DNA of 64,000 bases, taken from the NCBI GenBank assembly GCA_963556695.1, contig CAUWAG010000007.1, positions 558,001-622,000 of the forward strand, given 5' to 3'. The notes beneath the pieces were generated by a model, which searched no databases, was not told where the DNA came from, and saw nothing but the letters and a program-made list of their open reading frames with translations. Made by a program: the position numbers and the translations under genes. This DNA comes from Anthostomella pinea (lineage: Eukaryota > Ascomycota > Sordariomycetes > Xylariales > Xylariaceae). Numbering within the stretch: the stretch's first letter is position 1; each line of letters begins with the position of its first letter. Below are positions 1 through 64,000 of this stretch, one piece after another.

Positions 1-237
1 GACCCGAGCGACGAGGCCAAGTGCGTCGACTTGGCGTGGCGTTTCCTGGACCGAAACCTCAAAGTTCAGCGACAGGTGGGCTCCTCGAAGATTGAAGAGT
101 TTGTGCTCGACCTTGAGGATAAGCACCGGTGCGGCGAATTTGACGAGGCTCTCAAGCACCCGAAGAAGCAGGTGGAGGATGACGAGGACGCGTGGAAGGC
201 TATAAAGAAATATTGGTCTTCGAGAATTTCGCATTGA
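1..237 (+). CDS. 3' end of an unrecognised protein (partial)
   Basis: The reading frame is open from the first base of the window and ends at TGA 235-237, giving the last 78 residues of a protein whose start lies upstream. The fragment is highly charged (many Lys, Glu, Asp), has no transmembrane segment, and contains a short acidic stretch near the end (QVEDDEDAW). It looks like the helical, hydrophilic C-terminus of a cytosolic or nuclear protein. I do not recognise the family. No splice signal is needed to keep the frame open. Coding is inferred from sensible composition and from the stop being followed by AT-richer, non-coding-like DNA. Confidence 0.6.
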   Translation, partial: DPSDEAKCVDLAWRFLDRNLKVQRQVGSSKIEEFVLDLEDKHRCGEFDEALKHPKKQVEDDEDAWKAIKKYWSSRISH

Positions 238-838
238 TACCTAGTCTCCTTGCGTGTATATAATGGAGGGCATATACATAAGCCCCTCTCAGAGCGTCAA
301 TTTGGGAAATCCTTCTTCGCGTATAACTAATATCTGTCATACATACATACATACATGTACATATTATACTGCTTACCTCGTTTCATTACGTCTTCCTTCC
401 AATTTTCCTGTGCAAGTTTTGGGTATCGAAAGCCATGCGGGCCCTTTGCCTTCCGTGCAACTGCATGATACAGCTGCCTCTCAGACACGGTCCGTTTCTC
501 CTCCCGATGGTCTCCCTAGTGGAAAAAGAACGGAAGGCGTCCTCTTTGCATCTCAAAGGCTTCCTGATCATCGCATCCGCGTAATCTTTTGTGCTTTGTT
601 CTCCAGGACAAGGCGTTGTAGCCGCTCTTCTTGTTATAGCAACAATCATCACAAAGGTGATTGTCTACCCATGCACATAAGAGGCGTACTTGTTTTTCTC
701 CATCCAGACATTTACATCACAATCACTCGTTAAGCCGTTCCTTCAAATTTTTATTTCATCCCCTGGCCAGGTTTCAGGGGTACTCCAGCACCAGTCTGGC
801 ACAGCGTCCTGAAATTGCTATCCAAATCCAGAATTGAA
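238..838. other. Intergenic, no gene seen
   Basis: The stretch holds the 3' flank of the partial gene and a short catacatacatacatg microsatellite near 338-358. A 159-codon plus-strand frame at 254-733 and its minus-strand mirror have unlike-protein composition, and I do not support them as genes. Confidence 0.5.
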
Positions 839-1315
839 ATGTCGGCTACCATCATTGCCCCTTCGCAGTCAACACCGCTTCTCATGCCTTCCTCGAGTAA
901 GGATTACGCCACCATGAGGCCCAAGTTAAGTCCGAGGCCCAAGCTACGTCTAATCATACCCAAGTCCAAAAGACCCCGGCCAGTACTGCTCACCTCTAGC
1001 AACTACTCAATCGATCTCGACAAGACGAAGTATGTCCTCGATACAGCTTTGACGTATAACACATGTGGCCACCCCGAGAGCGGGATGGTATGCTGCGATT
1101 ATTGCTTCCAGCATGGCTTGCGACACAACCGCGGGAACGACCATCGGGGTCTGTGGAAGAAATGTATGGAGAGTGACGGATCGCTGGCGGTCCTCGAGTT
1201 CTTCATTGCCCTTCAGATGCGTTTACTTGGTCTTGTGACCCCTGTACTTCTCTTCTTCATAGTCAGGGTGTACTGGATTGGGTTAGCGGGCGCTGCTCAT
1301 GCGACCAGGTCTTAG
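839..1315 (+). CDS. Hypothetical small protein, Cys/His cluster plus C-terminal hydrophobic segment
   Basis: A 158-residue frame begins at the first ATG (839); the frame is open a little further upstream but without ATG. Residues about 1-70 are Ser/Pro/Lys-rich and basic. They are followed by a compact Cys/His cluster (TCGHP, VCCDYC, FQHGLRH, KKC) that could bind a metal. The C-terminus holds one or two hydrophobic stretches (MRLLGLVTPVLLFFIV) that could be a membrane anchor. No known domain is recognised. The cysteine spacing suggests a small zinc-binding fold but is not a named motif. It may be a real orphan gene or a remnant exon of a longer gene. Confidence 0.4.
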   Translation: MSATIIAPSQSTPLLMPSSSKDYATMRPKLSPRPKLRLIIPKSKRPRPVLLTSSNYSIDLDKTKYVLDTALTYNTCGHPESGMVCCDYCFQHGLRHNRGNDHRGLWKKCMESDGSLAVLEFFIALQMRLLGLVTPVLLFFIVRVYWIGLAGAAHATRS

Positions 1316-2313
1316 CATAACAGACACCTGGAGCGAGTTTTATCATTTTGTAGATAAAGAATACAATCGTACATATCCATCGTCCATGAGTCAACTGAAC
1401 GTGCCTGCAGGTTATCTTGATGCAGTCTATCGTGGCCCACCCTGGTTCCCTTTACATGAACCAATCTCTTGATAAGTCTTGCTATTTGCACTTTGTTAGA
1501 ACTGTTTATTTACACCTTGTCTTTACACTTTAGCTACTAGCCAGCTGCAATACAGCCCCCTATCTCAGCACAACTGCACCAACAACTGCGCTAATAACTG
1601 CATTAAAATTTGCAATAACTACAACAATAACTGCACCGACAGCTGCACCGTGACTGCTCCGACAACTGCTCCGACAATTGCTTCGATAACTGTTCCGATA
1701 ATTGCTCCGATAAGCCGTAAGTTTAGTAGTTAGCCCGCTGCTAGCTGCCTGGAGAGATAGGGGTGGAAACAAGGTGCAAATAGCAGGACATCTCTTGATG
1801 CCCCGGCCTTACTAACCTTTCCGCCTCCCTCATCTCCATGCTGGAATTGGGTTCTTGAGTTTGGTACGCACCTTCCTGGTATTGTCAACTGAACCCACAT
1901 CTGCGCATCACCACCATCCTCTCTCGCCATCTTCCTCCATCACACCTCAACCCCTATCTTCTCATCGCATCACGCTAACACCGTCTTGAATCCACCCGAG
2001 CATACGGAGTGCCCATATACCACAGGTCATACTTGACTGCAGAGTCTGCGTCTTCCTCCAAAGCGGACTCGCTGGTACAGCTGTCTGCTCTTCTCACCGA
2101 GGTAACCAGATCACCTCTCCCCAATTACCCCCTTCACTCCACACAACATACCTCTCCACTCACGTCACAACATTGCATATCCTCCACGAGACTCCGAACT
2201 CTGTGATAAAAGAGCTGACACCTATCATATGCCCATATCATATTAGGAGCGAAACAGCGACAGCTTCGGGTTCGGAGTGGTATCAATCACTCCCAACACC
2301 ACGAACCACCTTC
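1316..2313. other. Intergenic, holds a minisatellite
   Basis: Apart from the 12-bp minisatellite annotated at 1569-1716 I see no gene. Short frames at 1730-1930 and 2009-2206 lack coding character. Confidence 0.5.
1569..1716. repeat. Degenerate 12-bp minisatellite
   Basis: About twelve imperfect tandem copies of a 12-bp unit resembling ataactgcaccg (variants aacaactgcgct, gataattgctcc, gataactgttcc). The unit is AC/GT-biased and diverged, so it is an old array. Because the unit length is a multiple of three, it reads through in all frames and produces a repetitive spurious protein on either strand. Confidence 0.7.
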
Positions 2314-2327
2314 CATCCTCCTCCATA
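2314..2327. repeat. Target-site duplication, 5' copy, of SINE copy 1
   Basis: CATCCTCCTCCATA (14 bp) directly precedes the SINE head and recurs exactly at 2900-2913 after the SINE tail. A perfect direct repeat flanking the element is the footprint of target-primed reverse transcription. Confidence 0.85.
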
Positions 2328-2899
2328 CGGCCGTATGGCGCAATGGTCAAATGCGCCTGGCTGTGTTCTCGTTTGTGCGGTGGGCGACGAGAACAAGTGG
2401 GATCGAATCCTGCTACGGCCCCCTTCTGACCCGGCTTGTGCGAGTCGACAACCAGCACACGACAGTAGAGAGGGCTTCTTATTACAGAGCCCCATAGCCA
2501 AAGGCTTGTCTCCATAACACCCACTCCTGTGAGGTTTTTCCCCTTGTGGTTTCCCTCGCCAGTAGATAACAAACACCTGCTTCATCCACCAATGCGACAT
2601 ATATCGAACGGCTATTGGGACGATATGTACACCAGAGGACTGAGGTCCACTGGGTCGCTTTGTCACTAGACAGGAGGTTTTTCTGACGGAATCGTGCTTG
2701 GGTATTGACTAAAACTATCTGGAACACTCCAGGTTGGTACCGCTACAGCGAGGATGGGCTCGTGCGCGGATTTGAATGTATCTAGACTGACACCTCTACA
2801 ACCTTGCGATGCAATGGCACTGGGAGGCGTAGTTTGCCCTGCTGAGGGACTGCACCCACGATAAAGAAAATCAAAATCAAATCAATCAATCAAAATCAT
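2328..2899 (+). mobile_element. tRNA-derived SINE, copy 1 (about 570 bp)
   Basis: Three-part element. (1) A 92-bp tRNA-like head at 2329-2420. (2) A body of about 330 bp with no ORF. (3) A tail of about 130 bp (from about 2745) that matches the 3' end of the LINE copies in this window, ending in a TCAA/TCAAA-type simple repeat. It is flanked by a perfect 14-bp target-site duplication. It aligns end to end with the second copy at 26970-27528, with scattered substitutions and some small indels, so it is an older or different-subfamily copy. It codes for nothing and depends on a LINE for mobility. SINEs are known from fungi (for example Foxy in Fusarium), but I cannot name this family. Confidence 0.85.
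2329..2420 (+). promoter_or_regulatory. tRNA-like SINE head with Pol III A and B boxes (copy 1)
   Basis: The acceptor arms GGCCGTA / TACGGCC pair over 7 bp, and the D-stem is GCGC/GCGC. The A box TGGCGCAATGG (2336-2346) fits TRGYNNARNNG. The B box GGATCGAATCC (2400-2410) differs from GGTTCGANTCC at one base. In place of a normal anticodon arm there is an 8-bp hairpin, GTTCTCGT / ACGAGAAC. It is a tRNA relic serving as an internal promoter, not a functional tRNA. Confidence 0.8.
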
Positions 2900-2913
2900 C
2901 ATCCTCCTCCATA
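2900..2913. repeat. Target-site duplication, 3' copy, of SINE copy 1
   Basis: Exact repeat of 2314-2327 placed immediately after the TCAA-type SINE tail. Confidence 0.85.
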
Positions 2914-3195
2914 ATCATCACCCACGGTTTGGCCTAACTTTTCGTGCCTTCCCTCACCTGACCTCGAGCAGAAACCTCCAGTCAATAGGTACCTTTATGC
3001 TGCACTAAGCAAACGCCACATCGTACCGCGGTACCTGCCTGCTAAGCTCTCTGCCAACATTGCAGTCTAGTTGGGGCAACATCTCACGACTGAGGCTGCA
3101 TACCCTACATTAATTCACCAACTTCTCGATCATCACTCCTCGCCTACCGCGTCGTCTGTGGTCAGGTCAGATTTGCAGCTTAGGTCATACTGTCT
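2914..3195. other. Spacer between SINE copy 1 and LINE copy A
   Basis: About 280 bp with no reading frame of interest and no match to the other repeats. It is the flank of two independent insertions. Confidence 0.5.
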
Positions 3196-6100
3196 TTGAT
3201 TGATTGATTGATTGTATTTAACGTGGGGGATCGCTCCTCAGTAGTGCAAACCGCGCCTCCCAGAGCCTCTGCATCGCAAGGTTGTGGAGGTATCAAGATA
3301 ATAAATACAGTCAGTCCCGCTCACGAGCCCATCCCTGTTGTTGCGGCTGTATAACTTTGGGGTCATTCATCTGGTCCTTTAAGAACAGCTATCTATTAGG
3401 GACAGATTGATGAAAAGAACTTGCTCTTCTCAACAAATCTTGCCCATTCCGCGCTTCTCTCTCCCAAGTATTGTAAACAGGCTGTCCTAAGCGAGTACCT
3501 GGGCAGTAATCAGTTTTTCCCAAGTCTCTTATAAAAGAAAATATATTATGGTGTTTTCTTCTTACCGCAGCTGCAGTGGTCATTCGAGTCTGTATGCCCA
3601 AAATGTTCGTGATATCTAGGAAAGTCGCCATGTCCAGATCTGGCCGCTAGAAGTCTGTGTAGAGTGCTTCTTTCAAAGGATATAAGGTCTCTTTTAGTTA
3701 TTATATATGAATATACTTTTTGATATTTAGGTTCTAATTGGTCTTTTTATTATTAATCAAATTCTTTCTTGTCCTTTTTTTTGAGATCTCTCTTTATCCA
3801 AGAGATTGTGGGAAGGTTCGTCACGTCCGTTTCTAGCATGGCATCCTCTTTTATTAATGTGTTAGTAGCTTTGTTGCCATTGATATCTCTGTGTCCAGGA
3901 ATCTACTTGACGGTCACTCCAGGAGTGTGTGTTGTGGCAAGTTCTTGGAATCGTAGAAAAATATTCTGTGATATCTCGGGTGGAGTCCGATTGAGCCCAT
4001 CTACCACTGACGTGTTGTCCAGGCAGACATATAGCTATTTCTGCGTCCAACTGCCTTGGTTGTTATAAGACCTTAGAGAGCGCTATGGACTTCAGTATCT
4101 ATTATTTATGTTTATAGAAGTCTGTCTTTTTCCTGATATACTTCTTGTATAGTGCCGCCTTTTCTGATGGTATAACCCCATCCAGTGCGGGTTGTGCCTT
4201 GATTGTCCAACTGTGATCCATCCGAGTAGATGACAAGGTCAGTGTTCACATTTCTCTCTTGTAACCATTTCTTGAAGAGCTCTATTTTTTTGTCTTTATC
4301 CTTATAGATTAGGGACTTCTTCTATGATGGCTTGGTGAGTATTGGTCTCTAGAAGTCAGGGATTAGCTAAAAACTCTTTTATAACCTTGTTGGTTCATTG
4401 TGAGCCTATATTTAGAGCCTGCTAATAAGAGGGTATCTCTGGTCTATTTATTCGAGTCGGAGGCCATGACGTCGTCTTATTGACTCAGTGAGAACTCCTG
4501 CTAGGAGAATCTGTGATTCAAAGTGTAGGATATATCCTGGGTGTGTTTTCCAGACCGGTAAGATAGCCCTGATCGCTGTTCGTAGTACAGCATTTATCGT
4601 TCTAAGAAGCCCCTTAATGCGACATGCTGATGTCCCACCTAAGCTCCCGACTTTCTCGATTCCTGGGTACCAGGCCTCCAGGCCGTGTGTAAGAATAGGA
4701 ATAACACAAGCTTTCACAGCCCTCTTGGTTGACTTTACTGGAAGTCCTTTGACTGTGTTGTATAGTCCTCGAAGGTGATTTGTTACCTTATTAGCTTTCT
4801 TGGCCCAGTAGGAAACGTGATCTTTGAAGTTTAGTTTTCTATCCAGGAAGACACCCAGCCATCGCATGGAGTCCTTTGCTGTTTTGTTCATTGTCCCGTG
4901 GCGGACTGGAGGGTTGTCTGAGTTCTTTTTTCGTAAGAAGTGCATAATCTCGGTTTTATCAGGGTCAAATTCAATAGTATTATCATGTCCCTATTGATTA
5001 AATAAATAAACGTTTTTAGTAGCCTTTATGACTGTTTCTTTAAGGTTCTCTCCAATATAGAGAGTCGCTAGATTGTCTGTGTATCCAAAGCGTCTCCTTT
5101 TCATACCAAGTCGGGCACAGATTGGCTCTGTTTATAGCATATAAAGGATTAGAAAGGCCAGTAAGCCTTGTGATAGCCCATAAGTGAAAGCTTTTATATC
5201 AGTCACAATACCTTCAAACCAAACTGTTGTGGACCGCTCGGACATGAATGACTGGACCCATCTTATAAGAAAGCCCGGCCAGCCCTGTTCTCTCATGCGA
5301 ACCACCAGCCGTCTCATTAGGGCAGCGTTAAAGGCTTTTTCACATCTGACGTGGCTACCGTTGCGACGAGGCCTTGGTCGAGGGTCTGCTCCATATTGTG
5401 TATGAGTGCAGCTACCAGGTCAGTGACAGAGCGCTTTGGTAGAGCTCTGAAATGTTATAGAGCTAGAATTCCAAATTTAATAACAAACCAGGCAATTCTT
5501 TTTGTAATGAGTCGTTCTAAGCCTTTGCCAAGACATGATAACAGCGATATTGGTCTGTAGGCCCTGGGGTTGGAATAGTCTTTCTTGCCTGGTTTTGGGA
5601 TCATCACCACCTTAGCTACTTTGAATGATTTAGGGTGGTGTCTGATCTGTAGATAGGTCTAGAAAAGGGCTCTGACATGTTCCCCAATGACTGGCCAGCA
5701 AGCTTTCAGAATCCGTACTGTGAGGGTGTCTACTCCCGGGGAATTGCTCTTGGTCCCTATAGTGGACCCTTCAGTCTCTTCTAGTCCGACATGGTATTCA
5801 AGGGGGATATGTGGCTTGGGTTGTGTGATCTGAGCGGACCAAGGGTCGATGATATCGTTGTCTGGGGTACTTCGTTCAAGTATGGCTGAGCATAGCGTAT
5901 TTGTCTTGCTCTTTTGTGACTCAGATATTTGATCTCCTATAATGATTGGGGGGGAACACAATCCTACAAATAGCTTGTGCCAGAAAACGATTCTGTACAG
6001 GTCCTTTGGTTCAATCGCTGAATCAATTAGAGTTTGTCAGTACTCTCTCCTAGCTTTCTGAACCATGTGACAAAAGTCCTGTCGGGCTGAATTCTGCCCT

Positions 6101-6598
6101 TCTTGGTTTGTGGTCTGTTTAGAAAAGGCCCTGTATGTCTGAATAGCTGCTTTGCATTCATCATTCCACCAAACAGTGGGCCTAGATTGTCGGGGCTTCT
6201 TGCCCACTGTCCTTACACAGCCTTGGATCATGTTGATCAAGCTCTGCGTAAAGGCGTCCACCTGGCCAGGGGATGCACCCAGCCGGGGGAGCTCGTGAAT
6301 CCTGTTTTGGACATTATCAACCAGCTCTTGTAGTTTATCGTCTGGTACTATCCAACGATCGGCCTTGGGGACCCGGTCTAGGTCTCCCTGAATTGGAATA
6401 ACTATTTGTAATGTCTTGTGATCTGAGGTACACTGGAGTGCATCATTCACTGAGGCTTTAGCTATAAGGATATCTGAGAAGACCAGATCTAGTACGTTTC
6501 CGTCATCATATGTCAGGAGGTCTGGTTCAGAACTCAGATCCAGTCCGTGATCTGTCATAGTCTGTGCGAGTATAGCACCACCATGATATCCTGGGGCC
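3196..6598 (-). mobile_element. 5'-truncated LINE, copy A (about 3.4 kb)
   Basis: The minus strand carries the endonuclease C-terminus, reverse transcriptase and RNase H of a non-LTR retrotransposon, ending at about 3196 in a CAAT-type tail. It aligns over its whole length with copy B (about 22280-25677). The homology stops abruptly at about 6598, in the middle of the endonuclease domain; 5' truncation is typical of LINE insertion. I see no clear target-site duplication, so one flank may have been lost. Its 3' terminal 100-150 bp are shared with the SINEs. Confidence 0.85.
3389..6597 (-). pseudogene. LINE copy A ORF2 remnant (endonuclease C-term, RT, RNase H)
   Basis: Reading down from 6597 the order is as follows. 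First the endonuclease end (NVLDLVFSD, CTSDHKT) and a linker with WWNDECKAA. Then RT blocks around 5960-5000, with SQGLLAFLILYML near 5132-5317 and a thumb region at 4448-4945. Last an RNase H-like region with CLPGQHVSGRW on the minus strand near 4050. Several stop codons and frame changes break the frame, so it cannot make an active protein. Many stops read TAG/TAA where copy B or the family reads CAG/CAA/TGG. This copy keeps CAG at the site that is TAG in copy B (22485), so the two copies decayed partly independently. Confidence 0.8.
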
Positions 6599-6966
6599 TG
6601 GACGATCACCCTCTTCGTTCTCGTCCAGAGACGAGGGTCCGTCGCCGTCTATCTCGGCTAAAAGGACCACGCGGATGGTCTTGCAGGGAGGCAGGAGTGG
6701 GTCATGACCGGAGGCGATGTAGGAGAAGTAGGTGGCCATCGCCGACGGATATCTGAATGTGTAGATAAGTTGCAGGGTCCCTTGTTTGCAGGCGTCGATA
6801 ACATCGTCTCGCATACGCTTGCAGACGCGCAAGAGTCGGCATCCGGTTGCGAGGATGTTGCCTTGCTTATCGAAGCCAAATTCGACTCGACCAATGGGAG
6901 GGCGGCGGCGAATATGCTGTGCCGAACGTTCTCGGGCAATGATAGAATATATGGTGTAGTGTTCAT
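6599..6966 (-). pseudogene. Broken LPEN-type fungal protein, frameshifted and cut by LINE copy A
   Basis: From ATG 6966 the protein begins LSLPENVRHSIFAAALP, an LPxxVRxxIF opening common in fungal F-box/2EXR-like hypothetical proteins. After about 30 residues the meaningful frame changes by one base to GRVEFGFDKQGN, LLRVCKRMRDDVIDA and LIYTFRYPSAMATYFSY, which is the usual continuation of such proteins (a conserved LLRVC block). So a 1-nt indel lies near 6880-6890. The frame runs straight into LINE copy A at about 6598, leaving no 3' end. The domain assignment is by resemblance only. Confidence 0.55.
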
Positions 6967-7450
6967 TTCGGCGAGTGATTAGGCAGGGCAGCTGCTGTAA
7001 TGAAATGGCTGAAGATGAGAATGAGAGAAGGAGTTCGATGTCAAATTCAAAGGTCACATGGTTCCCCGCATGGGTTCATTATGCTGCTGCCTTCTGCCTG
7101 CTTCCTGACTGGGCCTCATCATATGATCATGCTCGTCTGAATGTCCGCTTGACCGCTCGTCCTATCAGGGTCAGGGTGTCGCCATCCGGGTGATATTTCA
7201 CTCCAACTTCCCATAGTCCTCCCATCTCAACTTGCCCAGCGGGCCCTTCAAGCCGACTTTGCCGAAATGCCCAGCATCCCTTGGAAGTATATTTCTGCTG
7301 TAAACAAGCCGATGTCCATAACGTGGAACTGCTGCTTCTAGCAACGTCCCCAGTTTCCGAATGGTATATTCCCACAGTGAAAGCAGCACAGCTCTGATCT
7401 CCCGGTATATAGTACGTGGGACTTCAGATGCGACGTTCATGGACGAGCAA
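6967..7450. other. Intergenic, no gene seen
   Basis: Upstream flank of the broken LPEN gene and downstream flank of the small membrane protein. Overlapping short frames on both strands lack coding character. Confidence 0.4.
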
Positions 7451-7888
7451 TCACAAGCAGAGGCAGCTCCGACACGAGCAAGACCTGTCCTCATGAATTT
7501 CCTGGCACCAAGACCGCCGTGTTTTTTTCGTATGAACATTCGATGGGTGTACCAGCCCATAATTCAGCAGCGTCCTCACCTCCGGAAAGCTCAAGAACCA
7601 AACCGGGCACACGACGGCGGGGACTAAAAAGCGCCAGTCGAACACCGAGCACGCGACCAGCACGAACCACGAGGTCCAGGCGATGCGCACGTCCCAGTGT
7701 AGCGGGGCGTGGCCGTTGACGACGAGGCCCTCGCGTAACACTTCTGCGGCGAATATGCCGAAAACGATTAGGTAGATGGATGTGGACCAGCGCGCCACGT
7801 GGAGGAGGAGTCGGTAGTCGCGCACGATGAAGAAGGTGAGTACGGTGGTCCAGACGAGGGAGGTGGTGAGGAGGAAGAGGAGGAGCAT
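7451..7888 (-). CDS. Hypothetical small multi-pass membrane protein
   Basis: 145 residues from the first in-frame ATG (7888); the frame is open another 42 codons upstream but only from GTG. Four hydrophobic segments are evident: MLLLFLLTTSLVWTTVLTFF, the stretch around STSIYLIVFGIFAA, TSWFVLVACSVF, and FLVPAVVCPVWFL, joined by short polar loops. The C-terminus ends in a Cys-rich stretch (SCSCRSCLCL), which may be an intron read through or a real tail. No family is recognised. The regular spacing of membrane segments and the low content of stops support a real gene. It lies convergent to nothing and upstream of the thiolase on the same strand. Confidence 0.55.
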   Translation of the reverse strand: MLLLFLLTTSLVWTTVLTFFIVRDYRLLLHVARWSTSIYLIVFGIFAAEVLREGLVVNGHAPLHWDVRIAWTSWFVLVACSVFDWRFLVPAVVCPVWFLSFPEVRTLLNYGLVHPSNVHTKKTRRSWCQEIHEDRSCSCRSCLCL

Positions 7889-8577
7889 CGTTCCTTGCTT
7901 TCTGGTGGACGAGACGGGACGGGACTGGACGAACGAGCGGGTTCGGAAGGCGGGTGGGCTGGTCGCGAAGTGGTGATATCCCGCGTACGCCGTGTCCGTA
8001 GAGCGGTCGATCACCGGAGGTCAGGCAACTGGTCGTGAGGTCTCGGAACAGAACATCGATGCCTCGTAAGCGTAAGCGTAAGCGTAAGCACTCCGAAGGA
8101 CGTATTTGAACGCCACGAAATATAATTCGCTTTGGTGTCTCTCTCAGACTCTCCAATTGGGCTCGCAAGTGGATTGTCTAACATATCTTTGAGAAGAGCC
8201 TCCCACCGGAAACGGTCAAGGCTCCCCCCCTGACCTCGTTTGTCCCCCACCTTTATGGATGTAGACCACTATGACTGCTTCTCGAGCAACGTGAATGTAT
8301 CAAACGAAGCATCGCAAGATTTGAAACTCCACTCTGAGAGTGTCGTCGATGCTGTCGTCCAGAATCATGGGGGGCATGTGCCATCCCTTGAGCATATGCT
8401 GCCTGCATCCCACTACTCACATCTCCCGAGACATGGCACTCACCAAGTTCCCAAGGCAGGACAACCACCCTGAAAAGATCATCGACATGAGGCGGGGGCC
8501 CATAACTGCCAAGAAAGTACAACAAGAATTTATTTCTTCATCATCTGCGCTTCGCTATATACATGAGTCTACCCTCG
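7889..8577. other. Intergenic between small membrane protein and thiolase
   Basis: No supported gene. It contains a short hexanucleotide array (8065-8088) and the 3' region of the thiolase gene. Confidence 0.5.
8065..8088. repeat. Hexanucleotide repeat (CGTAAG)4
   Basis: Four perfect tandem copies of CGTAAG. It is not the fungal telomere unit (TTAGGG). It is a simple microsatellite in the leader region of the small membrane protein gene. Confidence 0.8.
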
Positions 8578-9834
8578 CTACTCCCTCACAAACAGCCCAG
8601 CCATCCCCATCCCCGTGCCCACACACATACTAACCACACCCACCTCCCCGCCCGTCCTGCCCAGGCCATGCAAAGTCGTAGCAGTCATCCTCGCCCCCGT
8701 AGCCCCCAGCGGATGCCCCAGCGCAATCGCGCCCCCATCCGGGTTGACCCGCCCCTCCTCCCACGCCGCCTGCAGTCCCAGCTCGCGCACGCAGTAGATA
8801 GCCTGGCTCGCAAACGCCTCGTTGATCTCCCAGCGATCCACGTCTTTCGTCTCTAACCCGAACCCGCCCAGCAGCTTCGGGATCGCCAGCGCGGGCCCGA
8901 CGCCCATCTCGTCCGGCGCGCAGCCTACCGTCGCGGCGCCGACGAACTTGCCGATGATACTCCCACTAAGCCCCAGCTCCGTGGCCGTAGACCTCCGCAT
9001 CAGCAGCGTGGCCGCGGCCCCGTCGCTGACCTGGCTGGAATTGCCCGCCGTGCTCGCGCCGTCGCCCTTGAAGGCCGGCTTCAGCTTCGCGAGCCCCTCG
9101 AGCGACGCGTTCGCGCGGATCCCGTCGTCCTGCGTGGCCGTGATGAGCCGCTCCTCCCCGACGTTGTTGCCCTGCTTGTCGACCTCCTGGAACCTTGTCT
9201 TGACGGGGACGATCTCCTGCTTGAACGAGCCGTCGGCCTGCGCCTTCGCGGCCCGGCGGTGCGACTCGACGGCGAACTCGTCCTGTTCCCTCCTGCCCAC
9301 ACCATACCGCGCCGCCACGTTCTCGCTCGTCAGCCCCATTGGCATGATGCAGTCGCGCGCGTCCTTGGAGCCGCTCTCTTTGAGTTCTGGCCACAGGTCC
9401 TCCGGTATGGCCCTGCTCCCGTAGTTCCGCGTCATGCTCTCCATGCCGGCCGCGATGCCACCACTAATCATGCCCGTGCGGATCTGCGCCGAGATGGCCG
9501 CGACGCTCTGCAGGCTGCTGCTGCAGGCGCGGTTGACCGTGTACAGCGACGTCGAGTTGGGGAAGCCGACGTGGTTCATGGCCATGCGGGCGGCTTTGCT
9601 GCCGCCCAGCTCCGACAGCACGACGCCGACGGCCACGTCGTCGATGTGCTTGGGGTCCAGGTCCGGGTTCGCGTCGAGGGTCGCGCGCAGCACCACCGAC
9701 AGCAGCTCCTCTGGGTAGGCGTCCTTCAGCTGGCCCTTGTAAGCGCGGCAGATGGGCGTGCGCAGGGCCGAGAGGATGACCGTGTCGGAGGGGGCCTTGG
9801 CCAGGACGGCCGAGAGGCCTTTGGGGAGGGCCAT
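8578..9834 (-). CDS. 3-ketoacyl-CoA thiolase (acetyl-CoA acyltransferase)
   Basis: A 418-residue intronless protein with the full thiolase fold, catalysing thiolytic cleavage of 3-ketoacyl-CoA in fatty acid beta-oxidation. Visible landmarks: SALRTPICRAYKG at the N-terminus; NRACSSSLQS with the nucleophilic Cys; the substrate-loop region GLTSENVAARYGV; NEAFASQAIYC; GGAIALGHPLGATGAR with the catalytic His; and CVGTGMG with the second catalytic Cys. The length is normal for the family. Start: ATG 9834 (MALPKG). The frame is open upstream, but only from a TTG, so the longer version is unlikely. It most resembles peroxisomal 3-ketoacyl-CoA thiolases rather than ERG10-type acetoacetyl-CoA thiolase. 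I see no clear PTS2 (RLx5HL) and no SKL tail, so compartment is uncertain. Confidence 0.93.
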   Translation of the reverse strand: MALPKGLSAVLAKAPSDTVILSALRTPICRAYKGQLKDAYPEELLSVVLRATLDANPDLDPKHIDDVAVGVVLSELGGSKAARMAMNHVGFPNSTSLYTVNRACSSSLQSVAAISAQIRTGMISGGIAAGMESMTRNYGSRAIPEDLWPELKESGSKDARDCIMPMGLTSENVAARYGVGRREQDEFAVESHRRAAKAQADGSFKQEIVPVKTRFQEVDKQGNNVGEERLITATQDDGIRANASLEGLAKLKPAFKGDGASTAGNSSQVSDGAAATLLMRRSTATELGLSGSIIGKFVGAATVGCAPDEMGVGPALAIPKLLGGFGLETKDVDRWEINEAFASQAIYCVRELGLQAAWEEGRVNPDGGAIALGHPLGATGARMTATTLHGLGRTGGEVGVVSMCVGTGMGMAGLFVRE

Positions 9835-10678
9835 GGTGGTCGGGGCGTTGTCGGCTTTTCGTGGAGGAAGGGCTTTGGGGGAGAAGAGAGACCGGCTGCG
9901 AAACAGAGAGCGACAGAGCTCGAGATCAAGCTGCTTCGGCAATTCGTATAGAGTAAAGGCAAAAGGACAGTTACAGGGGCGAAGAAGAAGAAATACACCC
10001 TAAAATACCACAGAAGAGGCAAACGCACGGGTCGTCGGGCGTCATGTTTGCATGTTTGTATGTACATTGCCGGCTGGGGGTTCCGATTGCGGGGGATAAA
10101 TGCACATCCGCCCGCTGGGCCCCGTCGCCCTGTCGCCCTGTCGCCCCGTCCGCGTGCCGGTCCAACTAACTTCCCCAGGTAGTTGATGTCGGCAGGTACC
10201 TGATGCCGCCACCTGCCAAACCAGGTGTCAGACAGCCGTGTCGTCGATACAGGTGGTATTAGGTGGGCGAGTTGGCTCGAGTCATGTAACCGTGGTGCTC
10301 ATGTCACGCCAACTACAAGGTTCGAAGTTCACAAGGAATCAAGTCTACACTGATGCTGGTCGACGACATGGAACCAACCATCTTGGTTCGTCGAGTCAAT
10401 CTTATCTACCTCGCAAAACGCCGATGCCCAAAATGGCTAGAGATGAGACCAATGGCACTCTGTCCACATATGAGGAGAGAGTCCAGCGGCCCCGTGATAA
10501 GCAACCATGCTAGCAACCGACAGCAGAAAGGGGTATCTGGTATACAGCTCAAGACCGATCCTGAACTTCAGTCATGCTAAAAGCCTCCGAAATCTCATCA
10601 AACTCATGCGCTTCTATCGTGGTAAATCGTTAAACTGGGTCTTCAAGTCCCAGAGGGCATGGTGAGTGAGACACGTCT
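9835..10678. other. Intergenic, thiolase promoter region and 3' flank of next gene
   Basis: No supported gene in 844 bp. The part next to the thiolase is the leader/promoter. A pyrimidine-rich tract precedes the ATG on the minus strand, and short CCCTGTCGCC repeats occur near 10128-10150. Confidence 0.5.
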
Positions 10679-12400
10679 TCAACGTCCCTGGCCATGGCCA
10701 TATCGAATCCCGAGGCCGACCCGGTGGTTGGTTGCTTCTCCGTCCGCTCCAAACTTCATTTTCTTCGTTGGGCTGGTGAAGCGTCCTCTTTGCACCTCCT
10801 CTGCTTCCTGTAGTCCTCCGCTGAACTTTCGCTTCTCCGAAGCCAGACCCGCCTTGTTCAAGCCCGCGAATAGCTTGGACTGAAGTTTCGCAGTCTTCTC
10901 GGCTGGAGCTGGCGTGCCGTCTCGAGACCCCACAGAGCTCGCCACTTCGAAGCTCTCGCGGGGATCACGGCGTAGCAACTCAGATGCGGCCTGACTAGCT
11001 TGGCTCTCATACACCTCCTCCTCACCTGCTTCGCGACGCTGCGACGCATGTGAACTCTGAGATATGATCGAAGTTGTGGCCGCTGCGACAGCAGCGCGGG
11101 CAAGTTCCTCATTGTCATCGGCCGAGATGGTGCTTTCTCGGCTCTTGTGATTTCGCTTCTGCATCGGTGTCTCGGGACCATATCGACCACTGCCTACAAA
11201 GCGTGGTGGCTCCGTGCGAGGCACAAGATCAACCGATGGCAGCAGACCGGTGTGAATACCAGAGGGGCGTGAACTCGGCGTGGTGGGAAGGGAGGACATG
11301 GATTGGACGCCGCGGGTGTGTCTGGGAGGCATGCGAGGCGCAGGACGGCTACTCGTCAGTGGGGTTGAGGGTGCGCTGTTGTTCTCATTCTGATTCATAG
11401 CTTCCAGCAAGAGGCCAATGTTGGTGGGATCAGGCCCATGGTAAGCACCCCGACCCAGGGGTTTTGGTGTCTGCCGAGGCGTACCTCGGTACTGCTGAGG
11501 TGAGGCTGTGGTTGGGGTCTTGGGCGTCAAGACACCGTGGAACGCAAAACCGGGGCTGCAAAGCATGTGGAAATGCTCCCGGTTTTCGCGGATTCGGGTT
11601 AGAAGCATGTCGCGGTCATCGACCAAGCTGTCAATCTCTTCTGCCCGTTGTCGGATAACTTTGGTTGATGCCTTCAGTCGCCGCTCTAGCGTCTCGATCT
11701 TCTTCCGGGCGGCCTCGTGCACGTTCTGAAGTTCGCGATACTTGATCTGAATGGTGTCTACAGGAGAGTTGAGTTCACGACGAGCCTGAAGGGCAAACAG
11801 GCTCTCTCGGTAAAAGTCGACCGATCGGTCAGCCATGGCGAGTTCGACGGCAGCCCTGTTCGCTTCTTCTGTGGCCTGGATGCTCATCATCCTATACTGT
11901 AACCTATGATGGGCAGTTTCCGTCTTGAGCCTGGCATTTTCTGCGACGCAGGACGCAACCATTGTGCGAAGCTGGTCGGCCGAGGCATCAGCAAGCTGGT
12001 CTGAAGTAGGTGCGAGATATTCGTCGGCGTTGGTATTGTCACGGCCATGACGTCGGAGCGTGGTGGTGGGCGGAGAGAACATGTTGGCTCGCTGGCTGGT
12101 GATGTAGCCTGGAGGCATCCCGGAGGCAGCGTTGGGCTTGGGCACCTGGGATGACGGAGGCGGGGTCAAGGACGAAGGAATGATGCGAGGCGAGTTGCGG
12201 TCGTCGTTGAGGTCAGACTTGAAGGAAGCAGAGGGGTCGAGAGGCGAGGCCGGACCTTCGGTAGAGGGAATGGACTGCTGTGATGATGCATGGCGGTTGG
12301 CTGCTTCTGCAGGTGGGGTCGAAGGTACGTGGTCGTGGTCACGATCGGTGTCGACCACGCCGTTGGGTCGCGATGCGGGCATCTCAATATCGGCAGACAT
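10679..12400 (-). CDS. Coiled-coil protein with Ser/Pro-rich disordered flanks, conserved fungal type
   Basis: 573 residues from ATG 12400 (MSADIEMPASRPNG). The frame extends upstream, and another in-frame ATG at 12613 would add 71 Ser/Pro/Arg-rich residues; I prefer the shorter start because the extension looks like untranslated leader. Order: a disordered N-terminus rich in Ser/Pro/Thr with many TPP/SP sites (about 1-140); a charged coiled coil (about 145-290, DQLRTMVASCVAENARL, RELQNVHEAARKKIETLERR, RQRAEEIDSLVDDRDML); then a long disordered tail ending in basic stretches (TSPTKKMKF) suggestive of a nuclear localisation signal. No enzyme motif is seen. Function unknown; the layout suggests a scaffold or nuclear/cytoskeletal regulator. 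Confidence 0.8.
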   Translation of the reverse strand: MSADIEMPASRPNGVVDTDRDHDHVPSTPPAEAANRHASSQQSIPSTEGPASPLDPSASFKSDLNDDRNSPRIIPSSLTPPPSSQVPKPNAASGMPPGYITSQRANMFSPPTTTLRRHGRDNTNADEYLAPTSDQLADASADQLRTMVASCVAENARLKTETAHHRLQYRMMSIQATEEANRAAVELAMADRSVDFYRESLFALQARRELNSPVDTIQIKYRELQNVHEAARKKIETLERRLKASTKVIRQRAEEIDSLVDDRDMLLTRIRENREHFHMLCSPGFAFHGVLTPKTPTTASPQQYRGTPRQTPKPLGRGAYHGPDPTNIGLLLEAMNQNENNSAPSTPLTSSRPAPRMPPRHTRGVQSMSSLPTTPSSRPSGIHTGLLPSVDLVPRTEPPRFVGSGRYGPETPMQKRNHKSRESTISADDNEELARAAVAAATTSIISQSSHASQRREAGEEEVYESQASQAASELLRRDPRESFEVASSVGSRDGTPAPAEKTAKLQSKLFAGLNKAGLASEKRKFSGGLQEAEEVQRGRFTSPTKKMKFGADGEATNHRVGLGIRYGHGQGR

Positions 12401-13273
12401 GTTTAACCCTAAGCAAAGAGGAGCGCGCGTTGATTGTCGTGATTGTCGAGCGGCCCACAAGGTGTCGTGGCACGCAAACGAGCTGTTGATAGCAGCCGGT
12501 AGCGGTAACGAAGAGGGGATTCGCAGACTGTCGGAGGTGCGGAGAGCGCGAGGAGAGTGGGAAGGTGAGAGAGGTGGAGATAGAAAGAGCGCCGGCGAGA
12601 TAGATGGTCGCATCCAGGCGGGTGAAGGTATCGCAAAGTATCGCAATCGCAATCGAGAGCGGCAGGCCGAACGAAGTGGGTGATCGGAGGAGGATGATGA
12701 TGATGATGGAGAAAAGAGCGGTTGCTGTGCGAGCCCACCAAGCGACCGGCTGCGGCAGCAGGTACCTGAGGTGGACAGTGGAGCTGGAAATGGGGAAGGC
12801 TGGCTTCTGGGCCGGCTGGCTGAGCTGGCGCTGCTGGCCCTGTCCCACTAAGCCCAGCCACATGGCCCCATTATCCCATAAAACGCGTGGCTGGCACGAC
12901 GTGCGTTTCCACCCGAGAAAGACTAGGGACATATTGCGCATCTTGCGCATCTTGCGCATCTCACATACCAGTGCCTTCTCTCCCCCCAGATGCGAAACAC
13001 GTGTACAGATATGTGGTATCAAATTATACATAGGTATTCACAGAGGCGTGTCCGCCGCGTAGTTGGGACGTTATCGTACAATGTACGCCGCATGCGCCTG
13101 TCGTTCCAACGCTTGTCTCCCCGGCATCTTGAATCGACTCAACACCCATATGCCCTTGAAATCCGACAATCCCGTGTCGTAGACAGCTATATATATCTCC
13201 ATAGTACGCCAGCAAAGAACCACGATTTTTGACACCACGAACACCATGATAGGAAGTACCCGACACGCCAATA
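12401..13273. other. Intergenic, upstream of coiled-coil gene
   Basis: Overlapping frames here on both strands are Ser/Pro/Arg-rich and mutually shadowing, and I do not support any as genes. It contains a triple 9-bp repeat at 12934-12960 and short gatgat runs near 12690. Confidence 0.5.
12934..12960. repeat. Three tandem copies of TTGCGCATC
   Basis: Perfect 9-bp unit repeated three times in the spacer upstream of the coiled-coil gene and downstream of the LRR gene. It could be a microsatellite or a cluster of binding sites. Confidence 0.8.
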
Positions 13274-16200
13274 TTAGTCGACTTCGCCAGCTGATTCCGA
13301 CTCACCCCTGCCCGCCTTTGCTCGCCATTCCGCCATCTCGGCAACGGGGACACGCCCTCTCAGCCATCGAAGAGTCGCCTCGGTCCCACGCTCAAGAACG
13401 TTCCACCTAGGAACTCGGAAGCGGTTTCCCATCACGTCCAACCTCTCTAGGCTCTGCAGCCCAAGTCGAGGGTTGAGGTGTGCCAATTCGTTGTTGCTGG
13501 CGTCGACAATCTTCATTCCCTGCACCGAGTCCGGGTCGAGCTCCTCCAGCCGGTTATTAGATATCAGAAGGACCGTTAGGCTCGGGAAGAAGTCTCGCAG
13601 AGCTGGTACCCGCACGATCCGGTTGAACGACACATCAAGTCTCTCTAGGTTGGGCGCACACAGATACGTCGTCAGGGGCGTCAGGCTCGTGCAGAAGTTG
13701 GACTGTAGATGCAGCTCCCGTAACGCCGTGAGATCCATCTGCTCCGTCAACCAGCTCTCTCCCGTCAGTTGGTTGTGCGACATGCATAGCGACGTGATCG
13801 TGTCGGCGAAGAACGACAGTGAATTCGGGAACTGCGTAAACGTATTGTGTTGGAGCCGCACTTCGCGCACAGTGTGGGCAGCCGCAATTTTGGAGCAAAC
13901 GACTGGGTGCAGCGACGACGACTGCGTATTAGATCGATCAAGGACACCACCCGGTTTCATGGGCCACGTTTGACTTGACAGCGTCTGGGACCGCGATCGA
14001 GCCGGCGACTGGGGAGCCGAGGTTGGCGGCGTGGCAAAGTCATCGTAGTCTGAACGGCCATCGTCGTCATCACCGTCACCATCCTCCTCCAGACCTACTG
14101 AATTGGTGATCCTCCCCAAGGAATTAGTCACTGAAGAGCTGGCTGCTCTGGCACGGTTGGGCCCGTTCCCCGAGTGCTCTGCCGCGCCATTTATGTCGTG
14201 GGCTGGCAAGGGCTGTAGCCTCGCCGCCAAAGCATCCTTCAGCTCTTCGGTAGTAAGTGACGTGAACTTCTTGTCTCGCAGAGGGTTTCCAGTGAGTCGT
14301 AGCATTGCCAGTCCATCCATGTGGGCAATATCCGGAGGTATTGTTCGGATGTCGTTACTGGAGAATCCGGCGTGTCTGAGCGTCTCACACGTCGTGAAGC
14401 CATCTGGTAAAGCAGCGATGCTGTTGTCCTCGGCATTGATCGTCAGTATACTGGTCCAGGAACTCATGTCCGGGAGGGACTTTAACCGATTCATCGATAC
14501 CGTCAGTTGGTGCAACGAAGGCAAGCTCAGTGGTTGGGCCACATCGGGAGACACTAGGTAAGTGAGCTGATTACTCGAGCAGTCTAACAGCTGAAGTTGG
14601 GGAAGGCTCTGGACTCCAGACTCGATCAATGTCCCGCTGAGTTTATTCTTCCGAACCAGCAGCTCTGTCAGTGGCAACTTTGAAAGTTGGTCAAACGGTA
14701 ACGATTCAAAAGCATTCTCGTCGAGGTTCAGAATGCGAAGCCTCTTCATGTTACCGATTCCAGAAGGCAGCGCCGAGAGGTTGTTTCCGTGGACATCGAG
14801 TATCTCCAGATTTTCGAGCACGAAACAATCCTCCAGCGCACCATAGAGTAAGTTATTTCCTAGCTTGAGGTCTCGCAAGGCAGTGCACTGCGAAATAACT
14901 TCAAGACAATTATTTGTCAGCTTGTTTGACGCCTGCTATTATGTCAGCCAGGTCCGTGATGTACCACAATCCTACGATCGGAGTCTTACCAAATTCAATA
15001 AGGTGAGCTGTTGTAGACGTCTCAGCCCCATGGGTAGCGCGATTAGCATGTTATTATGAAGGTCTGCAGACTCCAGACCCAAGAATATCCGGCCTCTGTC
15101 GTCCTCCTCTTCAAAATCATTGGGGTCGATGTCCGGGAAGATCGCATCATCAATTGTCTCGAGTTCATTATCCGCCGCCACAAAGCGGCTCAAGTCCACA
15201 CTTTCGGCCCAGGAACCATTGGCTCGACCGATGGATTCCATATCATACATATTCAGCACATCCTCGGGGATCTCTTTCAGACCCATGGCAGCGATGTTCA
15301 GCCTGCCAGTAGTCCGTGCCGTGTTGATCCGAGACTGCATAACTTTGCGGTTTGAGCTTTCAAAACTGTGCTGACCAAACGGATCATCAGACAAACCGAA
15401 ATCAAAGGTGTTATCAGTGGGCACAACGGAAGCCTCAGCTTCTGTCGCCGTGGCCCCCGATACTTGTCGGCTAACGGCCCGTTTTGAAGCCTTTGCTTTT
15501 GCTATCTGCTCCCGCAGTGCTGCAGACGACTTGAGACTTGAAGAAGAGGGCGCGTCATCGACCGAGTCAACGGTTGGGGTTGTCGACACGGTAGAGGCGC
15601 TTGATAGGTTTCGGCCTTCGCCAGATGTACTGAATGACTTGGCAGAGGCAAGGGAAACCTTGCGTGGGTGGCTGCCGGGGACTTTGGTGGCAGCTGTCGG
15701 TTTATCGAGAGATGGCATGGACGGTTTCTTGAAGAGCCTGTTCATCGAGGCTCGCGGCTTCAAAGACCGGGGAGCTATTGTTTTGGAACCATACCTTGGC
15801 AAGAAGGCCTGAGCATACTTCTCTGGACTCGGTGTACCGGGTCCAACGGAAGCTGATAATGAAGTCCAAGATGGCATCTTGCTCAAAGTAGATCGTGGTG
15901 TGAATTTTGGTGTGGACTTGCCAACAGGGGTCGTCAGGGAGCCAACTCCCGAGATTCCCCTGGAAGGGGTGCCATAAACAGTGGTCAGTGGCGGCTTGTA
16001 GGTGTTTGTAGAGGCCCTAAAGTCATTATAGAGGCTGTCATATGGGCCGGAGCTCGATCCAGGCCGGCTTAACGACGACCCAGGACGGTTCAACGACGAT
16101 CCAGGACGGCTCAACGATCTTGCCCGCGAGCCCGGGCCATCTGACTGATAACTTGATCCTGGCCGTGACTCTGTGCTTCCTTTCGACTGCGGCCTTCTGA

Positions 16201-16882
16201 AACCATCTGAATCGAACATGTTGCTACCACGTCGCTTGGGGGCCGGGGAGGAAGGAAGTTGTGACAGCGTCTCGATAGTCCTCTCTGCGAGTGACAGCCG
16301 GGATTTCTTCGGTCGGGATAACAGGGCTTCGAAAGTAAGGCCTTCCTCGGGAGAATTGGGCAATGGCGGAAGTGCCGTGGCTTGGTCGTCTTCGCCTTCC
16401 TGCGTAGGTGGAATGTCCTCCTCTATCGAAACCTCTTGAGCAGGCTGGACGAACTGTACAGATGGGCGTCTTCTGGGGACCAAGGGCCTCGTGGGAGGGA
16501 CATGGTCAGCCTCTTGGTGTGTCTGCAAGCTGCTTGTTTGCAACCCGCGTGACGTGCTCCGACTCCTAGTCCGTGAATTTCGAAGAGCGGACTGGGAACT
16601 GACAGGAGGCGCGTTCGATCTCTGCGACTGACGTAGGCTGGATGAAGTATTGAGCTGTTCCCTTGAAGAAGACGTGCGTAAGCGAGGGTTTCGTATGGTA
16701 CTGGCGGCTAGTGATTGGGTCGAGACACGTGGGGTTTCGGCTGGTTGTATAGAACGGGGAGCAGCAGAGGCAGAAGGCATTGGTATGCTTGATCTCGGCA
16801 AAGGGAGACGGGACGAGGGCTTTGGAATGCCCGTGGTTCTCTGGCCAGTTATCTGACCCGCGGCTGGGCGCTTCTCGTTCAT
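13274..16882 (-). CDS. Leucine-rich repeat protein with long disordered N-terminus (LRRC40/LRR-SDS22-like)
   Basis: Two exons: 14990-16882 and 13274-14932, with a 57-nt intron 14933-14989 (GTAAGA donor, GCTGAC branch, GCAG acceptor). They give 1183 residues in phase. The N-terminal half is Ser/Pro/Arg-rich and disordered, with tandem RPGSS motifs (about 16045-16170). The LRR domain starts at GRLNIAAMGLKEIPEDVLN and continues through the splice (LTLLNL|ASNKLTNN) with many LxxLxLxxNxLxxLP units. An acidic, Ser-rich insertion interrupts the repeats in exon 2 (DGDGDDDDGRSDYDDF), and repeats resume to the end. The LxxLP style is that of SDS22/LRRC40-like intracellular scaffolds. ATG 16882 is the first in frame. 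It is probably a protein-protein interaction scaffold; the partner is unknown. Confidence 0.88.
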
Positions 16883-17312
16883 CTTGGCGAGCTATGGCAC
16901 CGGCTCCCTCACGTTTCAGACCAGGCGGTCATGGATGTCGGCAAAGTCTGCCAGCAAGACTGCCTCGTTTGCGGTGCTCGTGTGCTCGTGGATGCGAGGT
17001 TGTGAGGAGGCACTTGACAGATCATTGTGAGCTTAGCTCGCGGGCATGTCAACATCAACAAGGTCAACCCGGGGGACGGGGAGACGCCCTTACCCACTGC
17101 GGGCGCATTGTACTGCACGCTTAGCGTGCTGATTGCCGACACGGGCTGTTCGTTAGCGGGCGAGGTCCACTGGAGCCTCCACTACAGCGCTAACGAGCCT
17201 ACTGGACAGTTCCACATGTGACATCCATTCCATCACCTGTGCCTCGCCCAAGATTCATAAGGTAGGTAGGTAACATCTGATGAGCATCCCCTGAACCAAA
17301 CCTAACAGTACC
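16883..17312. other. Intergenic, no gene seen
   Basis: Leader/promoter of the LRR gene and 3' flank of the next small gene. Short frames only. Confidence 0.4.
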
Positions 17313-17784
17313 TTACTCTAAGTCATCGACGGCTGGTGCAGACAAAGAGACTTCGCCTGGGCTGTCTTGCCAGTCGGCAGCATCTATTCGTTGTCCGTTG
17401 ATGACTTTCCATTGTTTCTTAGGAATAGGGGTAAGCCACCGATGCCTATGAGTCGCAATCTCAAGTCGGTTCGTTAAGATTGGATCCATCAGTCCCACGA
17501 GAATGGTACAGAATGTGATACGCAGGCATAGGGGAATGAGAAAATCTAAACGATGTAACCCTGACACGCAAAGAAGGGGGTGGTAGTGCTACCACATACA
17601 CACTATCACCTAGGTACAAAGATGAGTGTGTCGAAGGTAACGGGTTGATGTCGGTGAAGGCTGTCATTGGGCCCCGTTGAGGGCACCAACTGGCGACAGA
17701 CAGCAAGAAGATTTCCATGAAAGGAGTTCTTCGGAAGAGATCATCCTCTTTGGACGAGGTACCAAGCATATCATCCTCCATCAT
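17313..17784 (-). CDS. Hypothetical small membrane protein, two exons
   Basis: Exon 1 is 17610-17784 and exon 2 is 17313-17560, with a 49-nt intron (GTGATA donor, pyrimidine-rich end, GTCAG acceptor), giving 140 residues in phase. Exon 2 carries a hydrophobic segment (RLDFLIPLCLRITFCTILVG) followed by a polar, basic-then-acidic tail (HRHRWLTPIPKKQWKVI, SPGEVSLSAPAVDDLE). Exon 1 carries a second mildly hydrophobic run (MEIFLLSVASW). The clean exon junction supports a real gene, but no family is recognised and the 5' end is uncertain: several ATGs lie near 17718-17784. It could also be the C-terminal part of a decayed transporter. Confidence 0.4.
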
Positions 17785-20072
17785 TCTGATTCTGCACCTG
17801 CAAGAACTAATTTACCGTATATAGCGACAAGCTCTATGAACATCGTACCCGGGAACCCTCCTTGAGCCACTCGACAAGAGGATGAATGACACAAGAGCTG
17901 CTATTCGGTATTGGCTTTGAACCACCTGGACGACTTTCCGCTCGCCTTCGGTTCTCCTTGCCTACCGCCTCCAGGTACCTAGGTAGCCACCGATTCGACC
18001 GAGGGAATCAATCATACTGCTGTTTGGATCACATGAGCATTACAGTGGTCATTCCAGGCAGCGTGTTCATCTCCAAGACACCGTCAGCGTCAGACTGCCT
18101 TTATACCAAACTGCGATATTCACATGCAAGAATTTACTCATCAACGGTGCAAAGAAAACATGCCATACCGCGAAGTGGCCAGCTTGGTGCAATTGGTGGC
18201 AAAATAGTCAGTCCAGTTCATAGCTCTCTGCCAGGCTGGAGAGCATCCCCTTTTCGTCCCCAGACGTACTCGTCACGCTTGCTATGGTCAGTACTAGGGA
18301 CATCGCGTAAGTAGCAGCCACCATCCGTCTTCGCTTGGGACTTGAGTCGAGCACGTGTGGATTTACGTGTCGTCAGTGCTCAATTGATAGGATATGAGCC
18401 GGCCTCATGCCATCGTGCAAGGTCGTTGACTCGCCGGCGTCCCAAAGGACTTCCAGCATCACCTACCGGATCTTTACCGCTCGAGTATTCTCAGGCAACT
18501 GTTTCTCTTGCGTCGGAGCCGACACGTCTCACAGGCATGCGAGGCTCCTGGGGCAGCGAGGGTTGTGTTCAGCGTTTCGTGAATAAGGCAGAGACTCAGC
18601 GGCTGCGAAGTTGTGACCTTTTCGGGGAAGTAGTACACAGACACGCCACTGATAGACCCGTCCAGAAATCGACTGCATAAGTGCGGCACGCGGTAGCAGA
18701 ACGTTCCTTGCGTGGAAGAGCGTGTTTGATGTCCATTAATTTAAGAATACCTCACTGAAACTGCATGTGGTGCAGTTGGGTAGGCTGGAAACATCGTCGC
18801 GGTTGATCGAGCATTGAAGGTCCCCTGTTCATCCTGTGTCAAACCTGGGCTCAAGACGACGGTGCGTGCTTGCAAACTCCCCAAATATCTTTTGATTAAT
18901 CGGGAAGACTTCCTCTCTCAGTTATTGGCTATGTGTAATCGTAATTGGTGAGGATTTGCGCTCGAGCTGGCTTCTGGTCCAAGATGGCTGTGTCCACCCT
19001 TTAGTGAGAATGCGTCCATGTCGTTAGATTTACCCGCAGATCAAGTCGCGACCGCGATCTGGAGGGCATCTAAGCGGCGGGACTCCTACGGCCGAGACAC
19101 CAGCCGAATAGCGTCAAGGCTTCGAATGAGGTCCAATACATCCTAGTGGTTATATCACGAGAAGAGAGGTAAAGGGGGGAGGACGGCAACAACATCCAGG
19201 AGACTGCCACAAAATGGTATGATTCCATCTACTTGCAGAGTTGTAGAGGCGTCCACCCCAAAATTGAAGTGTTGCCTAGGTAGAGAGCAGTGGTTAATAC
19301 AGTCGCCAGAAGACCCTATGTATGAGAGCGCGCATCGCTTGACGTTCCTGGAGCAGTCCGCCGCTTACTCAATGTGCCGATATTATCGGTCCAAGGCCGA
19401 ATCCGGGAAACATCTCTCTGGTACAATATACAAGCTAATTCCAACTTCCAACTTCTAAGAACAGGTGTTTCGGCCTAGAACACTTAACTCGAGGCGCTTA
19501 AAGCATCTTAGTACAGACTTTTCGTATCGCGCGTCCGAAATTTCATGTTAACCCACATATGGGAGCGAAGACTTGGCGACACACGTAATTAGAGACTGAG
19601 TTCACCATATTCATGTTGCAGCAATGGAGCCCTGTCCCGGCTGGCGGTGGCGCGGAGTATTTGGCCGTGGTTTCTAATGATAGGCTTCGGCGTTGGCGAA
19701 GGAATGGTCGTATCCACGCACCATCGTGGGTCATTCCAGAGGCACAGCTCGAAGGAACTCTCGGCGATGGCGAGATCTATTCTAAGACTATGGGCCCGGT
19801 CAGGAACTAACTTGAGGAGGCAATGAAACTGACGTAGATGGATGAAGCTAAAACGCAGCGCTCCTGAGTTGGATGGATTTATGATGTAAAGCTCCAGAGA
19901 TGGATGGCAGATGCAATGTGGAACTGATGCGACTGGCCTTCTAGCATAAGCTTGTCTGGCAGAATAAATAATCCTACAGGATAACCGGCAGAGACGTGTT
20001 CACCTGTCACACGCAGCTGCCCTATATTAAAGGCTGTTGCCGTCTTCTACAGTAGTCGTCTCTCAAGTCTTC
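17785..20072. other. Gene-poor spacer of about 2.3 kb
   Basis: Frames at 17886-18314, 18342-18680 and 19219-19458 have no protein-like features, domains or credible splice sites. I see no RNA gene. The last about 50 bp hold a TATA box and leader that belong to the SGNH gene disrupted by LINE copy B. Confidence 0.4.
20023..20031 (+). promoter_or_regulatory. TATA box of the SGNH gene split by LINE copy B
   Basis: TATATTAAA lies about 50 bp before the LINE target-site duplication. If the LINE is removed in thought, this box would sit about 155 bp before the SGNH start codon at 25791, a normal fungal leader length. With the LINE in place it is 5.77 kb away. Confidence 0.45.
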
Positions 20073-20085
20073 CAACCTCTTGATG
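20073..20085. repeat. Target-site duplication, 5' copy, of LINE copy B
   Basis: CAACCTCTTGATG (13 bp) recurs exactly at 25678-25690 after the CAAA-type tail of LINE copy B. The first three bases could be part of the tail, so the unambiguous duplication is at least 10 bp. Confidence 0.85.
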
Positions 20086-20225
20086 CAAACACTCTTACCA
20101 AAAACAACTATTTTTCTTGGCGCCCCGCTGTTAGGGCGCAACCTCTATATCTGCACTAAAACAGGCATTTATTTCAGTACCTGACTATCCTTGCCAAGGC
20201 GCAGAAAATTTTTCTCACAAGCTGG

Positions 20226-21803
20226 ATGGCACCCCTTCACGATAGGCCCCCAAATACGCCAGTGGCCGTCCCAAAGACGACTACTGGCGGCGTGCTCAAA
20301 TCCCTGGTCCCTAAAAGAACATATGGCCCGGCAACCCCAAGCAAGCTCCGCCAGGCACTGCTCGACGACATCAACAGCAGCCCGTCACAGGTCTCTGAGG
20401 CTGACTTCACCATTGTTTCCCCTCTGAAAGGAAAATCCCGAAATATTAATACTAGCAGCATCATTGATATGGAAGTACCTCAATCAAACGAAATCTCTAC
20501 AGACTAAGCCATTGGAGGCGATACAGGGAACAAGGTCTCTTCCTCAAAGTGCCAGGACCAAGTAGCCAAAATACTGGCTAAAGACAAGCATCTCTATGAA
20601 GCCAGGATGACAATGTTTCAAGAGTGTGCTGCAGCAGTCGATAAGACACTGGAAAAAGCTGGAACCGAACTATACTCTCATGCCAAGGAGTTCAGTGCTT
20701 TCTTCTCCAAATGCCTGAACGAGTGGCTGGAAACCCGAGATCTGCCCAAAAGAAAGACCACTCCTGGCGGGATAGGGATAGGGAAGCCCACCATGACCTT
20801 CGCCCAAGCTGTCTCCTCTGGCCAACGACAGCATCCATGGACAGTCAACACTACCATGAAGAAAACACAGCCTGGCGCCCTTATCACTACCAACCAACTG
20901 AAAAAGAAGCAGGATGATTTCCGGGTCTTTGTCCGCATGGATAATAGCCACTTAGAGCCTTATGGAATCAAGTCTACACTGAACAGAAGACTTAAGCTCC
21001 ACCCTCAGGAGCTTAGAGAAGTGACACGGTGTCCTTCTGGTTTTACCTTACACCCAAGGGACAAGCCAACTCAGGCTAAGTTTCTGGCTTTCCAAGAAGA
21101 AATTGCCGACATTCTTAAGGCACAAAAGATTGAGACCCACACAGTCTGGCATCATTACAAGGTCAATGGATGCCCAAGAAAGGTCATCAGTGCAGAAGGG
21201 TTCACAATCGATATTACCGACACTGTTGTTGCTGATAAAGTTGAAGCCCAAACAGGCGACAGACCTCTGAGGTGCATACTCTCAAAGAACACGATTGATT
21301 CTGATCCAGAAACTACATGGATAATCTCTCTGCCCAGTGCAGCAAGGAAACCATTCACGCTTTTTGCCCACTCAATGACCTCAAGGCATATTCAACACAC
21401 CCCTAAGGTTCACCAGTGTGCAAGCTGCTTCAGATACCATGGTAGGAATTACCGATGCGAAAAGCAAGTATGTGTACACTGCGCCAACACAGTACACCAG
21501 GGAGAGTGCGAAAAACCAATCCCAAAGTGTGTCAACTGCAAAGGACCTCATGCTGCCAACTTCGACAAATGCCCTGCCCGCCCCAAGGTTGTGAAAGGTA
21601 CCATCCATAAGCACACATGGGAGCAAATCCAGGAAATAAGGCTAGCCGGAGAAAGAGCCAGATCCAAGGCCTTCAACGAAGCAGGCAGAAACCAAGCTGG
21701 GTCAACACCTAGTAACAATAGCAAAGACACCACAATGCAAATCGACACAACAGATACAACTCATCCCAGAGATGCCGATACCATTGTTGTCAGTCAATGT
21801 TAG
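20226..21803 (+). pseudogene. LINE copy B ORF1 (gag-like, zinc knuckles), one nonsense codon
   Basis: From ATG 20226 a single frame runs 526 codons to TAG 21801-21803, broken only by TAA at 20505-20507, most simply a CAA-to-TAA change. The N-terminus is Lys/Thr/Pro-rich, the middle has a helical region (KLRQALLDDIN and, after the stop, ARMTMFQECAAAVDKTLE), and the C-terminal third has three CCHC-like knuckles: CASCFRYHGRNYRC, CVHCANTVHQGEC and CVNCKGPHAANFDKC. In this family ORF1 is an RNA-binding chaperone that packages the element RNA. The rest of the frame is intact over 1.3 kb, so the decay is recent or light. Confidence 0.88.
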
Positions 21804-24800
21804 GTACATCAAACGAAACACATCAACACGGGCATCTAGTCATCCATTCTGTGAATACAGCAAGAGGACAAAAGAGTGCAGGCCCTACAGAGTTAGCCAT
21901 CAACCTGGCTGACTACAAAGGAGAACAAGCAGACATCATTCTGATGCAAGAGCCCTGGGTTGGCATACTACCAGAAAAAAGAATGAGAGTAAAGACACAC
22001 CCCAATTACGATATATACTCCCCAGTGGATTCTTGGGACAGCGACAGTACACGGCCCAGATCTCTCATCTATGTGAGAAAACACCTTTAAGCGGATCAAC
22101 TTCGGCCCTATGTTACACGAGACATCACCTGGGTCAAGAGGCATTACATTTGCCAGTGTCTACCGGCCATGTGACAACCCACAGGAAGTGGATGACATTC
22201 TGGAAGTATGGACTCCACCTTTTGGCTGCGTTATAGCTGGAGATTTCAATGCTGGCGACACATCCTGGGACTCGAGCAATCCAGGATATCATGGTGGTGT
22301 CATACTTGCACAGACTATGGCAGACCACGGACTGGATCTGATTTCTGAACCAGATGTCCCAATACATGATGACAGAAATGTACTAGATCTGGTGTTCTCA
22401 GATGTCCCCATGGCCGAAGTCTCAGTGAATGATGCACTCCAGTGCACTTCAGATCATGAGACATTACGAATAGTTGTCCCAATTTAGGGAGATCTAGACT
22501 GAGTCCCCAAGACCAATCATTGGATAGTACCGGACGATAAATTATAAGAGCTTGCAGACAATGTCCAAACCAGGATCCATGAACTCCCCCGGGTGGGTGT
22601 ATCCCCTGGCCAGGTAGATGCCTTTACACAAAGCTTGATCAATATGTCCAAGGCTGTATCAGGACAGTGGGCAAGAAGCCCCGTCAATCTAGGCCCACTG
22701 CTTGGTGGAATGATAACTACAAAGCAGTTATTCAGACATACAGGGCCCTTTCTAAATAGACCACAAACCAAGAAGGGCAGAATTCAGCCCGACAGGACTT
22801 TTGTCGCATGGTTCAGAAAGCTAGGAGAGAGTACTGGCAAACTCTAATTGATTTAGCGATTGAACCAAAGGACCTGTACAGAATTGTTTTTTGGCACAAG
22901 CTATTTGTAGGATTGTGTTCCCCCCTAATCATTATAAGAGATCAAATATCTGAGTCACAAAAGAGCAAGACAAATACGTTATGCTCAGCCATACTTGAAC
23001 GAAGTACCCCAGATAACGATATCATCGACCCCTGGTCCGCTCAGATCACACAACCCAAGCCACACATCCCCCTTGAATACCATGTCGGACTAGAAGAGAC
23101 TGAAGGGTCCACTATAGGGACCAAGAGCAATTCCCCGGGAGTAGACACCCTCACAGTACGGATTCTGAAAGCTTGCTGGCCAGTCATTAGGGAACATATC
23201 AGAGCCCTTTTCCAGACCTGTCTACAGATTGGATACCACCCTAAACCATTCAAAATAGCTGAGATGGTAATAATCCCAAAACCAGGAAAGAAAGACTATT
23301 CCAATCCCAGGGCCTACAGGCCAATATCGCTACTATCGTGTCTTGGCAAAGGCCTAGAACGACTCATCACAGAAAAAATTACCTGGTTTGTTATCAAACT
23401 TGGAATTCTAGCTCCATAACATTTTGGAGCTCTACCAAAGCGCTCTGCCACTGACCTGGTAGCTGCACTCATACACAATATTGAGCAGGCCCTTGACCAA
23501 GGCCTCGTTGCAACAGTAGTCACGTCAGATGTGAAAGGGGCCTTTGATGCTGCCCTAATGGGACGGCTGGTGGTTCGCATGAGAGAACAGGGCTGGCCGG
23601 GTTTTCTCATAAGATGGGTCCAGTCATTCATGTCCGAGCGGTCCGCAAGGGTTTGGTTTGAAGGTATTGTGACTGATATAAAAGCTTTCACTTATGGGCT
23701 ATCACAAGGCTTACTGGCCTTTCCAATCCTTTATATGCTGTATATAGAGCCAATTTGTGCCCAACTTGGTATGAAAAAGAGACGCTTTGAATATACAGAC
23801 GACCTAGCGACTCTCTGCATTAAAAAGAACCTTAAAGAAACAGCTACAGAGGCTTCTGAAAATCTTTACTTGCTCAGTCAATAGGAACATAACAACGCTA
23901 TTGAATTTGACCCTGACAAAACTGAGATTATGCACTTCTCAAGGAAAAAGAACTCAGACAACCCTCCAGTCCGCCACGGGACAATGAACAAAACAGCAAA
24001 GGACTCCATACGATGGCTGGGTGTCTTCCTGGATAGAAAACTAAACTTCAAAGATCACGTTTCCTACTGGGCCAAGAAAGCTAATAAGGTAGCAAATCAC
24101 CTTCGAGGACTATGCAACACAGTCAAAGGACTTCCAGTAAAGTCAACCAAGAGGGCTGTGAAAGCTTGTGTTATTCCTATTCTTACACATGGCCTGGAGG
24201 CCTGGTACCCAGGAATCGAGAAAGTCGGGAGCTTAGGTGGTACATCAGCATGTCGCATTAAGGGGCTTCTTGGAACAATAGATGCCATACTACGAACAGC
24301 GATCAGGGCTATCTTGCCAGTCTAAAAAACACACCCTGGACATATCCTACACTTTGAATCGTAGATTCCCCCAACAAGAGTTCTTGCAGAGTCAATAAGA
24401 CGACGTCACGGCCTCCGACTAGGACGAATAGACCAGAGACACCCTTTTGTTGGCAGGCTCCAAATACAAGCTCGCAAAAATCTAATAAGGCTATAAAGGA
24501 GCTTCCAGTTAGTCCCTGATTTCCAGAGACCAATACTTACTAGGCCATTATGGAAGAAGCCCCTAATCCGTAAAGACAAAGACAAAGAAATAAAGCTCTT
24601 CAAGTAATGGCTACAGGAAAGAAATATGAACACTGACCTTGTCATCTATTCAGATGGATCACAGTTGGACGACCAAGGCACAACCCACACTGGATGGGGT
24701 TATACCATCAGGAAAGGTGGCACTACACAAGAAGTATACCGGGGAAAGGGCAGACTTCTCCAAGCAGAAATAATAGATGCTGAAGTCCATGGTGCTCTCC

Positions 24801-25405
24801 AAGGTCTTACAGCAGCCAGGGCAATTGGACACGGAAAACAGCTATATGTCTGTCTGGACAACACGTCAGTGATAGATTGGCTCAATGGGACTCCACCCAA
24901 GACATCACAAAACATTTTTCTACGATTTCAAGAACTTGCCACAGCACACACTCCTGGAGTGACCGTCAAATGGATTCCTGGACACAGAGATATTGATGGC
25001 AACGAAGCTGCCGACACACTAACAAAAGAGGGTGCCATGCTAGAAACAGACACAACAAATCTTCCTACAATCTCTTGGGTCAAGAGAGATCTCAAAAAAC
25101 AGGACAAGAAAGAGTTCAACCAATGGTGGAAAGACCAATCAGAATCTAGGTATCAAGAAGTATACTCACATGCAGTAACTGAAAGAGACCTTATATCTTT
25201 TAAGAGGAGTACTTTACACAGACTTCTAGCAGCCAGATCTGGACATGGCGACTTTGCCAGATACCATGAACGCTTTGGGCACACAGACTCAAATGATCAC
25301 TGCAGCTATGGTGAGAAAAAAACACCACAACATATTTTCTTTTGTAAGAAGCTGGGGAAAAATCGGCTACTGCCTAGGCATTCGCCTAGTACAGTTTGTT
25401 TATAA
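21797..25405 (+). pseudogene. LINE copy B ORF2 (endonuclease-RT-RNase H), disrupted
   Basis: ORF2 ATG 21797 overlaps the ORF1 stop by 7 nt. The domains read: APE-type endonuclease N-term (21797-22090, ILMQEPWVG); after a frame change near 22090-22110, its C-term (GDFNAGDTSW, LVFSD, CTSDHET); then a linker. The reverse transcriptase follows at about 22810-23880 (IPKPGKKDYSNPRAYRPISL, VTSDVKGAFDAAL, SQGLLAFPILYML, YTDDLAT as the catalytic block), then the thumb at 23930-24325. RNase H lies at 24626-25100 (YSDGSQLD, AEIIDAEVHGAL, LDNTSVIDWL, WIPGHRDIDGNEAADTL). Stops at 22088, 22485, 23882 and others, plus a 1-nt loss near 22640 relative to copy A, break it. Most stops fit CAG/CAA or TGG changed by C-to-T or G-to-A. 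Confidence 0.88.
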
Positions 25406-25544
25406 TACTTAGGGGAGAGGAGCACAGAATGGGCAAAATTCGTGGAGAAGAGCAAGTTCTTTTCAACAATCTGCCCCCGATAGATAGCCTTCCTTGAAGG
25501 ACCAGATGGATGACCCCAAGGTCATACCGCCGCAACAACGGGGA

Positions 25545-25677
25545 TGGGCCCGTGAGCGGGACTGACTGTACTTATTATCTTGAGACCTCCACAACCCTGC
25601 GATGCAGAGACTCTGGGAGGCGTGGTTTGCACTACTGAGGAGCTACCCCCACGTTAAATACAAAACAAACAAACAAA
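25545..25677 (+). repeat. LINE 3' module shared with the SINEs
   Basis: The segment beginning near CGTGAGCGGG and containing ACAACCCTGCGATGCA, GGGAGGCGTGGTTTGC and ACTACTGAGGAGCTACCC, then ACGTTAAATACAAAACAAAC, aligns with the last about 130 bp of SINE copy 2 (about 27400-27528), the tail of SINE copy 1 (about 2745-2899) and, inverted, LINE copy A (about 3196-3345). The 3' end of a LINE is what its own reverse transcriptase recognises. Confidence 0.88.
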
Positions 25678-25690
25678 CAACCTCTTGATG
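25678..25690. repeat. Target-site duplication, 3' copy, of LINE copy B
   Basis: Exact repeat of 20073-20085. It carries an ATG, but the short frame from that ATG stops after 18 codons, so it is unlikely to be the SGNH start. Confidence 0.85.
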
Positions 25691-25790
25691 ATTTCCCAGG
25701 ACAAGACAACCACCATCGAAGTCAGAAACCCAAACTTCGAATAGAAGTCCTTGACTCAGAGTCCCTCCAGCGTGTTCAGATCGGCCTGTC

Positions 25791-27735
25791 ATGATCTGTC
25801 ACTGTTTCCTATTTCTGGCATGCGCCAGTGTGGTCTGCTGCGGGAAGTTTTCGGACAACTTGAAATACAACAAAGATCGAGCCTATGTTTCCTACCTTTG
25901 AGCCAGCATGTATTCAAGTGTCTGACGCTAAACCTCGACGCGGAACAGCTTTGTTTTTGGCTGTTCAGGGTCAAGTATCAGCGGAACCTTGGATCCTAAC
26001 GTGAGATACCCTGCGAGTTTTCCATGAGCCAAAATCTCGGTCTCGATCCCGATCCAAGCACCACAAAGACATCATAAGCAGAAACATCAGTCACTGACAA
26101 CCCGGGGTCGCAGTGGAAAAGGTTTTTTGGCAGCAAAAAGCTCTATAAAGCGGAGGAAGCGTCCGGCTCCGATTCGGGATTGGAGGACAAGATCGCCAAA
26201 GACAAGATTCTCCAAGGACCCGGAAGAACGTTTTCTGACAGAGCTACATGGTCCCAGTACTTGACACGATGTGGTGTGAAAAGCGGCACCCATTTCCCCC
26301 TCGGGTGCGATACTGAGCTTTGGAACTTGGCATGTCCTGTTGCATACATATCCGACATCTACATGTCTCCCGATAAAAATAATTGGGACGATGTATTGAG
26401 CCTAGTGGAGCAGGTACAGCAGTACCTGACACAGCTCGAGCCTATCATGGGCCCTCGTATCAACAAGGACAAGGCCATAGTGTTCATCTGGATAGGCCTC
26501 AACGACATGGGCCAGTACCGAAAACTGAACGGTAAAGACTTTCTGGAAACTGCGGAGAGAGTAAATACGCCCATATTTACGGAGGCGATACAGCCTATGT
26601 ACGAGAAAGGATTCAAGAACTTCGTCCTTTTCAACCTGCAACCCCTCGACCAGAGCCCCTCTAACCAAGAGCGAAAAGGCAAGGTGGAGAGTCCATCGCC
26701 AACACCGGAAAAGATAAAAGATGTGAACAAGATGCTCGATGGACTCAAGAAAGAGTACAACAAGAAACTCAAGGATGCGAAGATCGAGCTTTACGATGTA
26801 AATTCACTCCTCACGAAGATGACTAAGAACCCTGCGAAGTATGGGTTCACGAACACGAAAGGACCCGACCAGCAGTTCAGAACCCAAGCTTTCAATCCAG
26901 ACAGCAGCACGAACCTCGAGCTCTTGCGCAGCTACTATTGGTGGGATAAAGTACACTTGTAAGCAACCGAGGCCGTATGGCGCAATGGTCAAATGCGCCT
27001 GGTTGTGTTCTCGTTTGTGCGGTGGGCGACGAGAACAAGTGGGTTCGAATCCTGCTATGGCCCCCTTTCTGACCCGGCTTGTGCGAGTCGATAACCAGCA
27101 CACGACAGTGGAGAGGCCCCATTTTATCGCAGAGCCCGATAGCCAAGCAGCTTGTCTCCACAATACCCACTCCTGCGAGGTTTTCCCCCTTGTGGTTTCC
27201 CTCGCCAGCAGATAACAAACACCTACTTCACCCACCAATGCGACATATATCGAACGGCTACTGGAACGATATGTACACCAGAGAACTGAGGTTCACTGGG
27301 TCGCTTTGTCGCTAGATAGGAGGTTTTTCTGACGGAATCGTGCTTGGGTATTGACTAAAACCATCTGAACACTCCAGATTGGTACCGCTACAGCGAGGAT
27401 AGGCTCGTGCGCGGATCTGAATGTATCTAATTTGACACCTCTACAACCTTGCGATGCAATGGCTCTGGGAGGCGTGGTTTGCACTACTGAGGAGCTACCC
27501 CCCACGTTAAATACAAAACAAACAAACATTGTAAGCAACCGCCCCGTCGTGTACTTCTCTCATTTTGGCAGTGAGAGGAAATACTTACAAACATCTTAGG
27601 ACCTCACGAGTACATCAGTATATCGCCGAGGACGTAAGGAGTTTCATTGCAACCAAATGGGGGACGAAGGTCTGGGAGAAGCCGGCTTTGACGGAAGACA
27701 AGGCGGTCACAGGATCCAAATTCTACCGAGCCTAG
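25791..27735 (+). CDS. SGNH/GDSL esterase (CE16-like), carrying SINE copy 2 in its last intron
   Basis: Best model: exons 25791-25886, 25969-26000, 26134-26958 and 27600-27735, all in phase, 362 residues. Exon 1 gives a signal peptide (MICHCFLFLACASVVCC). Exon 3 holds TWSQYLTRCG, the block III region IWIGLNDMGQY with GxND, FVLFNLQPLDQSP and TKNPAKYGF, as in secreted fungal carbohydrate esterases. Exons 3 and 4 join as WWDKVHL|TSRVHQYIAEDV, restoring the block V DxxH catalytic motif. The canonical block I GDS is not visible; GSDSG at about residue 60 is the nearest candidate, so activity is doubtful. The ancestral last intron was 69 nt (27531-27599); it is now 641 nt (26959-27599) because a SINE inserted at its donor. 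LINE copy B separates the gene from its TATA box. The first two exons are the least certain part. Confidence 0.65.
26957..26969. repeat. Target-site duplication, 5' copy, of SINE copy 2 (contains a splice donor)
   Basis: TTGTAAGCAACCG. The exon ends with TT and the intron starts GTAAGC inside this repeat. It recurs at 27529-27541. Confidence 0.92.
26970..27528 (+). mobile_element. tRNA-derived SINE, copy 2 (about 558 bp)
   Basis: Same three-part layout as copy 1: 92-bp tRNA-like head (26971-27062), body, and a tail of about 130 bp that matches the LINE 3' end and finishes in CAAA repeats like LINE copy B. It lies in the sense orientation inside the last intron of the SGNH gene, with a perfect 13-bp target-site duplication. 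The B box is perfect, and the tail matches LINE B better than copy 1 does, so this is the younger copy. Confidence 0.92.
26971..27062 (+). promoter_or_regulatory. tRNA-like SINE head with intact Pol III A and B boxes (copy 2)
   Basis: The A box TGGCGCAATGG (26978-26988) and the B box GGTTCGAATCC (27042-27052) both match the consensus. Acceptor arms GGCCGTA / TATGGCC pair with one G-U. An 8-bp hairpin (GTTCTCGT / ACGAGAAC) replaces the anticodon and variable arms, so it is likely derived from a long-variable-arm (class II) tRNA. Confidence 0.82.
27529..27541. repeat. Target-site duplication, 3' copy, of SINE copy 2 (the original splice donor)
   Basis: Exact repeat of 26957-26969. Continuing from here the original 69-nt intron reads GTAAGC ... 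CTTAC ... CTTAG and ends at 27599. Confidence 0.92.
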
Positions 27736-28169
27736 ATACCCGAGCAAAGACACCGGAGCAAAAGTTTTAGAGCATAGACAGAAGAGCAGTTATATTGATA
27801 TAAAGTACTGCCTGAAATCTTGTCCCACTCTTCCGCACCCGTGTCAAGATCCTTGCAGCTTATTCACTGTAAAATCTGGCAACAAATACGAGATGCTGAG
27901 ATGATGTGTCATACCAACTCAGGCATCATGTGGTCTTTCGCATATTCATCCAAGGATGAATGTAAGCAGTCTAACCGGTGTGGCTTCCTTCACCCTATCA
28001 AAATGCGCCCTGTTTTTACCCGACGTTGCAGTGCTGCAGGTGGAATGTCAGCTCCGAACAGCCTCGGGCGATCGAGTCCGCTCCAGTAGAGAGCTGGAGG
28101 GTAATATAAAGGACCAAGATCCCCGGGGGATCTTCTGCAGCTGAATACAGTAGACCATCAATCTCCGAC
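27736..28169. other. Intergenic, promoter of secreted protein gene
   Basis: No gene seen. It contains the TATA box annotated at 28102-28110. Confidence 0.5.
28102..28110 (+). promoter_or_regulatory. TATA box of small secreted protein gene
   Basis: TAATATAAA lies 60-68 bp upstream of ATG 28170 with GC-richer DNA on both sides, a typical position. Confidence 0.55.
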
Positions 28170-28664
28170 ATGCATACTTCAATCTTTCTCGCCGCTCTCC
28201 TTTCTTCGGGTGTCCTGGCTACCAGGCACCTCCACGTACCCGAGCCAGAGCGAGTCCGCGACACAGCAACAGCAACAGAATGCACGTCTTCCGCACTCGA
28301 AACGACAGTCACTATCAACCGAGGCAGTGAGGGCATTTGGGTCGTCGGGGCCACAGACCTGAACCTTCTCTACAACTACCGAGAGAACGACTGGCTCGAC
28401 AATGACCATCAACTCATCCTCGACACTTGCAGCGAAATCTGCCTGTCGGGCAACGACACGGACATACCGGGGACGTGGTTGCCCAGCGGGAGCTACTACC
28501 AGGGTGCGATAGTGAACACTCCCGGAGGAGACCCGCCGGATCACATTCTGTGGCAGTGTTCGTGCTACGACCGCGCATTGACGCAGGACGATCTCACCGC
28601 CGGTGGGGGCGTTTGGAATAACGCCAACCCAGGAAGCGGTACTTTGATCAACAGGGAATGTTGA
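28170..28664 (+). CDS. Small secreted protein, Cys-containing, hypothetical
   Basis: A 164-residue intronless protein starting at ATG 28170. Residues 1-17 form a classical signal peptide (MHTSIFLAALLSSGVLA), followed by TRHL and a mature domain with seven cysteines (ECTSS, DTCSEICL, WQCSCYD, NREC) and an Asp/Asn/Gly-rich, aromatic-rich core (EGIWVVGATDLN, WLDNDHQLILD, GSYYQGAIVNTPGG). No known fold is recognised. Size, signal peptide and paired cysteines fit a secreted protein exported to the cell surface or medium, of the kind found among fungal effector candidates. A TATA box lies just upstream. Confidence 0.75.
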   Translation: MHTSIFLAALLSSGVLATRHLHVPEPERVRDTATATECTSSALETTVTINRGSEGIWVVGATDLNLLYNYRENDWLDNDHQLILDTCSEICLSGNDTDIPGTWLPSGSYYQGAIVNTPGGDPPDHILWQCSCYDRALTQDDLTAGGGVWNNANPGSGTLINREC

Positions 28665-29310
28665 GGGGGTTGTGGCAGACTGGCAGTCGATGAGTTCGTC
28701 GTTTGCAAGATGGAGGCAAGATGACGGCCACACCCTTGACGATATTGTTCACGGGATGCGGCTAGGCTGGCGAAAGTCGTTGGGCAGGACGAACTCTGCA
28801 GGTCTCAATGGACTTTCTCGGGAATTAGTAGGGACTCGTGGCAACTCGGCTACGACGGTGAGGCTGGTAGCCGTACGCGGTCGTTTGACAGAGACGGATC
28901 AAACGAATTCCCGAACTCTGACAACTCTGATTTGTGATCAATGGCATCGAGCTTGGTACTATGCATGGAACAGCTGGGATATCGAGAAGAAACTCTTGAC
29001 TGCATCCATCGTGTTCTTGTTGGCCTTGTAGTGACACTGGCGCGCGGCTTGATGAGACTGACCACCGGTTGGACCCTGCCAGCCACCGAGGTGAACAAAC
29101 GGAGAGATTTTTAGGCACTGCAGTCCGCACAGTGCAAGGCGCCTCGATTCTTATGCCGTTCAGATGTACACACTCCAAGGGAGTGAGAGAGTTCATCCTT
29201 GATGTACCTTTGCTTGTTGGTGTCAATGCTTTGGGATCGCGTTTGTAGTCAACATTGGAAGTCCTCCGTTTGGAAGCACAGAGACAGAAATGGTTCTTTC
29301 GATGATGATG

Positions 29311-29342
<32 letters not shown>

Positions 29343-29453
29343 GATGATGATGATAAACAGACCTTCGCCCGGACAGACCGTCCAGGTTGACCCATTGATC
29401 GATCATCTTGCATTGCAGCAGCTGATCGACCCTTCTCAAGTATTCCCACAATC
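28665..29453. other. Intergenic between secreted protein and dynamin pseudogene
   Basis: Contains a (GAT)n microsatellite. The frame at 28672-29031 has no ATG start and no domain, and I do not support it. Confidence 0.4.
29301..29354. repeat. (GAT)n trinucleotide microsatellite, about 18 units
   Basis: Nearly perfect GAT/ATG/TGA triplet run with one GGT interruption. It gives poly-Met, poly-Asp and poly-His reading frames that are artefacts. Confidence 0.9.
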
Positions 29454-32049
29454 GTGCCTACAACATCATACCCATTCGACCATTCATTCCTACGAGAGTC
29501 TGCTCCGTCAGCCAACAAGGCGGACTTGTTTAACACCGAGTACCTCAACTGGCTCTGCCCGGAAGACCAGCTTGAGCTCCTCGATTCTGTCGATCGTCTA
29601 CGCCTTCATGGTATCGATCACTACCTCTCCTTACCCCAGATCATCGTGTGCGGTGATCAGTCGTCGGGCAAGAGTTCGGTCCTCGAAGCCATCTCCGGAA
29701 TTCCCCTCCCCGTCAAGAGCAATCTTTGTACGTGCTTCCCCATCGAGCTGAGACTTCGACGAGCGAATCGGACCGGTGTCACGGTTACCGTCATTTCTCA
29801 CGAGTGTGTCGGGCTGTCAGAGGACGAGCTGAGACTTCGACAAGCGAAGGTCGCTTCTCAAGAGTCTGTCGGGACCTTCGCTTGTCAAGAGTCTGTCGGG
29901 CTGTCAGAGGAGAAGGAAAGGTTTGATGGAATCGAGGAACTCCCGGAATTGATAGAGGCCATCACGATTTATATGGATAAAGCAAATCGCATCTCGATGC
30001 AAGGCAAGGGCTTCTCGAAGGACATTCTCCAAATCGAGATCACTGGTCCTGATCGCCCGCATCTCACTATCGTCGATCTGCCTGGCCTCATCCACTCAGA
30101 GATGAATCAGCAGAGCGCGTCAGATGTCGAACTGGTCCAAGATGTCGTTAAGTTCTACATGACCCAGCGAAGAAGTATCATCCTCGCCGTGGTTTCCGCC
30201 AAGAATGACTTCGCAAACCAGATAGTGCTGAAGCTCGCGCGTGCCGCAGACCCCGCTGGTAAGCGCACCATGGGCGTCATCACCAAGCCTGACACGTTGG
30301 TCCCTGGCTCGGACAGTGAAGCTACGTATGTGTCGTTGGCCGAGAACAAGGAGTTCGAATTGGGCCTTGGATGGCATGTGCTCAAGAACCGGGACTCGGA
30401 GAAGGAGGAAGGTTTTTCAGGTTTACCACCACTACTGCATCGACGCACCGAGGAAGAGACCCAGTTCTTCTCTCAGGGCATCTGGCAGCAGCTTCCGTCA
30501 TCGATGCTGGGGATCAGCGACTTCAGAAGCAAGCTAAGCAATGTTCTGCTCCGACAGATTGCCATTGAACTGACCAGTCTGATCCGCGAATTCGATTCAA
30601 AGCTGGAGTCGTGCTTGATGCAGCTTGAGGCGCTTGTCGAGCCTCGAAGCAGCTTCGAAGAGCAACGGCTCCAGCTTGTGCACATCAGCTAGGACTTTCA
30701 GCTGCTTGTGAAGGCATCGGTGGATGGAACTTGCAGCGATCCTTTCTTCAAGAATGCCGATTCCGAGGAGGAATACCAGCAGCGCATCCGGGCTGTCATC
30801 CAGAATCTGAATAAGGAGTTCGCAGACAGACTCGCGGAACGTGGTCACTATCGTGTAACCCCGGATGTGGCCATGCCTTCCAGTCAATATCTCCACGAAA
30901 TCGAGAAGGAGCACCGTATCGTGGGATCTAGAGATGAATTCATTGACCATATCGAGAGTCAGATGCAACGAACTCGAGGTCGAGAACTGCCAGGACGCTT
31001 CAGCTCCATGATTGTTGCGCCCCTGTTCCATGAGCAATCAGCTCCTTGGGAATCCATCGTGCGATACCACAACCAACAGGTTTGGGACGCTGCCCAAAAG
31101 TTCTTGAAGTTGGTCATCGGGCACGTCGCCGGGAGCGGGATCTCCGATGCCTTGGTTCGCAAGGTCTTGACGCCAGCCTGCAACGATCTGCTTTCGAGCC
31201 TCGAGGCCAAGACTTCAGAGCTGTTGGACTCGCACAGGCGTATGCACCCGATCACATACAACGGTTAGTACACCGAGAACATCTTGAAGATCGGTGATGA
31301 GCGAAGAAAGAACACATGCAGCAAGGGGATTCAAGCCTTCTTCAATCGCCCCTCCCGCGAGTTTGAGCAGCCGGCGAACCTCGGTTCGCAAAACTGGGAC
31401 CTCACAAAGCTCGTAGAGGCCGTATCGAAACGCACGGAGCCAAAGGTTGAGCGATTGGCCGCTTCAGATGCGCTTGATTCTCTGGTCGCATATTACAAGG
31501 TCGCTTTGGAGCGTTTCAGCGATGATGTTGCCATTGAAGTAGTCGAGAGAAAGTTGCTGGACGTCCTCGCCACCGTCCTCTCTCCCGTGTCGGTGTTCGG
31601 CATGTCCCAAGACCTCGTGGCCCTCATTGCCGGCGAGTCGCAGGAAAGCCGCAGCAAGAGAATCCAATTGAAAAAACAGGTCAACGTCCTCAAGAACGGC
31701 TCCGAAACCTGCAAGCGCTTTGCTGGTGCGAGACTGGGTGGTAAGTGGTCCTCCTGGTTGTGGATTGACTATTTAGTATGATACTGACTGCGTGCCATGC
31801 AGACGAGCTCCTTTCTCTTCTGGAGGGCGGTGATGAGGGCGGTGATGAGGGCGGTGATGAGGGAGGCAACGACGAGCAACACGAGAGAAGCGATATGTTG
31901 TGAGTACCGAAGGCTTTGGATATTCTGGCAACTTGGCCAGGATTTCTGATCCGATGACTAATACCATATCTCACAGAAAGTCTGGGGAGGCGAATAAGAA
32001 GCGGCCGCGTAAAACAACAGAAACCAAGAATGTCCGAACCCGGTGGTAG
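29454..32049 (+). pseudogene. Dynamin-family large GTPase (Mx/Vps1-like), two in-frame TAG codons
   Basis: One frame runs from before 29454 to 31740. Two introns follow (31741-31802 and 31900-31976) and TAG 32047-32049 ends it. The G domain is complete: GDQSSGKSS (P-loop), a Thr in NLCTCFPIELRLRR (switch I), DLPGLIHSE (switch II) and TKPD (G4). The stalk and GED-like helices follow (DFQLLVKASVDG, HPITYNG, LVAYYKVALERFSDDV). Breaks: TAG at 30690-30692, where relatives would have Gln before DFQ, and TAG at 31266-31268. No in-frame ATG is found near the start. Exon 2 encodes a GGDE tandem repeat and the last exon a basic tail. Dynamins of this type remodel membranes; this copy is probably inactive unless both TAGs are read through. 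Confidence 0.82.
29748..29905. repeat. Internal tandem duplication in the dynamin G domain
   Basis: GAGCTGAGACTTCGAC occurs at about 29748 and again at about 29828, and TCAAGAGTCTGTCGGG occurs twice just after, giving the protein repeats ELRLR and QESVG and an extra loop of about 40 residues between the switch I region and the DLPGL motif. Confidence 0.7.
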
Positions 32050-33335
32050 GTCCTGATGGAGATTGAGGGAGGGATGAGTTCGGTTCAACTTCATGTCACG
32101 AGCTTGATGTCTTGGTCTACTGGGAAATTGTCAACTACACTTTTACCCCTGTTTTTTTGAACAGTGGAGCTGGTCAATGTCAGGCCTCGAACCAAGCGCC
32201 AGAGGTCAATCCAAGGGTTGGTTTATGCCATTTCTCTCAAAGATCGATACCTTCACAGGTCTGTGTCCAGTACCAGTTCCACTGCTCAAAGAAACAGGGG
32301 CAAGAGTGTAGTCACCATAACGGGTAATCAGTGTGTATTTGTCAAACCATGTATGCCTGTGAGCATGTTTCACGACCGCCTTGGTCGCAGCTCCAATCAA
32401 GTGTTATCATGGCAGTACCGCTCCGTGGCCATTGCCGCCCGGGCACTTCTGACTATCTGATGCCATGACTATCATTAATAATGAGAAGAGCCGAACAGGT
32501 GATGATGCAGTGAGTTCGGGGAAGCCAGTACGGGCGTGCCCGATAGCTGGAAGAGCCGGGCAGGACGTTGCCTGGAAGGATGTACGCTTCCTGTCAAATA
32601 GTGCGTAGATGGTTCACATGCTGGATAATCGTTTATTCAGTGCCGATTGTGTTGTTCCGAAGTTGTTGTTGAGGCCAATTCGCCGAAAAATGCCCTAATG
32701 GCCCATGGTCAGTGCACCGCCACCTCCCGGACGCCACGTAGCTTGCGTGCCATTCAACACTGCCTGTTGGGATTGTACGGTAGAAGTAAATTTCTCACGG
32801 CGGTATAAAGAGTAATACGCGCCGCTGTATGAACTGCCCCCCGTCCCGTTCGCTGAGCCGAAATTCAAATGTTAGAACCGTCAAGAAAACCAGCCCGAGT
32901 CCAATGCCACATAGGCGCGGCTATACCTGCATAGGTAATCTGGCGCGTGACAGATGGCCGAGGTTAACTACATAGGTACCTTATCTCAAGCCTCAAACTC
33001 AAATACACAGCGCCACCGAGCGAGCGTGTTTTCAAAGCACGAAGCTAGAAACGATGTCGTCCTGTGATAATGCCGCCAGGAACATAAGAACGCGCCACAA
33101 TAGGAGCATCTAGACCGATCAGTGATGGACTTGTAGGATCGGTCGGTTGTTAAGGTAGTCAGTCGGCAATGCTTAACGTCCACGCAGTATTATTTGTTTT
33201 CTTGACACGTAGCTGGAAAGTATGCTTCGGGACTGCCAACCTGCACAGCAGCGGAACACTGGTTCTCACTGGTAAAGCTGACAACCCTCTAAGCAGCAAA
33301 AGAGGTAGCTATCGACAACCGCAAGCCAAGGGAAA
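32050..33335. other. Intergenic, holds a dispersed repeat and a TATA box
   Basis: No gene seen in about 1.3 kb. It contains a repeat shared with 55981-56089 and a TATA-like GGTATAAAG at about 32803-32810, too far (about 525 bp) from the glycosyltransferase ATG to be clearly its own. Confidence 0.45.
32173..32280. repeat. Dispersed repeat, copy 1 (pairs with 55981-56089)
   Basis: About 108 bp aligning with 55981-56089 with many substitutions. Shared anchors: CAGGCCT, AAGCGCCAGA, GTTTAT-CCATTTC, ATACCTTCA and CAGTACCAG. A shared GATGCCATGACT about 180 bp further on in both copies suggests the unit may be about 290 bp. Family unknown. Confidence 0.6.
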
Positions 33336-35621
33336 ATGCTACTCAAGATGGCTCACGGACCCAAAGAGGGTCGCCTTCCCCCAGGTCTCCTGTCGCCCGG
33401 GTTTCCGGACAGCAAGCGGCGTTCAAGTAGCATGGCGAAGTTTGCCCTGCTGAGCTTCGTCGTTGTCCTGTTGATTTTTCAGTTTGGTTTCCCCTTTGAA
33501 CTCATGACAAGCGTGGATGGCCAAGTCCATGTTTTGCAACCACCCCAGAATAAGGGCGCGGGCCCTGTACGCTATCAATACATTCCGAAGAACCCAAAGG
33601 TTCCAGCAGGGAAGTCACAGGAACCGTTCAGCCAGGACGACGCAGACGGCAAGACGACCCCTGTCAAAACGCAAGACTCCCATTCAGCCCCCTTTTCGCC
33701 ATCCGCTCTCCAAGACCAGAAAGCCGAGTACCACCACGCAAGCAAGACACAGCCCAACTTCATACCCTTACACCGGACAAGGCGACGCCCATCCCTCGAC
33801 AGAGCGCTCAGCAAAGTCTTATCCCTGCTCCCCGACGAAGTCCACATGCGCGAGCTACTCCGCCCCATCGACAGCGGCGGCAAGGAGCGCATGCGGGAGT
33901 TGGGCCTCCGCACGCGCCTGTACCGGACTTACCTCGACGCATGGGAGAAGCTGCACCTCGTGCAAGACGATGCCGACGACGAGACGGGTGGGACGTACGT
34001 GCGAAACGACATAATCCAGTACCTGCGCGCCTCCTCCCGAGACCAAGACCAAGACGGCGGCAAGAAGAGCGACGACCACCAGGATCAGGACCTGGCGCAG
34101 ACGATCCGCACGTACGAGGCGTTCAGGGCGTTCCTGGCCCGATTCGCCAACGTCCTGTTTCCCTGGACCGCGCCATATTTCGCCGACCACATGAGCCTGC
34201 ACGCCCATTTCAAGTCTGGCGGGAGGGGCATCGTGCTGACCGCCGGCGACGATCAGGCGCCGTACTTGCTCACGACCATCTACTCCTTTCGCGAGCTGGG
34301 CTGTCGGCTTCCCATCGAGATCATGTACCTCGGCGACTCGGATCTGGGCGAAGACTATCGCAGCGAACTAGAGGTGAAGAAGTCCCCCGACCAAAAACCG
34401 CCCCGCGAGAGTGAAGAGTGGAATGCGATTAAGCTAACACGTCACGTTTCCCAGGATCTCCCAGGTGTCGTCACCCGCGACATGTCGCAAATGGTCAACG
34501 ACTCAGGCTCGGCCCCAGCCGGCTGGGCCGCGAAGCCCTACGCGATCCTCCTGTCCAGTTTCCGGGAGGTCATCTTCATCGATGCCGACTCGCTCTTCTT
34601 CCAGAACCCCGAGATTTTATTCGAGAGCCCCGACTACATCGGGACGGGCGCGCTGTTCTTCCGCGACAGGCTGATCATGCCGGAATCGAAGAAGAGGTGG
34701 CTGCAGCAGGTCATGCCGCAGCCGATCCCGAAGCTTGCGAGGCAGTCGCGGTGGTGGACGGGGGAGTCGGGCCATATGCAGGAGAGTGGCGTCGTGGTGG
34801 TGAGAAAGCGGAAATAATCCGAGTCCTTGACAGTTGTGTCCAGGGAAAATCGACTGACTGATTGGGAATAACTAGGTCGATAAGTGGAAGCATTTCGTGG
34901 CGTTACTGCTGATCTGCCGCTTTAACGGAAGCGACCGAGATACAAGGGACGGCAAGGAAGGCGTTTATGAGATGATGTACGGTAAGTCGTATGCATGAAC
35001 TTGCTTCCGGTCCTTGAGCTGCAGTCTCGATGGTCCGACCAACTTTCAAACCATTGGCACGGTACTCAGTCTGAAGCAAGCATACAATCACTGACAGTTT
35101 GAGCAGGCGATAAAGAAACTTTCTGGATAGGGTTTTTACTGGCAGGTGACGAGTCGTTCGCCTTCCACCAAGGCAATGCCGGCGCCATGGGCGTAGTCGA
35201 GCCGGCCCGGGCCGCAGACCAGACGCCCGAGACGCCAGCGCCAACCGACGAGGAGGAGATTCAAACAACGACCACAACAAGCCCACAACAACCAACCTCC
35301 ACCCGAGAAAGCTACACCATCTGCGCCCCCCAGCTCCTCCACCTCGACGTGGACAACCGACCACTGTGGTTCAACGGCTGGCTTCTAGACAACAAGTTCG
35401 CCGACAAGTCGAGCAGCAAGTTCGCCGCGATGGAGTCCTATCTGATCGAGCCGCGCGAGGTGCGGGAGTCCGAGGCGTGGCAGATATCCGAGGGCAATCT
35501 TGCGTGTCTGACGTCGGATATGGACAAGAAGTTGGACTTTAGCGACGCCGAGAAAGAGACGCTGGAGATGATTGTTGGGCGAGCACGCGTTGTCGGCAAG
35601 GTTGACCAGCAAACGGCTTGA
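33336..35621 (+). CDS. MNN1-type alpha-1,3-mannosyltransferase (GT71)
   Basis: Three exons: 33336-34799, 34876-34981 and 35107-35621 (introns 76 and 125 nt, CTGAC branch sites), 694 residues in phase. It is a type II Golgi membrane protein: short basic tail, signal anchor (FALLSFVVVLLIFQFGFPFEL), a Pro/Ser/Asp-rich stem, then the catalytic domain. Landmarks: GIVLTAGDDQAPYLLTTI, RLPIEIMYLGDSDL, FIDADSLFFQNP with the DxD-type metal/nucleotide-sugar site, the ESGVVVV|DKWKH splice-spanning block, and YGDKETFWIGFLLAG. In the family it adds alpha-1,3-linked mannose from GDP-mannose to N- or O-glycans. A Thr/Gln-rich insertion (about 35240-35300) is unusual. ATG 33336 is first in frame; ATG 33432 just before the anchor is an alternative. 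Confidence 0.92.
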
Positions 35622-36320
35622 TGGGCGGAAGGTGTCGCCGTAAAGTAGGGAGGGACTTGGTTGATTGGTTGGTTGGTGATCGCTGAATGGGTTGGAAGGC
35701 TGGGGTGTTGGTTAGATTGGACACCGCATTGTTCACATTGCCCATCTGCCGTGATATACTCATTTGTATGAGACTGAGATAGAACATCAACTTGTTGATG
35801 TACACAAGGTGTCTCGGTCAATTGACGACGGACTTTTCCACTCGCTCCTCGATTTCCGCCAGGAATGCAGCACTATGTCAATAACGAGATGACCCGTCTC
35901 CATGTGATAATATTGGATCAATCGCCGGCGGGTGACAGACTTGGACGCAGAAGAGTAGCTCCTCAATGACATCCTCGATTTTTCAGGCTTCGATTATTAT
36001 CTCTAGTCTCGATATGCCCAAGTGGGCCTCAATGTTCAACCTCCGCCCATGCAACCGTCTCTCTAATGGTATTGCCAATGTGTGTCATCTCTCATGGTGT
36101 CCTGTCAGCCGCGCCTATATGTAATCGACTCTGCGCCCGTAAGCTGTTATTGTCGTCTGATATGTAACCGCCCAAATGTATGCTGACCGTACGCTGTGTA
36201 TGACAAAAGAAACAGAAAGGCAACGGAAATCAAGTGGGGTATACAACGCCTAGATCATGCGGATGCGATAAGTGATCCTTCACTCATACGTTCGTTCGTC
36301 CATGTGCTTTCGTTCAATAT
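35622..36320. other. Intergenic between convergent genes
   Basis: 3' flanks of the mannosyltransferase (plus) and the next gene (minus). No gene or clear terminator structure seen. Confidence 0.5.
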
Positions 36321-37085
36321 TCATCGTCCATGCAGCCACCCAAGCTTCTTGCCCCGGCGACCTTCCTTCTCATCAGCTTCGTCACAGTCGAGCTCCAGCC
36401 GGTATCGCCTGACACTTCCGGTGTCGTCGTCGAATCTGAGCCGTCGGTTCTCCTTTGGCACGAAGCAGTCCGGTAGCACATGCTTGATGATCCATCCTTT
36501 GACACCTTGACTGGCGGCGTCTATAGCGGCATACTCCAGGCGTCTGGTATGATCACTCGTCCAGTAATGGGTCGTTTTGGGTGGCGGAGGGTGTGCCAAT
36601 TCCACCTCCTGAAGCGCTCCATCATGACTCGGAGATCCAGATATCTCCTCAGGTGATGGAAAATGGAAGTATGTGTTGGGTTGTTGCTGTGACACGGTTA
36701 AGCGAACGGGATGTCCGCTTAGACGACCCACGTGTGGAGTAGGCATGGACCTTGCCGCACGATGCATGGAAGGACGTGTCCTAGACCGTAGCTGTGATGA
36801 GCTGCTGGATATCATAGAACTGCGACGGCGGGATGTCTGCGAGCCCCCAGACCTCGATCTCGACTGGATCGACTCGTACCCTGAGTCGTGGCGACATATG
36901 GGCTTGGGTTCGAATTGATCATCTTCAACTGCAGGTATCCTCGACACAGTTGTGGTAGTTGTGGGCCGCGTGGGTTTATGTAGCTCGACATCATGAAAGC
37001 TGTAGTATGTGGTATCAGATGCAGCGACACTGAGGGCCGACTGAGATCGGTGGAGGTTCGTAGGTAATGGAGAGAGCCGAGACAT
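36321..37085 (-). CDS. Conserved fungal protein of unknown function
   Basis: 254 residues from ATG 37085 (MSRLSPLPTNLHRSQS); the open frame extends upstream but without a convincing start. The N-terminal two thirds are Ser/Arg/Pro-rich and disordered with many phosphorylatable sites (RRRSSMISSSSS). The C-terminal 70 residues form a compact, well conserved-looking block (HTRRLEYAAIDAASQGVKGWII, KHVLPDCFVPKENRRLRFDDD, GSVRRYRLELD). I recognise this block as one repeated in many ascomycete hypothetical proteins, but it has no assigned role that I know of. No membrane segment. Confidence 0.75.
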   Translation of the reverse strand: MSRLSPLPTNLHRSQSALSVAASDTTYYSFHDVELHKPTRPTTTTTVSRIPAVEDDQFEPKPICRHDSGYESIQSRSRSGGSQTSRRRSSMISSSSSQLRSRTRPSMHRAARSMPTPHVGRLSGHPVRLTVSQQQPNTYFHFPSPEEISGSPSHDGALQEVELAHPPPPKTTHYWTSDHTRRLEYAAIDAASQGVKGWIIKHVLPDCFVPKENRRLRFDDDTGSVRRYRLELDCDEADEKEGRRGKKLGWLHGR

Positions 37086-40000
37086 GCTGGTGAGTCGTGC
37101 GGCCTTCTTGATGCATGGGAAGCTTGAGGACCGTAGTCTGTAGTTCCAGAAAGAGCCGGTGAAATTCTGGGCGGCGGGACACAGGAGGAAGCGAGAGAAA
37201 AACCTCGAAGGCAAGTGTTGGGTCTGGCTTTCTTTAAAGTTCAGGGAAACAGCTGGTGACAAAGCGCGTTGCTGCGGTGAAACGAGAAGCGTATGAGGAG
37301 ACCAACTTGCGGTCTGAATCAAAATGCGAATTCGTACAGATGATGTGTTTTGATTCAATTTCCAGGAGACGGTCAGAACAGTCCAAGTGGGTACAAAAGA
37401 GTATTTAATGTATGCAGGTCGTCAAACCCGTTCCGCCCGTCGTGCCGCAAGTGGAGGATAGCGAGCGTTGACGATGGTTTATTGGCAGGGCAGCGTCCTG
37501 AGGCTAACCGCGATGCAGGAAGACGTACGAGGAGGGCAAGGGCTTGCAGTAGTTAGGTGGCGTTAGTGTGCCGGTATGTCGTCCCAAAATAATCAGATCG
37601 GACGAGGGAACCGCGCGGGAGCGGCTGGCGGATACTCCCACGGCAGAGACGAATCGGTGTCAACCGAGGGTGAAGCTGACGGTGAAGGTGAAGGTGAGGG
37701 TGCAGTTGCAGTGGCTGGCTCACGGACACCAGACACCAGAAATGAGATGGTCCTGCCTGCAATCTGGTGGTCTTTTGCGTGCGGGCTCTACCTAGTAGAG
37801 TTGGATTTGTTGGGCAATGGCGATGTTGAAGAGGCGGTCTGGTGTCGCTTGACTCGATTGGGCTGAAGGTGCAAGGAGCAGTATCGTGACCCCGCTTGCA
37901 CACCTAGTAGAGCCAGACCCTACGTTGTCGTCCAACGGTGAGTGGTGTTGGCAGCCGTGGCGTGAGGTAGTCCAGTATGGGTGACCGCTAAGTTCACGAT
38001 AGCGCTGCTGCTTCAATCGGACGAGCCGAGAGTGACAAGAGAGAGTATTGTAGATGGAAGCAGAGGTATGAGATAGTTGGAAAAGAACATGCCGTCAACG
38101 GCTGCTGCGTGATCCCTCGTGGCCGTGTCTGAGCACACCCGATCCCTGGCCCTTGCATATGAATGTTCATGCAGGAGAACTGGAGTGGTCCTGGGGTCCA
38201 GGCAGTCCAGGGTGGGCTTGTGTCTATGTGGTGGAGTCTCGTCAGTCGTGGCACGTTGGCACGCTGATGATGAGTGGCGAAGCGATGTCGCTGGTGATAG
38301 ATTCAATAGAGGTCCCTTGGCGACCCCAAACCCACTTGGTCGTTGACGATAAGAGGGCGAGAGGGGCAAGGCGGTCGAGCAAGACGAAGATGAGAAAGAG
38401 GGGAAATGCCTCTCGGCTCCCGACCTACTAGCAGACGACCCCGTTATAGATGCCTACCTATTCACCAGCGGTCGTCATTGATCATCAGCTGTCGTGGTAG
38501 GTATGGCAGCCGTCCGTCCACCTGGGCTGCGCCATCTGTCTCTGCTGTAACCAACTTCTCCTGGAGTGTGTATATGGATGTGGCTATTTTCAGCTGCTTC
38601 GGGACCCCCATTTTCACATGCTTCGTGCCAGGCTGTGTCTTCCGCTGCCGTGTAACACGTGCGTGCCATCTCAATTCAGAGAGTGTGTGTGTGGTGTGTG
38701 TGTCGCTTTGGCAGTGGCCGGTGGCGTGGCGGCGTGGCTCTCTTCCCGCGCGTCACGAGGCCCTGCGCAGGTCCGTCAATCATGGACCACGTCCGGCAGC
38801 ATCACCTGGGCCGCCTGTCACTCAGCTTGGCCGACGGGCCAATGGTCGTCTGTCGCATTGCGCGTGGGTGAAACTCGGTCAGAACGTTATTTTGTCCCAT
38901 GCGCCCACCATGCGTCGGGAAGAGAGGGAGTCTGTTTGCACCATTGCATGCCACTGCCAATTGAGCTAGGTAATGAATGTGCCGCCCAACCACGCAGCCA
39001 GGCAGCCTCGGGCGTTCCCCGCGGCATCGCCCCCGATTGCTATTTGGGAAAGCGATCAACCTCTTCCCGACATGCAAGACCACCAGGCAGATTTAGCAGA
39101 AAACCTTCCATAGCCTTCAATCTAGATGCTTAAGTATATAACATCTTTACACTACTAAAATTTATACTAATTAAATGAGCAAGCAATTCTCTACGATTAC
39201 ATGTGCGTTCTGATATCTATTTAATTTTCCTTCATTTAATCTTGAAGCATTCAAAACTAAAGGTGGTAGAATCCCCACCAATAACGTTTGGTGGTGTGGC
39301 TGGTGGCTATGGAAGGTTTCCTGCCAAATCTGCCTGACCACCTGACAAAGTGACTGCCGACCACCTCCCGAGGTCGCTTTTTCAGAATGTGAGTGGGGGG
39401 GCACAGACGAAGCGGCATATTCCCCGGTGCTCACTGCCGATGAAACCCCAAGGACATCGGCAGGCATCGTTCCAATGGCACATGCGAACCTCGGACTGAA
39501 GTATGATGCAACAAGACATGTACTTGAGCGAATGGAGAAGAAGGACTAGAGCATCAACGGTAGGAACTCAATACGACTCCTCAAGTTGACCTGTTCAGTT
39601 GAACTCCAAATAATGATCAAAAACATCGAAGTGTCTGTTCAGAAGGTTTGCACATGGAAGTGGAGATTTCTGGTATGATCGTTTGGTCGGTCGCTTGACT
39701 CAACAAACATCGATGTGAATCCTACGATGGTTGATAGTGGTGTAGTCGAGGAGCTGTGATGTTGTGGCACGAATGTGACACTATCACGAATCATAAATGC
39801 TTTCTGGGCTCGAACATGATTGCGGGCATGGAAGAAAAGAGAACGGTCGGAGGGGTGAATGACGGGATGTGTGTCCGGTCCGGCAGAACTCCGGCTGCAA
39901 GTTCGCAACTGGTCTTGGCGACTCCAGTCAACGAGTGCTCGAGAATTCGTACCTTCCAACATTAACGAATTTTCCAACCGGGCAACAACGATTGGTTATC

Positions 40001-40685
40001 GGTTGATGAACTGCTGGTAAATGGGTGAAGCATCTCCTAAATCTTTAAATTTATAAACATTAGTTGATTTCAATACCCCGTCCATAAATGCTATCTAGAC
40101 TAAATCATAAGAAATTCTAGAGCAGTCGTTGGTTGAGACTTGCAATACCTGGTACGGAACGCGCCCCTGGGCCCCTTTTCGACATCATACATTCCAGTTA
40201 TCCATCTTGTCCTGCCTAGCTTACCAGGTTCTAAGGTGCAGCAGAAACATCGCTGCCTCTGAAAGGTGTATGCATCGGAGCGTCAACGATAGCATACTTT
40301 GCTGTGAAAATGTGTTGTCATTTGGCAGAGTTGACCGTCATCCACAGGGGTCAAATCCAGACAGTCATGAAGGTTCGCAACTTGAAAGTATTGGCGCACG
40401 CGCATAATCTTCATTGGTCCGTCTTACCTCTAAACAGTTTAGATGGTTCAAAACGTGCTCTCTGGGGACCTTGTAGGTTACGCGAATGGGCGCGCCTTTG
40501 CAACCCAAACTCTATTTCACGGCTGAGCTTGATAGAAGAGGTGCTATAGATTGCAGGGCCTCTGCTCAAGACCTGACTCCCACAATATCTCAAGTTTGGA
40601 AATAAGCCATTCGCTTATCTCTCTCATGCCGTCACCTTGTCAACAAGATCACTCCCTATGCCCTTGGACGACGACTGCCGCGAGC
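37086..40685. other. Gene-poor stretch of about 3.6 kb
   Basis: All frames here (37350-37903, 37994-38431, 38406-39133, 39639-39977, 40129-40549) are mutually overlapping and low in protein character. AT-rich patches occur at about 39120-39245 and 40030-40120, in contrast to the GC-rich DNA between, and may be decayed repeats. A GTGTGTGTGG run lies near 38683-38702. No RNA gene seen. Confidence 0.35.
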
Positions 40686-41512
40686 ATGGCCAACGAGAAC
40701 AAACTCCAGTCGCCTCGATACCTTCAACTCCCCAACGAAATCATCTACGAGATAATTGATCTCGCCTTGGAAGCGATCCCGCAACGGAGATTCCTGTGGG
40801 GACTCTGCATCGGGAAAGATGGCCAAGTGTGAGCCCGCCTTCTGCAACCATACAGCCCATTCTTTCTCGATGCGATACAGCGCAACCACAACAACTACAT
40901 GGAGATACGCGGGACGGCGATCATGAACTTGCTTCTGGTACATCGTCACGTGCAGCACAGAATCGAGCGCCAGTACCGATAGATCGACGCCCACCGTCCT
41001 GCGTATGGGAATCCACAAACCCCTGGATATTGGGTTCACCCCGGCAACGACGTCTTCGATATCCAGTCCGCCATGAATCCCTACCTTCAACTGCAGGTAT
41101 CCGCACCACTCGATCTCAGCGCATTGGAAATCAAAGCTTCCTTCTCTTTTATCGAGAATGTGGTACTCCCCCCTTACTCTCACTTCCGAACCTCCGAACA
41201 GTCTGGGCTTTGGTCCAACCACGCTCGCGTTCTTGCCTGACTCTCTGTCATTATTTCACGCATGGTGCGCGTGGATACCTGCCTTGTGCTGCCGACGTGG
41301 AACATTGGGCTGCGCGTGTACGCGACTGCCCAAACGGCTCAATGATTCTGGACCGAGGACCCCGCGTCATCTCCGACAGACCTTTGCCATTGCCGTGCCT
41401 GGCAGGTACAGGTATGGATCCTGAACAGTTGTATGGGCCACGTGAACTCACGGAGCAATGGGAACCCTTTCTCGCCAGAGGCGTCAAGCTTCTGTTTTCC
41501 GGGGTCTGTTAG
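40686..41512 (+). pseudogene. Broken LPNEI-type fungal protein (F-box-like opening)
   Basis: ATG 40686 opens MANENKLQSPRYLQLPNEIIYEIIDLALEAIP, an LPxEIxxxIxxLA start typical of fungal F-box-like hypothetical proteins. The same frame stays protein-like for 550 bp (RLLQPYSPFFLDAIQ, YMEIRGTAIMNLLLVHRHV, HPAYGNPQTP-like, DIQSAMNPYLQLQVS, KASFSFIENVVLPPYSHFR) but is broken by TGA 40830, TAG 40979 and TGA 41238; each could be a CGA or CAG changed by C-to-T. After about 41230 a different frame (EHWAARVRDCPNGSMILDRG, ELTEQWEPFLARG) looks more coding and ends at TAG 41510-41512, implying a frameshift. Confidence 0.6.
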
Positions 41513-42145
41513 ATTGCCTCGGAGGTCTGTCTTATACGCGGCCATGTACAGGCTCTTGTACGGGCTGCCCTGATCTGCAGGGTTTGATGAGAGGATACTC
41601 GAGAACATTGCACACACTATAGTACCATAACTCACATACAATGGTTCCCGAATCCCTCCTTTACCCTGTCGATTGTGATGTACATGTTATGTCTAGATGT
41701 AGCACGAAGACGAGGCAGAAAGTCGTCGGGAATTCAAAGCTGCGTACCTGTGATGATGTCTGAATACTCATGGTGTCAACCCGGAACTGAAGCATGCCTC
41801 GGGGCGGACTCGAAAAGAGTGACTTGAGACTTTGAGACCATTGCCCCAGGAGAGGAGACAGAGATACGGGTATTGTGCTCAATGTCAGAACTCTTCCGTA
41901 GATCTCAGACATTGTGCTGAAGGCTTGACTTAGGCAGCACGTCAGCACAATGGTCGTGGGACTGAGGATGCCCTGCAATATGGTCTTTCGTTAAGCAATG
42001 TTTCTTTTCCGTGAGCTCTTGGGGGCATCTCTGAAGCTTTATGCATGCTTCTCAGCGCTCGGCGAACCCAGGGCCCACCGACCATACTGGCTGAATCAAT
42101 GCTTGAGGAACTCCGTACAAAAGTATACCGCCGAATACGCGCCTT
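41513..42145. other. Intergenic, no gene seen
   Basis: Flank of the pseudogene and 3' flank of the SGNH hydrolase. The minus-strand frame at 41661-41978 lacks supporting features. Confidence 0.4.
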
Positions 42146-43290
42146 TCACATCCCATGCCTCCGAACATGTGCATCACGCGCTGTCGACTTCCCAAACTCA
42201 CCCTCCCCCTTCCACTTGTCATCAGTAACAGCCGTACCCGTATTTTTAGCCCCAGCCTCCTCAGCCTCTTCAGCATCCCGCTCCGCATCGCCATCGGCCC
42301 AGATGCCGTTCTCGACGGGCGCTCGCAGCCAGCCCTCGGCATCGACCTCGCGAATGCTCTCCTTAAAGATATCGCCCATCATCTCCAATCCCTCAAAGGT
42401 GGGATGCATGTCGTCGGACTTGATGAACTCGGCAGTCACGCGCCCGCGCAGCCCCTGGTCGTAGTGCTGCTCGGCCATGGCGACGTGCCGGCCCTCGCGC
42501 TCCAGGTCGATGGCCGCCTGGCGAATCTGCGCGTTGAAGCTCCTGATGCAGCGCTCCTTGGTCGGGTCCGGACTCATGACCAGGGTCGACAGGATCACGG
42601 TGGTGTTGGGAGCGGCTTCGAAGAGGAAGTCGACCAGGTCGCGCGTGTGGTCCAGCGCGTGGGCCGAGCCCCAGTGGTCCTCCTGGAAGCAGTCGCTCGA
42701 CCCCGCGTTGATGATGACGAGGTTCGGCTGCATGCGCGGAACGGCCTCTTTGGCCTTTTCGTGAAGGATCTGGACTGGCGTCGCAGGGAAGGCTTGGACG
42801 TCGTTGTTCTTGAAGTCGCCGAAGCGTTCCTTTACACAGAAATATGTCAGGAATATGCTGGCGACTCGGCTTGCTCTGTAAATGACCCGAGTTTCAACCT
42901 ACTGAACCAACGCAATTTACGGGATTGCCCAGAGACACGAGCCATTCCCGTAGCTGCTTGCGATAGGCACCCTGTGGGGGGTCGCCGAGGGTCATCGATG
43001 CTCCTATGAACATGATGCGCAACGGCATGCTGTCGGCTATGGGGCCACCCTTAGGCTTCTCTAGAATGCTGTCCAAGGGGTTGCCGACGGGATTTGTGGC
43101 AGTGAATGAACCGAGTCCCAGCCAAAACACTGTCGTCACGGCCTCTCTGTGAGTGAAGGTATCTGGACATGAGACAACAAGGCGTACCGATCGGAGCAGA
43201 TACAAAGGCGAATATGGCCGCCATCTTGTACAGTCCCCGTAATTGCCTCCATTGCGCTGCTATGGCGCTCGTTGTCGACGCCGGCATCAT
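42146..43290 (-). CDS. Membrane-anchored SGNH hydrolase (GDSL-like acylhydrolase)
   Basis: Three exons: 43188-43290, 42903-43144 and 42146-42829, in phase, 342 residues. Introns are 43145-43187 (43 nt, short) and 42830-42902 (73 nt, CTGAC branch). The N-terminus has a short cytosolic part, then a hydrophobic anchor spanning the first splice (FAFVSAPI|EAVTTVFWLGLG). Block I is FIGASMTLG (GAS in place of GDS, a common variant), followed by VNCVGSERFGDFKNND. Block III reads NAGSSDC, where the family usually has GxND, so the oxyanion-hole Asn is Ser. Block V is DDMHPTFEG with the catalytic Asp and His. The C-terminal tail is acidic/Ala-rich. It is likely an esterase of unknown substrate facing the secretory lumen. 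The first exon is the least certain. Confidence 0.75.
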
Positions 43291-43609
43291 GATCTTTGGC
43301 GTATGCGTCTCCTGATGTCGCGCGTTCTGTATTCAGAGCCATCATCGAGGAGAGCGCCGCGTGCAGACTTCTGGGTGAGAGCTGACGGTTGAAACTTCAA
43401 CCTGGCGCCAAGGCCTTGGGTTATTGGCTGGGTTCCGGGTAGCCGGCACTGCTGGCTAGCCCCTGAGCCCTGGCCGCGTGGACGACTCGAGTAGAGGGCG
43501 GTCAGAGCTGGCAGTTTCTACGAATGCAGATCGACAAGGTGAGATAAACAAGTTGTAATGTTGACTTGCTGTATGCAATTACCTCCTTTCGATTAAGGAA
43601 ACCAGTGTT

Positions 43610-44072
43610 ATGGGTGGTGTTGACTCCCTTGAGGCTCTATCCAGAGCTACTCCTAGAGCTCCGCCCATCAACTGGCAACGAATTTTAGGAGCTCTAGACG
43701 AAAGCAACCTGGATACTCGGTCGTCCACACCAGGAAGGAAGCGAGATATATGTGTCGAATGCGGACCCAGACTTACTATGCGCCCCATTTTGAAGATTTG
43801 CACTTCCTCTAAGGTTATGTAGCTTATGTGTCGTTCGCTGGCAGGTGGCTGCAGTCGACTCTAGTGATCAGACTCGGAGGTCTGCGGTATATAAAGGAGG
43901 AGCCCTACGCGACGGTCCAGAAACCTCCCAATGGTGCTGCAAATCAGGAGAATTCGTGCAGAGCCCATCTGAAGTCACCCATTGCAAAGGCCGCAGACAA
44001 CCGACTGGGTGCTGGCGATGCCGCTCATTCCAGGCCGTAGACGGTATTTGGGATTTTGAAGACTCCCGATGA
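43610..44072 (+). other. Possible Cys-rich (zinc-ribbon-like) exons, uncertain
   Basis: Two neighbouring frames contain Cys clusters: ATG 43610 onward with DICVECGPRLTM and KICTSSK, and 43845-44072 in another frame with WCCKSGEF, THCKGRRQPTGCWRCRSF. A further ETCGKCHVRLR lies at about 44095. Together they resemble W-C-C / C-C ribbon proteins of fungi, but no consistent splice path links them. A TATATAAA at 43888-43895 falls between them and would instead suggest a promoter. It may be a decayed gene. Confidence 0.25.
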
Positions 44073-46070
44073 GCCACCGGGAATAACAACAGAGACCTGC
44101 GGCAAATGCCATGTCCGTCTGAGATCCCTGGAAGCCGCAGCAGCTCAGTCTGCTTAGATATGTATGACAGAACAGAGGAGCTCAGCTGACTCTGGGCCAT
44201 GAACCAACCAGTCGGGAGGAAATATTGAAGAGATGCATGGTCAAGCCTTGGCGGATTGATTACATGCCTGATCAAGCCGTAAGGTGTGTAGGTACTGGGG
44301 AACGGCTTGCCGACTTGGACGGCCTGCCACCCGCATCCTACTTGCTTCGCCTTGCGAACGGAGCGAGCCGACGGTCAATGGCGATTCGCCGAACAGCTCA
44401 GCCCTCGAATCCAAGAGCACACATGGCCAAGACATCAGGCCCGACTCGCGAGACGTGTTGGTGAACGTCCTCTACCAGGACAACCAATGGTTGCGCAGCG
44501 TTGAGCATTGTCAAAAGACGGCAGCGAGAAGACCGGGGTCCAGAGGTTGTTTCGGTTGGTGAGCTGGTAATTGACGCAACATGTGTATTGGCATGCGACA
44601 TCACTTAATATCGACGAAGCGCCTGTGCTCTTGGATGTCGACTTCGCAGTCGGTTGTCGCTTGCCGATTGCGAGGGAATGCGGGCAGACGGGATGTCTTT
44701 GAAGGAATCGCAAGTAATTGGAATTAGGGTCGAGACGGGACGGCCACGGCTGAATCACCATACCATTTATACCTCGATACAGTAAGCCGTAACAGTCCGG
44801 CTATGCGGCTGGGCTGCGCATACATACGGGTCTGCGGGCCTATGCAGCGGTCTGTCGGGGTATTGGCCCTTGGGTAGGTATGTGACAGGGAAAGATTTGG
44901 AAAAGCAGAAACCAAAGCCATAGGACAGCGAAACCCGGCTCGCATGGAAATTCCCCGTGTCATGCTGGGTTCGGTAAGAAGAAGGGGAAGCAAGATTGGA
45001 GGCATGTTACATGCATGGTAGGTAGTTGATCCATGGTGTTGCTGCAGCAGCATTATACCTAGCTCTGGTATAATAGCAGGATGTTATGTCCGGCGTAGCC
45101 TCGATGTACCTGTCAACCGCACATGAGCTCAGATGGGTGCAAAAAGAGTATCCCCACGCACTCTATATGTGATCTGGTTGTCTTGGACGAGGTGGTGAGG
45201 AGGTCCAGTGTCTACGGTATTCGGTGTTGAGGATGAAAGTCAGGTATGGATGAATATTAGAAAGAGGTGCGCCACGTATCAGCCTCCCAAGCCACCACGC
45301 CAAGCAGCGGGCCAGCGGGCGGACAGTGGTGGGGCTTACACTTTATTAGGGGTAGGCACGTGATGTCGCTGCCCGCCTGAACGCGTAGGCAGGTATTATT
45401 GTACATGGGAAGGCAAGTACCTACCCTCCAACTTCCAAGGCTCTGGGCATTGGGCAAGCTCCTTCCATGTAACACGCAGACACGTACCCGTGTCTTGAAT
45501 GATGCTCAGACTCTCCCGCCAGCCCGCCCTTCGAAGCTCGCCAACGCTGGCGCTATGTCACTATGTGCTACGCCTACGCACGGCTCGCACTCTTGCCAGT
45601 GACCGTCTCATGCCCGCGAGTTGCCTAACCGTTAGGTAGATACAACTTACAAGTCTGTCACCAACGACGCGGCCATGTCACCTCTGTCACCAACAACATC
45701 ACCAGCACCCGCACACGCACCATCACCAGCACCACAAGCACGTTGACAAGAGAAAGTGACGATGATCTGTGGATGAAGAGTGGCGGCTGGTTCCGTGTCC
45801 GACGAGTGAGCCGCGTCTGTCTGTTCACGGTACGCTGACATAGTGGCCGCCCATTCATCTTATCTCGTCCCTCCATCTTCTTCGTGCCGTCCCGTCTCGT
45901 CTCTATCCACCTGCATCTTGCATCTACGTATGTAGGCAGTAGGGCTCCCTCTGTCCGATACATAGCAGCATAACTCTACTTCGCTTCTCACATTCATCTT
46001 TCCCAATACGTTCTTCTATCGCAGTATTCTTCTGCCCTTTCTTACCTTTCTTACCTTCCTTTCTATCACA

Positions 46071-46096
46071 TTACTTACTTACTTACTACTTACTAC
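46071..46096. repeat. (TTAC)n microsatellite
   Basis: About six TTAC/TACT tetranucleotide copies in the pyrimidine-rich leader region upstream of the GCR1_C gene. Confidence 0.7.
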
Positions 46097-46509
46097 TCTC
46101 GAGACCTGCCTGTTCGCTGCGCAGCCCGGCTAGTCCGGAGGTCCGTGTGATCTAATCCTTCTTTTTATGAGCCCTGCTTTCCTGTTTCCCTTCGCGCCAG
46201 ATACCGGTAACCTCCAGCTACTACTCAAATCATTCTAATCCCGTGGACTTTTTATTCTATTTTATCTACTATTTTCGACCAACCAACCCACTCTCTTTCC
46301 TCCCCGTCACAGTCAGTCCTGTCCAGTTCAACCCGCTGCCAGCGTGTTAGCCAGACGGTGCGTGTGAGCGCGTTAGGTGCGTATTATTGCGTGTATGCAA
46401 GGTGTGGTCTACTTGTAGCAAGCACCACCACCACCAACCAAACCAGCCAGCAGCCAGCCAGGAGGCTGCGGAGCCCTGCCGGCTGTTGTATCGAACCTAC
46501 GCAACCGCC

Positions 46510-47683
46510 ATGCTTCCTTCGCCGTCGACCGGCATTACCACTAGCAGACCGCCCCCATCTACCTTTACCACCTCCGTCACGGCTCCAGGTCCAAGTCCAA
46601 TCATCCCAACTCCCACTAGCACCACTCCAGCTCCTGGCCCTGCTGCAGCTGTTGCAGGGGCGGCTACCCAGCCCACCCTGAAGCGACCGGCTGCATCCGA
46701 CCTGCAGCGCAGTGCCGGCGCCAGCGCCACCCCATCCAAGAGGCAAGCTACTGCTTCTAGTAATAATAACACACGAACGATCCCGAATCCGAGTCCATTT
46801 CAGACTCCATTTCAGAGTCCGTTTCAGATGCCCGCAGCTTCCTCCTCAGCAGCTGCTGCGCCCCGGACCCAGCTTCAGTTCCAACCTGCCATGCCCTTGC
46901 CTATGCCCGCTGTCGTCACCGAGGATCAATTGCAAGGCCGGTCACCTGAGCAGTTGATCGCCACCATCCTCCAGATACAGGCCCAGAACCAACAGTATGT
47001 CGCGCAGATCAACGCCCAGTACGATAACATCAACCAGCAGCTGAACGAGCTGAGGGGCAGTCTGGTGGCCTCCCACCAAGCCGCTGCGTCTGTAAGTCTA
47101 AGAACACACCGGTCCGACCTCCGCCGCGCTGCATTTGCTCACCGCCACTCCCTAGGCCCTGACATCCCGAGAACCCGTGATGCGAAGTATCATACCTCCT
47201 CCGCCGCCTCCGCTGCAGACGGCTGTACCCCTGCCGCAACCGCCGACTATCCAGACCCCAAGCCGTCCTTCTCGGGCTCCGCCAGTCTCTCCCAGTCATC
47301 AACATGCTGTATCCAGGCCATCTGTTCCAGCCCTGCAGTCTCCAGCTGCCGGCCCTCCGCAGTTCGACTACCGCACTGTGGCCACGGTGGAGGAGGTGTG
47401 GAAAGAGTATCGAGAGGGCATGGACGGTCAGCCGGCCATCGAAGCGTTAGACGCACAGTGGGGTTCGAGATGGCGACCCGAGCCGCGAGGCCGAACATGG
47501 TATTCGAGACGAAAGGTGATATGGGACAAGATCAAAGATTACATCGCCGAAGGGATGGATGAGGCCGAGGCGGTCCGAGAGGTAGAGATGCTACGCGACG
47601 GCGGGACCATCAACAAGCTTATTCGCATGTTGCAGGACGAGCGGAAAGACAAAGGCATTGGGGATGACAGTATGGTGGGCTAG
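46510..47683 (+). CDS. GCR1_C-domain DNA-binding protein
   Basis: Two exons: 46510-47091 and 47156-47683 (intron 64 nt, GTAAGT donor, CTAG acceptor), 369 residues. ATG 46510 in good context (CCGCC-ATG) is the first in frame; the open frame continues upstream only from a TTG. The N-terminus is Pro/Thr/Ser/Ala-rich with a tandem Pro-Phe-Gln repeat (FQTPFQSPFQMP). A Gln-rich coiled coil follows (EQLIATILQIQAQNQQYVAQ). After a second Pro-rich linker, the C-terminal domain TVEEVWKEYREGMDGQPAIEAL ... WGSRWRPEPRGRTWYSRRKVI resembles the GCR1_C family (yeast Gcr1, Msn1, Hot1), a DNA-binding domain of transcription activators. It is likely a nuclear transcription factor; its targets are not deducible here. 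Confidence 0.85.
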
Positions 47684-49269
47684 GACGGCAGCCCCGCCAC
47701 ACGATTCAGGTTCGGCGTTTTCAGGAGCGGCATTGATACCACACACATTCTGAAATGTTGCATTTACGCACTGGCTGCTTGGGGCTGCCACAGCAGATAC
47801 TGCCTTGTAATGACCATGTTTCTCGATAGTCGAGTCGGATGAGTTACCTCGTCTCGACTACATTTTCATGTACGGTTCACTGGTTGAACACAGATCTGGC
47901 CGGCAGGCATTCGGGCAGAGCAGCATGGTAGTTTAGACCTATCTAAACTCACCCCGCGCTGGGCATGGAAGCGTTGCCTTCATCCCTCTCGGCTTCATAA
48001 CGTCGAGCATGCTTGACGCGCGTCTGAAGTTGCTTCTCAGCTTTGTGTCATTGATGAGTTGCGTTGCGGCATACACTCATGGCCGGCCATGGGCATTACC
48101 GTAAAGGCGTGATCTGACGTCTCTCTGCCTTCACCGAGCACAGCCAGTTGTGCCTCAGTCGGGCGCCTCACTAGACATTCCCAACAACCAAGAGAAAGTG
48201 GCGAAGCGTTCGGAGTCCGTGTATACCAATCAAGTGGTTTGGTCGGGCAGATCTCAGTCGGTTAACCGCAGCTTGGCGGTTTAATGGCTTGCATAATCGA
48301 TTCGGTATTCATCGGGATACGGAAGTGGGCAGGTATGCGTTTCATACAAGCGACTTCGCCGGTGCAACCTCTTATGACAGACAGTAAGCATATTGGAGAC
48401 CCCTACCAGCATGATGTGCCTAATAACCATGATGAGCGGCACTCGGCACGATAGTGCGCGTCGACGTGGTCATGTATAGGAGCCATATCAGTCAATACTG
48501 ACTCAAACCCACTGACGACGGCTTGCGTTGTCATCGAATTCATCATAGCAGCTCTTAATGGCGCAAGCGACTCAGCCTCACCATCTGACGACGACGCCTG
48601 CACTACGCACTTGGAGCGTCCAGTTCGGCTATGCAGATTGAGCTTGTGGTCGTGGCAGTAGCTTTACGCAACTCGATGCGACGGTCAGCCATCGTACCCT
48701 TCCACGATGGGTCCAAGATCAGAACATGATTCTGCTACACGGAGACATGACGAAACCTATCTGGTCCGGACTGCCTCGATAGATGCGGCATCGATAGATA
48801 ATGCTCATCTCATTACCTGCGCACCTTTTTCGCACTCCTGTTCTGGCAGCCCCTATTGGAAGTTTGTGGATGGGGTGGGAACAACAAACAACAGCGACAA
48901 AGGAGACACAAAGCACGGCACAACTTTATTGTCAATGTTCCGGCGAGGACTATTTCAATAGATGGATGAATGGAATTGTTCGCTGTTGGAGATACCTCTA
49001 ACGTTCACATATAACACTAACAGCCCAGTCCACTCGGGCACACCTCACAACAAATTCTCAAGAGCAATCTGGCCTCGATCCTCGAACTGAAAATACAGCT
49101 TTGGGATACAGTAAGTCGTCACCAGCTCCAATTCATAACCAGTATCACATCGCCGCTACGCATCATGTGCATTCACGTGTTTGTACACAACACCTCGGCC
49201 ACGCATGACACCCGGCTCTTCAGTTTGCTAAATATAGTCACAGGCTACACGGTTTGATCCCCGTTCCAG
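47684..49269. other. Intergenic of about 1.6 kb
   Basis: No supported gene. The last about 150 bp may contain the first exon of the next gene, but I could not define it. Confidence 0.4.
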
Positions 49270-50859
49270 GATCCCTACGGCCTGGAATGTTCAACTCCGT
49301 GCTATGTCGGTCTGGTAGCTAAACACGAGCAATGTCTGTGGCACGGACGCTGCTGTAGGCTCGAGAAATCGAAGATCTGCCGTCACACGGATGCTGGCAG
49401 GTGCACCAACTGGACCAAGTATCATCATGTCAGCACGAACGGCGACGACGACGATACACAATTCTTGCACAAATACATACAGTATCCGCCCTCTTTCCTG
49501 GTATTCTGTGCGCACTTCTTCAAGGTCGGCGTCGAGACATCGCTTGCTGAAATGTATCGCACGCAGATACAGAGACGGCTCGACCGCGTGTACAGCGATC
49601 TAGGTCCCAACGAGCGGCCCTTCCTCGAACAACAGGCAAATTACTTCGTCGACATGCGAAAGCTCGGCGAGGCTATTCTTGGTCAGTTCGCCGTGTACTG
49701 GGATATGCAGGCCAACCCAGGCCCTCAGACCCTTCAAGCACCGAGATTTTCGCTTCGACCGGGACGGGGTAGGTACCCGGAGGGCCTCGCGACCGGCCCT
49801 GAGGAGTTGCAGTTCCGAGGAGGTCCCTGGGTTTCGGATGACAAAGGCACTGTCGCGTGGTCTTATAATGTACACGTCGGCTTGTGGCCTCAATTAACCA
49901 CTATTATATCGCAACTGTCACTGTGCGATGACCCGAGCTTGTTCCCTTGGTGCTATTTCCCACAGCCGCCTGCTCAGACCCAGGACATGCTTCTCGCTCC
50001 TCCGCAGTCCACAATGTCGACCGGCACCGCTCAGCTCATGGATCTGGATGGTCCAGTAGGTCCTTTACCACCCCCTCGCAATCCACTGGTGGCGCTGCCC
50101 CAGTCTCTTGACATGCAGACTCTTGACCTGCAGATTATGCAGTCTCTTGACATGCAGTCTCTTGACATGCAGCAGCTACGTGGTATAAACCCAGGGGCGG
50201 ATCTAACCCCTACGCCTGTATCTCAAGCATACTCAGATGGTCAGGCTGCGAACGGAGCATCAGCACCAGCAGCGGCAGTACCAGACGTATACGATTCCAC
50301 GCCCTATCCGCAGGAATCCTTTGCGAACCTCCCCAAGACGTATGGTGAACATGTTCAATTAGAAGACATGGTAAGCCTTGACCTGATGCTCCCCCTGGAC
50401 CCCCTACCACCGCAGATTACCGAGGACGTGATGCCATCGAACCACGAACACGGTGGTGATCAGGTCGGCAGCGGTGAAGATGACACTGGCTTTCTTAACG
50501 CAGCGGCTGTGCCAGACGTATACAAGTCCATGTCCGATCCGCAAGAATTCTTTGCGAACGGCCCCGAGCCGTATGGTGAATATGTCCAATTGGGAGACAT
50601 GGTAAACCTCGACATGGTAGACCACGACATGGTAGACCACGACATGGTAAACCTCGACATGGTAAACCTGGATATGGTAAACTTCGACATGGTAGACCCC
50701 GACATGGTAAACCTACCCCTGGACCCCCTACCACCGCAGATCACCGAGCACGCAACGCCGGCGATCCCCGAACACGGTGGCGACTGGGACGGCGGCGATG
50801 AAGATCACACAGACGTTATTGACGCAGCGCACAGTGTACTCGATGAGATAGGCTGGTGA
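49270..50859 (+). CDS. Unrecognised protein: Cys-rich N-terminus, acidic repeat-rich C-terminus (5' end uncertain)
   Basis: The frame is open and protein-like from a probable splice acceptor (TTCCAG at 49264-49269) to TGA at 50857-50859, about 529 residues. The N-terminus is a dense Cys cluster (LECSTPCYVG, HEQCLWHGRCCRLE, KICRHTDAGRCTNW) with seven cysteines, possibly metal-binding. If translation began at the first ATG (49552) this cluster would be lost, so an upstream exon is likely. Next comes a helical region (RTQIQRRLDRVYSDLGPNERPF), then an acidic, Pro-rich C-terminus built from repeats: LDMQ units, two large repeats each starting AAVPDVY and ending LPPQITE, and eight DMVNL-type pentapeptides. 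I do not recognise a family. The acidic, hydrophobic-dotted tail would suit a transcription activation domain; that is inference. Confidence 0.6.
   Translation, partial: DPYGLECSTPCYVGLVAKHEQCLWHGRCCRLEKSKICRHTDAGRCTNWTKYHHVSTNGDDDDTQFLHKYIQYPPSFLVFCAHFFKVGVETSLAEMYRTQIQRRLDRVYSDLGPNERPFLEQQANYFVDMRKLGEAILGQFAVYWDMQANPGPQTLQAPRFSLRPGRGRYPEGLATGPEELQFRGGPWVSDDKGTVAWSYNVHVGLWPQLTTIISQLSLCDDPSLFPWCYFPQPPAQTQDMLLAPPQSTMSTGTAQLMDLDGPVGPLPPPRNPLVALPQSLDMQTLDLQIMQSLDMQSLDMQQLRGINPGADLTPTPVSQAYSDGQAANGASAPAAAVPDVYDSTPYPQESFANLPKTYGEHVQLEDMVSLDLMLPLDPLPPQITEDVMPSNHEHGGDQVGSGEDDTGFLNAAAVPDVYKSMSDPQEFFANGPEPYGEYVQLGDMVNLDMVDHDMVDHDMVNLDMVNLDMVNFDMVDPDMVNLPLDPLPPQITEHATPAIPEHGGDWDGGDEDHTDVIDAAHSVLDEIGW
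50101..50175. repeat. In-frame repeats encoding SLDMQ/TLDLQ units
   Basis: CAGTCTCTTGACATG and variants repeated about five times in frame, giving a Leu/Met/Gln-rich stretch. Confidence 0.75.
50596..50715. repeat. Eight in-frame 15-bp repeats (GACATGGTAAACCTC type)
   Basis: Eight tandem 15-mers alternate between GACATGGTAAACCTC and GACATGGTAGACCAC types with few changes, encoding DMVNL/DMVDH. They lie within the second of two larger protein repeats; the first copy has a single equivalent unit (DMVSL), so the array expanded after the larger duplication. Confidence 0.88.
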
Positions 50860-51866
50860 TTACTTAGCATCAGAAGACTTGCATGACTCGGAGGCGTGTG
50901 GCTGTCTCTTTCTTTCAATGCTCCACGTCCCGTGCATATCCCCATGCGTGAAATAGCTCCATCACAACGTATTGCTTCCTCTTCAATGCCGTGAATCCGG
51001 CCACTCCACCCTCGGATGGCGTGGATGGATCGCCAGTGCAGGAAACCTGCTCACTGGACATTTCGGTTGTGGGTATCACTCATATGCAAGTTACATTGCA
51101 CCGAACCCCCCATGAAATATACTCAACCGATTATTCAGTATATCATAATCGGTATGTAGTAGCACCATACGAGCTTCACCTGACAAGAATCCAGCTCGTG
51201 ACGTGTAAACCTTGCCTGCTTTGGTCTGCCAGACGGCCGCATGGCAGAGACAATGAAATTCTGCAGAGCCCACGGGGAATGGAGGCAGATTTGGAATACC
51301 ATCGATAGATATCTTGTTACCGGCCCAGTCGATGCCGTTAGTTACCCCAATGCCACCCTCTGCTGGCCCTCTTGGCTCTCCCACAGTGTACTGCGAAGCG
51401 TTTGCATCGACCGTATCATTCTGGTTGCGCTGTACGTCTGAACGCCAGCGGGAGGACTAACTTACCACTGGCATTGACATGTGCCACACTGAAGTGGAGC
51501 GACATATCGTGTAGGAGGATCGAGATTATTGTAGGCAGTCAATGAGACGGACCCTGGTTGCTCCTTGAACTCTAGTCTCTTTGTTGGTAATGACTTGGAG
51601 TTTCTAGGAGGTTTCCGGAAGCAGGCTCCATTGTTCTCAAGCAATCAACTTGTAACAATCTGACGTGCCTCTCGTAACCAAAATCACAAAGGAAACAGCA
51701 AATTATGAATAAATACATCCCAGAAAGATATAATAGAGTAATGTATGTCATGGTTGGTCAATTGTTACCGGACGAACCCTGGGCAGAATTAACGATAATC
51801 CAAGTAAGCCTTTCGCCGGCAGCCTCTTTATCAACCTTAAGTGAACTAGCATCTTGAACGGGAGGC
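50860..51866. other. Intergenic of about 1 kb
   Basis: No supported gene. Frames at 50991-51308 and 51091-51384 overlap on opposite strands with no domain. Confidence 0.4.
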
Positions 51867-52936
51867 ATGCCCCAATCCAAGGCTACAAAAAGTGAGGGCA
51901 CTGCCTCGGATATTACCAATGAGTTATCATTGTCAACTGAGGCCGAGGTTGACGCCGGCAGTCAAAGCCTTGAGAAGAACGACGAGTCTCCAGCACGGCT
52001 ATGGCCGCCACCACTGTACCAGGCATACTGCCTAGATCATTTCCTGATGGAGTGCTCCATATACCACGACGAGGAGAACAGGAAGTTCAGAATTATGGCT
52101 GACCAGCTCCGGATTCTGACCCAAATGACAAAGAAACCAAGTAAATGGTCAGCGGCGCCAACGAGGGTGCAGCCTTCCAGACGTGCTAGAGAGAAGAGAG
52201 CGAACCCAGAGGCCGAGACAAAGACCAAGACGATTCAGTCTCAAAGTGTTTCGCAAGAGGACGAAGAGGAAAAGTCAGTAGAACCAGATCCAGCGGAGGC
52301 AGATAAGGGCCTGAAGGTCTTGCATGAGCGTCTTGACCTCCACATTCCATGGCTAGATTACAAGGAGCAGCTTTACACTCGCGTGAGGGAGACATCTGAC
52401 CATCTGAACGCCAAGAACGAGGGTGAAGGGGTAAGACAGTCTGGCTACTCTCGCAGTATTTCATTTCGAGCTCGCTGACCGACGATAACTTACAGGTCCG
52501 TACGCCAACGCACACAGACTGCGCCTTCGCCGGTGCATTGGCACTCGAGTGTCGCTACTGCGGACTCCGCGACACGATACTAGACGAAGGCGCCCTCACC
52601 CCGAGAAAACTGGCGCCACCAGCACCAATGCATCTGATCGAAGCCGAAGACATCCTTCCCGACCAGGTGGGTCAATTTGCGGGCATCACATTCGCAGTCG
52701 ATATCTGCGGCGTCGAAGAGAAGCTCGTCCTGCTCAAGCTCGTTGGGCTGCAGGACATCTGCAAGGACGAACTCGAGCGGACAGGGACAGGTTCGCCAGA
52801 CGGCGTGGGTGATACGAAGACAGAGTCCGAACCGGCTAGCAGTGCCAGGTCGACGAAGAGAGTTCGGGCCAAGGAGACGGACACCGCGAACAAGAGTGAA
52901 ACCGTCTCGACTCGCAAGAGAAGGAAGGTAACTTGA
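51867..52936 (+). CDS. Unrecognised nuclear-type protein, two exons
   Basis: Exons 51867-52430 and 52496-52936 (intron 65 nt, GTAAGA donor, CTTACAG acceptor, clean phase 0), 334 residues from ATG 51867. The N-terminus is Ser/Glu-rich; a short aromatic motif follows (LWPPPLYQAYCLDHFLMECSIY), then basic and acidic stretches (PSRRAREKRANPEAE, EDEEEKSVEPDPAEADK). Exon 2 holds a compact segment with CRYCGLRDTILDEG and AGITFAVDICGVEEKLVLLKLVG, then a Ser/Lys tail ending in a nuclear-localisation-like TRKRRKVT. The tail and charge pattern suggest a nuclear protein. No known domain; the CxxC pair alone is not enough to call zinc binding. Confidence 0.7.
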
Positions 52937-53322
52937 TTGGAGTCACGGGCCATCGCTTGCCGGTTTACAGGCATACCGGTGTAGGTAGGAGAAGCTTGGT
53001 ACGGTAGAATCTAGAGTAGTCAGGGCAAGTAGTCGGCAAAGCCATTAGAGGGTAATAGCGAACGGTCCGTTAGTTGATACAGTGAGTCGCCCTGGAGTAA
53101 TATAGTATTGAATCGTCTCAACCGCTTGATGTCATCATTTTCTTGCATCGTTATGCCGAGGACCGTTGAGCTTAGACATACCACGATTATACCTGGAACA
53201 TATTAGACCTTTCGTTAGACCTTTCGACGTAAAACCGGCTCCTCTATGAATCTCATGTTATCACGGAAAAGCTTGCGAATCTGCTTGCGGAAGCTCGAGC
53301 CTCGGAAGAATCTTCGTCCTTG
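52937..53322. other. Intergenic between convergent genes
   Basis: 3' flanks of the unknown nuclear-type gene and the GNAT gene. Two near-identical TTAGACCTTTCG words lie at 53203-53226. No gene seen. Confidence 0.5.
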
Positions 53323-53991
53323 CTAGGCTTGCGGCCGGACTCCTTTCTTGTTGAAGTTGTGATGACGACCATCTAGTCCCCGTAGCTTTTTGACAAAAAA
53401 GGTCACATCAGCCCTCCTCCCATCAGCAAATTGGCCATACTCCGGACAAGTCCCCCACTCCGCCCATCCAATGCTCTTGTAGAACTCCCGAGCCGGCGTC
53501 TCAGTAGCCGTATCAAGCATGAGGATTTCCCTCTTCAGCTCGTCCCTCGCGAACACCTCCACGTGCCGCATGAGAGCCTTGGCGATTCCCTTCCGACGAG
53601 CCGACGGATGGACCAGCACCTTCGCGATCTTGGCGCGGTGCTGGTGCGTCACCTTGGGGATAGTGTGGAGCTGAGCGGTGGCGAGGACGACTGTGGGCGT
53701 GGAGTCGGTCGCCACCACGAACAGGTGCAGCGTTGGCGGTTGTTCGGCTAGTTTCTGCGATATGGAGTGCCAGTACGAGTCTGCCTCGTCGTCCGACACA
53801 GGTGCCAAGAAGCCGAGTGATGATGTTGGAGGATCCGGGTTCACGCAGACCTGGACCAGGGATCGTAGCGATTCGAGATACTCTTGCATCTGCCCATGTT
53901 CTAGGCGAGACGTGACGACCGGGCCTTTGAACTGGTTGTCGACCTCTGACACTGCGTCAACAGGACTGCTAGCTTGGAGAGAAGCCGCCAT
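53323..53991 (-). CDS. GNAT-family N-acetyltransferase
   Basis: 222 residues from ATG 53991 (MAASLQASSPVDAV); the frame continues 28 codons upstream but without a better start. The GNAT fold is clear: beta-strand LHLFVVATD, motif A IAKVLVHPSARRKGIAKALMRHVEVFARD, whose RRKGIA is the acetyl-CoA pyrophosphate loop (Q/RxxGxG/A), and motif B region KREILMLDTATETPAREFYKSIGWAEWGTCPEYG, ending VTFFVKKL. It transfers acetyl from acetyl-CoA to an amine; the substrate is unknown. The layout resembles fungal single-domain acetyltransferases of small molecules. A MITE lies 170 bp upstream of the start. Confidence 0.88.
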   Translation of the reverse strand: MAASLQASSPVDAVSEVDNQFKGPVVTSRLEHGQMQEYLESLRSLVQVCVNPDPPTSSLGFLAPVSDDEADSYWHSISQKLAEQPPTLHLFVVATDSTPTVVLATAQLHTIPKVTHQHRAKIAKVLVHPSARRKGIAKALMRHVEVFARDELKREILMLDTATETPAREFYKSIGWAEWGTCPEYGQFADGRRADVTFFVKKLRGLDGRHHNFNKKGVRPQA

Positions 53992-54160
53992 GGTAGAGCG
54001 CCTCGATCTCGGGTAGGTGATCTGGAAGTTGAGTGCTTGTGCTGTCGGCTGTTCTCCGATTGCTTCGGCGAGCACACGGATAACTCAAGCCTCAAGCTTA
54101 TGTATGGCTGGGTGTGCGCAGGTGGGGGTGGTGCGGAGGTGCACTCGTAGGAGGTAACTA

Positions 54161-54639
54161 ACGGCGGGAGCCCCCAAGTGGGACAGCCCCCCCAATGGGA
54201 CAGTTTTCCCACCAAAATGTCACTATTGCGACCCTCATAACTCGACCGATAATAATGGTACGACGTAGTTATTTGAGCGAGAATATTTGTCTCTTTTTTT
54301 TAAACTTGTAAAGTATGGGTGCTCATAGTAAGTTATGGCTATAACAAGAGTTATAATAGCATGAAGTTTTACCCTTACTAAATTTAACGTTCCGGGCTGC
54401 CGTGGGTCTGGTTTTCCCGACCTTTTGGTGAGAGCAAGGCATGGTCAAACTTCAAAGCACCGCCAAACGCTTAAGAAAAAAATCAATAATTAATTACTCA
54501 ATCGCCAAGAAGACATTAAGAAAAAATGATTCAAAGGCAATAGGGACAGTATTTACAGCTTCATTCCTCGTGGAGATATGTATAAGTGAACATTGTGATG
54601 TTGGGTGTAAAAACTGTCCCACTTGGGGGCTCCCGCCGT
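54161..54639. mobile_element. MITE with 26-bp perfect terminal inverted repeats and TA target duplication
   Basis: The left end ACGGCGGGAGCCCCCAAGTG, extended by GGACAG (54161-54186), is repeated exactly inverted at 54614-54639. Both ends are flanked by TA (54159-54160 and 54640-54641), the duplication made by Tc1/mariner/pogo (Fot1-type) transposases. The 479-bp interior is AT-rich and holds no transposase. The left end carries an extra 16-bp partial copy of its own inner repeat (CAATGGGACAG at about 54193). A short frame from ATG 54441 (MVKLQSTAKRLRKKS) is unlikely to be functional. It must rely on an autonomous relative elsewhere. Confidence 0.88.
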
Positions 54640-54641
54640 TA

Positions 54642-55050
54642 TGGAGCATCGAATCATCTATAGATCCATCGATCAACCAATGGGACGGGTCGAGAATAGC
54701 ACCGGCTGACTGCTTCAACCAGGGACACAGCGAACCACAAATGCATAAGCACCACAGTCGTCTCCATGAGTGGTTGCTGGGGACGCAATACTAAGGAATC
54801 AAGCCGGGGGAGTTCATCACAGAGAGGACATTGCCAGTTAACAGATGACGAGATTGGCCTAGGCAAATATCTATTGGCCAATAGAGAGGTAAGGACTGTC
54901 GTAGTTTTGTCTAATAGTACATCAAAGAGAGACGTGTGAGGTCTCCCAACCGGGGAATATCCTCCAACCTACCCAAACGCGCCCAAGAACCCCTGTGTTT
55001 CTCCAAATCCAAAGTCTTCTCACCCGACAACAATCCGATGGAGACTACCT
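54642..55050. other. Intergenic, no gene seen
   Basis: Flank of the MITE and 3' flank of the secreted Cys-rich gene. It contains several ATCTATAGATCCATCGAT-like palindromic words near 54655-54675 but no gene. Confidence 0.4.
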
Positions 55051-55583
55051 TCACGCCAGACACTCTCCAAGCCTAATGAGGACTTCTTTTCCGTCAACGG
55101 TGTGACTCGTGGTACGGATGCGGCAAGTGTTACAGCCATCCGCGCACTCATCAGGGTCCTCGCAAATAGTCCTGTCGGTGCAGGTTCTCTTGAAGAGGTC
55201 CCCGTTGTGAGCGGGGCTGAAGCGGACCGCACGCTCCTGGTTGGGTTGCAGCAGTGCTTTCAGTTGCGCGAAAGCATCATGGTCAAGGTGCTTGCCGTCT
55301 TCCTTAGACCCATCCGCACCGAACATAAAGAGTTTGTCCTGGAGCTGACCGTGCTTGATCTCGGGCGCGAAGTAGCTGTCCGTTTTGGGGTGCATGTCGT
55401 CGATGACCTCAGACAGTGATTCTCTCTGGGGAGATGTTGTCAGTAACTGTTGCTCAACATAACAAATAGGGATGCTACCTTGACAGCTGGGGCAGCGGCT
55501 GAGCCCTGTTCTCCAGTTTGTCGAGCGGTAACCGACAGAGCTGCGACAGCCAGAGTGACAAGGTTTGCGAAAAACGTCTTCAT
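55051..55583 (-). CDS. Small secreted Cys-rich protein
   Basis: Two exons: 55479-55583 and 55051-55425 (intron 53 nt, GTAGCA donor, TTACTGAC branch, CCCCAG acceptor), 159 residues. Exon 1 is a signal peptide (MKTFFANLVTLAVAALSVTA) plus a short Ala/Gln-rich linker. The mature part has a charged, helical first half (EVIDDMHPKTDSYFAPEIK, HDAFAQLKALL) and a six-Cys C-terminal module (TCTDRTICEDPDECADGCNTC and GECLA). No named domain is recognised; the pattern fits small disulfide-rich secreted proteins of fungi. A TATA box and a long GTA/TAC repeat precede the start. Confidence 0.75.
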
Positions 55584-55662
55584 CTTAGACTGTGCTGAAT
55601 CTGTTTGTTTGTCTTGTGGATGTGTGGTAGTTGGTGCTGAGATGTGTTTGGTTGGTAGTAAT

Positions 55663-55664
<2 letters not shown>

Positions 55665-55738
<74 letters not shown>
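55665..55738. repeat. (GTA)n / (TAC)n microsatellite, about 25 perfect units
   Basis: 74 bp of uninterrupted GTA triplets. On the minus strand it is (TAC)n lying between the TATA box and the start codon of the secreted Cys-rich gene, most likely in its 5' leader. Confidence 0.92.
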
Positions 55739-55802
55739 TGCTTGGATTTCTGAGGGATTGATGATGGAATGAAGTTGACCCTATTCACCTCGACCATGCC
55801 CT

Positions 55803-55813
55803 CTATTTATATT
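55803..55813 (-). promoter_or_regulatory. TATA box of the secreted Cys-rich gene
   Basis: AATATAAATAG on the minus strand about 220 bp upstream of ATG 55583. If it is the core promoter, the leader is long and consists largely of the TAC repeat. Confidence 0.5.
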
Positions 55814-55943
55814 CGGTGATGGCTTCTCAAGCACTGGTGATGTCACTCATGGAGCACATATCATCGTACTGTGCGGTGGAAGAACGAGAGGCGACCCTTT
55901 GCACATCAATCCACGCTACCCCCCCCCCCCCCGATTTTTTGAA

Positions 55944-55992
55944 GAAGTCAATGACAGGAGGAAGTCAATGACAGGAAGAAGTCAATCACAGG
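55944..55992. repeat. Three tandem copies of GAAGTCAATGACAGGAG (17 bp)
   Basis: Two near-identical copies and a third with one change (CAC for GAC). The third overlaps the start of the dispersed repeat, so the array may be an amplified end of that element. Confidence 0.75.
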
Positions 55993-56089
55993 CCTTTAAA
56001 CAAGCGCCAGACGTCACTTCAAGAGGAGGTTTATACCATTTCCTTCAAAAATCAATACCTTCATCAGGTCTGTGCCAGTACCAGTACCG
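55981..56089. repeat. Dispersed repeat, copy 2 (pairs with 32173-32280)
   Basis: Homologous in the same orientation to 32173-32280 with scattered changes, including CCAGTACCAGTACCGG at the end. No coding capacity seen. Confidence 0.6.
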
Positions 56090-57235
56090 GTGCACATTTA
56101 TACAGGGGGGATAGTTTATGTGGACTAGCTATCCACTTGAGCGGCATTCGGCTAGGAATCAGGTGCAGTACATCAGGCTATTTTCGTATTCCATGTAGCC
56201 AACCTGGGCGGCCCTCAGGGGGGTTTCGCCACGATATCAGCTTAGATGCCATGACTGATTTGGGCCAAAAGTCGACTTAGGTTCGATTCCTATCAGCGCT
56301 ACTAGAGGATTCGCGTGGCGTGGCGGAGCCCTCTGAAGGCAAGCCGAAGAAGGTTCACTTGGTCCGTGAGTATCCTAGTAGCTGGTAACGTAACTTGGCT
56401 TTTGGCTCATCTAGCTGGTTAGGCTCCAAAAGCTTGACAGTCGATTTCAGGTGTGTCACCATTGCCACCGGGGTCACTAGGTGAAGGACGAATGAAATAT
56501 ACTATCCAGTTTGTATTTCGTAGTGCCTCTATATGCTGGGGGTCGATATCTCTACCTCTAATGCTGGCGGCTTGTGAGTGTCCAGGAAGCTAATGCCCGT
56601 CAGCGGTTCCAAGTCCGTACTTCTAACACTCAAAGTTCTGATTTATGATTATCTGCAAGGGTCCACTGTATAGAACTTTACAGAACTTTATGCCATGGTA
56701 ACTTGTTCCTAGTAGGTGGAACCGCTAACCATTACCATCCTGGACACCTATATATAGACTATAGTCGCCACGCCCACGTATTCATTCCTCTTTGTCGGGA
56801 CTCGTGTCACGGCGATAAGGAGCTTTTGCAGTTGCGAGGGTAACGCAGGTGTATATATATAAGGGGGTCTCGGAATGGAATACTTTCTGGGTACCTAGTC
56901 ATCTGCTTCGTGTGTTTGTACGTCTATTCAGTTGGGTTCAGAGCCCCCGATTATGTTCTTTCAATGGCAACCGAAGATCAATGGTGAATTAGACAGTGTG
57001 CTCGAAAGCTTGGTACTGTAGCATGTCGCCGCAGAAGGCCCTGGGCGTGAATAACAAACACACTTGTGATATCATAGCCCGCTTGATTATCCAGCGAAGG
57101 TCACAGACACCGTCTTCTGGAAGCCTAGAACGTCTTAGATCCTCGTGGACGTCTTCTGCTGCAGGGGGTTAAGATATAAACACAAACCAACATCGTACAT
57201 GCAGCACACCAGTTCAGACTCACGAGAACGGGAGA

Positions 57236-57643
57236 ATGATGGGTAAGTATGTCGAATTTTTTTTGGGTTTATCTGTCGTGCCTATAATACATGGAATATG
57301 CATTCGACCCGCTTTATTGCTACACTGCCCATCTAGAAAGGAAAGGGAAAGTTGCAGCTGTATCACTGGTGACTGTATTCGTACTTCTGCGGTGCTTTCC
57401 CGACATCATGACTCATCCTGAAGCGAGATCCAGCCTCCAAGTCTCCCACCGAGTGCCCCAGTGCTCTACCGACAAGTCCGACAGGAGAAATATGGAAGTT
57501 GCCAGTGCAGGTCGATCCCAACGTGCAGAAAGATCGGCTCGGCCACCTCGGACCACTTCGGGTCATTCCCTATTGGCAACAACCAACTCGCTCCGGTGAT
57601 TGACGTATGCGCTCAAGGACGGCGCGGTAAAGACTGTGTGTGA
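57236..57643 (+). CDS. Candidate small secreted Cys-rich peptide gene (weak)
   Basis: A TATA-like GATATAAACAC lies at about 57172-57182. ATGATGG at 57236-57242 is followed directly by a GTAAGTATG donor. Splicing to CATCTAG (57336) gives MMERKGKVAAVSLVTVFVLL, a good signal-peptide core, and this frame stays open to 57599. A second frame at 57461-57643 reads YGSCQCRSIPTCRKIGS ... VCAQGRRGKDCV and looks more like a mature Cys-rich peptide, but I cannot join it by an obvious intron. Either the gene has another small intron, or it is frameshifted, or it is chance. No family assigned. Confidence 0.3.
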
Positions 57644-57925
57644 ATTATTTGCGTGCGTGCCAGAGTCGCGTGATCGACAAAACATTCCCGCGCAAATTGC
57701 GTAGTGTATCCGCTCAAATGCCTGGTGGCCATCTTGCCTGTGCATCGCTTTTATAATCTGTGAGGAACGGTCGACCATGCGAAACCGTCGTGGTCAACCA
57801 ACGCCGGGTGTTTGCAGTCTCGTAACAATAGTGCCCATTAATTCCTTGCTTGAACCGGGGCCAGGGTCACAGAAATGCGCCTGCAGTTGGCAAGCAGCAA
57901 CATCGCCCGCATGCAACCCAATCGT
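57644..57925. other. Intergenic, no gene seen
   Basis: 3' flank of the ZIP gene and of the weak candidate. Confidence 0.4.
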
Positions 57926-59505
57926 CTAGGCGAATGCACCGACGATAGCCATGCCCATAGCTGGATCAAGTTAGTGAAATGCGCCCGGTGGTGGCCAGTT
58001 ACGTACCTCCAAGGAGCACATAGACCAGTGCGATCTTCTTCTCCTTCATGCTCAACGCGCGGTTGGACTCCTCGGACAGGAAATCTTCGGCCAGCAGGTC
58101 GACGAGTGCGGCGTAGATGAGAAGACCCGAGGAACTGGGAAGGGGCTTGTCAGAGAACGTTCGGGCGTTTTATTCTGACGAGCTGGGGTGGAACTTACAA
58201 GGCATTGAACACGCCGACGATGATGAGACCAAACGCACTGTTGGGATCGTAGGTGTTGCGCGTGATCAGTCCAATGGCCTGGCCGATCGGGGCGGTGGTC
58301 CCGAAGGCAAAGACCAGGAGCCAGGGCCGGAGGCTTCCCTTGGGGTACGGCACAGCCGCGATACGGGAGCCCAGACCCAGGCCTTCGAACATCTGGTGGA
58401 ACAGGATGGCGACCAGGAGGACGACGAAGCCGTCGATGGTGATGGAGACGGTCATGCCGACGAAGACGGAGTGGAAGAGGATACCGCCCTCGAGGAGCGT
58501 GATGTTCATCGACATCTTCTTGTACACCAGGGGGTCCACGGGCTGGCCTTCCTCGTCATACATGGCTGTTTCACCGACCACGACTTCATGCTGCTGCTGC
58601 TGCTTGGAGTCGATCGGCATCGGAGGTCCTGCCGCGTTCGCTCTGATCATGTTCAGCATCTGAAGTCGTTGTCGGACGTAATTCTCGTAGAAGACGATGA
58701 ACCACGGGGGCATCTCGCTCGGTGGCAGATCCAACTCCGCGCTTCCGGTGAAGGGGTTCTCCTGGTGGAACCGGGCGTTCTCCTCGTAAATCTCCTGCGC
58801 CGTCTTCTCGTCGTAGCTCCCTTCACCGTCCGTCTCGTAGCAAGTCGCGCCGGGGTTCCGAACTGGGCGTTGAGGAGGGGCAGCCATGGCCATGGTCCCC
58901 ATCGCCGGTCCGTGATTGTGCCCGTCCTCGAAGCCCCTCGCACCACCGTGCGAGTGGCCGCCCATCTTGTTGTTCATCCACAACTCGATGAAGAATAGGG
59001 CGAAGAGAGAACCCATCATGATGACACCGGGCAAGGGTGGGTACTGCTCGGTGAAGAGATCCGGAAGGCATGGATCCGAAAGACTGAAGAAAGCAGTTGG
59101 GAGAAGCTAGAAGTTCGATAAGTCTGGGGGTACTCTTGACAAATTCTGACCGGTAACCTTACATGAACGAAGGCCGTTGCTATGAGCACACCAGTACCGA
59201 AGTGCTTACAAGCGAAGAATATCTTCGATGGTACTTTGAGCCAACTGATCTTCTTCGCCGCCACGGGAAAGCCAGCCCCTGAAAGCCAAGTCAGTATGGA
59301 GTTATCACCACCATGAGGTCTCCAGTCTTACCAAACAATGAGGCGCCCAAGACAAGAACTGCGATGAACGGTCAGCATATCTATTTTCTTGCCGTCGGTT
59401 GCTGGATCTCTTGTACTCACAAAGTCCCACTGTGTGGAGAGCAAGGTCGTACTGTGCGGTCTCGCCGTCGCTTCCGCAGACAGGCTTTGCCATGTTTTCC
59501 GCCAT
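57926..59505 (-). CDS. ZIP-family divalent metal transporter
   Basis: Six exons: 59421-59505, 59332-59358 (a 27-nt microexon), 59163-59278, 58199-59106, 58007-58134 and 57926-57960. All junctions are in phase, giving 432 residues. Introns are 46-64 nt with CTGAC/CTAAC branches. TM helices: VGLFLVLGASLFGAGFPV, FACKHFGTGVLIATAFVHLL, GVIMMGSLFALFFIEL, then a long cytosolic loop with a His-rich metal-binding motif (GGHSHGG, GHNHG). The core helices follow: ILFHSVFVGMTVSI (TM4) and VAILFHQMFEGLGLGSRIA (TM5, His...Glu metal site), then AFGTTAPIGQAIGL, SSGLLIYAALVDLLAEDF and LVYVLLGAMGMAIVGAFA. The family imports Zn2+ (sometimes Fe or Mn) into the cytosol; the layout is of plasma-membrane Zrt1/Zrt2 type. 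It is divergent from the CDF gene. Confidence 0.93.
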
Positions 59506-61312
59506 GTTGATAAGGTATTCAGTTGGTTTGGTAAAATCCCAAGAGTGAGAAGCGAAAGGGAGATGCTGTAGCCGAGAGTCCGGCGACTGCTGATCTCATC
59601 TATTAAAGACGATAAATCACCACAAACAGGCAAAAAAGTCGTCCCGCGACTGGTGAATTCGAAGAACAGACGAAAAGGCTTCTATCCTTACGCCAAGAGA
59701 ATAGAAGGTAAGAAGGTAGGAAATGTAAGAGACAAAAGAGAAAGAAATCCCCCTAAAAGATTGTCATGGCAGGGCGCATAAAAGTGAAGCTGGTCTCGGT
59801 TTTTTTTGGAAGATCCGGCGCCCTTCTGCTTTAATACGCATTGCTATGCGGCAGGACTTGCCTGACGATCGCAGAGGCCTTGAGATGGAGACCCGTGATG
59901 ATCGTTTCCGAGCACAGGACAGTGCCAGCATCCTCAGACTAGAACGTCCCAAGCTGTGCTCCTCGCCTGGGTATGGCTGGTGCCACCAAACACAGGGCAA
60001 CTCGAAGCTTGATCGGATACGGACATTGTCTTGGTCAGTCTGTAGCGGACCACAGGTCGACATATTCATCGCCATCATGTCGTTTCACGTCTGGAGCTGG
60101 ATGGTAGAAAGCCATCACCAGTAGCAGCAGTTCGTACCGGAGGGTGTAGCACGATGTCGAGTATCATGCTGATGAAGCTTGTGGGAGCTTGGCATGAGCC
60201 TCACCTGAGCTGATCCGACAATACCACCTCTGTTGCTTGTTATGGAAGCCAAGTAGATCTCGCCTCGGCGCATCTGCATCACTGGGAGGCGCCCCGGGGC
60301 TGAGGATGAGGCCAAACAGCCACTGCCCAACGGTAACAGGAGGCGTGAAACAGGCCTGCCTGTCTTGGAAGCTCTATGAGTAAGCTTGCGGGAGAGCCAT
60401 CTCATCCCATAGCTCCCCGTTAACGGTTTATGGGTGATGACAGAGGTAGTGGTCCTAGCGAGCCGGAGCACTTGCCCTGGCCACCCTAGCCACCGTCATT
60501 GCTCGTTGGGAAATCAAAGCCCGGGAGGGCACGGTAAACGTGAGGCTCCTTGGCACTTGGTAGCAGGCCGGGCAGGCAAAGGAACATATGATGTGGTTGA
60601 TGATAGCGGAAACAGGCCGCTTGTGCTTTGACGATGAACGTGGAACATGGGCGTTTGGCCGAAACGATGTAGGCTTGGCTTGGTCGGGTCCGGGGTACGG
60701 CGGGGAGTATGCAGTCCTCTGTTTGGCCCGCCGTGCTATACCAAGACCTCGAGTGCCGTCGCACTGCGGTAGCATGCAACGTGATGGTCGCGGCAATCCG
60801 GTGTCCGGCCGCATCGAAGATAGCCTTGGGCCAATCGGAATTGTTGAACCCATACAAGCAACACCAGCTTGGCGGCCGAGGTGAGGCGGTCTGAGCGGCG
60901 GAATCGATACTCTGGGGAAATTCACCTGTCACCTCCCGAGCCTCTATAGTGGCCCGTAGCACACAAGCACCCATCTTATGCTCTTTGCTGCTTTTTGTTT
61001 ACTCGAGCTGGTTCACGACCCCGGCATGACTAGCCCCAGGTCCTCACCAGGGGCATGCAGACTGGGGAGTTAGGTTTTCTAGAGGATGCGTGGCAATAGA
61101 TCTCTCACCAGATTCAGTAACGGAAGCTTAATGCCGTCATTGCATCAATGGGCCGCCCCGTTGCGTCGTAGTGGGAGACCATGGCCGGTTCCCTCAGCCC
61201 GGTCAAGACCTGGATAAAATATCGAGTCTTCTGGACTGAGATCGACCCTCGTCTTCTCATCCAGAAACATTTTTTGTCTTTTACCCTTTCCCACAGCATA
61301 ATAAACTCCATC
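59506..61312. other. Shared upstream region of divergent ZIP and CDF genes (1.8 kb)
   Basis: No supported gene. Frames at 60455-60974 and 60588-60884 are mirror images on opposite strands. Near the ZIP side, TTTTATGCGCCC is a weak TATA-like word on the minus strand (about 59770-59785). I did not find an obvious zinc-response motif by eye. Confidence 0.45.
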
Positions 61313-63374
61313 ATGGCCAATCCGGAAGCGCAAAACAACGCTCAGCCAGCAGGTACGTTGCTTTGTTTATTGATTCCGCGACTGTACTCGAGGAAACATT
61401 GACATCCGAGGACGGAAGTGTTTTGAGTCTTTCATCCCATGCCAACACGATGGTATAATCACTCTACTATGAGATGACTGACCGTCGGTGAAGAGAACGC
61501 TGCCCAGGATGGCATACCCATCACTGCCACCGAGGATATCGTTGCACCTGACACACCACCGCAAGGGGGGACTACCACAGCCAGCGAGGCCAAGAAGGGA
61601 GACATCTCGTCGGTACCACCGCAAGCAGGGACTACCACAGCCGGCGAGCCCTCGACCCCTTCGCAAACAGAGCCAAACCTGATCGTACAATCTACCGCCG
61701 CCGCATCCAGTGGTGCCGAGACGGATCCAGCAGATCCGCTGAACTTTGGCCGCCATCGCCGTGACAATGTCACACGACGCCAGATGAAGATCCAACACCC
61801 TAAGGGAGACAAGAAGAAGCTGAAGAAGTTCTACACCCGGCAGAACGAACTCATCGACCGATTCCTGGGTGCCGACGACGAGGAGCGCCTCCAGGTGGAG
61901 GAGGACGTCCGCGTGGCGCCGAAGATCAAGTTCGCCGTCAACGCGTCCTTCACTGTGAACTTCTGCCTCTTCGTGATCCAGATCTACGCTGCCGTCTCGA
62001 CTGGTTCGTTGTCGGTAAATGACTCTTGGGTGCGATACCTCTGTCACATGGACTATGTTGACGCGTATATAGCTGTTCGCGACCGCTGCGGATGCCTTTG
62101 TTCGTAACACCGCCGCCCTGGTGAAGTGCTGCCGGTTAACCATGGAGACAGATGGATCTCGTCTCGTCTTTCGTAATGCTGATAACCTCTCGTATAGCTG
62201 CGAGAGCCAGCATATATAAGTATCCAGTGGTAGGTGATGTCTGCCTCCGTCGTGGTGATGATGGAGCCAGGTGCTCAAAGGCAGTATAGGGGCGTAAGAG
62301 GATCGAGACCATAGGCATCATCCTGTTCTGCGCATTGATGACTACCGTCGCCATCCAACTACTCGTGAGTAATAGCGCTCATGTCGTAGCAGAGCCGCTC
62401 ATGTGCAACCATCTCTAACTCTGGGCTGCTAGATCGAGTCTGGGCGAAGCATTGCAGGCGGTCCAACCGAGTCCAAACAGCTCCAGATCGTCCCCATCGT
62501 CATTGTCGGCGTAGCAAGTAAGAACATGTGGTTTGCACGGCCAAGTGTTCGAGGTTGCTGACCAATCTACAGTCTTCGCCAAGGGTAGTTTGATGCTGTA
62601 CTGCCTTGCATACCGAAAGTACCCATCAGTCCACGTCTTCTTCGTAAGTGGTCTTGCCCTAGTAAGAAGAACCGAGTCTGACCAGCCCTAGATCGATCAC
62701 CGCAATGACGTGGTTGTCAACGTATTTGGTCTGATCATGTCGGTTGTGGGAGACCGATTCGTTTGGTATCTGGATCCCGTCGGTGCCATCTTGATCGCCC
62801 TCCTCATCCTCTTCTCGTGGGTGGCCAATGCGTTTGAGCAAGTATGGCTTCTGGTCGGGAAAGGAGCGCCGCAAGAATTCATCTCCAAGCTCATCTACAT
62901 GTCCATGACCCATGATTCTCGAATCGTCAAAGTCGACACGGTAAGCCAGTAATGGACACACAGCGACCGCAATCGCGTTTCTAACAGCACACAGTGCCGA
63001 GCGTACCACGCTGGTCAGAAGTACTATGTCGAGGTGGATATTGTTATGGACCCGGATGTCCCATTGAAGATCTCTCACGATGTGAGCCAGACTTTGCAGA
63101 GGAAGCTCGAAGGTACGTGTAACTTCGGACCCGGTTAGATGAGCAAGCTCACCGACACGGCATAGGCTTGAGCGACGTCGAGCGAGCCTTCGTCCATGTC
63201 GACTACGACGACGACCACAACATTAATGAAGAGCACAAACCCTTGTACGAGCAGAAGAAGGACAAGAAGCGACGGAGCCTGAAGGACATCCTGCTATGGA
63301 GAAAGAAGGAAGGGGAAACGGTGACTGCGAGTGTTCCTGACAACACATCATTCGATGTCAATCGAAATGGGTGA
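61313..63374 (+). CDS. Cation diffusion facilitator (CDF) transporter, Mn-type motifs
   Basis: Ten exons: 61313-61352, 61494-62014, 62073-62099, 62152-62229, 62290-62364, 62433-62517, 62573-62643, 62692-62940, 62995-63112 and 63166-63374. All are in phase, giving 490 residues. Introns are 48-141 nt; the third has an unusual GTTCGT donor. The N-terminus is disordered, with two PPQxGTTTA repeats, then a basic linker. TM1 is FAVNASFTVNFCLFVIQIYAA. TM2 (LFATAADAF|MDLVSSFVML) carries DxxxD; a long TM5-side segment has FIDHRNDVVVN, also DxxxD. This pair of motifs is typical of the Mn-type CDF subgroup rather than Zn-CDF (HxxxD). A cytosolic C-terminal domain follows (YYVEVDIVMDPDVPLKISHD, VERAFVHVDYDDDH). 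Family role: export of divalent cations from cytosol into organelles or out of the cell by H+ exchange. Confidence 0.92.
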
Positions 63375-63673
63375 AAGTAGAACTGTGGACTGGGCTTACA
63401 ACTTTACAATGTCCGATAAGGAATGAAAGCTTGAAAGCCCGGAAAAAGTGATCGATCAGCATTTGAAGCCTTTCCACGAAGAAGAAAGTGAGAGCCACTC
63501 GACCAGACGTTCATTAGTGATTGTGGCTGGTGATCTATCTGTGGCCCAGCCAAGTGTGGCGAAAGCTCCGTCGCTCCCCGGCCCAAATCGTATGATCGCG
63601 ACAAAAGTCCCATATCCTCCGAGCACTCGTCCCTCCTCGTTTTGCGAGGCAATCCCTCTCAGCAGACCCCAAG
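63375..63673. other. Intergenic between CDF and COX15
   Basis: 300-bp spacer containing the 3' flank of the CDF gene and the promoter/leader of the COX15-like gene. Confidence 0.5.
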
Positions 63674-64000
63674 ATGTCGCTCCTACTCCCGGGCATACGC
63701 AGGGCGGCTCTCAAGCTGCCGACTGCACCGTTCGTCTGCCGCCAATGCCTCCACAAGCGACCGCGGGCAGCTCCGTCGCAAGTCCTCAACTCCCTCCGAC
63801 AGTCGAGACGGTACGCCAGCACCGCGCCACGAGGTGGTCGCCCGCCCGTCGCTTTCTACAGCAGTAATGCCGCCGCCGCAGCGGCGAACATGGCTGCGAG
63901 CAGCGCCCCGGCGCAAGCAGCGAAGCGGGCCTTTCCCGAGACGAGCTCCAAGTCTGTGGCGTACTGGCTCATCGGCAGTGCGGCCAGCGTCTTCGGCATC
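63674..64000 (+). CDS. COX15: COX15 heme A synthase, N-terminal part (runs off the window)
   Basis: ATG 63674 opens 109 codons to the window edge. The N-terminus is a mitochondrial presequence, rich in Arg/Ala/Ser/Leu with almost no acidic residues (MSLLLPGIRRAALKLP, LNSLRQSRRYASTAPRGG). It is followed by an Ala-rich linker, then ETSSKSVAYWLIGSAASVFGI, which is the start of the first membrane helix of COX15-type heme A synthases. The enzyme is a mitochondrial inner-membrane protein that oxidises heme O to heme A for cytochrome c oxidase. Only the first helix is visible, so the identification rests on this block and the targeting peptide. Confidence 0.72.
   Translation, partial: MSLLLPGIRRAALKLPTAPFVCRQCLHKRPRAAPSQVLNSLRQSRRYASTAPRGGRPPVAFYSSNAAAAAANMAASSAPAQAAKRAFPETSSKSVAYWLIGSAASVFGI

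Follow-up and report, generated by a model that had tools for sequence, protein, structure and literature searches.

A tRNA-derived SINE and a LINE share their 3' end at one locus of Anthostomella pinea, with signs of tail renewal in a young SINE subfamily

Elements at the locus

The window, by which we mean the whole 64,000-nucleotide stretch of the Anthostomella pinea genome analysed here, holds four elements between 2.3 and 27.5 kb, namely a first SINE (SINE-A), a truncated LINE, a full-length LINE and a second SINE (SINE-B). SINE-A (2328-2899, plus strand) is an older SINE with its own variant of the 3' end and an AATC-type tail, and lies between copies of the duplication CATCCTCCTCCATA at 2314-2327 and 2900-2913. 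SINE-B (26970-27528, plus strand) is a full-length member of a young subfamily, made up of a tRNA-like head, a body, a LINE-type 3' module and an (AAAC)n tail, and is bounded by TTGTAAGCAACCG at 26957-26969 and 27529-27541. The full-length LINE (about 20086-25678, plus strand) is bounded by AACCTCTTGATG at 20074-20085 and 25679-25690, the first A of the 3' copy possibly belonging to the tail. All of these plus-strand duplications, 12-14 bp in length, were read directly in the window, in agreement with a preliminary description of this DNA that had assigned target-site duplications to both SINEs. The SINE-B duplication holds the TAA stop of a GDSL-lipase-like open reading frame (26180-26962), and SINE-B stands directly after that stop.

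The preliminary description had also spoken of a full LINE with RNase H upstream of its shared 3' end. The copy does extend over the full length, but stops interrupt its frames: a remnant of ORF1 runs for 431 amino acids from stop to stop without a Pfam match (20508-21803), and ORF2 survives as an endonuclease piece (PF14529, 22077-22487), a reverse transcriptase piece (RVT_1, 23420-23884), which falls just below the gathering score in this broken copy and above it in an open copy, and the RNase H piece that had been noted (PF00075, 24608-25405), all on the plus strand. The second LINE copy (3197-6594, minus strand) is older, 5'-truncated, 89% identical to the full copy, and ends in (AATC)n. 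Elsewhere in the window, at 50269-50829, 117-bp direct repeats of 80-83% identity lie within an open reading frame of 464 amino acids (49465-50859).

The tRNA-like head of the SINE

ARAGORN called one tRNA-like gene with anticodon GTG in each SINE and no further tRNA in the window, which bears out the earlier proposal that both SINEs carry a tRNA-like head. In SINE-B the head was placed at 26971-27065 (plus strand) by ARAGORN and by its fold, and it contains TGGCGCAATGG and GGTTCGAATCC, which we take to be the A box and the B box on the basis of the box consensus. The head folds into a cloverleaf-like structure in which a long extra hairpin replaces the normal anticodon arm (z -1.92; 7 of 200 shuffled sequences folded as well), and the His(GTG) isotype label is therefore not to be trusted. 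Of two tRNA genes similar in length to the head (98 and 102 nt) that were read as candidates, neither was clearly the parent, a point that counts against the explanation favored below.

Genome-wide counts were taken from the 53.7-Mb assembly, which comprises 16 contigs. A 29-mer of the head has 184 exact matches there, while its reversed control pattern has none. A 5' head that is related to tRNA and contains pol III boxes, as judged by the consensus, is one mark of a tRNA-derived SINE, and by this mark the family, with a length of about 560 bp, is tRNA-derived. Runs of four to five T within the SINE could stop pol III, and likewise count against that explanation.

Clusters of tRNA genes with like spacing recur on several contigs (C1:19235-29712, C2:322559-323334, C2:3461084-3462487, C9:2765567-2766970, C13:197368-206045, C15:14717-16120 and C16:4954607-4955382), and may be inserts of mitochondrial DNA.

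A 3' module common to SINE and LINE

SINE-B and the full LINE are identical at 125 of 147 aligned columns (E 6e-43, in a two-sequence comparison). Identity is 84% across 135 columns between SINE-B and the minus-strand LINE copy, and 75% across 140 columns between the full LINE and SINE-A. The module common to both SINEs and both LINEs of the window measures about 145 bp, and by alignment occupies 27385-27528 in SINE-B and 25530-25675 in the full LINE, both on the plus strand. The central claim of the preliminary description, that a SINE and a LINE lying within the same 25 kb share their 3' end, thus stands, and the SINE is a putative LINE-dependent, or "stringent", SINE, its 3' end being homologous to that of a LINE of the same genome. 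The three motifs that had been quoted for the shared segment are exact in SINE-B and in the full LINE, but not in the other two copies: where they were expected SINE-A reads GGGAGGCGTAGTTTGCCCTGCTGAGGGACTGCACCCACGATAAAG followed by its AATC-type tail, and the minus-strand LINE has substitutions within them. Four folds of the terminal 60 nt or so brought out no common 3' RNA hairpin (z from -0.55 to 0.64), which counts against the explanation favored below.

Allowing up to 3 mismatches, the genome contains 647 matches to a 35-mer of the module, and none to the reversed control pattern. For a census of these sites we used the first 40 of the 100 that were listed, all of them exact matches on contig C2, each with 6.3 kb of upstream sequence; given that the pattern is that of the LINE-type end, SINEs with the older end are invisible to this census. 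Among these matches 31 sites belong to the LINE, 9 to the SINE and none to anything else; seven of the nine SINEs run the full length and include the head. The two ways in which the proposed sharing might have failed, that the segment was a separate element or that the head was missing from other copies, were thus not borne out, the head 29-mer being as frequent as it is. That the segment is an independent small repeat which inserted into both elements is scarcely credible, and is refuted at the sampled sites, since all 40 lie at the 3' end of one or the other element, in the same orientation and never alone.

Two of the census SINEs (L016 and L024) are 5'-truncated, as incomplete reverse transcription would leave them. 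All nine census SINEs have flanking duplications of 9 bp or more (10-15 bp), as do 17 of the 31 LINEs (10-16 bp), compared to 20 of 2000 mismatched flank pairs. The dispersal of copies that have target-site duplications and end in a simple repeat is a further mark of a tRNA-derived SINE, and it is seen here. The 14 census LINEs that have no duplication count against the favored explanation. For five LINEs (L013, L018, L019, L032 and L044) the start had been set too far downstream, these copies continuing upstream of an insert or deletion, and correction brought one more duplication to light (in L019); a further LINE, L027, runs off its locus.

The LINE family

In open copies of the LINE the ORF1 frame has 547 codons and no Pfam match, and the overlapping ORF2 frame has 1255 codons; an apurinic-type endonuclease, a reverse transcriptase and an RNase H in ORF2 all score above their curated cut-offs. 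This architecture, together with the fungal host, suggests that the LINE belongs to the Tad1 clade (Tad1/I-like). Nine uninterrupted full-length LINEs were available, eight from the 31 census copies plus the window copy, and both frames are open in five of them, the window copy not being among the five. Three others (L018, L019 and L032) are nearly full length, each with a small insert.

Eleven young LINE copies form a supported clade (100/99), outside which the full copy of the window falls, and six young full-length LINEs differ pairwise at 15-51 of about 5,590 sites. Given that LINE tails end in either AATC or AAAC repeats, a clean switch from the first to the second was considered and dropped, the two being partly interleaved on the tree with 5 changes, compared to a mean of 7.3 after shuffling. 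The labels do cluster more than shuffling usually produces (6 and 13 of 500 shuffles were as low). The tail repeat of the LINE is therefore no clean marker of old and new, and this interleaving counts against the favored explanation as well.

We do not claim a strong signature of repeat-induced point mutation in the broken window LINE, although transitions dominate, because, per site, C changes to T ahead of A (45 of 561) about as often as ahead of T (28 of 361), and more rarely than ahead of G (18 of 152).

Several LINE copies show further rearrangement. Three full-length LINEs on contig C2 (L035, L036 and L038, at about 4.144, 4.196 and 4.225 Mb) have cyclically exchanged flanking duplications, the 5' flank of L035 matching the 3' flank of L038, that of L036 the 3' flank of L035, and that of L038 the 3' flank of L036; the cycle looks like the trace of a rearrangement through recombination between LINE copies. 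Three young full-length LINEs (L014, L022 and L023) are nested insertions in older LINEs of their own family. Two LINEs, L018 at 4907-5123 and L019 at 4976-5195 (oriented), are interrupted by a repeat of about 220 bp that has relatives in L021, L028, L037 and L044; with an overlap of 6-8 bp at the LINE insertion points, and with ends CTGTAACGGC and GCCGTGACAG that resemble inverted repeats, this repeat is perhaps a small DNA transposon. A different insert of about 157 bp lies in L032, with relatives in L034 and L039.

Two SINE subfamilies

When an 80-bp 3' stretch was matched with up to 3 mismatches, the young, LINE-tailed SINEs came to 98 copies, of which 82 are exact; the 98 include early tail-swapped copies and one separately joined copy described below. 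A second, older subfamily has the same head and body with a different end, GAGGGACTGCACCCACGATAAATAC with AATC repeats, and SINE-A groups with it. A 30-mer finds 169 copies of the older subfamily; an 80-mer that extends leftward into SINE sequence finds 129, among them 25 exact ones. Estimated from the share of exact copies, the older subfamily is about nine times more diverged (2.1% versus 0.22% per base), a rough figure in which the cut-off trims the oldest copies.

The older end is tied to the SINE almost wherever it was found: on contigs C2-C7, 53 of the 59 old ends among the matches listed could be tied to a SINE (30 by an exact head at the right distance, 22 by the SINE-left pattern, and one by being read). 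The left part of the LINE joined to the old SINE end has no match in the genome (80 bp, up to 3 mismatches).

Compared to the young majority over 414 body sites, the seven full-length census SINEs have 0, 0, 0, 3, 4, 7 and 18 differences, and eight copies nearest to SINE-B, which were picked for their likeness, have 0-2. The SINE bodies and the young LINEs are of similar age.

Diagnostic sites in the module

A three-way comparison of the young SINE, the old SINE and the LINE, leaving out the repeat tail, revealed where in the module the young SINE changes its affinity. At 16 sites the young SINE agrees with the old SINE and not with the LINE, and every one of these falls to the left of a 22-bp stretch shared unchanged by the three; at 10 sites it agrees with the LINE and not with the old SINE, 8 of them right of that stretch and 2 in a patch on the left. 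The sites fall into 4 runs, an order reached by 10 of 200,000 permutations (p=5e-5), and the same test with one tail column included (16 and 11 sites) gave 2e-5.

The left patch varies among tail-swapped copies (GACTGA, GTCTGA, GTTTGA, ACTTGA and ATTTGA), and for that reason its two sites look like later mutation. Tail-swapped copies at C14:3827391 and C9:1960777 have the old state in the patch, and those at C9:500697, C10:139856, C9:654450 and C16:6209524 have intermediate states. In addition, L041 combines the LINE-type end with a body in which 5 of the 11 diagnostic sites are in the old state. Given these copies, the end would have changed first, on an old-type body, and the lineage of the burst would have arisen later.

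One further copy (C2:6431900-6432055) joins an old-type left part to the LINE end with the junction further left, reading GCAGAGG and not GCAATGG, and was found once. From its sequence it looks like a second, unsuccessful capture; it could also be a swapped copy with two point mutations. The SINE thus seems to have taken a fresh LINE tail and then to have spread in a recent burst, and both the intermediates and the separately joined copy fit template switching from LINE RNA.

Discussion

Taken together, the shared module, the tRNA-like head, the duplications on both elements, the simple-repeat tails, the hundreds of copies, the open LINE frames and the two SINE tails make it likely that a Tad1/I-like LINE mobilizes the SINE in trans through its reverse transcriptase and endonuclease, and that the young subfamily arose through capture of the LINE tail. 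The suggestion made at the outset, that the SINE recruits the LINE's machinery through its tail, gains support from the outcome for a separate insertion and for a missing head. By analogy with what is established for non-LTR elements, pol III would transcribe the SINE from its internal promoter, the ORF2 protein of the LINE would bind the 3' module of the SINE, and the SINE would be copied at a nicked target by target-primed reverse transcription. The old SINE body would at some time have gained the last 40-60 bp or so of the LINE together with its (AAAC)n tail, which would have created the young subfamily. The likely route is a template switch: reverse transcription starting on LINE RNA would pass to SINE RNA within the common 22-nt stretch, and would give exactly the young SINE, with the LINE end and the LINE repeat. 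The tail-swapped lineage would then have proliferated during the activity of the present young LINE lineage.

The history of the older end is less clear. With at least 129 copies carrying an end that differs from the LINE ends observed, either close identity of the tails is not strictly needed for mobilization or some other partner existed. One reading, though we would not call it probable, is that the SINE kept one LINE family throughout while its end drifted, and that the 3' end of the present LINE was recaptured by template switching in at least two captures, one of which led to the burst. It is conceivable, with somewhat less confidence, that the SINE instead switched partners, its old end coming from a different LINE that is now gone or unrecognized and the young subfamily taking the tail of the present one. 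The old end was not found on the present LINE in the 80-bp search, and a subfamily as successful as the older one must have had some working partner; on the other hand, the old end and the present LINE still have in common the 22-bp core, ACG-TAAATAC and the AATC repeat (the last in 8 of 31 LINE copies), and the 53 of 59 old ends that are tied to the SINE, among the matches listed for C2-C7, brought no second LINE into view.

It is also possible to dispute the direction of the change or the manner in which the LINE end arrived. That the SINE acquired the LINE end through gene conversion or ectopic recombination of DNA, involving a LINE copy and a SINE copy, and not by template switching, we consider unlikely. 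LINE copies do seem to recombine in this genome, as the flank cycle on contig C2 indicates, but the replaced part extends to the extreme 3' end and includes the repeat tail, as it would with a start on LINE RNA, a conversion tract has no reason to end at the 3' terminus, and template jumps have been reported for MGL, a fungal LINE, in the portion of that report available (PMC2104539). More doubtful still is the proposal that the LINE-like end is ancestral, and that mutation or the capture of another tail removed it from the subfamily that looks older. A SINE with a LINE-like end must once have acquired it, and certain LINE-tailed copies, such as L041 (18 of 414 body sites), show fair divergence. 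However, the subfamilies differ at 3 aligned sites in the left part of the module compared to 8 in the last 40 bp or so before the repeat tail, copies with the old end are the more diverged by the rough estimate above, and LINE-tailed copies with the old state of the left patch exist. If recapture from a single LINE family is indeed what happened, a SINE would have a recurring means of staying matched to its LINE, by renewing its tail from that one partner.

Tail sharing of this kind had been introduced in the preliminary description as a feature of animals and plants. That it occurs there is not in dispute, but it is not confined to them, and fungal pairs are already known, a kind to which the present pair belongs. 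Those parts of the literature that were accessible list Mg-SINE/MgL of Magnaporthe and SINE2-1_BG/Tad1-24_BG of Blumeria as SINE/LINE pairs (PMC3747384), and describe a similarity between the 3' end of AfuSINE2-1a and the 3' UTR of I-1_AF, a Tad-clade LINE of Aspergillus fumigatus (PMC5063351). As far as these sources extend, the Mg-SINE/MgL (MGR583) pair resembles ours in having a tRNA-type SINE whose 3' end is like that of a LINE; the template jumps that join Mg-SINE and MGL (PMC2104539) are described as giving WEIRD/Mg-SINE/MGL fusions, unlike the SINE subfamily with a renewed tail found here. The Blumeria graminis pair, to judge by its table entry, likewise combines a fungal SINE with a Tad1 LINE. 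AfuSINE2-1a, by its description in the excerpt at hand, is a tRNA-related SINE with a LINE-like 3' end, as is ours, whereas near-identical young copies, open LINE frames and two subfamilies that differ by a replaced tail set the present pair apart from it.

Replacement of the end that a LINE recognizes, by way of template switching, is stated as a route of SINE revival in animals in the passages we could consult (PMC7983390, PMC5729268), and the route proposed here is the same as that given for Squam3 and for the CR1-tailed SINEs of passerines. Those are animal cases, and in passerines, as described in those passages, the head was swapped; here it is the tail of a fungal SINE that was replaced, with the join and the intermediates in one genome. 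A literature search found no paper containing any of six k-mers of the SINE/LINE pair, and the literature on fungal SINEs, including Xylariales, to the extent that it was accessible, yielded no publication on this family. Few fungal SINE/LINE pairs have been worked out, the available sources offering two fungal entries in one table (PMC3747384) and the case of Aspergillus fumigatus (PMC5063351).

The part of these observations most worth following is the readable trace of tail renewal before the burst. The pair shows signs of recent activity in a compact genome, and one SINE body occurs with two 3' ends, which makes possible a direct test of how much 3' sequence a fungal LINE protein needs, and of whether a change of tail can by itself cause a burst.

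The spacer that precedes the 5.8S gene in the rDNA contains repeated TACCCTGTAG units (L055 and L056), and such units are typical of Xylariales.
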